Positions 1 to 64,000 of a stretch of DNA of 64,000 bases are shown piece by piece (the first letter of the stretch is position 1; every line of letters begins with the position of its first letter). Origin of the DNA: Edwardsiella tarda ATCC 15947 = NBRC 105688. GTDB lineage: Bacteria > Pseudomonadota > Gammaproteobacteria > Enterobacterales > Enterobacteriaceae. The notes beneath the pieces are model-generated. The model was not told the DNA's origin, ran no database searches, and saw only the letters and a program-made list of their open reading frames with translations. The position numbers and the translations under genes were made by a program. Location: the NCBI RefSeq assembly GCF_003113495.2, contig NZ_CP084506.1, forward strand, positions 3,410,001 through 3,474,000, given 5' to 3'.

Positions 1-1523
1 AGGGTGGCGCCAATACCGAAAAGATAACGTGCCCGCCCCTGTTTATTACCCTGCTGTCCCAACTGACGCGTCATGTTATCCATGCTGTATTGCAGGCGCC
101 GCTGCTGTTGTAAGCTGTCATACAACAGCTCCGGCATTTCCGGCAATTTCTCACTCCAGTAAGGTGCCTTCGCCTTCAGCGCACGCAGCAAGGCTGGTAA
201 GCCGACCTGATCGTGTAACCAGTTTTCCAAGAAGGGCTTGGCGGTGGTCCAGAGATCTAACTGTGGGTACAACTGACGCCCCAACCCTTCGACATACAGC
301 AGCGTCTTCTGCAACAGGACCAGCTGCGGCTGAACCTCCATATTGAAGCGTCGTGCGGTGTTAAACAGGTTAAGCAGCACATAGCCAAAGGAGATCTGAT
401 CTAATGGTTTCTCGAAGATCGGCTCACACACGGTACGGATGGCGAACTCGAACTCCTCGACGTTGGTGTCCGGCGGTACCCAGCCAGAGTCGACATGCAA
501 CTCCGCCACTTTACGGTAGTCACGATTAAAGAAGGCGATGAAGTTCTCCGCCAGATAACGCTTATCCGCCTTATTCAGACTGCCGACGATACCGCAGTCG
601 ATGCCGATATATTGCGGATCCTGCGGATGATCATAACTGACGAAGATATTCCCTGGGTGCATGTCGGCATGGAAGAAACTATCGCGGAATACCTGGGTAA
701 AAAATACCTGTACGCCGCGCTCTGCCAACAGTTTCATGTTGGTGTTCTGTGCGCGCAATGCTGCGATATCCGACACCGGTACCCCGTAGATCCGCTCCAT
801 CACCAGTACCGATTCACGGCAATAGTCAGAGAACACCTCCGGCACATACAGCATCGGGCTGCCATCGAAGTTACGCCGCAGTTGGATGGCGTTGGCGGCT
901 TCACGCAGCAGATTCAGCTCATCTAACAACGTCTTCTCGTACTCGCGCACCACCTCGCGCGGGCGCAAACGGCGCCCATCCGGTAGCAACTTAGGTACCC
1001 AGCCCGCCAGACGATACATCAAGCGAATATCGGCGCGGATGATCGGTTGAATGTCAGGCCGGATCACCTTCAACACTACCTCTCGACCATTCTCCCGCAG
1101 CGTGGCGGTATGCACCTGAGCGATGGAGGCCGACGCTAAGGCCTGACTATCAAAGTGATCAAACCACTGAGAGAGATCGCCGCCTAGCGCCGCCTCAATC
1201 TGCTGGCGCGCCAGCGCGCCGTCGAATGGCGCGACGCGGTCCTGCAACAGCGCCAACTGATCGGCGATGGCCGGTGCGAAGAGATCACGCCGCGTCGAGA
1301 GCATCTGGCCAAACTTGATCCACACCGGCCCCAACGTCTGCAATGCCAGACGTAAACGCTCGCCGAGTGGCTTGTCCGCATGGCGGTTGCGCATCCAAAA
1401 CAGGCAACGACGCCCGATACGCAGCGGCAAGGTAATGCGCATCTTCGGGATTAATTCATCCAGACCATAGGCCAAGAAGACACGAATAATCAGGCAGAGA
1501 CGGCGCAGTTCACTGGGTGTCAT
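1..1523 (-). CDS. ubiB: UbiB, ubiquinone biosynthesis atypical kinase/ATPase (3' end beyond window)
   Basis: UbiB is needed for ubiquinone synthesis; it is a membrane-associated protein-kinase-like ATPase of the ABC1/ADCK family. About 507 codons are visible of a usual length near 546, so the C-terminal end, including the membrane helices, lies left of the window. The family-defining KxGQ motif is at about residues 70-73, followed by the kinase-like HADMHPGN and GIDCG segments. The ATG at 1521-1523 overlaps the ubiJ stop as ATGA, which fixes the start and suggests translational coupling. The order ubiE-ubiJ-ubiB is as in E. coli. Confidence 0.96.
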
Positions 1524-2125
1524 CGGCGCTTCTCCAATTGAGCAAGACGTTGTGCTAACGCCGCCTCTTGACGTTGCAGAGCCGTGACCTCGTCTTGGAA
1601 CCAGGCATACTCCAACACACCGGGAGCGAGACGCCACTCTTCGATCAGCGCATCTCGGGCATAGTCGCGTTGCCGACACAGCGTACTGCCAAACGCCTGC
1701 GCCCCTTTTTGCACCGCCGAGCACACGCCCTGAGCCACGATGTCACCGGTATACGGTGCCAAGAACTCGGCTGGCGCCCACTCGGCGAGATCGAGTAGGG
1801 CGACCAACTGCTGCACCACCTGAATATCCCCATCGACCCGCAGATCTCCGGCATGCATCAACGCCGCCAGACGACGGCGATCGCGCAGTTGGGGCAATAC
1901 CGCCAAGCGTGTACTCACCCGGCAATCGACCGCCCCTTCCCAGGCGGCCAAGACATCGACCTGCTGCTGACTGAAACTCAGGAAGAAGGGCCGATCCAGC
2001 TCCGCCAGCGCAATCTGTAGCACGCGTCCGGCCAAACGTTGCCGGGCACTCTGCAACGCGCGATCCCGATACAGCGCGCCATTCAGCGCGCGCTCCAATA
2101 ACGCCGTGCATAAAGGAGTCAGCAT
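1520..2125 (-). CDS. ubiJ: UbiJ, ubiquinone biosynthesis accessory factor (SCP2 domain)
   Basis: This 201-residue protein sits between ubiE and ubiB, where E. coli has ubiJ (formerly yigP). UbiJ is an accessory factor of the soluble Ubi complex; its N-terminal SCP2-type domain is thought to bind the lipid intermediates. The C-terminal third is rich in Q, A, L and E and ends KRR, consistent with a helical or coiled tail. The stop overlaps the ubiB start by 4 bases. In E. coli an sRNA (EsrE) has been described in the 3' part of this gene; I could not test for it here. Confidence 0.92.
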
Positions 2126-2140
2126 GCCGTCTCCTTCAGC

Positions 2141-2896
2141 TTAGAACTTATAGCCACGATGCAGGGCCACGATACCGCCCGTCAGATTATCGTAGGAGGT
2201 ATTTTCAAACCCGGCCTCGTCCATCATCGACTTCAGCGTCTCTTGATCCGGATGCATACGAATAGACTCCGCCAGATAGCGGTAGCTGTCACCATCGTGT
2301 GCCACCGCCTCACCGATACGCGGCAATATGTGGAATGAATAGGCATCATACGCCTTACTCAATGCCGCAAACTGCGGCTTGGAAAACTCCAGCACCAACA
2401 GGCGGCCACCCGGCTTCAGTACCCGGAACATGGAGCGCAACGCCTTGTTTTTATCTGTCACATTACGCAGACCAAAGGCGATGGTGATGCAGTCGAAATG
2501 ATTCTCGGGAAAGGGCAACGCTTCCGCATTCGCCTGTACATAGTTCAGGTTGCCGGCGATCCCCATGTTGCGCAGCTTCTCACGCCCGATCTTCAGCATC
2601 GAGTCATTGATATCGGCCAGAACCACCTCGCCCTGCTCACCCACGATCCGTGAGAATTTCGCCGCCAGATCGCCGGTTCCACCCGCCAGATCGAGCACGC
2701 GCTGCCCCTGGCGCACACCGCTGCAATCGATGGTAAAACGCTTCCACAGGCGGTGGATGCCGAATGACATCAGGTCATTCATTAAATCGTACTTGCCCGC
2801 CACGGAGTGGAACACCTGCGCGACTTTTCCAGCTTTTTCGGTGGTGGCGACAGTCTTATAACCAAAGTGAGTGGTTTCCGGCGTTTGATCTACCAT
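2141..2896 (-). CDS. ubiE: UbiE, demethylmenaquinone / 2-octaprenyl-6-methoxy-benzoquinol C-methyltransferase
   Basis: UbiE is the SAM-dependent C-methyltransferase shared by the ubiquinone and menaquinone pathways. The protein is 251 residues, exactly the E. coli length, with the SAM-binding GGTGD motif at residues 72-76 and the family signature around [13 protein letters not shown]. An in-frame extension of 34 codons upstream is possible, but the internal ATG at 2894-2896 has a good AGGAAAG ribosome site and matches the E. coli N-terminus (MVD...TTHFG). It is first in ubiE-ubiJ-ubiB and lies 13 bases after rmuC. Confidence 0.97.
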
Positions 2897-2909
2897 TTCT
2901 TTCCTTAGC

Positions 2910-4436
2910 CTAAATTGGTGGTTGCATGGCACCCGGCCGCGGCGAGGGCACCTCAACGTCAACGTCGCCCGAGGGGAGCGACACAGTATCAACATCAACG
3001 GGGTGGAGGGCAGGCGTTACCGGCGCTGAGGGGGTGGAGAAACGAGCAGGGGATGCGGCCTCCACGCAGGCTGCCGCGACGCGTTCTCCGTCCGCTGACA
3101 ACGGGCCGGTATCCTGGACCTGAGGCGGGCTGATGGGGCGCTTGACTTCCACGCCTAGCCCGCGAAAACTTTCCACTTGGCCTATCAGATTACCACGCCC
3201 GTGACTCAGTTTGTTCATTGCCTGACGATAACTTGACTGAGCGCGCTCTAAATTTTGTCCGAGTGTAGACATATCATCGACGAATAAGCGCACCTTATCG
3301 TATAGCTTAGCGGCACGATCCGCGATTTTTTGCGCATTTTGACTCTGATATTCGTAACGCCATAAATTATTAATGGTGCGTAGTGCCACTAATAAGGTCG
3401 TCGGGCTGGCCAGCATAATATTATGGCGTAACGCCTCGCTAATCAGCTCCGGATCGCGATCGATGGCCGCCTGGAAAGCCGGTTCGAGCGGAATAAACAT
3501 CAACACGTAATCCAGAGTCTGTAGGCCGGGTAGACGTTGATAATCTTTACGCCCCAACTGGCGAATATGGGTGCGTAACGACAGGATATGCTGTTGTAGC
3601 GCCTGTTCACGCACCGCCTCATCCTCCGCGTTGAAGAAGCGCTCATAGGCCACCAGCGACATCTTGGCATCCACCACCACATCCTTACCTTGGGGCAAAT
3701 GCACCACCACATCGGGCTGCATGCGTCCGCGATCTTCCGTCTGCACGCTGACCTGCGTATGGTACTCATACCCCTCGCGTAAGCCCGAGGACTCCAATAC
3801 CCGACTGAGTACGACCTCGCCCCAGTTCCCCTGCGTCTTATTGTCCCCCTTGAGGGCACGCGTCAAGTTGAGCGCCTCACGCGCCATCTGAGCGTGTAGC
3901 TGTTGCAGGTTGCGGATCTCATGGGTCAAGGTGTGACGCTCTCGCGCCTCCTGGCCGAAGCTATCATTAATCTGGCGACGGAAGCCGTCTAGCTGTTCGC
4001 GCAGTGGCATCAAGAGCGCATCGAGACTCTGGCGATTCTGCTCCTCGACCCGCCGCCCGCTGTGCTCGAAGATACGGTTAGCGAGATTCTCGAACTGAAC
4101 GTTGAGCCGCTGCTCGGCATTCAGCAGCAAACGCTGCTTCTCCTCCGCCCCCATGCGTGTCTCTTCCAGGCGAATCGTCACCTCGCGTAGCTCCGCCTCC
4201 TGTGCGCTGTTAACCTCGCGCAATGCGCGTAGCTCCTGATTAAGCCGTTCGTACTCCTCGTGCCATAGTTGCTGTTGGCTGATGCGCTCCTGTGCGGCGG
4301 CTAACTGGCTCTCCAACGCCCCCAACGCCTGTTCATGCAGCACCCTGACCTGCTGAGCTCGCAGCGAAGCCGTCAACCAACCAATCAGCGCGCCAGCGAA
4401 CACCGCTATGACGACCCATATTATCGCGTTATCCAC
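2910..4436 (-). CDS. rmuC: RmuC, DNA recombination-limiting protein
   Basis: RmuC-family protein of 508 residues (E. coli about 475). It begins with one membrane helix (residues about 5-24), continues as a long coiled coil to about residue 185, and then has the nuclease-like core with the VVVDAKMSL motif typical of the family. E. coli RmuC limits recombination at inverted repeats. The extra length is a C-terminal tail rich in P, S and V after about residue 430, which looks disordered. It is directly upstream of ubiE, as in E. coli, although cstA-like and dedA genes now separate it from udp. Confidence 0.94.
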
Positions 4437-4544
4437 CCTGCCTCCGCCTCCGTTGTCTCGTCCGACACGGTAATCAGCACCTGTATGGATGTCCAGAGAT
4501 TAACACTGCAGAATGTGAAACGGCGCGGCATTATTCGCGCCAGG

Positions 4545-5072
4545 TTAACCCATCCACTGTCCCAACCAGCGTATCCCCAACATGCCGGGCGCCAAGATAC
4601 CGGCACCCCAGATCAGCGCCGATAGCAGATTCGCCAACTGAAAGTAGCGCTGCGGCATGGCGCAAATGCCTGCCACCAACGGCACCGCCGCTCGCAACGG
4701 GCCGAGAAAACGGCCGAAGAAAACCCCCCAGAATCCCCACCGTTCGAAGTAACGGTGGCCGCGCTGCAAGATGTGCGGATTACGCGACAACGGCCAGACA
4801 TGGCCGATCTGATGTTGATAGCGATAGCCCAGCCAGTAGGAAAGCCAATCGCCGAGAAAGGCACCGCTCGCCGCCGCCATCCAGACCGGGACGAAAGCTA
4901 CGCCGCCCTCGCCCAACAGGGCGCTCAGCGCGAACAGGATCACCGTCGCCGGCAACAGCAGGGAAATGAAGGCCAGCGACTCGCCGAAGGATAAAACGAA
5001 GACCAGCGGGACCGCCCAAGCCTGATGCTGGCGGACAAATTCGACAATGCCTTGAATAATGCTATCTAACAC
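4545..5072 (-). CDS. DedA-family membrane protein
   Basis: A 175-residue polytopic membrane protein with the DedA/SNARE-associated hallmarks: a conserved acidic residue in the first helix (SFGESLAF), the GDWLSYWLGYR segment and the FGRFLGPLRAAVPLVAG segment with its conserved arginines. DedA proteins act in membrane homeostasis and polyprenyl-phosphate or phospholipid translocation. The length suggests a short YohD- or YabI-like member; I cannot assign a specific E. coli orthologue. It lies between rmuC and the CstA-like gene, a position where E. coli has no such gene. Confidence 0.85.
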   Translation of the reverse strand: MLDSIIQGIVEFVRQHQAWAVPLVFVLSFGESLAFISLLLPATVILFALSALLGEGGVAFVPVWMAAASGAFLGDWLSYWLGYRYQHQIGHVWPLSRNPHILQRGHRYFERWGFWGVFFGRFLGPLRAAVPLVAGICAMPQRYFQLANLLSALIWGAGILAPGMLGIRWLGQWMG

Positions 5073-5128
5073 GCCTCACTCCTCATACGACAGCTGGATG
5101 CCCAGCTTACCCGCAGTGAGAGCGAGAA

Positions 5129-5162
5129 AAAACCAACGGCCGCTAAATCGGCCGTTGGTTTT
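5129..5162 (-). terminator. Rho-independent terminator of the CstA-like gene
   Basis: A 13-base-pair stem (AAACCAACGGCC-type arms around an 8-base loop) lies 24 bases past the stop at 5186. On the minus strand it is followed by a run of T. Confidence 0.85.
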
Positions 5163-5185
5163 TGGTTAAGCGGGAGACGCGCTGG

Positions 5186-6994
5186 TTAGGCAGCCGCTTC
5201 GGCCTGAGCCGTCGCCAGCTCACTGCCGCGTTTCACCCAGAGCTCACGCCACTTACGCAATGCCGACAGCAGGATCACCATCCCCAGCACCAACATGATG
5301 ATAGAGATGGTACCGTTGAACAGGTTATACCCCGCCGCCTGCGGATTGAAGTAGACGTTTTTTACCATCCAATAACCGGCATAGTTCACCGTGATGAACA
5401 GGTAAACCAGCGGCACGATACACGTCAGCATATACACACGCTTCGTCGCCAGACGCAGGATAATTGTCGCTCCGATGATCAGACCGACAGAAGCCATCAA
5501 CTGGTTGGAAACCCCAAACAACGCCCATACCGAGTTGATATCGCCGGAGTTAAGGAGATACCCCCACAGTAGGCAGGCCACGATGGAGCAGAAGATCGAA
5601 CCAGGCAACCAATCGGTACGTTTCAGCGGTGCCCACAGATCGCCGAGGAAGTCTTGCAGCAGATAGCGCGCGACGCGCGTCCCAGAGTCGACCGCCGTCA
5701 GAATGAAGACTGCCTCGAACATGATGACGAACTGGAAGAAGTAGGATGCCAGACTGCTAAACCAAGGCACCCGAATAAAAATGTCGGTCATGCCGACGGC
5801 CAGGGTCACGGCCCCGCCGGTACGGCCATACAGATCCAAACCAATCTCCTGACTCAGCTGCGGCAGGTGAACCACCTCCATCCCCAACCCGGCCCAAGCC
5901 TGAGCACTGGAGTTGATGGCGAAGTAATCCGCCGGATGCAGTGAGGTGGCCGCGATCAACGCCATCACCCCGACCACACACTCTGCTAGCATCGCCCCAA
6001 AGCCCACCGGCAGAATGTCGCTCCACTTATCAATCTGCTTTGGCGTGGTGCCGGAGCCGATGAAGGCATGGAAGCCCGAAATGGCGCCGCAGGCGATGGT
6101 AATCGAGATAAACGGCCATACCGGACCGGAGAGAACCGGGCCACCACCATGGATAAATTGGGTGATGGCGGGGAACTGGATCGCCGGGTTGATGAAAACC
6201 ACCCCCACCACCAGCGCGCCGAAGACGCCGATCTTCATGAAACTGGACAGGTAGCCTCGCGGTGTCAGCAACATCCACACCGGCAGCGCGGTAGCGAAGA
6301 AGGCATAGGCCGGCAATAACAGGCTTACGGTTGAAGACTTCCAGGTCAGCCACTCGCCAAAGGTGGTGTGCTGAATATAGGGACCGGCAAAGACGCACAG
6401 GATGATAGCGGCAATACCGACATAGGTGGCCCCTTTCATACTACCGGTGATGCGCTCCCACAACCCGACGCCGATGGCGATAGGGATGGTCATGAAGACG
6501 GCGAAAGTCCCCCACGGGTTACGCTCCAACGCATGGACCACCACCATCGATAAACCGGCCATGGTGATGGTGATGATGAATAACATCGCCAACCCGGTAC
6601 ACCAGCCGGCGATCGGCCCCAGTTCCGCCTTCGCCACCTCGGACAACGATTTTCCCTGGTGTTTCATCGAGGCGAACAGTACCACGGTATCGTGTACCGC
6701 GCCGCCGATGACACAGCCGATCAGTAGCCATAATAGCCCGGGTAGATAGCCAAACTGCGCGGCCAGTACCGGCCCCACCAGCGGACCCGCGGCGGCGATG
6801 GCGGCAAAATGGCTACCGAAGTTGACCCATTTCTTGGTCGGTACATAGTCTTTACCATCTTCGTAAGTGTGCGACGGTGTGACCTCACTGTCGTCGGCAC
6901 GTAAGACTTTCTTCACGAAGAAGAGGCCGTACAGGCGGTAGCAAATCGCCAGAATACATAGCGTCGCCACCACGAAGGTAATCGCATGTTGCAT
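5186..6994 (-). CDS. CstA-family carbon-starvation transporter (pyruvate/peptide type)
   Basis: A 602-residue membrane protein with the CstA family core: HFAAIAAAGPLVGPVLAAQ-type segment, TPRGYLSSFMKIG, ACGAISGFHAFIGSGTTPK and LTAVDSGTR. E. coli CstA and BtsT are pyruvate or peptide transporters of about 700 residues. This protein lacks their long C-terminal loop and belongs to the shorter subfamily. The ATG at 6992-6994 has an AGGGGAG ribosome site; a 42-codon in-frame extension has no family similarity and was dropped. It diverges from udp. A BtsR-like direct repeat lies 75 bases upstream, which points to pyruvate-type control. The substrate is inferred. Confidence 0.88.
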   Translation of the reverse strand: MQHAITFVVATLCILAICYRLYGLFFVKKVLRADDSEVTPSHTYEDGKDYVPTKKWVNFGSHFAAIAAAGPLVGPVLAAQFGYLPGLLWLLIGCVIGGAVHDTVVLFASMKHQGKSLSEVAKAELGPIAGWCTGLAMLFIITITMAGLSMVVVHALERNPWGTFAVFMTIPIAIGVGLWERITGSMKGATYVGIAAIILCVFAGPYIQHTTFGEWLTWKSSTVSLLLPAYAFFATALPVWMLLTPRGYLSSFMKIGVFGALVVGVVFINPAIQFPAITQFIHGGGPVLSGPVWPFISITIACGAISGFHAFIGSGTTPKQIDKWSDILPVGFGAMLAECVVGVMALIAATSLHPADYFAINSSAQAWAGLGMEVVHLPQLSQEIGLDLYGRTGGAVTLAVGMTDIFIRVPWFSSLASYFFQFVIMFEAVFILTAVDSGTRVARYLLQDFLGDLWAPLKRTDWLPGSIFCSIVACLLWGYLLNSGDINSVWALFGVSNQLMASVGLIIGATIILRLATKRVYMLTCIVPLVYLFITVNYAGYWMVKNVYFNPQAAGYNLFNGTISIIMLVLGMVILLSALRKWRELWVKRGSELATAQAEAAA

Positions 6995-7069
6995 GGTTAT
7001 ACTCTCCCCTGAGGATTTCTCAGGGATTACCCTAACCGCTTCCGCGCCACCATCCTGTCCTACACTGAT

Positions 7070-7097
7070 TAAGCGGTCGCCTGGCTCACTAAGCGGT
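7070..7097 (-). promoter_or_regulatory. Candidate LytTR (BtsR-type) direct-repeat site for the CstA-like gene
   Basis: On the minus strand the octamer ACCGCTTA occurs twice, at 7090-7097 and 7070-7077, a 20-base period. As I recall it, the E. coli BtsR (YehT) motif upstream of btsT (yjiY) is ACC[G/A]CT[C/T]A twice with 13 bases between. Both octamers fit that pattern exactly; the gap here is 12. The site is 75 bases before the start codon. Confidence 0.6.
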
Positions 7098-7215
7098 CGA
7101 AAAATGCCGCCAAGCGGCACGGCACGGCTGATGAGCGACGCTCATTCTCCCCCCATGCTTCTGCTGTCCCGATCACAAGATGGCTGCCTACTATCTCGCC
7201 AAATCACGCCATTAA

Positions 7216-7310
7216 TGTGAAAATAGTCACAATATTTTGTCACTACTGATATCGTTTCTTCACACAGAGTGACTCAAATCACGCATTTGTCCTATAAACT
7301 TCAGTAGAGT
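7216..7310 (+). promoter_or_regulatory. udp promoter with tandem CRP sites
   Basis: Site 1 at 7216-7231 is TGTGA-N6-TCACA, a perfect CRP core. Site 2 at 7268-7283 is AGTGA-N6-TCACG. Their centres are 52 bases apart, the spacing of the two CRP sites (-93.5 and -41.5) in E. coli udp, where CytR binds between them. A -10-like TAGAGT at 7305-7310 puts the start near 7317, which places site 2 at about -41.5. I see no clear CytR motif between them. Confidence 0.8.
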
Positions 7311-7341
7311 GATTTCTTGTTCCTCACTGGAGGATAAAACG

Positions 7342-8130
7342 ATGACACAGGAGTCAGCAGCGATGTCTAAACCTGAAGTATTTCACCTCGGACTGGCCAA
7401 GAGCGATCTGCACGGCGCCTCACTGGCCATCGTGCCCGGCGACCCGGAGCGCGTAGAAAAAATTGCCAAACTGATGGAGAATCCGGTCAAGCTGGCCTCT
7501 CATCGTGAATTCACCAGCTGGCGTGCCGAGCTGGATGGTCAGGCGGTTATCGTCTGCTCCACCGGCATCGGTGGCCCATCGACGTCTATCGCCGTCGAAG
7601 AGCTGGCGCAACTCGGCATCCGTACCTTCTTGCGCGTCGGCACCACCGGCGCCATTCAGCCGCATATCAATGTCGGTGATGTGCTGGTGACCACCGCCTC
7701 CGTACGCCTCGATGGCGCCAGCCTGCACTTCGCCCCGATGGAATTCCCGGCCGTGGCCGACTTCGCCTGCACCACCGCGCTAGTCGAAGCCGCCCAGGCT
7801 ATCGGCGCCGCGACGCATATCGGCGTCACCGCCTCTTCGGACACCTTCTACCCGGGCCAGGAGCGCTACGATACCTTCTCTGGTCGCGTCACCCGTCGCT
7901 TCCGTGGCTCGATGAAAGAGTGGCAGGAGATGGGCGTAATGAACTTCGAAATGGAGTCCGCCACGCTGCTGACCATGTGCGCCAGCCAGGGGCTGCGTGC
8001 CGGCATGGTGGCCGGGGTCATCGTCAACCGCACCCAGCAAGAGATCCCTAACGCGGAAACCATGAAGCAGACCGAGTCCCATGCGGTACGCATCGTGGTC
8101 GAGGCAGCGCGTCGTCTGTTGGCGGCGTAA
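7342..8130 (+). CDS. udp: Uridine phosphorylase
   Basis: Udp splits uridine with phosphate into uracil and ribose-1-phosphate in the pyrimidine salvage pathway. The sequence follows E. coli Udp throughout ([48 protein letters not shown]). Two starts are possible. The ATG at 7342 has a strong GGAGG site and gives 262 residues; the ATG at 7363 ([11 protein letters not shown]) gives the E. coli-like N-terminus and also has an AGGAG. I chose 7342 on ribosome-site strength. The gene stands alone behind a CRP-controlled promoter and converges on metE. Confidence 0.96.
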
Positions 8131-8152
8131 CCACACTCATTCGCGCGATCCA

Positions 8153-8187
8153 GGCCGGGCAATGCCCGGCCGACGACTCAGTCGTCG
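8153..8187. terminator. Two hairpins between convergent udp and metE
   Basis: GGCCGGGC/GCCCGGCC around three bases (8153-8171) abuts CGACGAC/GTCGTCG (8171-8187), whose loop is exactly the metE stop codon. There is no T-run, so termination on either strand is inferred from position and stem strength. Confidence 0.5.
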
Positions 8188-10463
8188 CGCATCCCTGCCT
8201 CCTCCCGCAAGCGGCGTGCCGCCGCGACCATGCTAGCCAAGGATTGACGCGTCTCGGCCCAAGCACGGGTCTTTAAGCCGCAGTCGGGATTCACCCACAG
8301 CCGCTCAGCCGGAATATGCTCAGCCGCCTTACGCAGTAACGCCACCATCGCCGCCTCCTGTGCTACATTCGGTGAATGAATGTCATACACGCCGGGACCT
8401 ATCTCATTGGGATAATCGAAGCGGGCGAATGCCTCCAGCAGCTCCATGTCGGAGCGCGCGGTCTCGATGGTGATCACATCGGCATCCAGTGCCGCAATCG
8501 CCGCCATGATGTCATTGAACTCGCAATAACACATATGGGTATGGATCTGCGTATCGTCGTGTGCAACCGCCGCCGTCAGACGGAAGGCTGCCACTGCCCA
8601 CTCCAGGTACGCCGCCCACGCCTCCCGGCGCAACGGTAACCCTTCACGCAACGCCGGCTCATCGATCTGGATGATGCCGATTCCCGCCCGCTGCAAATCG
8701 TCGACTTCATCGCGCAACGCTAACGCCAGTTGGCGAGCGATCACCTCACGCGGCAGATCCTCGCGCGGGAACGACCAACACAACATGGTGATCGGCCCTG
8801 TCAGCATCCCCTTCACCGGACGCGAGGTCTGAGCCTGAGCGAAGGTCGCCCACTCGACGGTGATCGGGGCGGGGCGACTGATATCACCGATGATTATCGG
8901 CGGTTTAACGCAGCGTGAACCATAGCTCTGCACCCAGCCATGACGCGTAAAGGCAAATCCCGCCAGTTGCTCGCCGAAATACTCCACCATATCGTTACGT
9001 TCGGCCTCGCCATGCACCAGCACATCCAGTCCCAACAACTCCTGTTCGCGGATAGCCTGGCAGATCTGCTCACCGATCCCACGATGATAGTGTTGTGGTG
9101 TCAACGTGCCACGGCGGAAGTCGAGCCGCAGCGCACGGATAGCCGGCGTCTGGGGAAACGAACCGATGGTGGTAGTCGGCCAGAGGGGCAGATTGAAACG
9201 TTGGCGCTGATGGCGCGCCCGTTGCGGATAGGCGCTGGTACGCCGTGTATCCGCCTCGCTCAGTGCCGCCAGGCGTTCAGCCAAGGCCGGGTTATGTACC
9301 CGCGCGGAGTGACGGCGTCGATAGAGCGGCGCGCTATACGCGAGCAAGGCTTCTCGTTCACGATCCGACGTATTGAGGGCACGCGTCAATAATGCCAACT
9401 CCGCGCACTTTTGCCGGGCAAAGGCGAACCAACTGCGTAGCTCCTCATCCAGTTCGCTTTCCGCCGCTAGATCGATAGGAGAATGCAGCAACGAACAGGA
9501 ACTCCCCAGCCAGAGTGGACGCGAGCCGACCCAAGGCTGTAGCCGTTGCTGCCAATCGGCCAGATCGGCGCGCCAAACATTGCGCCCATTGATCACGCCT
9601 AACGACAGTACCCAGTCTGACGGCAATGCCCGATGCAGGTTCGCCAGGTCATCATCCCCTTGAGCCAGATCGACATGTAGCCCCTGTACCGGCAGCGTAC
9701 GGATCAACGACAGGTGATGCCCGATGGCGCCAAAGTAGGTGGTCAGCAGCAGCTTCACCGACCCCTGTAGATAGCGATAGGCTCGTTGATAGGCCTCACG
9801 CCACGCCGGCGGCAACGTCAGTACCAGCGCCGGCTCATCCAGTTGGACCCACTCCACGCCGCGCTCGGCCAGTGCCACCAACACCTGACGATAAACGGGT
9901 AGCAGCGCATCGAGCAGGCTGAGACGATCAAAGGGCTCCCCCTTCTCCTTGCCTAGCCACAGGTAGGTCACGGGCCCCAACAGCACCGGTTTCACCCGGT
10001 GGCCAAGCGCCAGTGCCTCGTCGACCTCCTCCAATAGCTGGCGCCAGCCTAAGAAGAAAGGCTGGTCACGAGTAAACTCCGGCACAATGTAGTGATAGTT
10101 GGTGTTAAACCACTTGGTCATCTCCGCGGCCGCCGCCGGTTGGGCGCCAGGCGACTGGCCACGCGCGATACGAAACAGGGTATCCAGATCGATCGTCCCG
10201 TCGGCGCGACGATGGCGCGCGGGGACATTTCCCACCATCAGACTGGTCGCCAACACATGGTCATACCAGGCAAAATCGCCCACTGGCAACACATCGACGC
10301 CAGCCTCTTGCTGTTGGCGCCAATGGCGCGCCCGCAGCTCGGCGCCACAGGCCAACAGCGCCTGTGACGACACCTTCCCGGCCCAATACGCCTCTAATGC
10401 CTTCTTCAACTCGCGTTGCAGGCCGACGCGAGGAAAACCTAGGGTATGGCTGATTACCGTCAT
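8178..10463 (-). CDS. metE: MetE, cobalamin-independent methionine synthase
   Basis: MetE moves a methyl group from methyltetrahydropteroyl-triglutamate to homocysteine. The protein has 761 residues (E. coli 753). The zinc-binding C-terminal half is intact: the H and C of [12 protein letters not shown], the E of ITIETARSD and the C of NPDCGLKTR. The ATG at 10461-10463 follows a GGAGAGAG site; a 7-codon extension is not family-like. It diverges from metR, as in E. coli, with MetJ boxes between. The E. coli gene ysgA (dlhH) that separates metE from udp is missing here. Confidence 0.97.
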
Positions 10464-10522
10464 CGTCTCACTCTCTCCTCTCACCTATCGCCCGGCGTCA
10501 ACCGGCATCGACAATCAATTAT

Positions 10523-10554
10523 GGATGTTTAGACATCCAGATGTTTACACATCC
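10523..10554. promoter_or_regulatory. MetJ operator: four tandem met boxes
   Basis: Four contiguous octamers (GGATGTTT, AGACATCC, AGATGTTT, ACACATCC) match the met-box consensus AGACGTCT at 5, 6, 6 and 5 of 8 positions. They lie between the metE and metR starts. MetJ with SAM binds such arrays cooperatively and represses methionine genes. Confidence 0.8.
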
Positions 10555-10618
10555 ATAATCGACAGGTAGTGTAGAGGACTCAAGCGCAATCTGTTCACTC
10601 ATTGACTGAAGGCTTCTC

Positions 10619-11581
10619 ATGATCGAACTGAAACATCTCCGGACGCTCCAAGCGCTGCATCGCTGTGGCTCGCTGGCCGCCGCCGCCGCCCAGCTACACC
10701 AGACCCAGTCGGCCTTGTCCCATCAGTTCAGTGATCTGGAGCAGCGCCTGGGTTATCGCCTATTCGTGCGTAAGAGCCAGCCTCTGCGCTTAACTCCGCA
10801 GGGAGAAATCCTGCTCGCCCTGGCGCAACATGTGTTACCGCAGGTTCAACAGGCATTGCAGCAGTGTCAGGAGCCGGCATACCAGACATTGCGCCTGGCT
10901 ATCGAGTGCCATAGTTGTATTCAATGGCTCACGCCCGCCCTGAGTCAATTTCAGGCCGCCTTCCCACAGGTGACGCTCGACTTCCACTCCGGCGTTACCT
11001 TCGATCCACAACCTGCGCTGCAACGCGGCGAACTGGATCTGGTGCTAACCTCTGACATCCTGCCGCGCAGTACCCTGCACTACGCGCCCCTGTTCGACTA
11101 TGAGGTCCGCCTGGTGATGGCGCCCAGTCACCCATTGGCGCGACGCGTCACGATCCGCCCGCAGGATCTGGCACAGGAGACGCTGTTGATCTATCCGGTG
11201 GCGCATCAGCGTCTGGATGTCTGGAATCATTTTCTACAGCCGCACGGCATCACACCGCGCTGGAAAGCGGTCGACAATACGTTGCTGTTGTTGCAGATGG
11301 TGGCAGCGGGGATGGGCGTCGCCGCCCTACCGCATTGGGTTGCGGATAACGGCGAACGCCAGGGGGCCTTACTTACCCGTCCGTTAGGCGAGGGATTATG
11401 GCGGCGCTTGTATGCCGCGCTGCGCACAGGCGAGCAGCGCCAGCCGACGATGCACAGTTTTATTCAGCAGACGCGCCGTCATGCCTGCGATCAGCTGCCG
11501 TTTGTGCGCGATGTGGCACGACCCAGCGCCGGTGTACCCAGAGCGATAGGGCGATCACCGTCCCCCCCAGCGTCAGCCTGA
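10619..11581 (+). CDS. metR: MetR, LysR-type regulator of methionine genes
   Basis: MetR is the LysR-family activator of metE and related genes, with homocysteine as co-activator. The 320-residue protein has the N-terminal winged HTH ([20 protein letters not shown], residues about 16-36) and the effector domain with [15 protein letters not shown] sequence close to E. coli MetR (317 residues). It is transcribed away from metE. Its last 122 bases overlap the 3' end of the convergent yigM. The final 30 residues differ from E. coli MetR and are rich in P, S and A, so the C-terminus may be species-specific. Confidence 0.96.
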
Positions 11582-12395
11582 TCCAGTCGGGGTGTTGTTG
11601 CCAGATAGCGAGGTTGACCAACAGCCCCGCCGGGATTAATGCATTATTCATGATCGCCAAGGTACCGGCATCCACCTGGGTCGCGCCATAGTTCCACATG
11701 AAGTACCCCAGCCCGGAGGCGCCAACCCCCAACCACAGCAGGATCCCCCACTGCAACGGCGAGCTGGGAAGTTGTTGCGTATTGCCATACAACCACCAGG
11801 CAGGCAACGCAATCGCCAATGCCCCGAGATAGAACCAGGAAAAGGCGCGGTACTGTGGCAACGGCATCACCTCCATCAAGCGCTTATACCCCACCTGCCC
11901 TAGCGCGAAGCACAGATTCGCCCCCTGGATCAGGGCGAAGCCAAACAGGAATTGTGAGCTAAGTGGGTTATAACGGATGATCAACGCCCCCACGACCGCC
12001 AGCAAGGCACTCCCCAGATAGCCGGGGCGTAGTCGCCGTCCCTGCAACAGATCGTAGATCAGCGTGACATATAACGGCGTCATGATGGTAAACAGGAGCA
12101 CCTCCGGCACCGTCAGATAGAGGAAGGCCGGATAGTAGAACAAATACATCAACCCCAACTGGCAAGCCCCCACCGACATATAGGCCAGCGCTTGACGCGG
12201 ACGCACACCACGCCAACGCAGGAAAGGCAGGAAGACCAACGTCGCCAGCGCGACACGCACCAGCACGGCGAACCAGCTATCGACCTGGCCCGCCAGATAG
12301 ACGCCGATCAGACTAAAGGAAAAGGCCCACAATAGTGTGGTAATAAGCAACAGCGGCACGGCAACGATCCACTCGTTATATTCGATAGGCGTCAT
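11460..12395 (-). CDS. yigM: YigM, EamA/DMT-family transporter (biotin uptake in E. coli)
   Basis: A 311-residue protein with about ten membrane helices in two EamA-type halves and family segments such as [14 protein letters not shown] and [14 protein letters not shown]. coli YigM (299 residues), next to metR, is a high-affinity biotin importer. The ATG at 12393-12395 was preferred over a TTG three codons earlier. The gene converges on metR and shares 122 bases with it, an unusually long overlap. A basic tail follows the last helix. Function is by orthology and position. Confidence 0.88.
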
Positions 12396-12467
12396 TCTAC
12401 CCAAGACGAACGAGCGTTGCCGTACGGAGTGGGTTTACCAGTGGATAAACATTAGTCCATTGCACAC

Positions 12468-13601
12468 TTAGCGCTTGCGTGACAGTTGCACACCATCTTG
12501 TTCTCGCGCAAAGTCCGCCAAACGATCGAAATCGTGCCAGGTGTAATAACGGGAGGGGGCGGGAAGACGTTTCATCGCACTGCCCGTCAGCAGGTGTAAC
12601 TCCCCCAGCGAGGCCAGATCATAGTGATACAAGCGGGTCGGCAGCATCAGACGCAGTGGTGGTGCCAATTCGCCTGGCACCGGTGTCGGCAGGCGATCGT
12701 CCGCGGTATTGTAGTTGCGCTTCAACACCAAGAATTTCTGCGGCACGGCCTGACGACTGTCCCACCAGCGGCCATCCAACATATCAAACTGAAAACGCGT
12801 CAGCACGGCGGGCTGCGCCTGGAGCTGACACAGTGCCTGCGGCAACAGCGTCATCATCGCGGCATCGTATTGCCCCAATGAGGCCAGATGACCATTCAGG
12901 ATCAGATTCAATGCCAGGCGCGTCCCCAATAGGTTGGAGTAGAGATCCTCCGGGGAAAAGGCCGAGACACCCTCGGAAAAACCGCGAATGGACTCGTAAC
13001 CATACCACTGAGCGATCTCGTGCCAGGCCGCCACTTGGAACGCCAGGCGTGCCGCCAAATAGGCCGCCAGGGTATAACGCTCCTGCGCCTCTTCTGGCGG
13101 AGTAAATGCGTTGAATACTAGGCGGCGCTGCGCGAGCTCATCCCCCAGATTCAGCTGAAACGCCTGGCCGAGACGCGGATAGAGGTGGCTAAAGATATAG
13201 GCCGTCATGTCGGCGCTGTCGCGCACGTGCGCCATATCGATAAAGCCGCCACGACGCGTATACAACACGCCATTATGCTCATTACCCAACCCGGCCAGGC
13301 TGGCCAGGGCGCCGAACAGACTGTCATTGTAACGGTGGCGACCCAGCGTATCCGCCTCCACCACGTTATTCAGCCGGTAAAAGGGGATCGGTACCCCCAA
13401 CGCTTCGGCATTAAGGTCATAGCCGAAGGCGCAACAAGGACGTAGGCCGTCCGGTGGCGGCAATGGCGCACTCACCGGCCAGGCGTGTGCCGCCTGTTGC
13501 GGTTGCAACTGTGTCAAATCGAGACTCATCGGTAAGCCGAAAGCACCGACCGTGCCACAGTAAAGCAGCAGCGTCGCGCACCATCCGCGTAGTCTCCCCA
13601 T
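12468..13601 (-). CDS. Exported protein of unknown function, likely DUF4056 family
   Basis: I do not know its function. The 377-residue protein has a signal peptide (hydrophobic about residues 8-20) and then a PCCAFGYDL segment with paired cysteines, FIDMAHVRDSADM, and WHEIAQWYGYESI followed by FSEGVSAFSPEDLYSNLLG. From memory this resembles DUF4056. The HE pair and nearby acids could bind metal, but no known protease motif is complete. It is the last gene of a three-gene operon and overlaps the D15/BamA-like gene as TGATG, so the two are probably translated together. A periplasmic location is inferred. A TTG one codon earlier is a possible alternative start. Confidence 0.8.
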   Translation of the reverse strand: MGRLRGWCATLLLYCGTVGAFGLPMSLDLTQLQPQQAAHAWPVSAPLPPPDGLRPCCAFGYDLNAEALGVPIPFYRLNNVVEADTLGRHRYNDSLFGALASLAGLGNEHNGVLYTRRGGFIDMAHVRDSADMTAYIFSHLYPRLGQAFQLNLGDELAQRRLVFNAFTPPEEAQERYTLAAYLAARLAFQVAAWHEIAQWYGYESIRGFSEGVSAFSPEDLYSNLLGTRLALNLILNGHLASLGQYDAAMMTLLPQALCQLQAQPAVLTRFQFDMLDGRWWDSRQAVPQKFLVLKRNYNTADDRLPTPVPGELAPPLRLMLPTRLYHYDLASLGELHLLTGSAMKRLPAPSRYYTWHDFDRLADFAREQDGVQLSRKR

Positions 13602-14734
13602 CAAAACGCCTCTCCTACCTGAAAATAGAAGCCGCTACTCGCGCGGCCAATACCATAATCCAAACGAATATTAATTCCCGGCTTAAAGGCAAAGCGGTAA
13701 CCGACGCCCAACGTTGGCAGCCAACGACTGCTGCCCAGCTCACGCACGTTAGGCCCCATGGTGCCAGCGCCACCCCAGACGACAAAGCCATGCCGCCAGC
13801 TCAGCTTCTGCCGGTACTCCAACTGTGAGCTAATCAGGTTACGGTCACGATAACGCCCCTGGTAGTAACCGCGCATCCGCTGATCACTGCCGAGCGACGG
13901 CAACATGTTCCATGGGACCGCTCCCTGGGTGAACTCGCCATCGATCTCCCAGGCCAGCACACGCCACTCATCCAAGGCATGATAGGTACTGAAACGCGCG
14001 ATGATATTATCGAAGCGCGTATCGCTGCCCATCTCCGGCAGGTAGTGGGTGTAACGCAGGCTCGCCAGCATGCCACGCCGAGGATTCGGGACAAAGTCCC
14101 GGCTGTCATACTGCAGCGACAGGCTCGGCCCGGAACTGGATACCGCGCGGCCATGGGGGATCTGCGCCAAGCGATCGGTCGACTTGACGTCGGCGGCATG
14201 CATCATCGACAGCGACCAACCGACACCGAGATAGGTCTGGCTCGCCAGGCGATACAACACCTCAGGCTGTAGACGCAACGACTGTGCCGTGTACTTCTGC
14301 CGCCCCTCATCGTCGGCCCCGGCACGGAAACCTTGCCCCCAATAGTAGGTTGGCGTATCGCTGATCCCACCATTGATAAAAATACGCCACTGATCGTTGG
14401 CGAAGAAGCTGTAGTTACGGATCCCCAAGCCAAAGGCGCCGGTCGAACTGATATAGCCGCTGAGGGTGATGCTGGAGTTTTGGCTCACCGTATCCGTCGC
14501 ATCGGGTCGATAGAGCCCCGCTACCGCCGCGCCTAACCCAAGCCCCAGCTCGGGATTGAAGAATGGCCCCGGTAACACCCCCCAATCGATCCCCTTGTCG
14601 GGGTCGAAACGATCGTCACCGCCCAATTGCGTCAACCAGCTATCAACCTGCGCACGCGTCGGTAACAACGCCGCCGCGCCCGCCAACGGCGAGAGCGTGC
14701 AGAGCAGAGTCAACCCACGCAGGAGGTAACGCAT
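13601..14734 (-). CDS. Short BamA/TamA-like (surface antigen D15) outer-membrane protein
   Basis: A 377-residue beta-barrel protein with an N-terminal signal peptide ending near GAAALLP. It lacks the long POTRA array of BamA or TamA. The C-terminal half carries Omp85-type features: LQYDSRDFVPNPRRGML, the GSDQRMRGYYQGRYRDRN segment of the LRGY-RxRD type, the VVWGGAGTMG strand, and a C-terminal phenylalanine as expected for a BAM substrate. It is the middle gene of the operon; its start overlaps the stop of the upstream gene (TGATG), as does its own stop with the downstream start. Cargo or role is unknown. Confidence 0.85.
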   Translation of the reverse strand: MRYLLRGLTLLCTLSPLAGAAALLPTRAQVDSWLTQLGGDDRFDPDKGIDWGVLPGPFFNPELGLGLGAAVAGLYRPDATDTVSQNSSITLSGYISSTGAFGLGIRNYSFFANDQWRIFINGGISDTPTYYWGQGFRAGADDEGRQKYTAQSLRLQPEVLYRLASQTYLGVGWSLSMMHAADVKSTDRLAQIPHGRAVSSSGPSLSLQYDSRDFVPNPRRGMLASLRYTHYLPEMGSDTRFDNIIARFSTYHALDEWRVLAWEIDGEFTQGAVPWNMLPSLGSDQRMRGYYQGRYRDRNLISSQLEYRQKLSWRHGFVVWGGAGTMGPNVRELGSSRWLPTLGVGYRFAFKPGINIRLDYGIGRASSGFYFQVGEAF

Positions 14735-15789
14735 CAGAAACGGTACTCGCCAGCGATAAAGAAGCTATTGCGCTCGGCAAAGCCCACTTCGCTCGTCAGG
14801 TTAAAGTTACGGGTGATCTCATACTGTGCGCCAATCAGCACGTTCCACGGCGACGACAGATGCTGGCGTACATCGAAGCGACCTTGCCCTTTCTGGTTAG
14901 CGATCCCCATCAATACGGATAACCCCCCCGGCATCGACAGATCGCTAAGGCTACCCTTGAACTCCTGCTGTACATCCTGGTACATGCTGCCGACCCACAG
15001 GCTGAGCTTGCCGTTAGGCAGCCCGATGGTATCGATGCCGGGGGTGGTGAAGCGGTAACCGACACGCGGCGACAGGGTGAAGGCATCGATGCTACCGTCG
15101 AGAATATCGAAGCGGGTCTGGGTATAGTTCATATCCATCAGACCGAACCAGTTACCATAGCCACCGGCGAAAACCGTACCGGCACCGTAGGTCGTTCCCT
15201 TGAAGTTCAGACGAAAATCCAGATCGCGCAGTTGGCCACTCTGATTCATCGAATGAATAATCCAACCAATCAAACCACTGCTTGGATCGGCATCGACAGA
15301 AACCTTGGATAATGAGCTGCCACGCGTCTTGCCCACGATGCCATAGACATTCATGAAGGGAAATACCCACGCATCCAACTTAATCGTTTGAGTGACGCTA
15401 CGCTGACGCGTACTCCCCACCTTAATCTTGAACAGATCCGTAGGCAGCGTATAGCTATCCCAACCTAACCCGCTAAAACTAATGCTATCCACCACAATAT
15501 TCTGGCGCATATTCATATAGTTAACATTGATACCGAAAGGCTCGGGTAGATCGTAACCGCGCGCGCGCGCCTCATCGCCCCAGATGGGCAGCAGCGAATG
15601 CTCGACTGGCGGCTCGCTAGACTGCGCTGGAACAGAGGATTTGCTGCCCGCCGCGTGGGTTTGCTGCGGCAAACCATAGTAAGTGGGAAGAGTGGCGCTG
15701 AACTCAGACGGTGTCTCCTGCGTGGCCGCATGGACAACACCGCTCATCAGCACGCCAGACAGGCAGAACAGCAATGCGCGATTATTCAT
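14734..15789 (-). CDS. Putative outer-membrane beta-barrel protein, first gene of the operon
   Basis: A 351-residue protein I cannot name. It has a clear signal peptide cut near VVHAATQ, a low-complexity P/S/Q/E linker (about residues 25-65), then alternating aromatic strands and a C-terminal FFIAGEYRF that looks like an outer-membrane assembly signal. Segments such as GAGTVFAGGYGNWFGLMDMNYTQ suggest a barrel with 10-14 strands. It is transcribed first, after an AT-rich leader, and is joined to the BamA-like gene by a 1-base overlap. A link to substrate uptake or lipid handling would be speculation. Confidence 0.78.
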   Translation of the reverse strand: MNNRALLFCLSGVLMSGVVHAATQETPSEFSATLPTYYGLPQQTHAAGSKSSVPAQSSEPPVEHSLLPIWGDEARARGYDLPEPFGINVNYMNMRQNIVVDSISFSGLGWDSYTLPTDLFKIKVGSTRQRSVTQTIKLDAWVFPFMNVYGIVGKTRGSSLSKVSVDADPSSGLIGWIIHSMNQSGQLRDLDFRLNFKGTTYGAGTVFAGGYGNWFGLMDMNYTQTRFDILDGSIDAFTLSPRVGYRFTTPGIDTIGLPNGKLSLWVGSMYQDVQQEFKGSLSDLSMPGGLSVLMGIANQKGQGRFDVRQHLSSPWNVLIGAQYEITRNFNLTSEVGFAERNSFFIAGEYRF

Positions 15790-15874
15790 TTTGTTAAGGT
15801 GATTAATAATAAAAATGGATAGGAATAAAAAGTAGGTGCGGAGTATAGCAGTAAATGACTGTAACTTCGTGCAA

Positions 15875-15916
15875 CATAACGTGCGTATCCCCCCCGAGGG
15901 CGATACGCACGTTATG
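15875..15916 (-). terminator. Strong hairpin after zntA
   Basis: Perfect 15-base-pair arms (15875-15889 and 15902-15916) around a 12-base loop begin three bases after the zntA stop. There is no T-run, so it may be an mRNA-stabilising 3' stem and not an intrinsic terminator. Confidence 0.55.
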
Positions 15917-15918
15917 GC

Positions 15919-18231
15919 TTAGCGCCGGCGCAAGAGGCGTAGGGCGTTAGCCGTCACCAAAGCGGTCGCTCCGGAGTCGGCTAATACCGCGAGCCATAGC
16001 CCGGTGATCCCCAACAGACTGGTGATCAGGAAGATCCCCTTCAGCCCCAACGCCAAGGTAATGTTCTGACGAATGTTAGCGTGGGTCGCCCGCGACAGGG
16101 CGATCATCTGCGCCAGCCCCACCAAGCGATTATGGGTTAGCGCCGCATCCGCGGTCTCCAAGGCCACGTCGGTACCACCGCCCATGGCGATACCGATACT
16201 GGCCGCCTTCATCGCCGGCGCATCGTTGATGCCGTCACCGACCATCGCAGTCTGCGCGCGTTGGCTAAGCGCCTCCACCTCACGCACCTTATCCTCCGGC
16301 AATAGTCCGGCACGATATTCAATACCCAGAGAGCCAGCGATGGCCGCCGCCGCCCGCGGATTATCCCCGGTCAGCATCACCGCCTCCACCCCGAGGGTGC
16401 ACAGTGCATCCAGCGCCTCACGCGCGTCGGGGCGTAAGGTATCACTCATGGCGATCACCCCGATGGCTTGGCTATCATGTAATACCGCCACGACAGTCTG
16501 CCCGAGCTCCTCCCAAGCGATAATTTGCGCTTGCATACGTTCGGGTAAGACATCGCGCGCCAAGCGTCCCGGTGCAACGACCTGGACTAATGCGCCATCG
16601 ACCCGTCCCTCAACACCGACACCGGCGCGTGCCTGACAAGCCTCAGCCTGTACGACGGCCAACCCTCGTTGCTCACACGCCTGGAGTACCGCCTTGGCCA
16701 ATGGATGATGCGAACCCACTTCCACCGCCGCCGCCAGCATCAATACCCGCTCGTCAGAGACACCATCGCGCGCGCTCACTCCGCTTACCTGCGGCGCGCC
16801 CTGCGTCAGGGTACCCGTCTTATCGAAGGCGATGGTACGTACCCTACCCAACTGCTCCAACGCCGCACCACCCTTAATCAAGGCACCGTGACGCGAGGCG
16901 GCGGCCAGGCCGGAGGTGATCGCCGCCGGTGTCGAGATCACCAGTGCGCACGGACAGCCAATCAGTAGCATCGTCAACCCACGGTAGATCCAGGTATCCC
17001 AGGGCTGGGCGAAGGCCAGCGGCGGGATCAGGATCACCAACAACGCCAGCAACATCACCGCTGGCGTATAAAAACGGCTAAAACGATCCAAGAAACGTTC
17101 GATCGGCGCGCGACGCTCCTCCGCCTCCTCGATCAGTTGCAGGATACGATCGATAGCATTCTTCCCGGGTTGAGAAATCACCCGCAGACGACATACCCGA
17201 TCCACCACCAACACGCCGGCTGGGATACGATCCCCCTGCTGGCGCTCCACCGGCAGCGACTCACCGGTCAGCGCACTCTCATCGAAGCTGACACCATCCT
17301 GTAGCAATTCGGCGTCGGCGGGTAAGCGCCCGCCAGGTGCGATTTCGATCACCATATCAGGGCGCAGCGCCGCGACCGGCAGGGTTCGCCGTTCACCCTG
17401 CTCAATCACCAGCGCCTCATCCGGCACCAACGCCATCAACGCACTCACGCCTTTCCGCGCCCGATTGGCGGCGTAAGACTCCAGGCGCTCACCCAGCATA
17501 AACAGCAGCAGCACCATCGCCGCCTCTTCCGTCGCCCCGATAAACAACGCCCCCAACGCGGCGACGCTCATCAAGGTCTCGATGGCGAAGTAGCTGCCGC
17601 TACGCATCAGCCTGAGCGCCTTCAACATGATCGGGGCTAAGCCGACCAGCGTGGTGGCGATAAAGGCCACCCGCCCCCAGAGTGGATTGACCCACTCTAG
17701 GGCATAACTCAACAGCATCAGCCCAGCCAATAGCAGCAGTGGGGCCGCTTCGCGCCAATGCCAAGCCGTCCCTTGCTGCGGCTTGGCACCGGCCGCTTGG
17801 AGGCTAAATCCCGCCTGACGCACCGCCTGCTCCACCGCGGGCGAAATATCTTTCTGAGCGTCGACCACCAGACGTTGCGTCGCGAACAACACCGCGGCGC
17901 GCTCCACGCCCGCGAGCTGGCTGACCGCCGTCTCAATCTTCCGGGCACAACTGGGGCAATCCATTCCTGCAACCTGCCAGCTAAAGCGCTGACGTCCAGA
18001 GGCTGGAGGGGGGAGGGGGTGAGGATCGGCGTCCTCCTCGACGCCGTCATGGACATGCGCAGCCAGACAGCAGGCGCCATCGCTAGCGGGCGCCAACGGT
18101 GACGCCATGCTGATCTTCATGCCACCTTTACCTTGGGTCGGGCGGCTACAACCGTGTTGCGTTGCCGCATGCTGATGGCCACAGCCACAGGCTGCGTCAA
18201 CGCCATTAGCATGAATAGAGTTATGGGTCAT
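15919..18231 (-). CDS. zntA: ZntA, Zn(II)/Cd(II)/Pb(II)-exporting P-type ATPase
   Basis: A PIB-type ATPase of 770 residues (E. coli about 732). It has a heavy-metal domain with GMDCPSCARK (about residues 88-97), the membrane CPCALV motif (about 428), the phosphorylation loop DKTGTLT (about 469), the GSHHPL nucleotide-binding motif and GDGINDAP (about 665). The N-terminal 80 residues are unusually rich in H and C (CGCGHQH, QHGC, CCLAAHVH) and longer than in E. coli, suggesting an added metal-loading tail. The ATG follows AGGAGG. A ZntR-type promoter precedes it, divergent from gntR. Confidence 0.96.
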   Translation of the reverse strand: MTHNSIHANGVDAACGCGHQHAATQHGCSRPTQGKGGMKISMASPLAPASDGACCLAAHVHDGVEEDADPHPLPPPASGRQRFSWQVAGMDCPSCARKIETAVSQLAGVERAAVLFATQRLVVDAQKDISPAVEQAVRQAGFSLQAAGAKPQQGTAWHWREAAPLLLLAGLMLLSYALEWVNPLWGRVAFIATTLVGLAPIMLKALRLMRSGSYFAIETLMSVAALGALFIGATEEAAMVLLLFMLGERLESYAANRARKGVSALMALVPDEALVIEQGERRTLPVAALRPDMVIEIAPGGRLPADAELLQDGVSFDESALTGESLPVERQQGDRIPAGVLVVDRVCRLRVISQPGKNAIDRILQLIEEAEERRAPIERFLDRFSRFYTPAVMLLALLVILIPPLAFAQPWDTWIYRGLTMLLIGCPCALVISTPAAITSGLAAASRHGALIKGGAALEQLGRVRTIAFDKTGTLTQGAPQVSGVSARDGVSDERVLMLAAAVEVGSHHPLAKAVLQACEQRGLAVVQAEACQARAGVGVEGRVDGALVQVVAPGRLARDVLPERMQAQIIAWEELGQTVVAVLHDSQAIGVIAMSDTLRPDAREALDALCTLGVEAVMLTGDNPRAAAAIAGSLGIEYRAGLLPEDKVREVEALSQRAQTAMVGDGINDAPAMKAASIGIAMGGGTDVALETADAALTHNRLVGLAQMIALSRATHANIRQNITLALGLKGIFLITSLLGITGLWLAVLADSGATALVTANALRLLRRR

Positions 18232-18271
18232 ACATCCTCCTCACATCGTTCCCCATATCGCGTTATGGATC

Positions 18272-18303
18272 ACTCTACAGGTTGGAGTCGACTCCAGAGT
18301 CAA
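18272..18303 (-). promoter_or_regulatory. zntA promoter with ZntR (MerR-type) operator
   Basis: Reading the minus strand, a -35 TTGACT and a -10 TAGAGT are separated by 20 bases, the long spacer typical of MerR-family promoters. The spacer carries the inverted repeat CTGGAGTCGACTCC, nearly the E. coli ZntR operator. Confidence 0.9.
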
Positions 18304-18457
18304 GGCGCAAATGAGAAATATTCTTTTTCCGTCGCTCTCCCCACCGCCTAGGTCTGTTGCCAATGCCATGGCCAGAAAGCCGCCGCCAGATCATGCCGAA
18401 GACTCGATTTTTTGTTACACTGAATACTCCCGACAAAGAGTATATATTTCATTGAAA

Positions 18458-19456
18458 ATGAAGAAAAAGCGCCCAGTGTTGCAGGATATAGCCGATCGCG
18501 TCGGCGTCACCAAAATGACCGTCAGTCGTTATTTGCGTAATCCTGATCTGGTTTCCGCTCCATTACGTGGCAAGATCGCCGCCGCACTGGACGAGCTGGG
18601 CTATATCCCCAATCGGGCGCCCGATATTCTCTCCAACGCCACCAGCCGCGCCATCGGGGTGTTGCTACCCTCGCTGACCAATCAGGTCTTCGCCGAGGTA
18701 TTACGCGGTATCGAAAGCGTCACCGATCAGCATCACTACCAGACCATGCTGGCCCACTATGGCTACCGCAAGGAGAAAGAAGAGGAGCGTCTCACCTCGC
18801 TGCTCTCTTACAATATCGATGGTTTGATCCTCGCCGAACGCGACCATACCCCGCGGACCCTGAAGATGATCGAAGTTGCCGGTATTCCGGTGGTGGAGTT
18901 GATGGACAGTGTCTCACCCTGCCTGGATATGGCTGTCGGCTTCGATAACGTCGCGGCGGCTCGGGCAATGACCCAGGCGATCATCGATCGTGGTCACCGC
19001 CATACCGTCTACTTCGGGGCCCGTCTCGATGAACGTACCGTGATGAAGCAGCAAGGCTATGAACAGGCCATGCGCGCCGCCGGGCTGGAGCCACACAGCG
19101 TCATGATCCCGCGCAGCTCCTCCTACTCCGTCGGCGGCGAGCTACTGCGCGAAGCATTGAAGCGTTACCCACAGATGGACAGTATCTTCTGCACCAACGA
19201 CGATCTGGCCGTTGGCGCCGCCTTCGAGTGCCAGCGCCTGGGGTTACGTATCCCGCAGGATATGGCGATCGCCGGTTTCCATGGCCATGATATCGGCCAG
19301 GTGATGGAGCCGCAGATCGCCAGCGTTCTCACGCCGCGTCAGCAGATGGGGCAACTGGCGGCGGAATGCCTACTGGCCCGCCTACGTGGCGAAGCTGGCC
19401 ACGATGGCAGCCAGATCGACCTCGGTTTCACCCTGCTGCACGGCGGCAGTATCTAA
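18458..19456 (+). CDS. gntR: GntR, LacI-family repressor of gluconate genes
   Basis: A 332-residue LacI-type repressor (E. coli GntR 331). The HTH (LQDIADRVGVTKMTVSRYLR) is at residues about 7-27, followed by the hinge and periplasmic-binding-like domain nearly identical to E. coli (SNATSRAIGVLLPSLTNQVF, CTNDDLAVGAAFECQRLGL). The start MKKKRPVLQ matches the family; the open frame runs 49 codons further upstream but overlaps the zntA promoter and lacks similarity. GntR releases its operators when gluconate is present. It is followed by gntK and gntU after 204 bases holding GntR-like sites. Confidence 0.96.
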   Translation: MKKKRPVLQDIADRVGVTKMTVSRYLRNPDLVSAPLRGKIAAALDELGYIPNRAPDILSNATSRAIGVLLPSLTNQVFAEVLRGIESVTDQHHYQTMLAHYGYRKEKEEERLTSLLSYNIDGLILAERDHTPRTLKMIEVAGIPVVELMDSVSPCLDMAVGFDNVAAARAMTQAIIDRGHRHTVYFGARLDERTVMKQQGYEQAMRAAGLEPHSVMIPRSSSYSVGGELLREALKRYPQMDSIFCTNDDLAVGAAFECQRLGLRIPQDMAIAGFHGHDIGQVMEPQIASVLTPRQQMGQLAAECLLARLRGEAGHDGSQIDLGFTLLHGGSI

Positions 19457-19522
19457 CGCCGCACCCGCGCCACGCCACCTCGGCGGTCGCTACCGCGGCC
19501 GCCCGCCATCGCCACGATCAAC

Positions 19523-19619
19523 TGCGAGAAGCGTCACACTTATTAATCATACTATTTAACATTTGTTGCTAATCTCTCCAGCTCACCAGAGAATGTTACC
19601 CATAACAGTTACCAGTAAC
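19523..19619 (+). promoter_or_regulatory. gntKU control region: CRP site and GntR operators
   Basis: A CRP-like TGCGA-N6-TCACA lies at 19523-19538. Two adjacent inverted repeats, TGTTACCCATAACA (19594-19607) and GTTACCAGTAAC (19608-19619), resemble GntR operators (TGTTACC-type half sites). Weak -10-like hexamers are at 19550-19555 and 19557-19562. This fits glucose repression plus gluconate induction of gntKU. Confidence 0.7.
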
Positions 19620-19660
19620 ATTGATTGTGCGGCGCCTTGCCGCCAACCGGGGAATACAGC

Positions 19661-20191
19661 ATGAGCGAAAGCCAACAACAAAAACACGTCTTTGTTCTGA
19701 TGGGCGTTTCCGGCAGCGGTAAGTCCGCCGTCGCCAGCGCCGTCGCCCAGCAGCTGGGTGCCGCCTTCCTGGATGGCGACTTCCTGCATCCACGCGCCAA
19801 TATCCGTAAGATGGCCGATGGCCATGCCCTGAACGACGAGGATCGTACACCGTGGCTCCAGGCGCTCAATGACGCCGTCTTCGCCATGCAGCGTACCAAC
19901 GAGGTCTCGCTGATCGTCTGTTCGGCGCTGAAAAAGCGTTACCGCGACATGCTGCGCGACGGTAACACCAATCTCTCGTTCATCTACCTGCAAGGGGACT
20001 TCGCGCTGATCGAGAGCCGTTTGCTGGCACGCAAGGGGCACTTCTTCAAGCCCCAGATGCTGGTCTCTCAGTTCGATGCCTTGGAAGAACCGACGGCCGA
20101 TGAGCGTGACGTACACGCCATCGACATTAGCCAGTCGCTGGATGGCGTCGTCGCCAGCACCCTGAACACCATTAACTCCATCATTGCCTAG
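19661..20191 (+). CDS. gntK: GntK, gluconokinase
   Basis: GntK phosphorylates gluconate with ATP to 6-phosphogluconate, feeding the Entner-Doudoroff and pentose phosphate routes. The 176-residue protein (E. coli 175) has the P-loop GVSGSGKS (about residues 15-22), LDGDFLHP and the ARKGHFF segment of the family. The ATG at 19661 follows GGGGAA; a 12-codon extension runs into the GntR operators and was rejected. It is 11 bases from gntU, so the pair is one operon under the GntR/CRP region. Confidence 0.96.
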   Translation: MSESQQQKHVFVLMGVSGSGKSAVASAVAQQLGAAFLDGDFLHPRANIRKMADGHALNDEDRTPWLQALNDAVFAMQRTNEVSLIVCSALKKRYRDMLRDGNTNLSFIYLQGDFALIESRLLARKGHFFKPQMLVSQFDALEEPTADERDVHAIDISQSLDGVVASTLNTINSIIA

Positions 20192-20202
20192 GAGCCCTGA
20201 CG

Positions 20203-21540
20203 ATGAGTACTTTAACCCTCGTAATGACCGCAGTCGGCTCCGTGCTGCTGCTGCTGTTCTTGGTGATGAAAGCGCGCATGCACGCCTTCGTCGCCCTGAT
20301 GCTGGTATCCATCGGCGCCGGGATCTTCTCCGGCATGCCCATCGATAAAATTGCCCAAACCATGCAGAACGGGATGGGCGGTACGCTGGGCTTCCTCTCC
20401 ATCGTGGTCGCTCTGGGCGCCATGTTCGGTAAGATCCTGCACGAAACCGGTGCCTTGGATCAGATCGCCGTCCGCCTGCTGAAAAGCTTCGGTGAGAAGC
20501 GCGCCCACTACGCGCTGGGGATCGCCGGCCTGGTCTGCGCCCTGCCGCTGTTCTTTGACGTCGCAATCGTATTGCTGATTGGCGTGGTGTTCGCCGTGGC
20601 GCGCCGCACCAACGGCAACGTGGTTAAGCTGGCGATTCCGTTGTTCGCCGGTGTCGCGGGCGCTGCCGCCTTCCTGTTGCCGGGGCCGACCCCGATGCTG
20701 CTGGCCTCCCAGATGGGTGCCGATTACGGCTGGATGATCCTGATCGGTCTATGCGCCGCTATCCCGGGCATGATCCTGGCGGGTCCGCTGTACGGTAACT
20801 TCATCAGCAAGCACGTCACCCTAGAGTTGCCGAAAGATATCCAAGAGCCGAGCCTGGGCAAAGGCCAACTGCCTTCCTTCGGCTTCAGCCTGGCGCTGGT
20901 ACTGTTCCCGCTGGTGCTGGTCGGCCTGAAGACCATCGGCGCCCGTTTCGTCGAGCAGGGCTCTGAGTTGTACAAGTGGCTGGAGTTCATCGGCCATCCG
21001 TTCACCGCTATCCTGCTGGCCTGCCTGGTCGCCACCTATGGCCTGGCTATCCGCCGCGGCATGAGCAAAGAGAAGGTGATGGACATCTGTTCCGCCGCTA
21101 TCCAGCCTGCCGGTATCATCCTGCTGGTCACCGGTGCCGGTGGCGTCTTCAAGCAGGTCCTGGTGGACTCCGGCGTTGGCCCGGCGCTGGGTAACTCCCT
21201 GATCGGTGCCGGTCTGCCCATCGCCGTTGCCTGCTTCGTCCTGGCCGCCGCGGTACGTGTCATCCAGGGTTCCGCGACCGTCGCCTGTCTGACTACCGTC
21301 GGCCTGGTACTGCCGGTCATCGGTGAACTGGGCTACAGCGGCGCTCAACTGGCGGCCCTGTCCGTCTGTATCGCGGGCGGCTCCATCGTCCTGAGCCACG
21401 TCAACGACTCCGGCTTCTGGCTGTACGGTAAGTTCACCGGCGCCACCGAGGCACAGACGCTGAAGACCTGGTCAGTGATGGAAACCATCCTCGGGACCAC
21501 CGGTGCAATCGTCGGTATGCTGTTCTTCATGGCGCTGTAA
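20203..21540 (+). CDS. gntU: GntU, low-affinity gluconate:H+ symporter
   Basis: A GntP-family permease of 445 residues (E. coli GntU 446) with about 12-14 membrane helices. The alignment to GntU is continuous (MKARMHAF, LGAMFGKILHETGA, LPGPTPMLLASQMGADYGW, GSATVACLT, LSHVNDSGFWL). It imports gluconate for the adjacent kinase. In E. coli gntRKU is at 77 min, far from recQ-rhtC; here it sits next to rhtC, so this operon has moved relative to E. coli. A strong terminator and then an IS200-type element follow. Confidence 0.95.
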   Translation: MSTLTLVMTAVGSVLLLLFLVMKARMHAFVALMLVSIGAGIFSGMPIDKIAQTMQNGMGGTLGFLSIVVALGAMFGKILHETGALDQIAVRLLKSFGEKRAHYALGIAGLVCALPLFFDVAIVLLIGVVFAVARRTNGNVVKLAIPLFAGVAGAAAFLLPGPTPMLLASQMGADYGWMILIGLCAAIPGMILAGPLYGNFISKHVTLELPKDIQEPSLGKGQLPSFGFSLALVLFPLVLVGLKTIGARFVEQGSELYKWLEFIGHPFTAILLACLVATYGLAIRRGMSKEKVMDICSAAIQPAGIILLVTGAGGVFKQVLVDSGVGPALGNSLIGAGLPIAVACFVLAAAVRVIQGSATVACLTTVGLVLPVIGELGYSGAQLAALSVCIAGGSIVLSHVNDSGFWLYGKFTGATEAQTLKTWSVMETILGTTGAIVGMLFFMAL

Positions 21541-21562
21541 GCCAAACGCTTGAAACACGACA

Positions 21563-21589
21563 GGGCGCGAATATCGCGCCCCGTTTTTT
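21563..21589 (+). terminator. Rho-independent terminator of gntKU
   Basis: The stem GGGCGCGA/TCGCGCCC with a three-base loop (21563-21581) is followed by a T6 run at 21584-21589. Confidence 0.9.
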
Positions 21590-22300
21590 GTCTATGGAAA
21601 ACCCCCAGCTAGGCTGGGGGTTCCGGAAAGCTTTCAGCTTTGAGCCAGTTATTAAAACCCCTTTTGATTTGTTAAAACGTCTTGCGGTCTGGCAACTGCA
21701 AGCGTTCAACAAGAAATCAAAAGGGGGCCCCAATGGGGGACGAGAAGAGCTTAGCGCACACCCGATGGAACTGTAAATATCACATAGTTTTTGCGCCAAA
21801 ATACCGAAGGCAGGCGTTCTACGGAGAGAAACGCAGGGCAATAGGCAGCATCTTAAGAAAACTGTGTGAGTGGAAAAACGTACGGATCTTGGAAGCGGAA
21901 TGTTGCGCAGATCATATCCATATGCTTGTGGAAATCCCGCCCAAAATGAGCGTATCTGGCTTTATGGGTTATCTGAAAGGGAAAAGCAGTCTGATGTTGT
22001 ATGAGCAGTTTGGGGATATGAAGTTTAAATACAGGAACAGGGAGTTCTGGTGTCGTGGATACTACGTAGATACGGTGGGTAAGAACACGGCGAAGATACA
22101 GGAATACATAAAGCACCAGCTTGTGGAGGATAAAATGGGAGAGCAGTTATCGATCCCTTATCCGGGTAGCCCGTTTACGGGCCGTAAGTAACGAAGTCTG
22201 ATGCAAATGTCAGATCGTATGCGCCTGTTAGGGCGCGGCTGGTAACAGAGCCTTATAGGCGCATCCGAAAAACCTCCGGCTATGCCGGAGGATATTTATT
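21590..22300 (+). mobile_element. IS200-type insertion sequence (IS200/IS605 family), approximate ends
   Basis: The element holds one Y1 transposase and has subterminal hairpins in place of terminal inverted repeats. The left hairpin CCCCCAGC/GCTGGGGG is at 21602-21620, the right hairpin CCTCCGGC/GCCGGAGG at 22273-22291. An internal 13-base inverted repeat (21658-21670 and 21714-21726) can cover the transposase ribosome site, as described for IS200. The element starts right at the gntU terminator. Exact ends are uncertain because this family makes no target duplication. Confidence 0.88.
21733..22191 (+). CDS. tnpA: TnpA, IS200-type Y1 transposase
   Basis: A 152-residue HUH single-strand transposase, the usual IS200 length. 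The HUH motif is in CCADHIHMLVEIP and the catalytic tyrosine is expected in NTAKIQEYIKHQ. The C-terminus (IPYPGSPFTGRK) matches IS200/IS1541-type proteins. No frameshift or stop interrupts it, so the copy may be active. The ATG at 21733 was chosen over an upstream in-frame ATG because the latter lies inside the regulatory stem-loop. The ribosome site is sequestered by that stem, which would keep expression low. Confidence 0.93.
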   Translation: MGDEKSLAHTRWNCKYHIVFAPKYRRQAFYGEKRRAIGSILRKLCEWKNVRILEAECCADHIHMLVEIPPKMSVSGFMGYLKGKSSLMLYEQFGDMKFKYRNREFWCRGYYVDTVGKNTAKIQEYIKHQLVEDKMGEQLSIPYPGSPFTGRK

Positions 22301-22358
22301 TCGTTTTCCGCCCCCGAGCAACCGACGATAGCGCCGTTCTTTGCGCCCGCGACTCGGC

Positions 22359-22967
22359 TTAGCGCGTCAGGATCAAATGCAAACCAAAGGCGGTAAACAA
22401 GCTCCCCGCGACACCATCGATCCAACGCGCCAGACGCTGGTACCCACGGCGCATCACCGGTAGGGCAAAGACCGACGCCACCAGGCTAAACCAGAGCACC
22501 GTCTCGGCGACAATCAGCACGAACAGACCGAGACGTTGCCCGGCCCCCACCTCATCGCCCACAAACAACGAGAAGACCGAGCCGAAGTAGATCACCGCCT
22601 TAGGGTTAGAGAGATTGGTTAACAAACCGCGCCAGAAGGCGCTGCCGTGTAGCGGAGCCCCGCGCAAAGGCGCGTCCGTGGCAGGATGACGGGCGGCGCA
22701 CAACATCTGCCAGCCCATCCAACACAGATAGAGGCCACCACCGAGGGTAATGATGCGCTGCAACCAAGCCATCTTCAGTAGTAGCAGGTGCAACCCCATC
22801 AACGCCACCGCCGCCCACACGACGACGCCTAGCGAGATGCCGATCACCGCGCGTAACGCCTCTGCGCGCGACCGACTCAAGGCCGTTTGAGAGACAAAGA
22901 AAAAATCGGGGCCGGGTGTCATCAGTGCCAGCAGATGGACCACAGCGACAGTAAGAAATAGCATCAT
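22359..22967 (-). CDS. rhtC: RhtC, LysE-family threonine exporter
   Basis: A 202-residue LysE/RhtB-family exporter with six predicted helices. The family start (LMTPGPDFFFVSQTALSRSR) and the segment LLTNLSNPKAVIYFGSVFSLFVGD match E. coli RhtC (206 residues) better than RhtB. It is downstream of recQ as in E. coli, but the next E. coli genes rhtB and pldB are absent and an IS200-type element is found there. Two adjacent ATG codons make the start uncertain by one residue. No good ribosome site is visible. Confidence 0.9.
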   Translation of the reverse strand: MMLFLTVAVVHLLALMTPGPDFFFVSQTALSRSRAEALRAVIGISLGVVVWAAVALMGLHLLLLKMAWLQRIITLGGGLYLCWMGWQMLCAARHPATDAPLRGAPLHGSAFWRGLLTNLSNPKAVIYFGSVFSLFVGDEVGAGQRLGLFVLIVAETVLWFSLVASVFALPVMRRGYQRLARWIDGVAGSLFTAFGLHLILTR

Positions 22968-23178
22968 CGCAGGAGACTCAGGGGTAAGGTTTTCCCCTAT
23001 GCTAGCATCGTTGGGACGCCGTATGCGGCATGGTGAATAGCGATTATGCTGATTATTTCACCGCAATTAATCACTGCCTCGGCTACCCACACCCGATGTG
23101 ACGGGATGAATAGGCCTCACCGCGTACCGAGGGACACCGGCAGGCCATGCCGGGTTATGCGCGACACGGCCGCCGAGA

Positions 23179-25020
23179 CTAGGCCTCGTCGCCGTCAAGA
23201 TGCTCACGGATCAGCGACATAAAGGGCGCGCCAAAACGCTCCAGCTTACGCTGACCGACCCCGTTGATACTGAGCAAATCGCCCGCCCGTAGCGGCATCT
23301 GCTCGGCCATCTCCAGCAGGGTCGCGTCGTTGAAGACCACGTACGGCGGAATATTCTCTTCGTCGGCGATCGCCTTACGCAGCTTACGCAGCTTGGCGAA
23401 CAACTTGCGATCATAGTTGCCCGCATAACTCTTCTGCACACTGCTACGCGCCTTCAGGTTGATGACGCGCGGCACCGCCAACGGTAATGCCACCTCACCA
23501 CGCAACACTGGGCGCGCCGCCTCGGTCAGCTGCAACGCCGAGTGCAGGGCGATATTCTGCGTCACTAATCCCAGATGGATCAGCTGGCGCAGAATGCTCA
23601 CCCAGTGCTCGATCGTGTGTTCGCGGCCAATGCCATAGACCGACAGCTTGTCGTGCCCCAACTCGCGGATGCGGGCGCTGTTCGCGCCACGTAGCACTTC
23701 AACCACATAGCCGATACCGAAACGCTGCCCGACGCGTGCCACGGTGGAAAGCGCCTTCTGAGCGTCGACCAAGCCATCATAGCGCTTAGGCGGATCCAGG
23801 CAGATATCGCAGTTATTACAGCTCTCCTGCCGCCCCTCGCCGAAGTAGTTCAACAGCACCAGACGGCGACAGGTCTGCGCCTCAGCAAAGGCATTCATCG
23901 CGTTCAGTTTATGACGCTCGATCTCCTTCTGCACCCCTTCTGGCTTCTCCTCCAGACAGCGGCGCAGCCAGGCCATATCGGCCGGATCGTAAAACAGCAA
24001 TGCCTCCGCAGGCAGGCCGTCGCGCCCGGCACGCCCGGTCTCCTGATAGTAGGACTCAATATTACGCGGGATATCGAAGTGCACCACGAAGCGCACGTTC
24101 GGCTTATTGATCCCCATGCCAAACGCCACCGTCGCCACCACGATCTGCAGATCGTCGCGCTGAAACGCCTCCTGCACCTCGGCGCGCCGTCCATGTTCCA
24201 ACCCAGCATGATAGGCTGCCACGCTTAGGCCGCGACTCTGCAGACGTGCGGCGGTATCCTCGACCTTGGCGCGGCTGTTGCAATAGATAATGCCGGACTT
24301 GCCGCGCTGCGACTGCACGAAATGCCACAACTGATCCAACGGCTTAAACTTCTCGATCAGGGTATAGCGAATATTGGGTCGGTCGAAGCTGCTGACCTGT
24401 ACCAGAGGATCGCGTAAATCGAGCAGACGTAGGATATCCTGACGAGTGGCATCATCGGCGGTCGCTGTCAGCGCGATCACCGGCATCGCGGGGAAACGTC
24501 GTTTGATCTGCCCCAGCGCGCTGTACTCCGGGCGGAAGTCATGCCCCCATTGCGAGATACAGTGCGCCTCATCGACCGCCAACAGCGTCGGATGCCACTG
24601 CGGCAACGTGTCCAGCAGGTTATCCATCATCAGACGTTCAGGAGCGATGTACAGCAGACGGATCTCCCCGCTACGACACCCCGCATAGACCGCCTGTTGC
24701 TGTTCCCGACTGAGGGTTGAGTTCAGACAGGCGGCGTTGACGCCGTTAGCCTGCAACTGATCGACCTGATCCTTCATCAGCGAGATCAATGGCGAGACGA
24801 CAATCGTCAGCCCATCACGTACCAACGCCGGGATCTGATAACACAGGGACTTTCCTCCCCCGGTCGGCATCACGACCAGACAGTCACGCCCCGCGATCGC
24901 CGCCTCGACGATCGCCCGCTGCCCTGGGCGAAATTGCTGATAGCCGAACGTATCTTTCAATACTCGTTCAGCCAGCATCTCTGAATCGATCACTGCTGCC
25001 GTTGCCACACTACTCCCCAT
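23179..25020 (-). CDS. recQ: RecQ, ATP-dependent 3'-5' DNA helicase
   Basis: RecQ acts in the RecF recombination pathway and at stalled forks. The 613-residue protein has the full set of superfamily 2 motifs: FRPGQ, Walker [13 protein letters not shown] (about residues 50-61), DEAH in [24 protein letters not shown], and motif [12 protein letters not shown]. The zinc site (CRR...CNNCDIC), winged helix and C-terminal HRDC domain ([16 protein letters not shown]) follow. The ATG at 25018-25020 was preferred to an adjacent TTG. It lies between pldA and rhtC, the E. coli order. Confidence 0.97.
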
Positions 25021-25073
25021 CAAGCCAAAAATATCGGCGCTATTTTAGGCGCACACGCCTATTTTGTCCCGTG

Positions 25074-25988
25074 TTACAGGATATCGTTCAGCATGATGCC
25101 GACCCCGAAACGGGTCTGGCGGAAGTTATAGTCGATCAGTGACTCGCCATAACCGCTAAACAATTGGGTATAGAAACGGACGTGGCGACTCAACGGATAG
25201 CTCCAGCCCAACTCCGCCGCACCATAGCCGCTATTCCAGTTATAACGTCCACGTAGACTGAAGACGCTCTCCCCCAAACGATATCCCATCTCGGCCTCGT
25301 AGTAGCCCATATATTTGGTGATATCCGGGTTATCGTCCTTGTTTGGGCTCTCTGGGATGCGATACCAGGGGGTCAACTGCAGTTGAAAGTTTCCATTTTG
25401 TGCCAGCAGGCGGGTATAGACCCGATTCCAGCTACGCGAGGTGGGATCGGCACGCCCGTTAGACTGATGCACCGCGCCCACCTCGATATCGCGCAATGAC
25501 CAACCACCGAGTAGGGTGTAATCCGTTGCCCAACCGAGGAAGAGACGTGGCTCATAGTTAGTCTCACGGAAGGGGGAGGATTCGCTGCGGTTAAAAGCCT
25601 GCCACCACGACTGTTGCGTATAGGCGGCGCCGAGCACCGAGTTCTCGCCGGCGATGCCTCGCCAGATAGGAAACGCTAGGCTGATCTGAAACTTAATTTC
25701 GTTCTTCTTCGCCTGATCGCCCCAGTCATAGGAGCTGATCGCTTCCTTATTAATATCGCTGGTCTGGGTATACAGCACATAGTTGGTCGAGTAGGGGTAA
25801 AGCGTAAACGGGTTATCATACTGCCGCAGCATATTGGCAATCACCCCGTCGTTATGCTGCAATGCCTGGGTCACTCCCGACGCGCCCTCCGCCTGTACCG
25901 TTAACGGCAACAGCGCCAGCCCGGCCACCATCCATGTCCGGCCAGAGATATTCTGTTTTTTTAATTCGCTCATCACTACATCACTCAT
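25074..25988 (-). CDS. pldA: PldA, outer-membrane phospholipase A1
   Basis: OMPLA is a 12-stranded calcium-dependent outer-membrane phospholipase active as a dimer. The catalytic set is present: H of VHQSNGRADPTSRSWNR with S two residues later, plus N within the same domain. The C-terminus (YNFRQTRFGVGIMLNDIL) matches E. coli closely. The start is not certain: ATGs at 25988 and 25973 both lead into a signal peptide ending TVQA; I took the longer (304 residues; E. coli 289). It precedes recQ and diverges from rarD. E. coli yigI, which lies in this gap, is absent. Confidence 0.94.
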   Translation of the reverse strand: MSDVVMSELKKQNISGRTWMVAGLALLPLTVQAEGASGVTQALQHNDGVIANMLRQYDNPFTLYPYSTNYVLYTQTSDINKEAISSYDWGDQAKKNEIKFQISLAFPIWRGIAGENSVLGAAYTQQSWWQAFNRSESSPFRETNYEPRLFLGWATDYTLLGGWSLRDIEVGAVHQSNGRADPTSRSWNRVYTRLLAQNGNFQLQLTPWYRIPESPNKDDNPDITKYMGYYEAEMGYRLGESVFSLRGRYNWNSGYGAAELGWSYPLSRHVRFYTQLFSGYGESLIDYNFRQTRFGVGIMLNDIL

Positions 25989-26215
25989 TGAAATACACCG
26001 CCCATAACGGGCAAAACACACCGGAAAGCGCGTGGATGGCGCCCGGCACTAGCCCTAAACACTCGCATCGACACCGTAATTTGATGTCATTTCCTCTCGA
26101 CCGCACAGCGCCCATACCCGCGGCTTCGCGCCGCCATTTTAACGCTGAGTCTTTACGGAAAAATACAGTAGACTCCTCCTCTCACTATTCTGCGGGACGC
26201 GACGAGAACACCGAC

Positions 26216-27106
26216 ATGGACACACAACACACCCGCCAGGGGATCTTACTGGCACTGACCGCCTACCTGATCTGGGGGATCGCGCCGATCTACTTCAAGC
26301 TGATCCAGCAGGTTCCGGCGACCGAGATCCTGACCCACCGCATCATCTGGCCCTTTTTCTTTATGCTGATCCTGCTGGCCATCGGCCGCAATTGGCGACA
26401 ACTGTATGCCCTACGCCACAGCCCCTATAAGATCGCCCTGCTCGCACTGAGTGCCTGTCTCATTGGGGGCAACTGGTTGCTATATATCTGGGCAGTGAAT
26501 CATAACCACATGCTGGAGGCCAGCCTGGGATATTTTATTAATCCCTTGGTCAACGTGTTGCTAGGAATGCTATTTCTTGGCGAACGCTTTCGCCGCCTGC
26601 AATGGCTGGCCGTCGGCCTGGCTATCATCGGCGTCATGGTGCAACTATGGCAGTTCGGCTCCATTCCCATGATCGCCCTCGGCCTGGCGTTTAGCTTCGC
26701 CTTCTATGGCCTGCTGCGTAAGAAGATCGCCATCGATGCCCAGAGTGGCATGTTGATGGAGACCCTGTGGCTACTGCCATTGGCGCTCTACTATTTATTC
26801 GGCGTCGCCGACTCGCCGACCAGTCATCTGACGGCCAACCCGACCTCACTAAACCTGCTCTTAATCGCCGCCGGGGTCATCACCACCGTTCCCCTATTGT
26901 GCTTCACCGCCGCCGCCACCCGCCTGCGTCTCTCGACCCTGGGCTTCTTTCAATATCTCGGGCCAACGCTGATGTTCCTGCTGGCGACCCTCTACTACGG
27001 CGAACAGATGACGAGCGATAAACTGATCGCCTTCGGCTTCATCTGGAGCGCCTTGCTCTTGTTTATCCTCGACGCACTCTATACACAACGACGCCTACGG
27101 CGATGA
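26216..27106 (+). CDS. rarD: RarD, EamA/DMT-family transporter
   Basis: A ten-helix drug/metabolite transporter of 296 residues, the same length as E. coli RarD (chloramphenicol-sensitivity protein; natural substrate unknown). Segments IWGIAPIYFKLIQ, IGGNWLLYIWAVN and CFTAAATRLRLSTLGFFQYLGPT follow RarD. The ATG at 26216 fits; the open frame runs 118 codons further upstream across the divergent pldA start, and that part is compositional. The 3' end overlaps the convergent AbrB-family gene by 12 bases. Confidence 0.94.
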   Translation: MDTQHTRQGILLALTAYLIWGIAPIYFKLIQQVPATEILTHRIIWPFFFMLILLAIGRNWRQLYALRHSPYKIALLALSACLIGGNWLLYIWAVNHNHMLEASLGYFINPLVNVLLGMLFLGERFRRLQWLAVGLAIIGVMVQLWQFGSIPMIALGLAFSFAFYGLLRKKIAIDAQSGMLMETLWLLPLALYYLFGVADSPTSHLTANPTSLNLLLIAAGVITTVPLLCFTAAATRLRLSTLGFFQYLGPTLMFLLATLYYGEQMTSDKLIAFGFIWSALLLFILDALYTQRRLRR

Positions 27107-28150
27107 CACCGCATGGCGTGAGATCCAGCGCGCCATCGGCGGTCCGATCAACAGGATGGTAAACAGACGTAGCATCTGTAACGCCATGACGAAAGCCAGA
27201 TTCACCTGACTACCCGCGGCGATAATGGCGATGGTATCCAGCCCACCCGGGCTGGTGGCCAGGTAGGCGCTAAGGGGATCGATGGGTAAAACCTGCGTCA
27301 GACCCCAAGCCATTAGGGCACACAACGCCATCAGGGTGGCGATAGACAGTAGGATCTGTGGCAAGGTTCGTAACGCTAACTGAAAAATAGCACGGGTAAA
27401 CAGCAGGCCAACATGCCAGCCGATCAGCGTATAAGCGATAACCAACAGCCACTCCGGTGTCTGCGGGGTCAATACCCCCGTCATGTTACACAGCGCGCCG
27501 ATCAGCATCGGCAGCAATAGGGCGCCAGCGGGAATATGCAGACGCCGCCCTAGCCAACCGCCGACACCGGCAATCAACAGCGTCGCGACGAATGCCCCCC
27601 CCAAGGGTGGAAACCAAGGCACGGTGGGGCTCACATGCGGCGTATCGCCCACGCCGAGACGCACCACCAGCGCCGCCGCCATGGCAACAAACAGCACCCG
27701 TAGATACTGCATAAAGGCGACCAGGCGCACATCGGCGCCGAACTCGCCAGCCATCGCCACCATGGCCGATGCCCCGCCGGGTGACGATCCCCACGCGCCG
27801 GTCGGGCCAGGCAGATCGCTCAGACGCACCAATAGCCAACCGGCTACGCCACTACACAACTGGGTACATAGCAGGACCAACAGCACGATCGGCCAGTCAT
27901 CCAGTAGGGGGGTTAATAACGAGAGAGAAAGTGAACGGGCGATCATGCAGCCCAAGATAGACTGCGCCAACGGCATCGCCAAACCATGAACCCGGATGGT
28001 GGCGCCGCGTAAACCCATCACCACGGCGGCCAACATCGGCCCCAGCAACAACGCCGCTGGCAGATGTAGCCACAGAAATAGCATACCCAGCCCCAGCGAA
28101 AAGAGCGCCAGTAGCGCCCATTGCTTCCCCTGTGCCTGCAAGCGCCCCAT
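27095..28150 (-). CDS. AbrB-family membrane protein (putative transporter)
   Basis: A 351-residue protein with about ten membrane helices in two similar halves, each with a GP- or GG-rich segment (SPGGASAMVAMAGEFGADVRLV and SPGGLDTIAIIAAGS). This doubled SPGG pattern marks the AbrB (PF05145) family, annotated as transporter or former ammonia monooxygenase. E. coli AbrB (348 residues) lies elsewhere on its chromosome, so this gene replaces yigF-yigG between corA and rarD. Substrate unknown. Confidence 0.85.
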   Translation of the reverse strand: MGRLQAQGKQWALLALFSLGLGMLFLWLHLPAALLLGPMLAAVVMGLRGATIRVHGLAMPLAQSILGCMIARSLSLSLLTPLLDDWPIVLLVLLCTQLCSGVAGWLLVRLSDLPGPTGAWGSSPGGASAMVAMAGEFGADVRLVAFMQYLRVLFVAMAAALVVRLGVGDTPHVSPTVPWFPPLGGAFVATLLIAGVGGWLGRRLHIPAGALLLPMLIGALCNMTGVLTPQTPEWLLVIAYTLIGWHVGLLFTRAIFQLALRTLPQILLSIATLMALCALMAWGLTQVLPIDPLSAYLATSPGGLDTIAIIAAGSQVNLAFVMALQMLRLFTILLIGPPMARWISRHAVSSP

Positions 28151-28210
28151 CTCCGTCTCCCCTTCATCGTCTTGGGACTATGATAAGCGCTTTTCTTCTA
28201 CGGATTGTAC

Positions 28211-28237
28211 AAAAAATAACGGCCCGCATGGGGCCGT
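28211..28237 (-). terminator. Rho-independent terminator of corA
   Basis: The stem ACGGCCC/GGGCCGT with a 5-base loop (28219-28237) is followed on the minus strand by a T-run (28216-28211), about 25 bases after the corA stop. Confidence 0.88.
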
Positions 28238-28262
28238 CATTACGCATCGGAACGGTGGCAAC

Positions 28263-29213
28263 TTACAGCCATTTCTTACGCTTAAAGTAGAGGTAGGGAG
28301 CCAAACCTGCCAGGATCATCAGCAAGATGGCGCCGGGATAACCGAATGACCACTTCAACTCGGGCATAAACTCAAAGTTCATCCCATAGCTGGAGGCCAC
28401 CAGCGTCGGCGGTAGGAACACCACGGACACCACCGAGAAGATCTTGATGATGCGGTTCTGCTCGATATTGATGAAACCCATCGCCGCCTGCATCAAGAAG
28501 TTCACCTTCTGGAATAGGGATTCATTGTGCGGCAACAGCGATTCGATATCGCGTAGCACCTCACGCGCCTGCTCTAGCTGACTGGCCGGTAGACGCGCCT
28601 TACGCACCAGGAAGTTGAGCGCACGCTGGGTATCCATCAGACATAGGCGCACCTTCCAGCCGATATCTTCCAGCTCCGCCAGGGTCGAGAGCGCGTCATC
28701 GTATTCGTCACCCTGCTGCCCCTCCATGATCACTCGGCTCAGCTTCTCCAGATCGCTGTAGATGTTTTCGATCTCGTCGGCCAACTGCTCGATCTTGGTT
28801 TCAAACAGATCCAACAACAGCTCATAAGCATTGCCGTCTACTAACGTCTGGTTGCGTGCCCGCATACGATAGAGGCGAAATGCCGGCAGCTCACGCTCGC
28901 GCAGGGTAAACAGGCGCCCTTCACGGATGGTAAAGGCGACAGTCGAGTTGCCCGCATGATCCTCCGCGTCTTCATAATAGAAGAAGGAGTGAATGTGCAG
29001 ACCATCCTCATCTTCGAAGAAACGCGCAGAGGCCTCGATGTCGTCCAGCTCGGGACGGGTGGCCAGGCTCTGGCCTAGCTCGCGCTGTACGCGCTCGCGC
29101 TCATCCTCTTCTGGCTCAACCAGATCCACCCACAGCGACGCCGTGAGATTGTCTGTGTCATCCAGCTCCATACGGGATAAGCGGCAGTTATCTAAACGAA
29201 ATGCACTTAGCAT
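28263..29213 (-). CDS. corA: CorA, magnesium/cobalt/nickel channel
   Basis: CorA is the constitutive pentameric Mg2+ channel. The 316-residue protein (E. coli 316) has a long acidic and helical cytoplasmic domain, two C-terminal membrane helices and the essential GMN motif in [13 protein letters not shown] between them, with the basic tail YFKRKKWL. The gene stands alone, with a promoter and an approximately 240-base leader that holds a corL-like peptide and hairpins, and it has its own terminator. Confidence 0.97.
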
Positions 29214-29372
29214 GCTTTAACTCCGTTGCGGTGACTTCAGGATCACGCATGGAGCACGGGAAACAAACCGGGGGGTACGTCACCTGCCTGTTTCAGACCA
29301 TATCAGATCTGACTCTGCGACGCATAAAGGGTCGCTGACAACCACTAAGGCCATCAGCATCGGTGGATAGCC

Positions 29373-29429
29373 TTAGAAGTTGCACCCGCGTACGGGTCCA
29401 ATGAGCCAGCATCTACTGGGTGTGTCCAA
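29373..29429 (-). CDS. corL: Candidate CorL leader peptide
   Basis: An 18-codon frame starts with TTG six to seven bases after GAGGAG and reads MDTPSRCWLIGPVRGCNF before TAA. Its stop codon falls in the 5' arm of the stem CTAAGGC/GCCTTAG (29370-29376 with 29344-29350). It lies in the corA leader between promoter and corA. In Salmonella a leader ORF called corL couples translation to Rho-dependent termination in the corA leader; position and size fit that. I do not recall the Salmonella peptide sequence well enough to compare it. Confidence 0.65.
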   Translation of the reverse strand: MDTPSRCWLIGPVRGCNF

Positions 29430-29461
29430 GGCGTATCTCCTCACAGATTATTCGTGCGCGC

Positions 29462-29491
29462 ATGTTACGCCGACAAGAAAAAGGCTGTCAA
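29462..29491 (-). promoter_or_regulatory. Promoter of the corL-corA transcript
   Basis: A consensus -35 TTGACA (29486-29491) and a -10-like TAACAT (29462-29467) are spaced by 18 bases on the minus strand. Transcription would start near 29455, giving a leader of about 240 bases before corA. The rest of the 330-base gap between corA and uvrD holds corL and its hairpins only. Confidence 0.6.
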
Positions 29492-29544
29492 CAGACTTCC
29501 GCATAAATCGCCGGCCTGCGGCGCGTTGGGCCAAACGGAAGCTT

Positions 29545-31707
29545 CTACAGCGTCTCTAAGCGAGCATAGGCGGCAACCAACCACTTGATCCCCTCGCCTT
29601 TAAAGGCGATCTGTAGACGGGTATGTTCGCCGCTCCCCTCTAGGTTAATGATCGTCCCCTCGCCAAACTTGGCGTGAGCGACTCGTTGCCCCAGACGATA
29701 GCCGCTATCGCTCTGGCTGAGCGGTGTACCGAGGCGAGCGTGGCTGACCGGACGCGACACGCTGGCGCGCAAACGCACCTCCTCGACGCACGTCTCCGGC
29801 AATTCGCCGACGAAGCGCGAGGGACGATGGTACACCTCTTTACCATACAGACGGCGACTCTCCGCATAGGTCAGGGTCAACTTACGCATCGCTCGGGTTA
29901 CCCCGACATAGGCCAGACGGCGCTCCTCTTCCAGTCGTCCTCCTTCATCCAAGGACATCTGGCTGGGAAACATCCCCTCTTCCATGCCGACGATAAATAC
30001 CTGGGGAAACTCTAACCCCTTGGCGGAGTGTAGGGTCATCAGCTGCACCGCATCCTGGTAAGCATCGGCCTGCCCTTCGCCCGACTCGAGGGCGGCATGA
30101 GACAAGAACGCCTGGAGCGGTGGCAGATCCTCATCGTCATCCTCATAACTGAATTGGCGCGTCGCCGTCACCAACTCCTCGAGGTTTTCGATGCGCGTCT
30201 GCCCCTTCTCACCTTTCTCCTGTTCATACATCTGACGCAGACCGGAGTCACGGATCACCCGATCGGTCTGGACATGCAGCGGCAGATCGAGGCTCTGTTG
30301 CTCGAGGGCATCGATCAACTCCAAGAAACGACGCAAGGCATTGGCCGCCCGACCAGGGAACACCGCTTCCTGCAACAGCGCGCGGGTCGCCTGCCACAGC
30401 GTGAGCTGACGGTCACGCGCCGTCTGGCGCACCACATCCAGTGTCCGATCGCCGATGCCGCGTACCGGGGTATTCACCACCCGCTCGAAGGCGGCATCAT
30501 CATTGCGGTTAGCCAACAAGCGCAAGTAGGCCAACGCATCTTTAATCTCCTGGCGCTCGAAGAAACGCATCCCACCGTAGATACGGTAGGGCATCACGGC
30601 CTGTAGCAGTGCCTCCTCCAGTACACGCGACTGGGCGTTACTGCGGTACAGGATAGCGCACTCCTTCAACGCACCGCCGTTGTCCTGCCAGGCCTTGATG
30701 CGATTCACCACGAAACGCGCCTCGTCCAACTCGTTGAAGGCGCAATACAGTGAGATAGGTTCTCCCTCACCATCTTCCGTCCACAGCTTCTTACCCAAAC
30801 GTCCGTCGTTATTCTCGATTAATGCGTTGGCGGCACGCAGGATGTTGCCGCTGGAGCGGTAGTTCTGCTCCAAGCGGATGGTCTGCGCACCGGGAAAATC
30901 ATCGAGGAATTTTTGAATATTCTCCACCTGGGCGCCACGCCAACCATAGATCGACTGATCATCATCGCCGACGATCATCACCCGACCGCTATCGCCAGCT
31001 AGCATGCGGATCCAGGCGTACTGGATGCGGTTGGTATCCTGAAACTCATCCACCAAGATATTGCTGAAGCGGGCGCGATAGTGTTCGAGGATCTGCGGCT
31101 TATGCAGCCACAACTCATGAGCGCGCAACAGCAGCTCGGCAAAGTCCACCAGCCCGGCACGATCACAGGCCTCCTGGTAGGCTTGGTAGATGCGCAGCCA
31201 GGTCTGCTCCACCGGATTGCCATAGCTCTCAATGTGTTGGGGACGCAGACCATCATCTTTCTTGCCGTTGATGTACCACATGCCCTGACGCGCCGGCCAC
31301 TGTTTCTCATCCAGATTCATCGCCTTGATGAGTCGCTTGAGCAGACGCAACTGATCTTCGCTGTCGAGGATCTGAAAATCCTGTGGTAAGCCGGCATCCA
31401 GATGATGAGCCCGTAGCAGACGGTGTGCCAAGCCATGAAAGGTGCCGATCCACATCCCTCCTTGACTGGTGCCAATCAGCGCCTCAATACGATGACGCAT
31501 CTCCGCCGCCGCCTTGTTGGTAAAGGTGACCGCCATGATGGAAAAGGGAGAGCAGTGCTCCACGGCGAGCAACCAGGCGATGCGATGCACCAGAACGCGA
31601 GTCTTACCACTGCCCGCCCCCGCCAGCACCAACAGGTTACTGCGTGGCGCGGCAACCGCCTCGCGCTGTCTATCGTTCAGGCTTTCGAGCAGGTCAGATA
31701 CGTCCAT
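29545..31707 (-). CDS. uvrD: UvrD, DNA helicase II
   Basis: UvrD is the 3'-5' superfamily 1 helicase of mismatch and nucleotide excision repair. It has 720 residues, the E. coli length. Motifs: Q motif LNDRQREAV, Walker A AGAGSGKT (about residues 29-36), motif II DEFQDT, motif [16 protein letters not shown], motif VI VTRAMRKL, and the C-terminal Tudor-like domain (GTIINLEGSGEHTRLQIAF). The ATG at 31705-31707 was preferred to a 6-codon extension. A LexA box lies in the short gap behind yigB. Confidence 0.98.
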   Translation of the reverse strand: MDVSDLLESLNDRQREAVAAPRSNLLVLAGAGSGKTRVLVHRIAWLLAVEHCSPFSIMAVTFTNKAAAEMRHRIEALIGTSQGGMWIGTFHGLAHRLLRAHHLDAGLPQDFQILDSEDQLRLLKRLIKAMNLDEKQWPARQGMWYINGKKDDGLRPQHIESYGNPVEQTWLRIYQAYQEACDRAGLVDFAELLLRAHELWLHKPQILEHYRARFSNILVDEFQDTNRIQYAWIRMLAGDSGRVMIVGDDDQSIYGWRGAQVENIQKFLDDFPGAQTIRLEQNYRSSGNILRAANALIENNDGRLGKKLWTEDGEGEPISLYCAFNELDEARFVVNRIKAWQDNGGALKECAILYRSNAQSRVLEEALLQAVMPYRIYGGMRFFERQEIKDALAYLRLLANRNDDAAFERVVNTPVRGIGDRTLDVVRQTARDRQLTLWQATRALLQEAVFPGRAANALRRFLELIDALEQQSLDLPLHVQTDRVIRDSGLRQMYEQEKGEKGQTRIENLEELVTATRQFSYEDDDEDLPPLQAFLSHAALESGEGQADAYQDAVQLMTLHSAKGLEFPQVFIVGMEEGMFPSQMSLDEGGRLEEERRLAYVGVTRAMRKLTLTYAESRRLYGKEVYHRPSRFVGELPETCVEEVRLRASVSRPVSHARLGTPLSQSDSGYRLGQRVAHAKFGEGTIINLEGSGEHTRLQIAFKGEGIKWLVAAYARLETL

Positions 31708-31755
31708 AGGGCACCGTCTTTTCACTGGGGAAATAGCACCATCGGTGCCATTTTA

Positions 31756-31771
31756 CTGGAGATTTATACAG
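31756..31771 (-). promoter_or_regulatory. LexA (SOS) box of uvrD
   Basis: On the minus strand CTGTATAAATCTCCAG matches the LexA pattern CTGT-N8-CAG-type and closely resembles the E. coli uvrD box, which also ends CCAG. It is 49 bases before the uvrD start codon. Confidence 0.75.
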
Positions 31772-31784
31772 ATTCTGTCGGGAA

Positions 31785-32501
31785 TTATAGCAGTGCGAGC
31801 AGCGAAGCCAACCGGGAAATCTCGACATGGGGCAACAGGCGGCCATAGGCGGCCTGCATCAGCGAGCGGGCCCGATCGTTGATCCAACATGCCTGTACGC
31901 CACTACGCACCGCGCCAGCGACATCGGTCGTCAAGTCATCACCGACATGCAGTAACTGCCCGGGAGCCAGCCGCAAACGACGAGCCGCAGCCAGATACAT
32001 GTCACCGTAAGGTTTGGCGCGCCCATCCGGGCCCGCGCGTAATACGAAGCGAAAATAGTCGCCCAGGCCACAGCGCGCCGGGTCGGCGTTACCATTCGTG
32101 ATCGCCACCAACGGCAGTTGTTGAGCCAACAATCCCAAGACCCGATGGGTCTCATCGGGGACCTCGATGCGGCTACGCCACTCGGCGAAGTGCGCCAGCG
32201 CCTCATCGGCACCTCGGCGACACGCCTGCGGCGAGAGCCCACCACGCCATAGCGCCTCATGTACCGCGCGCCAACGCCATTGAGTCACATCATGGTAGAT
32301 TTCCGGATCGCTGGCACGCAGTTCGGCACGCAGCCGCTGCCAATCAGCGCTCTGGAAATCCTGCAACGGAGCAAAACGATGGCGTAAAAAGTCGAGCGCC
32401 GCCTGCTCGCTACGCACGATCACCGGATGGTTGTCATACAGCGTATCGTCCAGATCGAAAGTCAACGCCGCGGGGCGCTGCACAGCACGGTAGAAATGCA
32501 T
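31785..32501 (-). CDS. yigB: YigB, HAD-family phosphatase (FMN / riboflavin pathway in E. coli)
   Basis: A 238-residue haloacid-dehalogenase-like hydrolase with motif I DLDDTLYDN (nucleophile D and acid-base D), motif II in AITNGN, and motif III/IV K...HVGDDLTTDVAGA. E. coli YigB acts on FMN and on the pyrimidine intermediate of riboflavin synthesis; the natural substrate here is inferred. The start overlaps the xerC stop as TGATG, and uvrD follows, so it belongs to the lptM-dapF-yigA-xerC-yigB run. Confidence 0.94.
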   Translation of the reverse strand: MHFYRAVQRPAALTFDLDDTLYDNHPVIVRSEQAALDFLRHRFAPLQDFQSADWQRLRAELRASDPEIYHDVTQWRWRAVHEALWRGGLSPQACRRGADEALAHFAEWRSRIEVPDETHRVLGLLAQQLPLVAITNGNADPARCGLGDYFRFVLRAGPDGRAKPYGDMYLAAARRLRLAPGQLLHVGDDLTTDVAGAVRSGVQACWINDRARSLMQAAYGRLLPHVEISRLASLLALL

Positions 32502-33412
32502 CAGGTTTTCCCTCTTTTCGCGCGGGGATGGGCCGCATCATACACGTTAGCCAGATGCTGAAAGTCGAGATGGGTATAGATTTGCGTCGTCGAAAGATTG
32601 GCGTGTCCCAGCAGCTCCTGTACCGCGCGCAGATCGCCGCTGGACTCCAAGAGATGCGTGGCAAAGGAGTGACGCAGTTTATGTGGATGAATATGGCTGG
32701 TGACACCCTGCTTCACGCCCCACTCCGCAAAACGCTTCTGTACGTTGCGTGGCGAGATCCGCCCTCCTCGACTGGAAATAAACAGGGCATCGTCCTGCGG
32801 CTGTAATGCGATACGAAGCGCCAACCACTTCTCGACCCAGCGAACCGCCTCTCGCCCTATCGGCAATCGCCGCTCCTTGCTGCCCTTACCCAACACCCAC
32901 ACCTCACCCGTCGCCAGATCGAGGTGGCGGCAGTCTAACCCCACCAACTCCGACAGACGCAAGCCGCCGCCATACATCAACTCCAACATCGCCCTATCGC
33001 GTACCGCCAGCGTGTCGCTTTCGTCGATCGCTAACAGACGATTGACGTCATCCACATCCAGATTCTTCGGCAGATGGCGCCCCTGGCGCGGTGCGGCGAC
33101 ACCTTTGGCGGGATTAGCCGCCAACGCGCCGCAGCTGACTTGCCAGTCGAGAAAACTACGCAATGCCGATAGCCGTAACGCCAGGCTGGCCGGCTCCAGT
33201 CCCTGACGGCGACTACGGGCGACCAAGGCCCGCACCCTGGCACTATCCAGGGCAAGCCAATCCGTGACGCCAGACTCCTGCAACAACGCGATAATCGCCG
33301 CCAGTTGACGACGATAGGTATCAACGGTACGCGGGCTAAGCTGCCGCTCGACACGCAACATTTGCAGAAACGCCGACACCGGCGCATTCAACGTCTCAGC
33401 CGAACTGCTCAT
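32501..33412 (-). CDS. xerC: XerC, tyrosine recombinase for chromosome dimer resolution
   Basis: XerC with XerD resolves chromosome dimers at dif under FtsK control. The 303-residue protein has the N-terminal SAM-like core-binding domain ([17 protein letters not shown]) and the catalytic set R ([11 protein letters not shown]), K (KGSKERRLP), HxxR ([10 protein letters not shown]), H ([11 protein letters not shown]) and the nucleophile Y of IYTH. It starts at the ATG overlapping the yigA stop as ATGA. About ten residues before the conserved core are variable, with S and A. Confidence 0.97.
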
Positions 33413-34113
33413 TGCCGTTCGATCCAACGCGTCAACATCGGGGGAAGCAGGCGGGCTAACTGTGCTAACAATTCAGTCCCCATCCCTTGCTGATAGTGCT
33501 GCGCATCGGCGCTGGTGAAGATCAGCAGCCCTAGGTCCGCGAAATCGCCCATCAATGACAGCGCCACCGAGCCGACATGATGCGCCTGCGGCAACAGGAG
33601 CAATAGCTCCTGACCGTTGAGTGTGCCCAGATAGTGGTTAGCATCGCCCAAACGTTGGATACGCAATAACTCCACCTCTGACCGGGCGATCGCCAGATCA
33701 GTGAAACGCGATGGCGCGCTCAGACGCCAACGGTCGGAGAATAACCGCACATAGGCCCCCGACAAGCCCAACGAGCGCGCCCAACGCTGCAGACGCTGTA
33801 GGAAGTCATCCAACGTCGGCGCCGACGCCAATTGACTTTGCAGCGTCAACAGGCCGCCAAATAGACGTTCATTGTCCCGCGCCAGTTCGATGAGCTGCTC
33901 GATCTCCCGATCCAACGCCGCAATCTGTCGACGCTGGCGCCCCAACTGCCACTCCAGCAACGACACGGCACCACGCACCGGGTGCGGGATGACCATCTGC
34001 TCGACCTGACGGGCATTACGGATAAAAAAATCAGGATGTTGCCGCAAATAGGCCACCACCTGCGCATCAACCAGTTCTGATTGACGGCAGTTGTCGCTCT
34101 CGCTTTCACTCAT
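33409..34113 (-). CDS. yigA: YigA, DUF484 (GAF-like) protein
   Basis: A 234-residue protein of the DUF484 family (E. coli YigA 235), with the conserved start [18 protein letters not shown], a helical linker ([21 protein letters not shown]) that may form a coiled coil, and a GAF-like C-terminal domain. Function is unknown in any species I know. It is always seen between dapF and xerC and overlaps xerC by 4 bases, which suggests co-translation and not a defined role. Confidence 0.93.
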
Positions 34114-34126
34114 CGCTACCTACCGT

Positions 34127-34951
34127 TTATAAATGGATGAATCCATCATAGACGTGAGTGGCCGGCCCGATCATCAACAACGGCGTACCCGGCCCCTGCC
34201 AACAGATATGGAGGGTTCCGCCAGGTAACTCGACCCGCACCTGCTCATCCAGCAAGCCTTGCTGAATCCCTACCGCCACCGCCGCGCACGCACCGCTGCC
34301 ACACGCCTGCGTTTCACCGGCGCCACGCTCGTAAACCCGTAAGCGGATATAACCGCGGTCTACCACCTGCATAAAGCCAACGTTGACCCGCTCGGGAAAA
34401 CGCTCATGGCTCTCCAACGCGGGGCCTAACAGGGCGACCTGTGCCTGACTCACATCCTCGACTTGCAACACGCAATGAGGGTTACCCATCGAGACCGCGC
34501 CACACAGCACGGTCTGCTGCGCTACACGTAAAATATAGGTTTTTTCCGCCTTGGCTGCCTTAAAGGGGATCCGTCCAGGGTCAAACTGCGGCTCACCCAT
34601 GTTGACCGTCACCCGCTCATCGTCATCCACATGCAAGGTCATGCGCCCATTCTGCGTACTGACCCGGATATCTCGCCGATTCGTCAGCCCCTTAATGCGA
34701 ACGAAACGCGCGAAACAACGCGCGCCATTGCCGCATTGGGCCACCTCGCTGCCGTCAGCATTGAAGATGCGGTAATGGAAGTCGAGGTCGGGATCATAGG
34801 GGGGTTCGACGACCAACAGTTGGTCAAAACCCACGCCGGTATGCCTGTCGGCCAGGCGGCGAATTAACTCGGGCGAAAAATAAACGTTCTGGGTGACGGC
34901 ATCCACCACCATAAAATCATTACCCAGCCCGTGCATCTTGGCAAACTGCAT
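34127..34951 (-). CDS. dapF: DapF, diaminopimelate epimerase
   Basis: DapF converts LL- to meso-diaminopimelate for lysine and peptidoglycan. It has 274 residues, the E. coli length, with the two catalytic cysteines in CGNGARC and CGSGAC and the GNDF and [11 protein letters not shown] segments. The ATG at 34949-34951 gives the conserved [13 protein letters not shown] start; a 15-codon extension was dropped. It lies between lptM and yigA, 13 bases before the latter. Confidence 0.97.
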
Positions 34952-35008
34952 GTCCCTACCCCTTGATGAATACCTGCCAACGTCTACCCTTGGCACACGG
35001 TGCGAAAA

Positions 35009-35218
35009 TCAGTGGGCGTTCCCAGCCTCGGCGGGGGCCGTCTGCGCCGCCTTCGAGGTCGGTTCCTGCGTCGGCGCCGGTACGTTATAGACCTCCGGTG
35101 CCTTCTGTGCGGCCGGAGCCTGCTGCGGCGGAGGGAAATAGAGCGGCCCTTTCAGTCCACAGCCCCCCAACGCCGCGGCGCACAGCACCAATAGCGCACT
35201 ACGGAATTGTCTGTTCAT
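35009..35218 (-). CDS. lptM: LptM (YifL), small lipoprotein
   Basis: A 69-residue lipoprotein with lipobox LGGC and the conserved motif CGLKGPLYFPP directly after it. In E. coli LptM (YifL) assists assembly and disulfide maturation of LptD in the LPS transport machine. The tail is P-, A- and Q-rich and diverges. The ATG at 35216-35218 was chosen over a TTG ten codons upstream. It precedes dapF and diverges from cyaY. Confidence 0.9.
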   Translation of the reverse strand: MNRQFRSALLVLCAAALGGCGLKGPLYFPPPQQAPAAQKAPEVYNVPAPTQEPTSKAAQTAPAEAGNAH

Positions 35219-35295
35219 TGTATTAATGCCTGTGATTCCAGAGTTCAAGCTTTCTATAATCGCAGTTGGATACTGAAAAGCAATAGGAAATGATT

Positions 35296-35622
35296 ATGAA
35301 TGACAGCGAGTTTCACCAGTTGGCCGACGCACTGATGCAGTCGTTAGAAGAGGCGCTAGACGCCTATCAAGACGATGCCGACATCGATTGTGAAACCAAC
35401 GGCGGCGTCATGACGCTTAGCTTTGAAGATGGTAGCAAGATCGTGGTTAACCGCCAGGAGCCGTTACACCAAATCTGGCTGGCGACCCGCGCCGGCGGTT
35501 ACCACTTCGATTATCACGATGGACAGTGGCGCTGTTCACGCAGCGCGGCCACCTTCAGCCAGGTATTAAACGAAGCGTGCAGTGCCCAAGCGGGCGTAGC
35601 GGTGGCACTCGACTTGGCGTAA
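35296..35622 (+). CDS. cyaY: CyaY, frataxin-like iron-binding protein
   Basis: The bacterial frataxin regulates iron-sulfur cluster assembly by binding IscS and iron. The 108-residue protein (E. coli 106) has the acidic first helix ([18 protein letters not shown]), the strand [30 protein letters not shown] and the GGYHFD segment. Of two in-frame ATGs, that at 35296 has the better spacing from AGGA. It converges on cyaA with 8 bases between them. Confidence 0.96.
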
Positions 35623-35630
35623 GTCGAGCG

Positions 35631-38180
35631 TCAATACACCTTAAAACGCTGACACGGCGCATCCTCACCGTCCCCCTCCGTAACGGGGGGCGGCACCGCT
35701 TTACTGCGGAAAGGGATCACCTGGGCGCGTCCATCCTTCGTCACGATCTGGTAGAACTGCGGCAGGTTAAAGTTGATAAAGCTAGAACCATAGGTGAAAC
35801 GGTCATGTGACGAAGAGTAGAAGCGGCTGACATCGCGTACCAGCTCCTCTTTACTTCCTTCACAATGGTGATAGACCTCGACCCGATTAGACTCATCCAG
35901 GATATAGATGTTAAAGCCGTCGCGCTCGCCATCCTCGAAGAAGAACTGGATGATCCCCTCGCTAGCATAACCGTCGACGACCGCCGGTAGATGAGCCTGC
36001 TCGGTCTCTACCTGCATCGAGAGGCCGTGCAATTTGTTATTCGAGATAGCACCGTAAAACTCGACGGCATTCTCCAGCTTCTGTACCGAGACGCTCAGAC
36101 GTTCGAAGAAAAGCCCCCACGTCTGCCCGGCCACACGCACCGCCTTAAAACGCCCTGGCTCTTGGCGCGTGCTGGAGAGACGCAGATCGATGCACTCCGA
36201 GACCAGTTGCTGCAAGCGCGTACGGATCAGGCCACGCAGATGACGACTGTAGCAGAACACCTCCACCGCCTCTGGCGGCGCGGCATCCTGATGCATCTTG
36301 CCCAGAATCGTCTTCAACGCCTCCAGCACCGCCTGCTCACCGCTAAAGTGCAGTGTACGCACCTCATTCCACGAGTTGCGATACAGCAGATCGACGCTAC
36401 CGACCAAACACTGCTGCTGCTCACCGAAACTAAAGACATCCAACTGACGGAAATCGAAGTGCACCACCTGGTTACTAAAGGTGGCGGTCGGATCATGCTC
36501 CAGGTTGACGATAATCGCTAAGTGACGGATTTCACATGGACTGTACAATGCTTTCGGCGTCGGTGCAGGTAAACGCAACGGGAAATGATTCGCCACATCG
36601 CGCACCAGCTCACGTAGCTTATTCAGATCGCACTGGCTGCTATTCGCCTTCAAGTGTAGCCACGTCTCTGACGTCAACAGACCATTGAAGTAGGCCCAGG
36701 CCACCAGCTTATTAAGGTAACGGTTATATTCCAGCGGCTGATGACTGACGATACTGTCGATGGTCGGAGCCTGGTTATAGAGATACCAGCCGCTGCGATT
36801 GGCACGCCCGACCGGGACATAGATAAAAGTCAGATCGCCCTCAGAGAGATCCGGCGAGATCTGCGGGTTGACCAGCGTCACCTTACCCGGCAACGCCTCG
36901 AAGGCGGCGTAAAGCTTACGCGTCAACACCCCAATATCCTGCGGGCTGGCACTAACACTCAGATTATTGCGCCGAGCGAAACGGATCAGGTTGCGATAAC
37001 TCTGCATCATCGCGTCCAACAACTCGTTATGTGCCTCACGCACCTGGCCAATCTTCCAATTGGCACGATTATCCAACGAGCGAATCAACGCCTCATCCCA
37101 GCCCCATTGTGCCACCAACTGGCTGAGGATCTCCCGCCGCCAGCCCACGCAAGCGCGAGTACGCGACATCTTCTCGCACACCTTCAGATAGAAGCAGCGA
37201 CGCGCTAAATCGAGACGAGCATGATCACCGATCTGCTCCAGATAATGGGTAACCCGCTCCAACATCATGCAGTAAGGGTCGAGCCCGAAGGAGACAATCT
37301 CTCCCTTATGCAGGCGATTCTTGATATCCATCGCCAACAGTTCGGTATTGGGATACTCCCAAGAGTAAGCCTCCAGCAGCAGGCTCTTCAGCACCGCCTT
37401 ATAGGGCGAGTCGATACTCTTATACAACTGCCACAGGCTGGCGCCGAAGTACTCTTCAGCAGACAACGAACTCAGCCCACCGAGATCGAGCCACTCGTTG
37501 GGTGTCAACGCCCCCTGCGCATACAGTGAGAGCACATACTCATCGTAGTGCCCCTCTTCTTCACAGGGCACCATGCTCCACAGAATACGCTTACCCGCCA
37601 GGCGAACAGCGGTACGATAAAACTCATCGAGCAAGAGAATATGTTGCGTCGAACCACAGTCTTCCCCGCCGAGGCTACCGCTCTCGTTATGACGAAAACG
37701 GTTCTCGTCGATCAAGAAGAAACTGACCTCAACCCCCAGCGAGGCGGCCCATTTCTCCAGCAGCAGACACTTCTGCTGCAGCTGATTGCGCTCACTGTTA
37801 TCCAACCAGGAGTGATGGCAGACCCAGATATCCAGATCGGAGCTACAGCTCTGACCGATGGAGGAGGTGCTACCCATGGTATACAGCCCGGTGATCGGCT
37901 GTTGATCCGAGCCCGTCACCGGCGGAATACTACCCGGCGCACGCGTCTCGATATGGTGCAGATAGTGTTGCTGAGCGGCATCAGGCTTGAAGAAACAGAT
38001 CCCATGCGGGACGCTTCCCTCTAAATAACCCGGCATCAGCGGATGATGAAAGTGCAATAAGGTAGGCAGCAGCGTATACACCTGCTGAAAAGCGGGTCCC
38101 ATCGCCGACAGTGCACGATCAACCCGAAGTTGGTTAATCGCATCCAGTCGTTGCTTCAGTGTCTCGATGTAGAGGTACAA
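35631..38180 (-). CDS. cyaA: CyaA, class I adenylate cyclase
   Basis: Class I adenylate cyclase, source of cAMP for CRP. The 849-residue protein (E. coli 848) aligns from [19 protein letters not shown] onward; the nucleotidyltransferase core [21 protein letters not shown] is near residues 103-123 and the C-terminal glucose-sensing regulatory half is complete. The start codon is TTG, as in E. coli, where it limits cyclase synthesis. It diverges from hemC. A CRP site in the promoter region indicates feedback repression. Confidence 0.97.
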
Positions 38181-38280
38181 GACGTTTCGCCTGATTTTCT
38201 GGTGTACGAAAGGGGACTCGTTTCCATGCCCCCCAACAACGGTTCTATTAATAGTAATGATAGATGGGAAATTGCTGGAA

Positions 38281-38296
38281 ACGTGATCAATTTAAC
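38281..38296 (-). promoter_or_regulatory. CRP site of the cyaA promoter
   Basis: On the minus strand TGTTA-N6-TCACG lies about 100 bases upstream of the TTG start, in a stretch (AGGTGTTAAATTGATCACG) nearly identical to the E. coli cyaA P2 CRP site, where cAMP-CRP represses. The remaining cyaA-hemC gap (38181-38481) shows nothing else I can name. Confidence 0.8.
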
Positions 38297-38481
38297 ACCT
38301 TGCCGATTGACCGTAAAGATAGAAACACCACACACTGAATGTTGAGATTCCCTTGTCGTTGATCTTTCCCGCTTTTCCCCCGCATTTCCCGCTCACTGAT
38401 GCGACCCCTCCCGTGCGCTGACACTGCCTGCTCAGGCCGCAACATGGTAGGATGAAGGCCAGGCAAACGAGGGATATACAC

Positions 38482-39435
38482 ATGCAATCAACGACTACGG
38501 CAGCGCAGCAGACGCTGCGCATCGCAACGCGCCAGAGCCCGCTGGCGCTGTGGCAGGCACATTATGTCCGGGATCAATTGCTGACCCACTGGCCACAGCT
38601 GACGATAGAGCTGGTCCCCATGGTCACACGCGGCGACGTGCTACTCGACACCCCTCTGGCCAAAGTGGGTGGTAAGGGCCTGTTCGTCAAGGAGCTGGAA
38701 CTGGCTCTGTTGGAGGGGCGCGCCGACATCGCCGTCCATTCGATGAAGGACGTGCCAGTCGCGTTCCCCGATGGGTTAGGACTGGTCACCATCTGCCCGC
38801 GCGAAGATCCACGCGATGCCTTTGTCTCCCCCCACTTCGCCTCACTGGATCAGCTCCCGCCCGGAAGCATCGTTGGGACCTCCAGCCTGCGACGCCAATG
38901 TCAATTGCGTGCCGCGCGTCCGGATCTCCAGATTCGTGACCTGCGCGGGAATGTCGGCACCCGTCTGGCAAAACTGGATGCTGGCGAATATGACGCCATT
39001 ATTCTGGCTGCCGCTGGGCTCAAGCGTTTGCAATTGGAAGCACGTATCCGTACCCCACTGACGGCGGAGCAGTCGTTGCCGGCGGTCGGTCAAGGTGCGG
39101 TGGGTATCGAGTGCCGCCTGACAGACGAGGCGACCCGCGCATGGTTGGCCCCGCTCAATCATGAAAGCACAGCGTTACGCGTCAGCGCCGAGCGTGCGAT
39201 GAATATGCGTTTGGAGGGGGGCTGCCAGGTCCCCATCGGTAGTTACGCTGAAATCGACGGCGATCAACTCTGGCTACGCGCCTTGGTGGGCCGCCCGGAT
39301 GGCTCGCTGATCATTCGCGGCGAACGCCGCGGCCCATTGCACCAGGCAGAAAGCATGGGCATCGATTTAGCCGATGAGCTCCTGGCTCGTGGGGCGCGCG
39401 CCATCCTCGATGCTGTTTACCAACAGCCAGCGTAA
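38482..39435 (+). CDS. hemC: HemC, hydroxymethylbilane synthase
   Basis: HemC condenses four porphobilinogens to hydroxymethylbilane. The 317-residue protein (E. coli 313) has [14 protein letters not shown], the catalytic D in the [25 protein letters not shown] region, LRRQCQLR and the dipyrromethane-binding cysteine in EGGCQVPIG. The ATG at 38482 follows GAGGG; a 10-codon extension exists. It is first of hemC-hemD-hemX-hemY and diverges from cyaA. Confidence 0.97.
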
Positions 39436-39441
39436 ACGGTC

Positions 39442-40188
39442 ATGAGTATCTTGGTCACCCGTCCCTCCCCCGCCGGCGAACAGCTGGTCGAGCGCTTACG
39501 CGCGGCGGGGATGGCGGCCTGGCACAGCCCCTTGATCGACTACGCGCCCGGCGCGCAGCTGGCGCAATTGCCCGAACGACTCGCCGAGCTGGCGCCGGGT
39601 GATCTGCTGCTCGCCGTATCACGCCCCGCCGTCCAGTACGCCAGTAGCAGGCTACAACGCGCGGGGCTCCCCTGGCCGCCGACGCTACGCTACCTCGCTA
39701 TCGGTCACACCACCGCCCAGGCGCTCCAGGCAGCGAGTGGTCAGTCGGTGATCTACCCGGATCACGGTGAGACGTCTGAGGCGCTGCTGGCCCTGCCCGC
39801 CCTACAGTCACTCAACGCGCGGCGAGCCCTGATCCTACGCGGTAATGGTGGACGCGAGCTGATCGCCGCCACCCTACGGGCTCACGGCGTAACCGTCACA
39901 CTATGCGAATGCTACCAGCGACGCCCCTGTATCCCTCCGGGTAGCGATCACTATCGACGCTGGCAACAACAGAAAATCTCGACACTGGTGGTGACCAGTG
40001 GTGAAATGCTGCAACAGCTCTATGATTTAGTTCCTGAATACGATCGGCGGCATTGGTTACTGTGCTGCCGACTCATCGTCGTCAGCGAACGCCTAGCGCA
40101 ACGCGCCCGCGATCTGGGATGGCAAGAGATCCGGGTGGCCGACAGCGCCAACAACGACGCATTATTGCGCACGCTACAGATCACTTGA
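39442..40188 (+). CDS. hemD: HemD, uroporphyrinogen-III synthase
   Basis: HemD closes and inverts ring D of hydroxymethylbilane to give uroporphyrinogen III. The 248-residue protein (E. coli 246) starts with the family motif [17 protein letters not shown] and has the two-lobed pattern with IGHTTAQAL and [16 protein letters not shown]. HemD is poorly conserved, so position 6 bases after hemC and length carry much of the call. hemX follows after 17 bases. Confidence 0.95.
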
Positions 40189-40205
40189 CCATGGGACATG
40201 CCACG

Positions 40206-41372
40206 ATGACGGAACCCACTACCCCGCCAGAAAAGGCGACTAACGCCGAGACGGCCAGCGAACCGGCACAGCAGCCGCACACCTCACAACCGCAAGAGCG
40301 CTCCCGTAAGCCGACCAATCATGCCGCCCAAAAATCCTCCGCGGGCGGCCAGGCTTTGGGCGCTATCGCCATTGTGTTGGTCATCGCCCTCGGTGGCGGC
40401 CTCTATTACCATGGCCACCAGCAGGCACAGCGCCAACTCGCCGATGAACAGAATTTACAGGAGCAACTGAGCGCGCTACATACGGCGCAAGCGCAAGAGA
40501 AACTGCGGCTAGAAGCCCTGCTGAATAAGCAGACCAAAGCCCTCGACATCGCGCAACAACTCCAGGCTACGCAATCACAACAGCTGAAGGAGCTAGAGCA
40601 GAAGGTCGCCGCCATCTCCGGCAACGATGCGGCGACCTGGAAACTGGCCCAAGCTGATTTCCTGGTGAAATTGGCCGAACGTAAGCTGTGGAGCGACCAA
40701 GACGTGACCACCGCCATCGCCCTGCTAAAAAATGCGGATGCCACCTTGGCTGGTATGAACGACCCCAGCCTACTGAGCGTCCGCCGGGCGATCACCGAGG
40801 ATATCGCCACCTTATCGGCACTCGGTCAAATCGACTTTGACGGCATCATTCTACAACTTAACCAGTTAGCCAATCAGGTCGACGATCTACGCCTGGCCGA
40901 CAACGACAGCGACGAAGCGCCGATGGATCAGGATGACGGTGAACTAAGCGCCTCATTGAGCCAATGGCGACAAAACTTGGCGAAAAGCTGGCACACCTTT
41001 ATCTCCGAGTTTATTACCATCCGCCGACGAGACAGCAATGACGAGCCACTACTGGCGCCCAACCAAGATGTTTATCTCCGTGAGAACATTCGCTCGCGCC
41101 TGCTGATCGCGGCCCAAGCGGTGCCGCGCCACCAGAACCAAATCTATCAGCAATCGCTAGAGAGCGTATCGGCTTGGGTACGTGCCTATTTCGACGTCAA
41201 CGATCCGAGCACCAAGGCATTTCTTAATCAGATCGATGCCCTCAGCCAGCAATCCGTCAGCATGGTATTGCCCGATGCCCTCAAGAGCCAGCCTCTGCTG
41301 GACAAGCTATTACACTCCCGTAGCAACGCCCCGATGGCGGCGCCGGCCACGCCTGCGACACAGGGGGAATAA
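40206..41372 (+). CDS. hemX: HemX, membrane protein of the hemCDXY operon
   Basis: A 388-residue protein (E. coli 393) with a low-complexity charged N-terminus, one membrane helix (about residues 50-70, [19 protein letters not shown]), a long coiled coil rich in Q, E and L, and a conserved C-terminal domain ([42 protein letters not shown]). It was once annotated as a uroporphyrinogen methyltransferase but has no such motif; its role is unclear. The ATG at 40206 matches the E. coli MTE start. It is 2 bases before hemY. Confidence 0.94.
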
Positions 41373-41374
41373 CC

Positions 41375-42574
41375 ATGCTCAAGGTTCTGTTGCTGTTTAT
41401 CATCCTGATTGCAGGCATCGTGCTCGGTCCGATGTTTGCGGGTCATCAGGGGTATGTGCTGATCCAGACCGACAACTACAATATCGAGACGAGCGTCACC
41501 TCGCTGGTGATCATGTTAGTGCTACTGATGGTCGTACTGTTCGCCCTGGAATGGCTGCTACGTCGTCTGTTACGCACCGGTGCCCGTACGCGTGGCTGGT
41601 TTATTGGCCGCAAGCGTAGTCGCGCCCGTCGTCAGACGCGCGAAGGGTTACTCAAACTGACCGAAGGCGACTACGGCCAAGTCGAAAAGCTCCTAGCACG
41701 TAACGCCGACCATGCCGATCAACCGCTGGTCAACTATCTGTTGGCGGCCGAGGCCGCGCAACAGCGTGGCGATGAACTGCGCGCCAATCAGTATCTGGAG
41801 CGGGCTGCCGAAGTGGCCGGCAGCGATCAACTGCCGGTCGACATCACCCGAGTTCGCCTACAGCTTGCACGCAAGGAGTACCATGCCGCGCGTCACGGCG
41901 TGGATGCACTGCTCAATTATGCTCCGCGTCACCCACAAGTGTTACGTTTAGCGGAACAAGCGTATCTACACACCGATGCCTTTGAGCCGTTATTGGAGAT
42001 CCTGCCGGCACTGGCTAAGGCGGGTGAGCACAGCGATGAACAGATCGAAAAGCTCCAGCTACGCGCCTATATCGGCCTGATGGACCAAGCCATGGCCAAT
42101 GGTGGCAGTGAGGGGTTGAAACAGTGGTGGAAGGCGCAGGGACGTAAGACCCGTCATGAGACGGCGCTCCAGGTCGCGCTGGCCGAACACCTGATCGAAT
42201 GCGACGACCACCTGGCTGCCCAGCAGATGGTGGTTGACGGCCTGAAGCGACGCTTTGACGAGCGTCTGGTACGCCTGATGCCTCGCCTAAAATCGAGCCA
42301 ACCGGAGCAATTGGAGAAATTACTGCAACAGCAGATCCGCCAGCATGGTGCCAGCGCACTGCTCAACAGCACCTTAGGGCAACTGCTGATGCGTCACGGA
42401 GAGTGGCAAGCGGCAGCCGATGCACTACGTGCCGCCCTCAAGCAGCGCCCAGATGCCTACGACTACGCCTGGCTGGCAGATGTATTAGAAAAACTGCATC
42501 GCCCCGAGGAAGCGGCTCAGATGCGACGTGATGGCCTATTGCTGACATTGCAGCAGGACCATGCCACGCACTAA
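41375..42574 (+). CDS. hemY: HemY, TPR-containing inner-membrane protein
   Basis: A 399-residue protein (E. coli 398) with two N-terminal membrane helices (about residues 3-22 and 42-62) and a TPR-type helical domain (YLERAAEVAGSDQLPVDIT, FEPLLEILPALAKAGEH, WQAAADALRAALKQRPDAYDY). It is last in the hem operon. Its role in haem or porphyrin supply is suspected but not defined, and it is not related to the protoporphyrinogen oxidase also called HemY. A strong terminator follows. Confidence 0.95.
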   Translation: MLKVLLLFIILIAGIVLGPMFAGHQGYVLIQTDNYNIETSVTSLVIMLVLLMVVLFALEWLLRRLLRTGARTRGWFIGRKRSRARRQTREGLLKLTEGDYGQVEKLLARNADHADQPLVNYLLAAEAAQQRGDELRANQYLERAAEVAGSDQLPVDITRVRLQLARKEYHAARHGVDALLNYAPRHPQVLRLAEQAYLHTDAFEPLLEILPALAKAGEHSDEQIEKLQLRAYIGLMDQAMANGGSEGLKQWWKAQGRKTRHETALQVALAEHLIECDDHLAAQQMVVDGLKRRFDERLVRLMPRLKSSQPEQLEKLLQQQIRQHGASALLNSTLGQLLMRHGEWQAAADALRAALKQRPDAYDYAWLADVLEKLHRPEEAAQMRRDGLLLTLQQDHATH

Positions 42575-42595
42575 CTCATCACGGTTACACAACTC

Positions 42596-42619
42596 GGCCC
42601 GCATTGCGGGCCTTTTTTT
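42596..42619 (+). terminator. Rho-independent terminator of hemCDXY
   Basis: The stem GGCCCGCA/TGCGGGCC (42596-42612) is followed by T7. It lies back to back with the glmZ terminator. Confidence 0.92.
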
Positions 42620-42622
42620 GGC

Positions 42623-42825
42623 AAAAAAAACACCTGCCAGCAGGCAAGTGTTGAAAAAGGACAATCAGATCTTAAGACAACTGATCGGTGCCTCACTCAA
42701 CGACGTGTCCGCGGCGTGCTGATCAAAGACAGCATGATTCGGACCATAGGCACCACAAGTCGGCTCTGCATCATTCTCAGTTTTATGAAGCTTACGCAAA
42801 CATAAGGAGGCGAATGAGCATCTAC
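42623..42825 (-). ncRNA. glmZ: GlmZ small RNA
   Basis: GlmZ activates translation of glmS mRNA (glucosamine-6-phosphate synthase) with Hfq, and is cleaved by RNase E with RapZ unless GlmY decoys it. The minus strand begins GTAGATGCTCATTC, like E. coli GlmZ, and continues with GATGCAGAGCCG and ACGTCGTTGAGTGAGGCACC, the conserved pairing region. It ends in the hairpin ACACTTGCC/GGCAGGTGT plus T8 (42651-42623). The length is about 203 (E. coli 207). It lies beside hemY as in E. coli. Two small frames overlapping it are not genes. Confidence 0.92.
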
Positions 42826-42836
42826 AGACCAAGTAT

Positions 42837-42852
42837 TGCATAAACCATGCCA
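42837..42852 (-). promoter_or_regulatory. Sigma-54 promoter of glmZ
   Basis: On the minus strand TGGCATGGTTTATGCA has the GG and GC dinucleotides ten bases apart, as sigma-54 requires, and ends 11 bases before the predicted GlmZ 5' end. Some enterobacterial glmZ genes have overlapping sigma-70 and sigma-54 promoters; here I see no good sigma-70 -10 box. Confidence 0.8.
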
Positions 42853-42900
42853 ATATTTAAAGCCAGCACTGGTCATTGCTCCATCGCCGCTCAGCGCCAA

Positions 42901-42985
42901 TGTCGTCTCCAGATGACGACATCTATCGGTGTCTTAATAAAATTTCATTTAAATACAAAAGAATAAGTGTCGCCAATTAGAGACA
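42901..42985 (-). promoter_or_regulatory. GlrR-type upstream sites of glmZ
   Basis: TGTC-N10-GACA, the GlrR (QseF) motif, is exact at 42968-42985. At 42901-42921 the inverted repeat TGTCGTC/GACGACA contains two overlapping near-matches. They lie about 145-160 and 76-96 bases upstream of the GlmZ start. The surrounding 42860-43050 is AT-rich, consistent with IHF-assisted looping, and holds no gene. Confidence 0.7.
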
Positions 42986-43165
42986 TCTAGTGTAAAAATG
43001 GTCACCTAACAGCACCATTGAGAATAAAAACATTTAGAATCAATCTGTTAATCAGATGCGCTTTGCCTTGATGACAGCACATCACCAACACGCGCAGAGT
43101 CATACGCACGTACGGCAGGCAACACAAAATGATAGTAGAAAGAGAAGAGGAGAAAACGCAGATAC

Positions 43166-43188
43166 AAAAAAACCTCGACAATGCGAGG
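43166..43188 (-). terminator. Terminator of the tRNA operon
   Basis: The stem CCTCG/CGAGG with a 6-base loop is followed by T7 on the minus strand, just after the tRNA-Pro 3' end. Confidence 0.85.
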
Positions 43189-43196
43189 AGAGAGGG

Positions 43197-43273
43197 TGGT
43201 CGGCGAGAGAGGATTCGAACCTCCGACCCACTGGCCCCAAACCAGTTGCGCTACCAAGCTGCGCTACTCGCCG
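43197..43273 (-). tRNA. proM: tRNA-Pro (anticodon TGG)
   Basis: A 77-base tRNA with encoded CCA, T-arm GGTTCGAATCC and anticodon loop TTTGGGG. It is last of the Arg-His-Leu-Pro operon, as proM in E. coli. Confidence 0.97.
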
Positions 43274-43297
43274 ATTTTATAATACCCCAGTAGGGTG

Positions 43298-43384
43298 TGG
43301 TGCGAAGAGAGGGACTTGAACCCTCACGTCCGTTAAGACACTAACACCTGAAGCTAGCGCGTCTACCAATTCCGCCACCTTCGC
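43298..43384 (-). tRNA. leuT: tRNA-Leu (anticodon CAG)
   Basis: An 87-base class II tRNA with long variable arm, encoded CCA, 7-base acceptor GCGAAGG and anticodon CAG. It is third in the operon (leuT in E. coli). Confidence 0.97.
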
Positions 43385-43398
43385 ATGCCACTTTAATC

Positions 43399-43475
43399 TG
43401 GGGTGGCTAATGGGACTCGAACCCACGACAACTGGAATCACAATCCAGGGCTCTACCAACTGAGCTATAGCCACC
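43399..43475 (-). tRNA. hisR: tRNA-His (anticodon GTG)
   Basis: A 77-base tRNA with the extra 5' G of tRNA-His, acceptor GGTGGCT, anticodon GTG in ATTGTGATT and encoded CCA. It is second in the operon (hisR). Confidence 0.97.
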
Positions 43476-43531
43476 AATGTACTTCTAACGCGGTAATGAT
43501 ACCACCGCAGCTCCGACGCCGTAAAAAATAA

Positions 43532-43608
<77 letters not shown>

Positions 43609-43629
43609 TCAGCGCCGTTGCGGGGGTGG

Positions 43630-43658
43630 ATACTACGGGCTTCAGGCGATCCTGTCCA
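43630..43658 (-). promoter_or_regulatory. Promoter of the argX-hisR-leuT-proM operon
   Basis: A -35 TGGACA and a -10 TAGTAT are spaced by 17 bases. The sequence after the -10 box (CCACCCCCGC) is GC-rich, as at stringently controlled tRNA promoters. Confidence 0.8.
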
Positions 43659-43770
43659 GTGCTTTTTTGCAGAAAAAACGCGTTTGATTACAGTTTGCCC
43701 ATTCTGACGCAAAAAACCTCACTACACAGGCCACTCCCCCTATTGGTGCTACACCATCCCCCACGGAAGA

Positions 43771-44511
43771 CTAGAGCTTACCGCGATAGTAATAGCTGAC
43801 GAAACGCAACAGCTTCGCCTGACGGCGCCAGCGTGTCGGTTGGGAGAGCAGACGATACAACCACTCTACGCCCAGGCGACGCCACAATAGTGGCGCTCGG
43901 CGCACCCGCCCGGTAAAGACATCGTAGGTTCCCCCTACCCCCATGTATAACGCCTGAGGATAGTGAGCCCGACAATCGCGCATCACCATCTCCTGGCGTG
44001 GAGAGCCCATCGCCACCGTCACGATCTGCGCCCCACTGGTACGAATGCGCTCAAACAGTGCCTCACGCTGATCCGCAGGAAAGTAACCATCCTGCGACCC
44101 GACGATATTAACCCCCCACTGACGGCGCAACTTCTCTTCGGTCTGCGCCAATACCTCGGGCTGACCTCCCACCAGAAACACCGGGACACCTAACTCCCCG
44201 GCACGCTGCATCAACGCCTCCCAGAGATCCGCGCCCGCGATACGGCTCACCTGTGCCGCCGGATACTTACGGCGTATCGCCCGCACGATGCTAATACCAT
44301 CGGCATACTTATACTCTGCCGCCGCGATCAACGCCTGGAGCGCCTTATCCTGCTCGGCGGTGATCACCTTCTCGGCATTGATCGCCACCAACGTCCCCGG
44401 CCGTACTCGCCCTTCGGCAAACAGATGCTGTAAAAACTGCTCGCTGTCGCGAAATCCCCAGATATCGATGCCGCGGATGTCATAGTGTGGAATCGCCTGA
44501 TTACTCTCCAT
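43771..44511 (-). CDS. wecG: WecG, UDP-ManNAcA transferase (lipid II of ECA)
   Basis: WecG (RffM), a GT26 family enzyme, adds N-acetylmannosaminuronic acid to undecaprenyl-PP-GlcNAc to form ECA lipid II. The 246-residue protein (E. coli 246) has the family segments [34 protein letters not shown] and [18 protein letters not shown]. It is last in the ECA operon and its start overlaps the wzyE stop by 11 bases. E. coli yifK, which follows, is absent, so the tRNA operon comes next. Confidence 0.96.
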
Positions 44512-45880
44512 CGTTTTTTCCCTTAACGGCAGCCCATTCCTCGCTCGCAGTTAGCCTACGCGGACGGATCAATCCCGCCACATCGAATAGCCAATACAAC
44601 AGCTTAGCCAACAATAAGCAGCAGCCAAAAATGATACAGAAGAACACCACGCGCGAGACAAAGGCATCCAATCCCTCGCGCGCCAACACGATAATGTTGA
44701 ATACCGCACCGAAACAGAAGGCCTGGATCACCGCCGCACGATAGCGATTCGCCTCCACCCGTCCGCGCGCGTACAGCCAATCAAACCACTTGATGATCAG
44801 CCCAACCGCCACCGCCCCCAGCGGAATAAACGCCACGCCGCCCATCACGACTAACGAGCCGATCAACGTCGGCGAGATAGCCAATCCGGAGTGGTTATCC
44901 AACACCTCCCAGGTGAAGTAGTTGGCGCTATTCAGCACCAAATGGGGACGATCTGGCCACAGCCAGCTGGGGATGAAAACATAGAAATCACGGGCGATCG
45001 GTGCCAGCCCCTGAAAGTCGATCTGGCTATAGTGCTGAAGCAGCAATGCCAGGTTTTCCCAGGGGGAGAAGGTATCGCGCGTCAGGTACAGAAACGTATA
45101 CAACGCCTCATCACCACTCACCGCCAGGCCATAGCGTTTCAACGCCAGCCAGAACATCCCGACCACACCGACGACGCCGGCCAACGCCAACATCCACAGG
45201 GTGATCCAACCACGCTGAATGCCGATAAACAGGAACAGGGCGAAAGCGATGATGATATTGGCGCGTGTCCCGCCGACAATCACATAGGTCAGTAGACCGA
45301 AGGCGACGGTACTCGCCAGGAAGAAAAACCAGGCTCGCGGCGTTTGACGCAGGAAGTAAACCACCAACATCGCCGGGATAAAAAAGTAAAAGAAGCGCTT
45401 CAATGCCACGCCGGAGACGCTGCTGGAAAAAATCTGACTATAGGAGTGCAGTTTGAATAACAGAAAACCGTTGTTAAGAAAGAAGATGGTCACGGTTACT
45501 AAAGCCAGCAGTGCCAGCAACAGCCAGATCAACTGCGCTTCGACCCGGTTGACCTGTAGCCAAGGCGCGCGCTGTCGTATCATCGTAGGCTCCGCGGCAC
45601 GCAGTCGCGTCTTGTAGCTAACGTAGTAAATGGCGTAGAAGGCCGTCGCCGACAGCAACGCGTACAGCAGATCCTCCGTAGGCACCGTCTGTACTTCAAA
45701 GCGGAACACCAGCGCACAGGTTAACGGGAAGCCGAAGTAGAAAGTAAGCAGAAATAGCAAAGAAAAGAATACGTTAAAATTAAAACGTACCCGGCGAAAC
45801 TCTTTGTAGGTCAAAAACGCGACGAACAGCAGTGAGAAGAAGTAGACCAGCGCCAAGCCGGCAAATTGCATCAGCGTCAT
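44501..45880 (-). CDS. wzyE: WzyE, ECA polymerase
   Basis: The ECA repeat-unit polymerase of the inner membrane, 459 residues (E. coli 450) with about 11 membrane helices. Characteristic pieces are [20 protein letters not shown] and the large periplasmic loop FVFIP-like [20 protein letters not shown] with [11 protein letters not shown]. It polymerises flipped trisaccharide units, with length set by WzzE. It overlaps wecF by 4 bases and wecG by 11. Confidence 0.95.
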
Positions 45881-46956
45881 GTGCGCTCTCCCAGCGCCAG
45901 CGCCTGCTGCCAGCCCTCGATATAATTGGGATTAAAAAAGGCGACGCGTTGCAGGTCACACTGCGCCAACTGATGCTGCGCCGCCCGAACCGCCGCCTCA
46001 TCCAGCGCCTCACCGTCAAACAACAACGGGAGCTGTTGCTCAGCCAGATCGTGCCAGAAGGGGTTATTCCGACTCAATACTACCGGGATACCCTGCTGTA
46101 GCAACAGACACAACGTACCGATGCCCTGCTGCCGTTCAAAGATGAAATAACCCAGATCGCACTCTGCCAACAACGCTAGATAGTCGGCAAAAGCCAGCTG
46201 CGACGTCAATGGGGTAGCATGAGCGCCGAATAGACGCTGCGCCTCGGCACACACCTGCCCCACATACTCCCGGTTATTCGCCGGGTAGCCCAATGGGATA
46301 ATCACCCGGATCCGCTCGCCGAAGGCGGCATGTAACGACCGTAACGCCGCCAGATGGCGATTGCTGCGATCGCCCGAGTTCCCCAGCAACACCGTTAACG
46401 GTCCGCTCGTCGTGCGCGGAACACCTCGTGGACGGGTCAATGCCGGATCCATACGTGTGGGGAAATAGAGTGGCGAGGTGGCTACCTGCGGGTAGCGCTG
46501 ACGATAGTACGCCAGATCACCCAGAGTGGCGAAGAGATGCCCCACCCGTCCCTGCGCCAGGCGACGCATGCGATAGAATAGACGATACTTCCAACCGGCG
46601 GCATCTTCATACAGATCGGCGCCCCACACATGCCACAACACCTGCTGTGCCTGCAGTCCCCCGGTCAATAACGCCAGCCACAACCAAGGATTGAACTGGC
46701 CATGCAAGAAGAAACGCTGCATACGATCAGCGCGCGCGCGCGCCACCAGCGCCCGCGCCAACGCACGCTTATCAGGCCAGACCTCGATCGACAGATGCGT
46801 CAACCCCGCGAACGGCGTGGCATCTCGAGCCACCACCATAAAGCGTCGGCGAGGGGCATCCCCCGCTGTTGTGGCCAACACCTCGTCAAAGAAACGCAAC
46901 AGCGTCAGGTTATGGTGGGGAATATCCGCACCCAATACGTGAATCAATGTCGTCAT
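45877..46956 (-). CDS. wecF: WecF, Fuc4NAc transferase (lipid III of ECA)
   Basis: WecF, GT56 family, adds 4-acetamido-4,6-dideoxy-galactose from its TDP form to lipid II. It has 359 residues (E. coli 359). Matches include [25 protein letters not shown] N-terminus ([12 protein letters not shown]), [21 protein letters not shown] and the [32 protein letters not shown] stretch. It lies between wzxE and wzyE with 4-base overlaps on both sides. Confidence 0.96.
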
Positions 46957-48203
46957 GCGCGCTTACGATAAATCCAGAATACGCTGCCACACAGCAGGAA
47001 ATAAATAATATAGGTCGCCATATACGCCTGTGCGGCGCCCTGCGCCCCATGTAGCGGGATCAGCAGACGCGAGAATAGCGTCAACAACAGGAACTGACTG
47101 AGCTCACACAGTAGGTAAAAGCGTAGCGAAGCCTTGGCGATCACCAGATAGCCGAAGACATAAGCACCGACCTTAAACACGTCACCGACTAGCTGCCAGG
47201 CGAACAAATCGCGCATTGCGCTGAACTGGCCGGATAACAACAGCCAGATCACCAGATCACGCAGCAACCAGACGGTAAAGCTGACCGCGGCGACGGCCGG
47301 CAAGACGAAGCGTAGCGCGCGCCCGATCTCGCGTCCGATGGCCTGGCGGCTGTGTAGGCCGGCCAAGGTCGGCAACAGATAGACGCTAAACGACGCGGTG
47401 ATGAACTGGAGGTAAGCATCGGAGATCCCGCTCACGCCCTGCCACAACCCAACCGCTTGCCAGCCATACAGCGTCGCCAGCTGGTTACGCATCATGACAT
47501 AGGCCACCGGCATGGTCACCGCCGTCATTAACGCCATCAGGGTAAACTTACCCAGACTCGTCGCCAACGCACGATCCCAAGCAGGACGGAAATAGTGCCA
47601 GGGGATATGGCGTCGTCGCCACAGCACCCATAGGGCTGGCAGCATGGCGACGGCAGGGACCAAGGCTAAGCCGGCCAGCGCTCCACGATACCCCCCCAGC
47701 AGGTAGCTCAGCGCGTAAGCGGCGACGCCGAGTAGGCTGCCACCCGCCACCGCCAGGGCATTACCACGCGCATCGCGATACCCTTTGATCACCGCCAAGC
47801 CGTAGTTACTGCAAGCGATACCCATCTGTAGCAGAGCCAGCAGACGGATCACCGCCTGATAACGTCCATCGCCGAACAGCGCCTCGCTGATCGGCCGGGC
47901 TGCCGCCACGAAGATCAAGGCCAGCAGCAAGGAGAACGCGAGGATCATCGTCGAGGCCGTACCCAGCAGCGGATGGAGCTTCTCGGGCTGCTGACGATAC
48001 TCCGCCACATACTTGGTGATACCGTTGAAGATACCGGCGCCGGACAAGACCCCCAGTACGGTGATCACTTGACGAAAGTTCGCTGCCTGCCCGACCCCAA
48101 CCGGACCGAAGGCCACGGCCAACAGCTTCACCACCACCAGCCCGGCACCGATCTTGATCAGCGTCGAACCGGCAGTCCACAACGATGCGCGTGCCAGAGA
48201 CAT
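46953..48203 (-). CDS. wzxE: WzxE, lipid III flippase of ECA
   Basis: A MOP-superfamily polysaccharide flippase of 416 residues (E. coli 416) with about 12 helices. It begins [20 protein letters not shown] and contains [13 protein letters not shown], typical of WzxE. It moves undecaprenyl-PP-linked ECA trisaccharide across the inner membrane. The start overlaps the wecE stop as TGATG and its stop overlaps wecF. Confidence 0.96.
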
Positions 48204-49333
48204 CAGCGGAAGAAGCTCAAAATACTGTTGATCACGGTACGCTGGTTAACCTCCGGCAGGTTATAAAACAGCGGCAGACGCACCAGGCGCTCGCTCTCAC
48301 GCGTAGTGTAACGATCCTCACCGGTGAAACGGCCAAAGCGCGCCCCACCAGGGCTGCTATGCAAGGGGATATAGTGGAATACCGCCATGATCTCCGCCTC
48401 TTTCAGGAAGTCGATCAGTGCGCCACGTTGCGCCTCGTCGCGCAGCTTGAGATAGAACATATGGGCGTTATGCTGACACTCCGCCGGGATGGTCGGCAGG
48501 GTTAAGCGCCCCGCGGCAGCCAACGGCGCCAAGGCATCATGATAGTTCTGCCAGAGTTGCAAGCGCCGCTGATTAATACGCTCGGCGACCTCCAGTTGCG
48601 CCCACAGATAGGCGGCCTGTAAATCGGACATCAGGTAACTGGAACCGATATCGCGCCAAGTGTACTTATCGACCTGACCACGAAAGAACTGACTACGGTT
48701 GGTGCCCTTCTCACGAATGATCTCCGCCCGCTCGATCAGCGTCGCATCGTTGATCAGCGTCGCCCCACCTTCGCCGCCAGCGGTGTAGTTCTTGGTCTCG
48801 TGGAAACTATAACAGCCGATATGGCCGATGGTACCCAACGCCCGGCCCTTATAGGTCGCCATCACCCCTTGCGCCGCATCCTCGACCACATACAGGCCGT
48901 ACTGCTGCGCCAGCGCCATGATGGTATCCATCTCGCAAGCGACGCCGGCGTAATGTACCGGCACGATGGCACGGGTTTTCTCCGTGATCGCCGCCTCGAT
49001 CAGCGTCTCATCGATGTTCATCGTATCGGGGCGTATGTCGACGAAGACGATACGCGCGCCACGCAATACGAAGGCATTCGCCGTCGAGACGAAGGTGAAG
49101 CTCGGCATGATCACCTCATCGCCGGGTTGGATATCCAACAGCAGCGCCGCCATCTCCAATGACGCGGTGCAGGAGGGCGTCAACAACACCTTAGCGCTCG
49201 CGAAGCGCTGTTCCATCCACTGCTGGCAACGCCGCGTAAAACCACCGTCGCCGCACAACTTGCCGCTGGCCATCGCCGCCTGCATATAATCGGACTCGCT
49301 ACCGGTGACCGGAGGCGCATTAAATGGGATCAT
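48203..49333 (-). CDS. wecE: WecE, dTDP-4-amino-4,6-dideoxygalactose transaminase
   Basis: A PLP-dependent sugar aminotransferase of the DegT/DnrJ/EryC1 family making dTDP-Fuc4N. It has 376 residues, the E. coli length. The PLP lysine is in FHETKNYTAGGEGG; LTPSCTASLEMAALLLDIQPGDEVIMPSFTF is nearly identical to E. coli. The ATG at 49331-49333 (MIPFNAPPVTG) was chosen over an ATG three codons earlier. It is followed directly by wzxE. Confidence 0.96.
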   Translation of the reverse strand: MIPFNAPPVTGSESDYMQAAMASGKLCGDGGFTRRCQQWMEQRFASAKVLLTPSCTASLEMAALLLDIQPGDEVIMPSFTFVSTANAFVLRGARIVFVDIRPDTMNIDETLIEAAITEKTRAIVPVHYAGVACEMDTIMALAQQYGLYVVEDAAQGVMATYKGRALGTIGHIGCYSFHETKNYTAGGEGGATLINDATLIERAEIIREKGTNRSQFFRGQVDKYTWRDIGSSYLMSDLQAAYLWAQLEVAERINQRRLQLWQNYHDALAPLAAAGRLTLPTIPAECQHNAHMFYLKLRDEAQRGALIDFLKEAEIMAVFHYIPLHSSPGGARFGRFTGEDRYTTRESERLVRLPLFYNLPEVNQRTVINSILSFFR

Positions 49334-49352
49334 TGTGTTCACCTAGAGAAAG

Positions 49353-50048
49353 TTATCGGTACAACCAATAGGCGGTCGCGTCCACGCGCGCACCGCAACC
49401 AAGGTAGAGACGTTGCGCCGCGAGGTTGCCGACCTGGGTGGCAACAGACAACCGCGACAACTGCTGTGCATGGCACCAAGCCTGCGCCTGCGCCACCAGG
49501 CGTCGCCCAACGCCACGCCGTGATGCCGCGCGATCGACCGCCAGTAAACCGATGCGAGCCTCGCCCGCGTCCAGTGCCCGTAACGTCACGAAACCCTGCG
49601 GGGCACCCGTATCATCTAATGCCAATAGGCATGCGTGGTCAAAGGTGCCATACACCGCCTTCTCCACCCATTCGGCATAGAAGCGGCCGCTATCCTGTGG
49701 TTGATACCAAGGGGTGCGAAAGCGGCTCAAGGCAAAGGCCTCGCGCGCCAAGGCGCGCAGCCACAGGCAATCGTCGGCTTGCGCCGGACGCTGCCGGCCG
49801 GACGGTGCTGCCGCCTGCGGCGACAACACAAAATCCACCTCGCCCTCCGCGAGGCGAAACCCCAGGGCATACAGTGCATCGCAACACGCCAGATCGTCGG
49901 CAGGCACCTTAGCCTGTACCAACTGGTAGGCATCGCACGCCGCCGCCTGTAACGGGGGCGCCTGATCACAGAAACTCAGCCGCCCGGTGTGTAGGGCGAA
50001 GAAGGCGCTTTCCCACGCCAACGGCTCAATATTGGCGTGGACGGACAT
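49353..50048 (-). CDS. wecD: WecD, dTDP-Fuc4N acetyltransferase
   Basis: A GNAT-fold acetyltransferase (also RffC) that makes dTDP-Fuc4NAc. The 231-residue protein (E. coli 224) has the family start [19 protein letters not shown], the SRFRTPWY segment, and the acetyl-CoA site around [13 protein letters not shown]. The ATG at 50046-50048 lies inside the end of rffH (23-base overlap); a frame extension of 39 codons across rffH was rejected. It is more divergent from E. coli than its neighbours. Confidence 0.94.
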
Positions 50049-50907
50049 GCAACAACTCCCGTAGATAGGTGCCATAGGCGGTCTTAGCCAAGGCGTCGGC
50101 GGCGCGCGCCACCCCCTGATCATCCAGCCAACCGTTACGCCAGGCGATCTCCTCGAGGCAGGCAATCTTGAACCCCTGACGCTTCTCTACCGTCTGGACG
50201 AAGGCGCTGGCCTCCAGCAAGCTATCGTGAGTCCCCGTATCCAGCCAGGCGAAGCCTCGCCCTAACAACTCGACGCTGAGCGCATCGCGTTGCAGATACA
50301 TCTGGTTAATGCTGGTGATCTCCAGCTCGCCACGCGGTGATGGCGTCACCTGACGCGCGAACTCCACCACCTGAGCATCGTAGAAATACAGCCCGGTCAC
50401 GGCCCAGTTAGAGCGTGGCTGAACCGGCTTCTCCTCGATGGAGCGCGCACGGAAATCCTCGTCAAACTCGACCACACCGAAACGCTCTGGATCCATCACC
50501 TGGTAACCGAATACCGTCGCTCCCTGTTGACGCTGCGCCACCTGGCGCAGCTTGGGGCTGAAGCCCTGCCCAAAGAAGATATTGTCTCCCAACACCAGGC
50601 AACAGCTGTCTCCGGCCAGAAACGACTCACCGATTAAGAAGGCCTGAGCCAACCCTTCGGGGCGTGGCTGCTCGGCATACTGCAAGTGAATACCGAAATC
50701 GCGACCGTCCCCCAACAAACGTTGAAATGCCGGCAGATCCTGAGGGGTACTGATCAGCAGGATCTCCCGGATCCCCGCCAACATCAGCACCGATAGCGGA
50801 TAATAGATCATCGGTTTATCGTAGATCGGCAGCAGCTGCTTAGAGACGCCGCGCGTTATGGGATAGAGGCGGGTACCCGATCCTCCCGCCAGAATAATGC
50901 CTTTCAT
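50026..50907 (-). CDS. rffH: RffH, glucose-1-phosphate thymidylyltransferase
   Basis: RffH (RmlA2) makes dTDP-glucose. It has 293 residues, the E. coli length, with the nucleotide-binding signature [20 protein letters not shown] (residues 8-27), [18 protein letters not shown] and EEKP. The ATG at 50905-50907 (MKGIILAGG) is clear; a 13-codon extension has no similarity. A 268-base gap with a MITE-like repeat separates it from rffG, which is unusual in this otherwise tight operon. Confidence 0.96.
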
Positions 50908-50964
50908 GCCTGATCCTTCTCTTCGCGTGCGACCGCGCGCCATCACGGCGACGACGCGCGGGAG

Positions 50965-51180
50965 TCTTAGAGCCTATCCCAGTAGGCGTATAGTGTTGCC
51001 GCCAGTTTAGACACGGACAGCGCGCAACAACCGGAGCGTACACGCAGTACGTGAGGATTATTCGCTTCGCTCACCCATCACGCCGCCCTGAAGGGCGTTC
51101 AACACGTTGTTACGTTTTTGGTGAGCACGGCCCAAGACCAAAATGGCAAATAAAATAGCCTAATGGCACAGGCTATTAGA
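50965..51180. repeat. MITE-like intergenic repeat with imperfect terminal inverted repeats
   Basis: A 216-base element starts TCTTAGAGCCTATCCCAGTA and its other end, read on the minus strand, starts TCTAATAGCCTGTGCCATTA. About 24 bases at each end form an imperfect inverted repeat. The inside has ACAACCGGAGCGTACACGCA and inner palindromes (CTTCGCTCAC region; GCCGCCCTGAAGGGCG). It codes for no protein. From memory, similar sequences recur between genes in other enterobacteria, and the layout recalls ERIC. It provides the stop codon of rffG. Confidence 0.75.
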
Positions 51181-52246
51181 CCAGCCCCAGCCGCTCTCCG
51201 GCATAGGAGCCATCCATCACCGCGCGCCACCAGGGGACGTTCGCCAGATACCAGGCCACCGTCTTGCGAATGCCGCTCTCAAAGGTCTCCTCGGGGCGCC
51301 AGCCTAACTCGCGCTCGATCTTACTGGCATCGATCGCATAACGCAGATCATGCCCGGGACGATCCGTCACATAGGTGATCAGATCGGCGTAACGCGCCAC
51401 ACCGGCAGGCGTCTGCGGCACCATCTCTTGTAATAACGCGCATAACGTCGTCACCACATCAATATTGCGTCGCTCGTTATGCCCACCGATGTTGTAAGTC
51501 TCGCCCACCTTGCCTGCCGTCACCACACGGTAGAGGGCGCGAGCGTGATCCTCGACATACAGCCAGTCGCGCACCTGTAACCCATTGCCATATACCGGCA
51601 GAGGCTTACCCGCCAAGGCATTGATAATGGTCAATGGGATCAGCTTCTCGGGGAAATGGTAGGGACCGTAATTGTTGGAGCAGTTGGTGACCAGCACCGG
51701 TAACCCATAGGTACGCAGCCAGGCTCGCACCAGATGATCGCTGGATGCCTTCGAGGCAGAGTAGGGACTGCTCGGCGCATAAGGGGTATCCTCACGAAAC
51801 AGATCCTGCGGCCCCTGCAGATCGCCGTACACCTCGTCGGTCGAGATATGGTGAAAGCGGAAAGCTGCGCGCCGTGTCGCCGGCAGGGTGATCCAGTAGG
51901 CCCGTGCCGCCTCCAATAGGGTATAAGTACCCACGATATTGGTCTGGATGAACGCGGCCGGCCCATCGATTGAACGATCGACATGGCTCTCCGCGGCCAG
52001 GTGCATGATCGCGTCCGGCTGATACTGCGCCAAGATCCGATCCATCGCCGCGCGATCGCCAATGTCGGCCCGTTCGAATGCATAACGATCGCTCTGTGCC
52101 ACCGGTGCCAACGAGGCCAGATTACCGGCGTAGGTCAGCTTATCGACCACCACCACGCTGTCGCTCGTCTGCGCGATGATATGACGAACCACGGCAGAGC
52201 CGATGAAACCGGCACCACCGGTAACCAGAATGCGTCTCACCGCCAT
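51176..52246 (-). CDS. rffG: RffG, dTDP-glucose 4,6-dehydratase
   Basis: A short-chain dehydrogenase-type enzyme (RmlB2) making dTDP-4-keto-6-deoxyglucose for Fuc4NAc. It has 356 residues (E. coli 355), with NAD motif GGAGFIGS (residues 10-17), HISTDEVYG, and the YSASK catalytic pair. It ends GERLGLV where E. coli ends GERLGLKG, because the adjoining repeat element supplies the last bases and the TAA. It overlaps wecC by 10 bases at its start. Confidence 0.96.
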
Positions 52247-53499
52247 ACCCCCTTGGTATCGACCACGAAGCGTTGGCTCGCCGCCTGCGGCGCCAACGCA
52301 CGGAACGGCTGATGATCTACCAACAACACCACGACGTCCGCCTGGGCTAACGCCGTGCTGCCATCGACTAACTGCGCCAGACCGGCCAGACGCGCCGGTA
52401 ACTGCTGAATGTTAGGCTCGACCACCAGGGTGCGGCCGCTGTGCCATTGCGCCACCATCTCGGCGATCTCCATCGCCGGACTCTCTCGCAGATCATCGAT
52501 GTCGGGCTTGAAGGCCAGACCGAAGCAGGCGATGGTCACCTCCGAGGCTCGCTTGTCCTCGGTCGCCAGGCAATCGGCCAACGCCGCCTTGACCCGATCG
52601 ACCACCCACAGGGGTTTACCGTCATTCACCAGACGCGCCGTATGGATTAGCCGCGCCAACTGCGGATTTTGCGCCACGATAAACCACGGGTCGACGGCGA
52701 TACAGTGGCCACCGACGCCCGGCCCCGGTTGCAGAATGTTGACGCGCGGATGGCGGTTCGCCAAGGCAATCAATTGCCAGACATCGATCCCTTGGGCATC
52801 ACAGATCAGGGACAGTTCATTAGCGAAGGCGATATTGACGTCGCGAAAGCTGTTTTCGGTCAGTTTGCACATCTCGGCGGTACGGGCATTCGTCTCCACG
52901 CATTCGCCTTCGAGAAACAGCTTATATAGCTCGCTGGCCTGTGTCGAACAGGCGGGCGTCATGCCACCGATCACCCGATCATTACGCAGCAACTCCAGCA
53001 TGATCTTCCCCGGCAGCACACGCTCGGGGCAGTAGGCAACACGGATATCCGCCTGTTCACCCGCCTGATGAGGAAAGCGCAGATCTGGTCGGCATTCGGC
53101 CAACCACGTACACATTTGCTCGGTGGTACCTACCGGTGACGTCGACTCGAGGATCACCAGATCGCCAGGCTTCAATACCGGTGCAATCGAGCGCACCGCC
53201 GCCTCGACATAACACAGATCCGGCTCATGCTCGCCCTTAAACGGCGTCGGGACAGCAATCAGAAAGGCATCGGCGGGCTCGGGACGCAGCACTGCGCGCA
53301 GGAAGCCCCCCTCCACCGCCCGTTTCACCGCCCGATCCAGATCGGGCTCGACGATATGGATCTCGCCGCGATTGATGGTCTCGACCGCGTGCTGATTGAC
53401 GTCGACGCCGATAACCTGCTTTTGGCAGCCGGCGAATGCCACCGCCGTCGGTAAACCGATATAACCCAGGCCAATAACGGAGATAGTATTAAAACTCAT
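52237..53499 (-). CDS. wecC: WecC, UDP-ManNAc dehydrogenase
   Basis: An NAD-dependent UDP-sugar dehydrogenase that oxidises UDP-ManNAc to UDP-ManNAcA. It has 420 residues, the E. coli length. The Rossmann motif is [14 protein letters not shown] (residues 10-23); the catalytic lysine region [16 protein letters not shown] and the [13 protein letters not shown] segment with the active cysteine are intact. It is coupled to wecB upstream and to rffG downstream by short overlaps. Confidence 0.97.
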
Positions 53500-54626
53500 A
53501 ATGTTGCCCGATAATTTTTCAATACGTCCAAAATACGCTGGCAGGCGTGTCCATCGCCGTAAGGATTGGTGGCATGGCTCATCGCCCGATATTGCTGCTC
53601 ATCATTCAGCAGTTGACCCACCTGTGTGACGATCGTTGCCGCATCCGTCCCTACCAGGCGTACCGTTCCCGCCTCCACTGCCTCCGGCCGTTCGGTGGTA
53701 TCGCGCATCACCAGCACCGGCTTACCTAGCGAAGGCGCCTCCTCCTGAATGCCACCCGAGTCCGTGAGGATCATCCGGGCACGCTCCATCAGATAGACAA
53801 ACGGCAGATAATCTTGCGGCGGAATCAAGAAGACGTTCGCGATATCACGCAGAATGCGATTAACCGGCTCGCTGACATTGGGATTCAGGTGCACGGGATA
53901 GACCACCTGTAACTGCGGGTGACGATGCGCAATCTGCGCTAAGGCCGTACAGATACGTTCGAATCCCCCACCGAAACTCTCCCGACGATGGCCAGTCACT
54001 AATAGCAAGGGACGATCCGCCTGCAGAAAGGGGTAATTCGCCGCCAGGCGCGCCTGTAAGACGGCATCGCTTTGGATCTTGTCGCGCACCCATAGCAAGG
54101 CGTCTACCACACTGTTTCCCGTCAGATAGACATGCTGTGCATCGACCCCTTCACGCAATAGGTTCGCGCGAGCCGTCGAGGTCGGTGCAAAATGAAACCG
54201 AGCTAAATGGCCGGTCAGCGTGCGATTAGCCTCCTCAGGCCAGGGAGAATAGAGGTTACCCGTACGTAATCCTGCCTCCACATGGGCGACAGGGATACGT
54301 TGGTAAAAGGCGGCCAAGCTGGCCGCCAGAGTCGTAGTGGTATCACCATGGACCATCACCAGGTCAGGGCGAAAATCGGCCAGTACCGGCTTAAGGCCAC
54401 TGAGAATACGGCAGGTAATATCGCTCAAATCCTGCCCCGGCTGCATGATATTCAGATCATAGTCGGGGGTAATGTGGAACAAGCCAAGCACCTGATCCAG
54501 CATTTCCCGATGCTGGGCGGTGACACAGACGCGCGCCTCGAACGCCGCATCGGCGGCAAGGGCTTGCACCAACGGCGCCATTTTGATGGCCTCGGGGCGC
54601 GTGCCAAAAACAGTTAACACTTTCAC
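53496..54626 (-). CDS. wecB: WecB, UDP-GlcNAc 2-epimerase
   Basis: A non-hydrolysing epimerase that converts UDP-GlcNAc to UDP-ManNAc. It has 376 residues, the E. coli length. It starts [18 protein letters not shown] and contains [29 protein letters not shown] and [28 protein letters not shown]. It overlaps wecC by 4 bases; an 80-base gap separates it from wzzE. Confidence 0.97.
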
Positions 54627-54706
54627 TGTATCATTCTTCTTTCGTTACCGCCGCGCCCCACACGCAGCATGGAGGCGGCGCATTCCCTGTTAAGCGCTAA
54701 CATCGA

Positions 54707-55747
54707 TCATCCGTGACGCGGACGACGAACCAACGCAACGCCAGCACCGACCAACGCCCCGATGACACCCCACATCACCAGAATAAAGATCCGCCGTGGG
54801 CTATCACGCTTCACCGGCTCCTCCGGCGTACGCAGATAACGGTAAGGTTGGAAGGCCGCATCGACAACCGGCCCGACATTCAACGTATTGAGCATCGCAC
54901 GATTACGATCATAGTCGATATCATAAGAGGGACCGACGGCGCGCAATGCCGTAAGCCGAGCGCGTAGCATCGGCTCACCCAGCATAAACAGTTCGGAGTC
55001 AGGCAAGTCGGCCTGCGTAGCTTGGCGCTGATTCCGGGTGATCCCCTGCTGGGCCGCGATCTTCAATCCCTGCTCCAGGCCAGCCAACTCGCGTTGATAG
55101 ATCGCCTGCGCTACCTCTTCCTGGCGCTTCACTTGTGCCTTCATGGAGACGGTACGCGCCGCCCAAGCCCCTTGTAACCCGGCATCCAAATTGGCGCGGG
55201 CACGCTTGGCGGCAAACGCCACATATTGGCGTAACAACTGGTTAGCCTGCGCGGCGCTATCGGCGGTGAGGCGAATACTATCCGAGGTTTTCTTCGCCGC
55301 CTCACCCGGTAGAAAAACAATCTGATTAATCAGTTCATCTAGGAGAGCCGCATCGGCACGCGCACTCCCCTCTTTATTGTCCTGATAATATGAGCTGCGT
55401 AGCCAGAACTCACGCCGGGTATCGTAGGATGCCAGTTGAGTAATAAACTCCGCATAGGCCTCGTCGGCGATACTCCCCTCGGCCAGCGTGCCATTCGGCG
55501 CGCTCAGTTGAGCCAGATTACGTAAAAACTGCTGCTGCGAATAGTATCCGCCCAGCGTATTGATCGTCGGACTCGCAGTAATCGCCGTTGCACTCCACTT
55601 CTGCGGCATCAATAACGATACCCCAAAGGCTAACGCGGCGCATAACACCGCCATCCCCACGATCCATGACTTACCGCGCCATAACACGCGACACAATCCC
55701 CGAATATCCAGTTCGTTTTCTACGGGCATCGGACTTTGACTCACCAT
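54707..55747 (-). CDS. wzzE: WzzE, ECA chain-length regulator
   Basis: A Wzz-type polysaccharide co-polymerase of 346 residues (E. coli 348) with a membrane helix near residues 33-51, a large periplasmic helical domain, and a second helix near the end after the P-rich RTPEEPVKRDSPRR segment. It sets the modal length of ECA, including the cyclic form, with WzyE. The ATG follows AGGGAAAA. It comes right after wecA. Confidence 0.95.
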   Translation of the reverse strand: MVSQSPMPVENELDIRGLCRVLWRGKSWIVGMAVLCAALAFGVSLLMPQKWSATAITASPTINTLGGYYSQQQFLRNLAQLSAPNGTLAEGSIADEAYAEFITQLASYDTRREFWLRSSYYQDNKEGSARADAALLDELINQIVFLPGEAAKKTSDSIRLTADSAAQANQLLRQYVAFAAKRARANLDAGLQGAWAARTVSMKAQVKRQEEVAQAIYQRELAGLEQGLKIAAQQGITRNQRQATQADLPDSELFMLGEPMLRARLTALRAVGPSYDIDYDRNRAMLNTLNVGPVVDAAFQPYRYLRTPEEPVKRDSPRRIFILVMWGVIGALVGAGVALVRRPRHG

Positions 55748-55777
55748 CGATTTTCCCTTTATAACCAGCGCGGGCCG

Positions 55778-56866
55778 TTACACATGCAGACTTGCCGACT
55801 TACGGCGCCAGCGACGCTTTATTCGTTTCACCAGTCGTGCCACACGCCAGGCGCGTTTGATACAGTAGCCGTACAGGAAAAAAGCAAGCAAGAAGAGTGC
55901 CATCATGACATATTCCGGCAACCAATATTCCCCCATCACCCCGATGGCTGCCAATAGGGCAGCCGCCAGGGTGATTAAGACGAATGCCTGACGCGAGGTG
56001 AATCCCGCCCGCATGATCAGATGGTGGATATGTTGCCGATCCGGTGCGAAGGGACTCATGCCCTTACGTAAACGCCGATACATGATGGCGATCATATCCA
56101 TCAAGGGAATAGCGATCACCCACAACGCCGTTACCGGATTCATCGGATGACTGTGCTCCTGGGTGCTCTGCAATAAGATCCAGATCACCGTAAAACCGAT
56201 CAAGGTACTCCCCGCATCCCCCATAAACACTTTGAAACGTCGCCCAAAAGCGCCTAAATTCAATAGGATATAGGGTAATATCGCCGCGATGATAGCGAAA
56301 CACCACAGCGCTAAATCACGCTGCCCATCCCACAGTAACAGGATACCCATGGCTGCAAAGGTCACGCAGGAGAGGCCGCCGAGCAGGCCATCGATACCAT
56401 CCACCATATTGAAGGCGTTGATCGCCGCCCACACCGCGAATAGCGTCACCAGGTAGCCGAATGGCCCGAGAATTAACTCCCACGGTCCTAGTACCCCACC
56501 CAGGCTACGTAGATAGAGCCCCGCGCCAACTATCATGGCGATAGCGATCAACGCCTGTACCGTGGCGCGAAACTTCACGCTGATATCGAAACGATCATCC
56601 AACGCGCCGACAAATACCAATATCCCGGCACAGATCAGATAGAGATTGGCATGGGGAATATAGGGCCGGAAGACCAAGAAGGTAAAACAGATCCCGGCAT
56701 ACACCGAGATTCCCCCAACCAACGGGATCAACCCTTGATGTCGCTTACGGTAATTGGGTTTATCCACCAGACCTATCCGCTTCGCCACCTTGCGAGCAAG
56801 GAATAAAAAAACCATGGAGAAGAGGAAGATAAGAAAAAGTTTACTACTCAGAGTGAGTAAATTCAC
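55778..56866 (-). CDS. wecA: WecA, UDP-GlcNAc:undecaprenyl-phosphate GlcNAc-1-phosphate transferase
   Basis: WecA starts ECA, and often O-antigen, by forming undecaprenyl-PP-GlcNAc. The 362-residue membrane enzyme (E. coli 367) has about 11 helices, the conserved DKPNYRKRHQGLIPLVGG and VGALDDRFDI aspartates, NMVDGIDGLLGG, FMGDAGSTLIGF and the HIHHLIM motif. It is first in the ECA operon. The 220 bases between it and the rho terminator must hold the operon promoter; I see only a weak GATAAT-type -10. Confidence 0.96.
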   Translation of the reverse strand: MNLLTLSSKLFLIFLFSMVFLFLARKVAKRIGLVDKPNYRKRHQGLIPLVGGISVYAGICFTFLVFRPYIPHANLYLICAGILVFVGALDDRFDISVKFRATVQALIAIAMIVGAGLYLRSLGGVLGPWELILGPFGYLVTLFAVWAAINAFNMVDGIDGLLGGLSCVTFAAMGILLLWDGQRDLALWCFAIIAAILPYILLNLGAFGRRFKVFMGDAGSTLIGFTVIWILLQSTQEHSHPMNPVTALWVIAIPLMDMIAIMYRRLRKGMSPFAPDRQHIHHLIMRAGFTSRQAFVLITLAAALLAAIGVMGEYWLPEYVMMALFLLAFFLYGYCIKRAWRVARLVKRIKRRWRRKSASLHV

Positions 56867-57087
56867 GGTTAACTGCTCTCTGTCTGATCACCACAACAAC
56901 GCCCCGCGGTGATATCCCTGTAACAACACCAGTAACTCAACACCCACTGTGATCAACGTCATCACCAAGACGCGACCATGCCACCGAGCTGAACATTATC
57001 GGTACTCTATCGGTATAGCCTCACCGCACGCATCATTTTCACACATTTTGTGCCACAACCTATTTGACTAATCCTATCCGCTCAATG

Positions 57088-57119
57088 AAAAAAACGCCAC
57101 GTTATTACTAACGTGGCGT
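57088..57119 (-). terminator. Rho-independent terminator of rho
   Basis: The perfect stem ACGCCACGTTA/TAACGTGGCGT with a TTAC loop (57094-57119) is followed by a T-run on the minus strand. Confidence 0.92.
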
Positions 57120-57146
57120 CTGCTTCCCGCGCTGATGGCGCAATAA

Positions 57147-58406
57147 TTAAGAGCGTTTCATCATATCGAAGAATTCATCGTTGGTTTTCGTCATTGCCAA
57201 CTTATTAATGAGAAACTCCATCGCATCGATTTCCCCCATCGGGTGAATAATCTTGCGCAGGATCCACATTTTCTGCAGTTCTTCTGGTGTGGTCAGCAGC
57301 TCTTCCTTACGGGTACCGGAGCGGTTGTAATCGATCGCCGGGAAGACACGTTTTTCCGCGATCTTACGGGACAGATGTAACTCCATGTTACCGGTGCCCT
57401 TAAACTCTTCGTAGATCACTTCGTCCATCTTAGAACCGGTATCGATCAGCGCCGTAGCGATAATGGTCAGGCTCCCGCCCTCTTCCACGTTACGAGCCGC
57501 GCCAAAGAAACGCTTCGGACGATGCAACGCATTGGCATCCACACCACCGGTCAAGACCTTACCTGAGGCCGGAACCACGGTGTTATAGGCACGCGCCAGA
57601 CGAGTGATGGAGTCCAATAGAATGATAACGTCTTTCTTGTGCTCGACTAAGCGCTTCGCCTTTTCGATCACCATCTCGGCAACCTGCACGTGACGCGAAG
57701 CCGGCTCATCGAAGGTAGAGGCGACCACTTCGCCCTTCACCAGACGCTGCATCTCCGTCACCTCTTCCGGGCGTTCGTCGATCAACAGCACCATCAGCAC
57801 GCAGTCTGGATGGTTGTAAGCGATGCTCTGGGCGATGTTTTGCAGCAACATGGTCTTACCGGCTTTCGGCGGCGCCACGATCAAGCCACGCTGACCACGA
57901 CCGATCGGCGAGGCCAGATCCAGCACGCGTGCGGTCAAGTCTTCGGTAGAGCCGTTACCACGCTCCATGCGCAGACGAGAGTTGGCATGCAACGGAGTCA
58001 AGTTTTCAAACAGGATCTTGCTGCGAGCATTCTCCGGCTTATCGTAGTTAACTTCGTTAACCTTCAACAACGCAAAATAACGCTCACCCTCTTTCGGCGG
58101 ACGAATTTTACCGGAAATGGTATCGCCTGTACGGAGGTTAAAACGACGGATTTGGCTAGGAGAAACGTAGATATCATCGGGACCGGCGAGGTAGGAACTG
58201 TCTGCGGAGCGGAGGAAACCAAATCCATCCTGGAGGATCTCCAGCACACCATCGCCAAAAATATCTTCGCCACTTTTGGCATGCTGCTTAAGGATGGCAA
58301 AGATAATATCCTGCTTCCGCATGCGCGCCAGGTTTTCCAGCCCCATGCTCTCGCCAAGCGTAATCAACTCAGAAACTGGCGTATTCTTTAATTCGGTAAG
58401 ATTCAT
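57147..58406 (-). CDS. rho: Rho, transcription termination factor
   Basis: The hexameric RNA-dependent ATPase that ends transcription. It has 419 residues, the E. coli length: N-terminal helix bundle, cold-shock-like primary RNA site ([13 protein letters not shown]), Walker [13 protein letters not shown] (about residues 176-187), Walker [14 protein letters not shown], and the Q- and R-loop segments. The ATG at 58404-58406 (MNLTELKN) is clear; a 34-codon in-frame extension in the leader has no similarity. A 430-base leader precedes it, as expected for autoregulation. Confidence 0.98.
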
Positions 58407-58837
58407 AGTGGTGGGTTCTTTAAACTCGGGGTATATCTCGAACTGTATAGTGAATGGTGTGACGGGGTCACCCATGCCTGTTTGCGAACTTTCCCTCCCC
58501 TGCCCCATGACGACTAACGGTGCAATAGATCCAGCGGACGATTCTCGCTGATGGGACGAAAAGAGGCGTTAACGATTTAAAACCTATGTTTTAACTTGCT
58601 GATTTACGTGTTTATCCCGCTAGAGCAGTCTCACCAACAGGAAAAACGCTTGTGATACAGAGGTTTCAAACAGAGTAAAACTTAGATTCTAACTTTTGGT
58701 TCAAACCAGATGATTCAAACTACAGGTAAGCACTGACTGGCAGCGTGGTTAAACTTAACACGCTTATGGGCAGACGTCTAGCGGTCAACAGCAAGAATCC
58801 ATTAACCGCCGGACGCCATCACAAATGACGGCCAACC
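58407..58837 (-). promoter_or_regulatory. Leader and promoter region of rho (no gene seen)
   Basis: This 431-base gap between rho and trxA is AT-richer than its surroundings. It holds three copies of TTCAAAC (58665, 58700, 58714) and no convincing match to the E. coli rhoL leader peptide. A promoter starting with TTGACC near 58780 is possible but its -10 box is poor. In E. coli rho is attenuated by Rho in its own leader; that is inferred here from the layout only. Confidence 0.4.
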
Positions 58838-59164
58838 TTACAGGTTAGCGTCCAGGAACTCTTTCAGTTGAGTCTTGGACAGGGCGCCCACTTTAGTGGC
58901 GGCAACCGCTCCATCTTTGAACAACAGCAGGGTCGGAATACCGCGAATGCCATACTTCGGCGCAGTCGCCGGGTTCTCATCGATATTCAGCTTAGCAATG
59001 GTCAACTTGCCCGCGTACTCGGCGGCGATTTCATCCAGGATCGGAGCAATCATCTTGCACGGACCGCACCATTCAGCCCAAAAATCAACCAGAATCGGAC
59101 CTTCTGCCTTCAGTACATCAGCTTCGAAGCCACTGTCGCTCAGGTGAACAATTTTATCGCTCAT
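58838..59164 (-). CDS. trxA: Thioredoxin 1
   Basis: A 108-residue thioredoxin with the active site WCGPC at residues 32-36, the buried D26 position and the cis-proline loop [11 protein letters not shown]. It reduces disulfides in the cytoplasm as substrate of TrxB. It lies upstream of rho on the same strand and diverges from rhlB, as in E. coli; 146 bases between the starts would hold both promoters. Confidence 0.98.
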
Positions 59165-59310
59165 GTTCTACTCCACAGGATTAAGTCTGCCTTGTTGGTT
59201 TATAGTAATAGCCTACTTCCCCCAACAAAGGGTTGACTTTATTTCAACGGATACGCTTTCGTAAAGCAATACTTTCGTGAAGATGAGGTTAACTGTTATC
59301 CTACGCCATT

Positions 59311-60600
59311 ATGAGCAAAACACACTTGACTGAACAGAAGTTTGCCGACTTCGCCCTGCACCCGATGGTGATTAAAGCCCTTGAATCTAAAGGCTTTCAC
59401 AGCTGCACGCCCATTCAAGCACTGGCATTGCCCCTGGCGATCGCCGGGCGTGATGTCGCGGGACAGGCGCAAACCGGCACCGGCAAGACGCTAGCATTTT
59501 TAGCGTCTACTTTTCATTATCTCCTGACACATCCAGCCATTGCCGAGCGCAAAACCAATCAGCCACGCGCGCTGATCATGGCGCCGACACGTGAGTTGGC
59601 CGTCCAGATCCACTCCGATGCCGAGCCGTTAGCCCGCGAGACCGGCCTCCGTCTGGGGCTAGCCTACGGTGGTGATGGTTATGACAAGCAGCTAAAGGTG
59701 CTCGAGCAGGGTGTCGATATCCTGATCGGAACGACGGGGCGTCTGATCGACTATGCCAAACAGGGTCATGTCGATCTCGGAGCCATTCAGGTTGTGGTGC
59801 TTGATGAGGCCGACCGGATGTTCGATCTGGGCTTCATTAAAGATATTCGTTGGCTGTTCCGCCGCATGCCACCGGTCGCCCAGCGTCTTAATATGCTGTT
59901 CTCGGCAACGCTCTCTTACCGAGTTCGTGAGCTGGCGTTCGAGCACATGAATAATGCCGAATACGTCGAGGTCGAACCGGAGCAGAAGACCGGCCATCGT
60001 ATTAAAGAAGAGCTGTTCTACCCCTCCAACGAAGAGAAGATGCGTCTGCTGCAAACGCTGTTGGAGGAGGAGTGGCCGGATCGTTGCATCATTTTCGCCA
60101 ACACCAAACACCGTTGTGAAGATATTTGGGGCCATCTGGCCGCCGACGGTCACCGTGTCGGCCTGTTGACCGGCGATGTGCCACAGAAGAAGCGCCTGCG
60201 TATTCTGGATGACTTCACCAAAGGGCACATCGATATTCTGGTCGCAACCGATGTCGCCGCGCGTGGTCTCCATATTCCAGCCGTGACTCATGTGTTTAAC
60301 TACGATCTACCGGACGATTGCGAGGACTATGTACATCGCATTGGCCGTACGGGTCGCGCAGGCGCCAGCGGTAACTCCATCAGCCTGGCCTGCGAAGAGT
60401 ATGTTTTGAATCTGCCGGCTATCGAGAACTATATCGGTCACTCGATCCCCGTCAGCAAATACAACAGCGAAGCCCTGCTCACGGATCTGCCAGCGCCGAA
60501 ACGCCTGAGCCGTAGCCGTAACGCTGGCGGCGCTCGTCGCCCTGGTGCGCCGCGTCGTGGCAATGGCGCTCCGCGCCCTAACCGTAAACGCACGGGTTAA
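59311..60600 (+). CDS. rhlB: RhlB, DEAD-box RNA helicase of the degradosome
   Basis: RhlB unwinds RNA for RNase E in the degradosome. It has 429 residues (E. coli 421). Motifs: Q motif [13 protein letters not shown], Walker A AQTGTGKT (about residues 53-60), PTRELA, DEAD in [16 protein letters not shown], and [10 protein letters not shown]. The C-terminal tail is R-, G- and P-rich ([20 protein letters not shown]), as expected for RNA binding. gppA starts 5 bases downstream, so they are one operon. Confidence 0.97.
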
Positions 60601-60605
60601 TCCAG

Positions 60606-62108
60606 ATGGGCAACTGCGCCTCGTTGTACGCCGCCATCGACTTAGGATCCAACAGCTTCCACATGCTGGTGGTACGGGAGATGGCGGGCGGTATCCAGAC
60701 ACTGGCACGCATCAAGCGTAAGGTACGTCTGGCCGCCGGGTTAAACGCCGACAATGATCTATCGCTCGAGGCCATGCAGCGGGGCTGGCAATGCCTCCGT
60801 CTGTTCGCCGAACGCCTACAGGATATTCCGGTCGACCATATTCGTGTGGTCGCGACGGCCACGCTACGCATCGCACGCAATGCCGACGTCTTCGTCGAAC
60901 AGGCGCAGGCAATCCTCGGCAGGCCGGTGCGCATCATCAGTGGTGAGGAAGAGGCCCGACTGATCTATCAGGGGGTCGCTCATACCACCGGTGGGGCTCG
61001 GCAACGTCTGGTAGTCGATATCGGTGGCGGTAGCACCGAGCTGGCTTGTGGCGAAGGCGCCAAGGCCGATGTGCTATTCAGCCTACCGATGGGCTGTGTT
61101 ACCTGGCTGGAACGTTACTTTAGCGATCGCCATCTGACGCGGGAGAACTTCGCCCGTGCCGGCGAGGCGGCACACGCCATGATCGCCCCGGTACGCGATA
61201 CGCTATTGCGCCATGGCTGGCAGGCGTGTGTCGGGGCCTCCGGTACGGTACAGGCATTGCAAGAGATCATGGTCGCTCAGGGAATGGATGAGCGCATTAC
61301 CCTAAGCAAACTGTGCCAACTGCGTGATCGCGCCATTGAGTGCGGCAAGCTGGAGGAGCTGGAGATCGAGGGGCTAACCTTAGAGCGTGCCCTGGTTTTC
61401 CCCAGCGGGCTCGCTATCTTGATTGCCCTATTCGAGGCGCTGAACATCGACAGCATGACCCTCTCCGGTGGCGCGCTGCGCGAAGGGTTGGTCTATGGCA
61501 TGCTGGCCCTGCCGGTCGACAGTGATGTGCGCACCCGGACGCTGCATAACATCCAACGCCGCTTTCAGGTCGACGAGCGCCAAGCCGATCGGGTCTGGCA
61601 GTTAGCCGAGCGCCTGGCTCAACCGCTGAGTCAGGCATGGCCTCTGGATAGCTGCGCCAAGACGCTGCTACACGCGGCCTGTCTGCTACATGAGTTAGGA
61701 CTTAGCGTCGATGTGCGTCAGGCGGCACAGCATGCCGCCTACCTGGTGCGTCATCTGGATCTCCCCGGTTTCACGCCGGCGCAGAAGAAGCTCCTGTCTA
61801 CGCTGCTGGCTAACCAAAGCGGCCCGCTCAACCTGGCCCTATTCGGCCAGCAGAATGCCGTCCCCCTCCCCACCGCCCAGCGACTGTGCCGCCTGTTACG
61901 TCTAGCGATTATCTTCGCCAGTCAGCGTAACGATGGCACACTCCCCTCTCCCCAGATCGATCTGGAGGCGGATGAGGCGTTACGACTCACTCTGCCCGTA
62001 GGCTGGCTGGCCGAGCATCCGCTACGCGCCGAGAGCTTACAGCAGGAGAGTCTGTGGCAGGGGTATGTCCACTGGTCGCTAACGATCGCGGAAGCACCAC
62101 ACCACTAA
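60606..62108 (+). CDS. gppA: GppA, guanosine-5'-triphosphate,3'-diphosphate pyrophosphatase
   Basis: GppA converts pppGpp to ppGpp and degrades polyphosphate ends (Ppx/GppA family). The 500-residue protein (E. coli 494) has the actin-like phosphate loops [13 protein letters not shown] (residues about 9-21) and [11 protein letters not shown], the EEARLIYQG segment and the C-terminal HD-like domain ([14 protein letters not shown]). It is co-transcribed with rhlB and converges on rep. Confidence 0.96.
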
Positions 62109-62113
62109 GCCAT

Positions 62114-62140
62114 GGGCGCCCGATGGGCGCCCTGATTCTT
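62114..62140 (+). terminator. Terminator-like hairpin after gppA
   Basis: GGGCGCC/GGCGCCC with a 5-base loop is followed by TGATTCTTT, a poor T-run. It lies between convergent gppA and rep and may serve both. Confidence 0.6.
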
Positions 62141-62146
62141 TGCAGC

Positions 62147-64000
62147 TTAGGATGACTTCGCTCGCGCCAACTGCGCTTTCAGATTGGCTAAATGCGACTT
62201 CCCTCGCTGCATTCGCTCCTCGGGGCTCACCACCTTACGTGCGCTCTCCCACAGCAGATCATCCTGCGGCAGCTCCAGTAGGAAGCGGCTCGGCTCTGGA
62301 CGCACCAACTCGCCATACTGGCGCCGTTCGCGACACAACGTGAATACCAGCTCCCTCTGCGCCCGAGTGATGCCGACGTAGGCCAGACGCCGCTCTTCAT
62401 CGACATTCTCCTCATCGATGCTACTCTGATGCGGTAGTATCCCTTCCTCCATGCCAACCAGGTAGACGTAGGGAAACTCCAATCCCTTAGAGGCGTGCAG
62501 TGTCATCAATTGCACCTGATCGGCCTCCTCTTCAGACTCTCCCCGCTCCATCATGTCACGCAAGGTAAAGCGGTTGACGACTTGCGTCAGGGTCATCGGC
62601 TCATCCAGATCGTTGCCTTGCAACATCTCGGTCATCCAACTGAATAACTGATTGACGTTCTTCATCCGCATCTCGGCCGCCCGCGGGCTAGCCGAGGTCT
62701 CAAACAGCCAGCTTTCGTAGTCAATGCCATGGATCAGATCGCGTACCGCCGCCGTCGCGTCACGTTCGCACAACGCGGCAATCTCCGCCAACCAATGGGT
62801 GAAATGTTGTAACGATGCCAACCGCGGCCCCTTCAGAGTCTGCTCCAGCCCGACATCGAAGCTGGCACGAAACAAGCTGATACCACGCTGATTCGCCCAC
62901 TCGCCCAGCTTTTGTAGGGTTGCCGGACCGATCTCACGCCGAGGCGTATTGACGATGCGCAGGAAGGCGCTGTCATCGTCTGGGTTGGTGAGCACCCGCA
63001 GATAGGAGAGCAGATCCTTAATCTCTGCCCGGGAGAAGAAGGAGGTACCGCCGGAAATCTTGTAAGGGATGCGGTTTTGCATCAGCATCTTTTCAAACAC
63101 CCGCGACTGATGGTTACCACGGTAAAGGATGGCGTAGTCGCTATAGGCGGTCTTATTAATAAAGTGGTGAGCGATCAGCTCGCCGACGACCCGCTCCGCC
63201 TCGTGCTCCTCGTTGTTGGCCGTGATCACCTTAAGCGGTTCCCCATAACCAAGCTCGGAAAAAAGCCTTTTCTCAAACACATGCGGGTTATTGGCGATCA
63301 AAATATTGGCCGCCTTGAGGATGCGTTGCGAGGAGCGATAGTTCTGCTCCAGCTTGACCACCCGTAACGCCGGGAAGTCCTCCTTCAGCAACACCAGATT
63401 CTGTGGACGGGCGCCGCGCCAGGAGTAGATAGATTGGTCGTCGTCACCGACCACAGTAAAGCGGGCGCGGCTGCCGACCAGCAGCTTGACCAACTCATAT
63501 TGACTGGTGTTCGTATCCTGATATTCATCAACCAGCAGGTAGCGGATACGCTGCTGCCAACGCTCCCGCACCGTCTGGTCACGCCGTAATAGCAGCGTCG
63601 GCAACAGGATCAGATCATCGAAGTCGAGCACATTGCAAGACTTCAGTTGCGCGTCATACAACGCATAGCAGTCGGCGAATAGGCGATCTCGCGGTGAACG
63701 CGCCAGTGCGGCCGCCTGACTCGGATCGATCAGATCATTCTTCCAGTTGGAGATCGTGGCGATCAGTTGTTGTAGCTGGGTCTTATCCTTCTCCAGCCAA
63801 CGCTCGGTCAAATCGCTCAACAGCGCCAGTTGGTCCTGATCGTCGAAGAGCGAGAAGTTGGGCTTCATCGCCAGCGCCTTATATTCACGCTTGATGATCT
63901 CCAGCCCCAGGGTATGGAAGGTCGAGATCATCAGACCGCGCGCCTCTTTGCGCCCCAGAGTCTGCGCCACACGCTCCTTCATCTCGCGCGCCGCCTTATT
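62147..64000 (-). CDS. rep: Rep, ATP-dependent DNA helicase (5' end beyond window)
   Basis: Rep is a 3'-5' superfamily 1 helicase that clears proteins ahead of the replisome with DnaB. About 617 C-terminal residues are visible of about 673. The frame continues past the right edge through [11 protein letters not shown], so the Walker A start is outside the window. Visible motifs are [47 protein letters not shown] and [12 protein letters not shown]. It follows gppA convergently, as in E. coli. Confidence 0.97.

Follow-up and report, generated by a model that had tools for sequence, protein, structure and literature searches.

What three translationally coupled genes for exported proteins do together is the question raised by a locus of Edwardsiella tarda that lies within the 64,000-nucleotide stretch of DNA analysed here (the window). 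Literature searches returned no functional description of this trio, which we term A, B and C, and in this they agree with the original prediction, whose author knew of no described function for the set. Our analysis suggests that the trio probably forms an undescribed outer-membrane lipid-processing device, a reading to which we assign a probability of about one half. Lipid processing is favoured because C falls in a family of predicted lipid head-group enzymes and because lipase-type genes adjoin some A genes.

Organization of the operon

All three genes are on the minus strand. Gene A (14734–15789) encodes a predicted outer-membrane β-barrel of 351 amino acids, gene B (13601–14734) a protein of 377 amino acids that is assigned by homology to the Omp85-family barrels and appears to lack POTRA domains, and gene C (12468–13601) an exported DUF4056 protein, also of 377 amino acids. 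At the overlaps of the A stop with the B start (14734–14736, minus strand) and of the B stop with the C start (13601–13603, minus strand), one base is common to the stop and the next start, and the sequence reads TGATG both times. The open reading frame list begins C at a TTG at 13604, while the ATG at 13601 gives 377 residues, the length of the closest relatives. By inspection, A, B and C each have a signal-peptide-like N-terminal stretch, and A (...GEYRF) and B (...VGEAF) end in phenylalanine. The open reading frames and the sequence bear out the three exported proteins, the two TGATG overlaps and the two terminal phenylalanines of the original prediction. Its broader picture is also supported: the genes form a conserved, coupled set in which one Omp85-type barrel without POTRA is joined by another barrel and by a partner that is exported.

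No fourth constant member of the operon was found among the 14 widest neighbour clusters of 80 named loci with 25 genus labels; the widest of these clusters, which in Edwardsiella is the gene immediately upstream of A, is represented in 9 of the 80 loci and in five genera. Promoter and terminator scans of positions 12380–16050 gave no more candidates than shuffled sequences.

Conservation across genomes

A search for the conserved triplet across genomes had been set as a test of joint function, and the homologues proved to be neighbours as a rule. Among the 80 best named loci, 75 carry A, B and C in the same order on one strand, and in 71 the genes are fully abutting. A count over 197 genomes of the order used cut-offs set after viewing the match lists (E < 1e-90 for C and A, E < 1e-150 for B), two C matches (in G409 and G528) that passed the Pfam cut-off but were weak or fragmentary having been removed beforehand. 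Strong matches were obtained for C in 31 genomes, for A in 32 and for both in 31, so that every strong-C genome also has a strong A (31/31), and 28 of the 31 have a close B; the other three carry C and A without a close B. In the genome sample many Enterobacterales have the trio, as do other families of that order, and its conservation is far beyond chance.

The arrangement varies in some genomes. In distant relatives the gene order is A-C-B, and 13 of 31 wider loci carry an α/β-hydrolase homologue flanked by A and C (three checked by Pfam). On the E. coli C5 plasmid, the interval separating A from C showed no remnant of B.

Gene B and the Omp85 family

B matches the Omp85 model PF01103 (E = 9.2e-10; 39 bits against a cut-off of 24). 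It reaches 79.8 bits with NF047779, below that model's cut-off of 200, and all 21 aligned family members match the same model. When the family profile was run against the PDB, positions 121–380 matched a solved chain of a POTRA protein (9ccg_A, E = 1.3e-9). Searching the PDB with each of the three sequences by itself returned no match. On these sequence grounds B is a homologue of the Omp85 proteins, which supports the proposal that the middle protein is an Omp85-type barrel.

Within its 377 residues, no POTRA model was matched at E ≤ 1 in Pfam or NCBIfam, where B matches only Omp85 and barrel models. An L6-like motif, MRGY, occupies residues 287–290, and the protein ends in GEAF; Arg288, Tyr290, Arg357, Asp359, Glu375, Ala376 and Phe377 are invariant in 21 B sequences. 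Compared with the published Omp85 signature motifs, (V/I)RG(Y/F) on L6 and (F/G)xDxG on strand 13, the MRGY and RLDYG motifs of B differ in their first residues.

Gene C and the Lipocone signature

C matches DUF4056 (PF13265) with an E-value of 4.8e-126 and 420 bits, against a curated cut-off of 23.6. A 2025 paper (PMC12419801) assigns DUF4056 to the Lipocone superfamily, whose members are predicted lipid head-group enzymes; its excerpts give a clade rule of a histidine in helix H2 with Gly at −6 and Asp at −3, and an aspartate in helix H4 that has Ser at −3, a small residue followed by Asn at +4, and S/GxxSxx upstream. The H2 residues Gly119, Asp122 and His125 of C (His125 codon 13227–13229, minus strand) are present in 226 of 226 distinct sequences. 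For the H4 signature, S213xxS216xxD219, the counts are as follows: Ser213, Asp219 (codon 12945–12947, minus strand) and Asn223 occur in all 226, Ser222 in 225 and Ser216 in 223. Cys56, Cys57, His194 (codon 13020–13022, minus strand) and the following Glu195 are likewise invariant (226/226), in line with the conserved Cys, His and Glu segments noted earlier for the third protein. By the Pfam model and the signatures tested, C is classed as a member of the CapCone-DUF4056 group.

An AF2 model of C (pLDDT 83.5, pTM 0.86) has a β-hairpin at residues 112–122 (strands 112–115 and 119–122), followed by helices 123–143, 172–199, 219–235 and 242–259. The signature residues lie in the first three of these predicted helices, the hairpin comes just ahead of the first, and His194 is in helix 172–199. 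Comparison of the model with solved structures gave no usable match, a weak or missing match being uninformative here, so that the four-helix Lipocone fold with its β-hairpin clasp is putative for C; TelC, a studied Lipocone toxin named in the excerpts of PMC12419801, is absent among the listed fold matches. The C profile had no match in the PDB, and DUF2279, another Lipocone family, was matched in only one of 60 genomes, too few to align with C.

C is predicted to be exported, soluble and periplasmic, and to be lipoprotein-like in part of its relatives: a lipobox is found in 60 of 109 C proteins from fetched loci, which suggests anchoring rather than passage. This bears on the assembly, secretion or uptake device originally envisaged, in which the POTRA-less barrel of B would fold or translocate both partners and C would be exported cargo or a periplasmic helper. 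Such a device would fit with the constant gene coupling and with B being an Omp85 homologue, as well as with the suggestion, in the part of PMC4104836 consulted, that Omp85 proteins lacking an N-terminal extension might act in membrane-protein biogenesis. However, besides the lipobox in 60 of those 109 proteins, residues of C that resemble an active site are invariant, the superfamily to which C belongs is one of predicted enzymes, and three genomes keep C and A without a close B. We regard a secretion or assembly device as unlikely, and it is no longer the leading idea; the family of C and the lipase-type neighbours of A point to lipid processing instead.

Gene A and neighbouring enzymes

A comprises a signal peptide, a low-confidence linker (residues 18–59), a conserved segment LPIWGDEARARGYDLPEPFG at residues 67–86, and a predicted outer-membrane β-barrel of about 10–12 strands with a C-terminal YRF. 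Its only Pfam match is a sub-threshold one to a barrel model (PF13505, E = 0.016).

At A-like loci away from DUF4056, a phospholipase D, patatin or carboxylesterase homologue lies nearby in 11 of the 36 fetched, and 25 of the 36 are without phospholipase D, patatin, carboxylesterase or α/β-hydrolase types; locus L184 carries A, a patatin and an Omp85 gene on one strand. The count of 25 makes us slightly less confident in lipid processing and in the modular reading given below. Enzyme profiles built from A neighbours matched 26 of 213 co-directional neighbour genes and 9 of 723 others. Their origin biases this comparison, and we therefore relied on counts with Pfam models, which were not derived from these loci. 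Of the 41 A-bearing genomes, these counts took in 35, leaving out the six that belong to the home family, and the near matches were chosen by eye among the matches listed. Of the 202 patatin matches, at least five fall no more than 3 kb from an A-like match, with 0.67 expected, and at least 11 phospholipase D genes lie within 5 kb, with 1.45 expected, an upper estimate for genes since the matches are domains and often two per gene. Among these 11 genes, five, all from one genus, are about 1 kb or less from the A-like match, and six are 3–4 kb away. A loose lipobox pattern occurs in 26 of 30 lipase-type enzymes within two genes of A. The adjoining lipase-type genes, present in part of the loci, point to lipid processing.

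A different substrate would be implied if C worked at the outer membrane by cutting or transferring phosphoester-linked polysaccharide, the barrels serving as anchor or exit; lipid-linked glycans such as phosphatidylglycerol-linked enterobacterial common antigen, LPS parts or undecaprenyl-phosphate glycans would be candidates. Linkage or release of outer-membrane polysaccharide chains by YfiM-type Lipocones tied to barrels is proposed in the excerpts of PMC12419801, and on an E. coli plasmid (locus L190) A and C stand directly behind polysaccharide deacetylase, glycosyltransferase and VirK genes. The recurring partners, however, are lipase and phospholipase homologues, the 14 widest clusters of neighbours around the named loci show no recurring glycan gene, and the trio is also found in relatives from other families, so that we consider a glycan substrate improbable. 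A conflict system, with C as a secreted antibacterial lipid-targeting toxin and A and B as export or immunity parts, is very improbable: C does occur on 18 plasmids, and a DUF4056 gene in a Salmonella T6SS cluster is named a possible effector in the part of PMC11669294 consulted, but C is strictly conserved with the same two partners, no immunity-like gene recurs among the 14 widest neighbour clusters, and CapCone-DUF4056 is absent from the toxin-family list in the excerpts of PMC12419801.

Proposed model

For the favoured lipid-processing device, we propose that C would act as a periplasmic Lipocone enzyme: it would cut off or exchange a phosphoester-linked head group, and its substrate among the outer-membrane lipids would most likely be a glycerophospholipid. 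Through the barrel pair of A and B, C would be positioned at the membrane and could reach lipid, and we infer that the three proteins may contact one another in a complex. The seam of B might be where the bilayer is thinned or opened, and a docking or lipid-presenting role is possible for the barrel of A. In some distant relatives, acyl chains could afterwards be removed by the α/β-hydrolase whose gene lies between A and C. A precedent is PlpD, an Omp85 barrel with a periplasmic patatin domain, which affects phospholipid levels according to the part of PMC11116518 consulted.

More tentatively, the device may be modular, with a platform of an A-family small barrel and a POTRA-less Omp85 B barrel that receives different lipid-cleaving enzymes per lineage (CapCone Lipocone, α/β-hydrolase, patatin or phospholipase D). 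The Edwardsiella trio would then be the head-group-cleaving form, and these Omp85 barrels would serve lipid processing rather than protein assembly.

Relation to known systems

Among the systems most like the trio are the PL-Omp85 proteins, PlpD of Pseudomonas aeruginosa and FplA, in which an Omp85-type barrel is tied to a periplasmic lipid-cleaving enzyme and a role in outer-membrane lipid homeostasis has been proposed (PMC11116518, in part). There, patatin, POTRA and barrel form one chain, whereas the trio has a barrel without POTRA, a separate predicted Lipocone enzyme and a second barrel, A; no patatin or POTRA fused to the barrel was found in B with Pfam and NCBIfam. In YfiM-Griddle and YfiM-DUF2279, a Lipocone also stands beside or is fused with a barrel, with predicted action on outer-membrane lipids (excerpts of PMC12419801), but it belongs to a clade other than that of C. 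For CapCone-DUF4056 itself, those excerpts give no gene context or function, and the partnership with A and B is an addition.

B resembles the 'noNterm' Omp85 proteins, likened here by description only, in being an Omp85 barrel without N-terminal extension; the passage on them in PMC4104836 names no partner genes. With TpsB/FhaC and BamA/TamA it shares the barrel superfamily, its L6-like motif is of the RGY type, and it differs from them in having no POTRA and in the first residue of both signature motifs. None of the 14 neighbour clusters found most widely at the named loci was seen to be a TpsA-type exoprotein.

Implications

In our judgement, how bacteria adjust or clean their outer-membrane phospholipids is an open question, for which this operon, whose genes can be removed one at a time, offers a compact candidate. 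If the model is true, the role of Omp85 proteins in lipid homeostasis, as in PlpD, would extend to a POTRA-less, multi-protein system. DUF4056 would gain a testable working hypothesis that specifies residues and two partner proteins, and a reading would be offered for barrels that are annotated merely as hypothetical or as BamA/TamA family proteins.

Genomic organization and conservation of the trio

Genes A (a predicted outer-membrane barrel; 14734–15789, 351 aa), B (an Omp85 barrel without POTRA domains; 13601–14734, 377 aa) and C (a DUF4056 protein; 12468–13601, 377 aa) lie on the minus strand of the window. As the original prediction had correctly stated, the open reading frames and the sequence of the window place one-base TGATG overlaps at both the A-B and the B-C junction. 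The gene on the same strand 129 bases upstream of A is presumably a zntA-like metal P-type ATPase, and the one about 63 bases downstream of C we take, likewise by its sequence, to be an EamA-type transporter. The host genome has a size of 3.8 Mb, and the DUF4056 protein of the window is 98% identical to one Edwardsiella tarda protein. A Cys-Cys pair (C residues 56–57) and a Trp-Trp pair (279–280) are invariant in all 226 of 226 distinct DUF4056 sequences; both lie outside the clade rules given in the accessible text of the paper that places this family in the Lipocone superfamily (PMC12419801).

A scan of named genomes returned 294 places with a DUF4056 relative, and we analysed the best 80, which are the most similar ones. 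The conservation of the triplet across genomes, proposed earlier as a check, was borne out, with all three genes on one strand in the order A-B-C in 75 of these 80 loci. The A-B gap ranges from −4 to +2 bases in 71 of these 75 and from 100 to 1275 bases in the remaining four, partly due to split reading frames, and the B-C gap is −4 to +1 in all 75. Among the five exceptions, two are near contig ends (L051, L060), one has A and C without B (L061), and two have C alone (L080, L084).

Because the best 80 loci are the most similar ones, wider samples were examined too. DUF4056 matches were found in 15 of 398 genomes of a phylum sample (13 above cut-off, all in the home order) and in 34 of 197 genomes of an order sample (33 above cut-off). 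Of 35 wider neighbourhoods fetched, four (L145–L148) hold only weak or fragmentary matches, which leaves 31 loci, two of them (L115, L149) repeats of named loci. All three genes share one strand in 28 of the 31 (17 A-C-B, 10 A-B-C and one B-A-C, in which the Omp85 gene is a distant one); two others have A and C, and one has C alone. The gene order thus varies, and the trio as a set is mostly retained.

Profile searches of the 197 order-sample genomes, using thresholds set after seeing the results (E < 1e-90 for strong A and strong C, E < 1e-150 for close B), found strong C in 31, strong A in 32 and both in 31. Close B occurs in 28 genomes, all of which also have C, and three C genomes are without it. 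The hypergeometric P values of 2e-35 (A with C) and 6e-31 (B with C) are nominal, as they ignore relatedness and use post hoc thresholds. With the B threshold relaxed to E < 1e-90, B also turns up in five genomes that lack C, so that the B family is broader than that of C; at E ≤ 1e-5, 61 of the 197 genomes have B-like and 41 have A-like matches.

Enzyme genes and other neighbours of the barrels

An α/β-hydrolase homologue of about 300–330 aa sits between A and C in 13 of the 31 wider loci, with Pfam E-values of 8.5e-18 to 3.2e-21 for the three that were checked; nine of the 13 fit a loosely defined lipobox, and the GxSxG motif occurs in 11. Away from DUF4056, a phospholipase D (PLD), patatin or carboxylesterase homologue lies within a few genes of A in 11 of 36 fetched A-like loci; the other 25 lack all four enzyme types. 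Pfam confirmed PLD-like genes in L158, L159, L175, L182 and L189, carboxylesterase-like genes in L182 and L189, a patatin-like gene overlapping A in L165 (E 8.6e-25), and A, patatin and an Omp85-like gene consecutive on one strand in L184.

As the local profiles had been built from neighbours of A, Pfam models were used for a second count, in 35 genomes that carry A and contain 71 A-like matches, with six home-family genomes left out and near matches taken by eye among the matches listed. At least five of 202 patatin matches, from two families, lie within 3 kb of an A-like match (0.67 expected, nominal P 6e-4). At least 11 PLD genes lie within 5 kb (nominal P 4e-7, against 1.45 expected, a value computed from 278 domain matches and not genes); they come from four families, but five of them, or six counting a second gene of one genome, belong to one genus.

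GxSxG is absent from all four carboxylesterase homologues and from two α/β-hydrolases, so some of these partners may lack activity. Four loci (L151, L152, L155, L163) have an A-B pair but no such enzyme, which argues against a simple model in which the A and B barrels host differing lipid-cleaving enzymes. The L163 pair, which is without C, lies near gyrB, as judged by the sequence of that gene; in the named Kluyvera and Citrobacter loci, gyrB precedes the trio by two or three genes.

Several further arrangements were observed. In one trio locus (L121), a patatin match (G290:C69:9741–10373) is convergent to the trio. In L116 (upstream region 2925–5728), L117 and L118, one group of close relatives, another and more distant Omp85-like gene sits just upstream of A, and in L116 a mechanosensitive-channel (MscS-type) gene comes before it. 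An A-like barrel makes up the C-terminal portion of ORFs some 490–570 aa long in L157–L159, L172, L173, L175–L180, L182–L184, L186, L188 and L189; a Pfam scan of three of these (L157, L158, L179) matched no family. L150, L153, L154 and L156 each have a run of A-like genes (two or three) and B-like genes (one to three) without the four enzyme types. Another group of B paralogues adjoins a small exported protein (L160–L162, L169), which matches DUF3108 in L162 (E 2.5e-6) and gave no match in a scan of that from L160.

Proposed function and rival reading

Our leading reading, to which we assign a probability of roughly one half, is that the trio carries out lipid processing at the outer membrane. 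A and B are predicted to be located in this membrane, and C would be exported and stay at the periplasmic face. Among the C proteins of the fetched loci, 60 of 109 (41/80 named, 19/29 wider) fit a loosely defined lipobox, against only 4 of 117 other C proteins; the Edwardsiella C does not fit it. The two barrels may localise C and provide access to lipid, the His-His-Asp set of C would cut or swap a phosphoester-linked head group, and in hydrolase-bearing lineages deacylation of the product could follow. The closest precedent is PlpD, a single chain in which an Omp85 barrel is joined to a patatin domain in the periplasm, and whose mutant is reported to have changed phospholipid levels (PMC11116518). 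In its action the trio would resemble PlpD; it is, however, not a member of that family, as it lacks POTRA and a fused patatin, its enzyme is unrelated and it has a second barrel.

Plasmid copies bear on a rival reading, in which C acts on lipid-linked glycans. DUF4056 is present on 18 of 72,556 plasmid records (11 from Escherichia, one from Photobacterium), ten of the 18 being conjugative. A Citrobacter B-C query matched 8 of 5,426 E. coli genomes, in all eight cases on plasmids; the matches have 60–80% identity, so that the query may have overlooked more divergent copies. Three plasmids were inspected. The trio is complete on two of them (L191, L192), in one case amid insertion sequences. 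On the third, E. coli C5 plasmid A (L190, 4483–10089), B was undetectable, and A and C immediately follow genes for a polysaccharide deacetylase, a family 4 glycosyltransferase and VirK; this layout resembles an LPS-modification cluster. Because of this glycan-gene neighbourhood, the glycan-lipid alternative is retained beside lipid processing at the outer membrane.

The original prediction knew of no described function for the set, and our searches of mostly open-access full texts likewise found neither a function for DUF4056 nor a description of the A-B-C set. A DUF4056 gene within a Salmonella T6SS cluster has been suggested to be a possible effector (PMC11669294), and a Xenorhabdus figure legend lists an adjacent lipoprotein, membrane protein and DUF4056, perhaps the same trio, with the function uncommented there (PMC11566119). 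The trio is real and strongly conserved, and within the scope of these searches no function is described for the set; already known, separately, are Omp85-linked lipid enzymes and links between Lipocone proteins and barrels.
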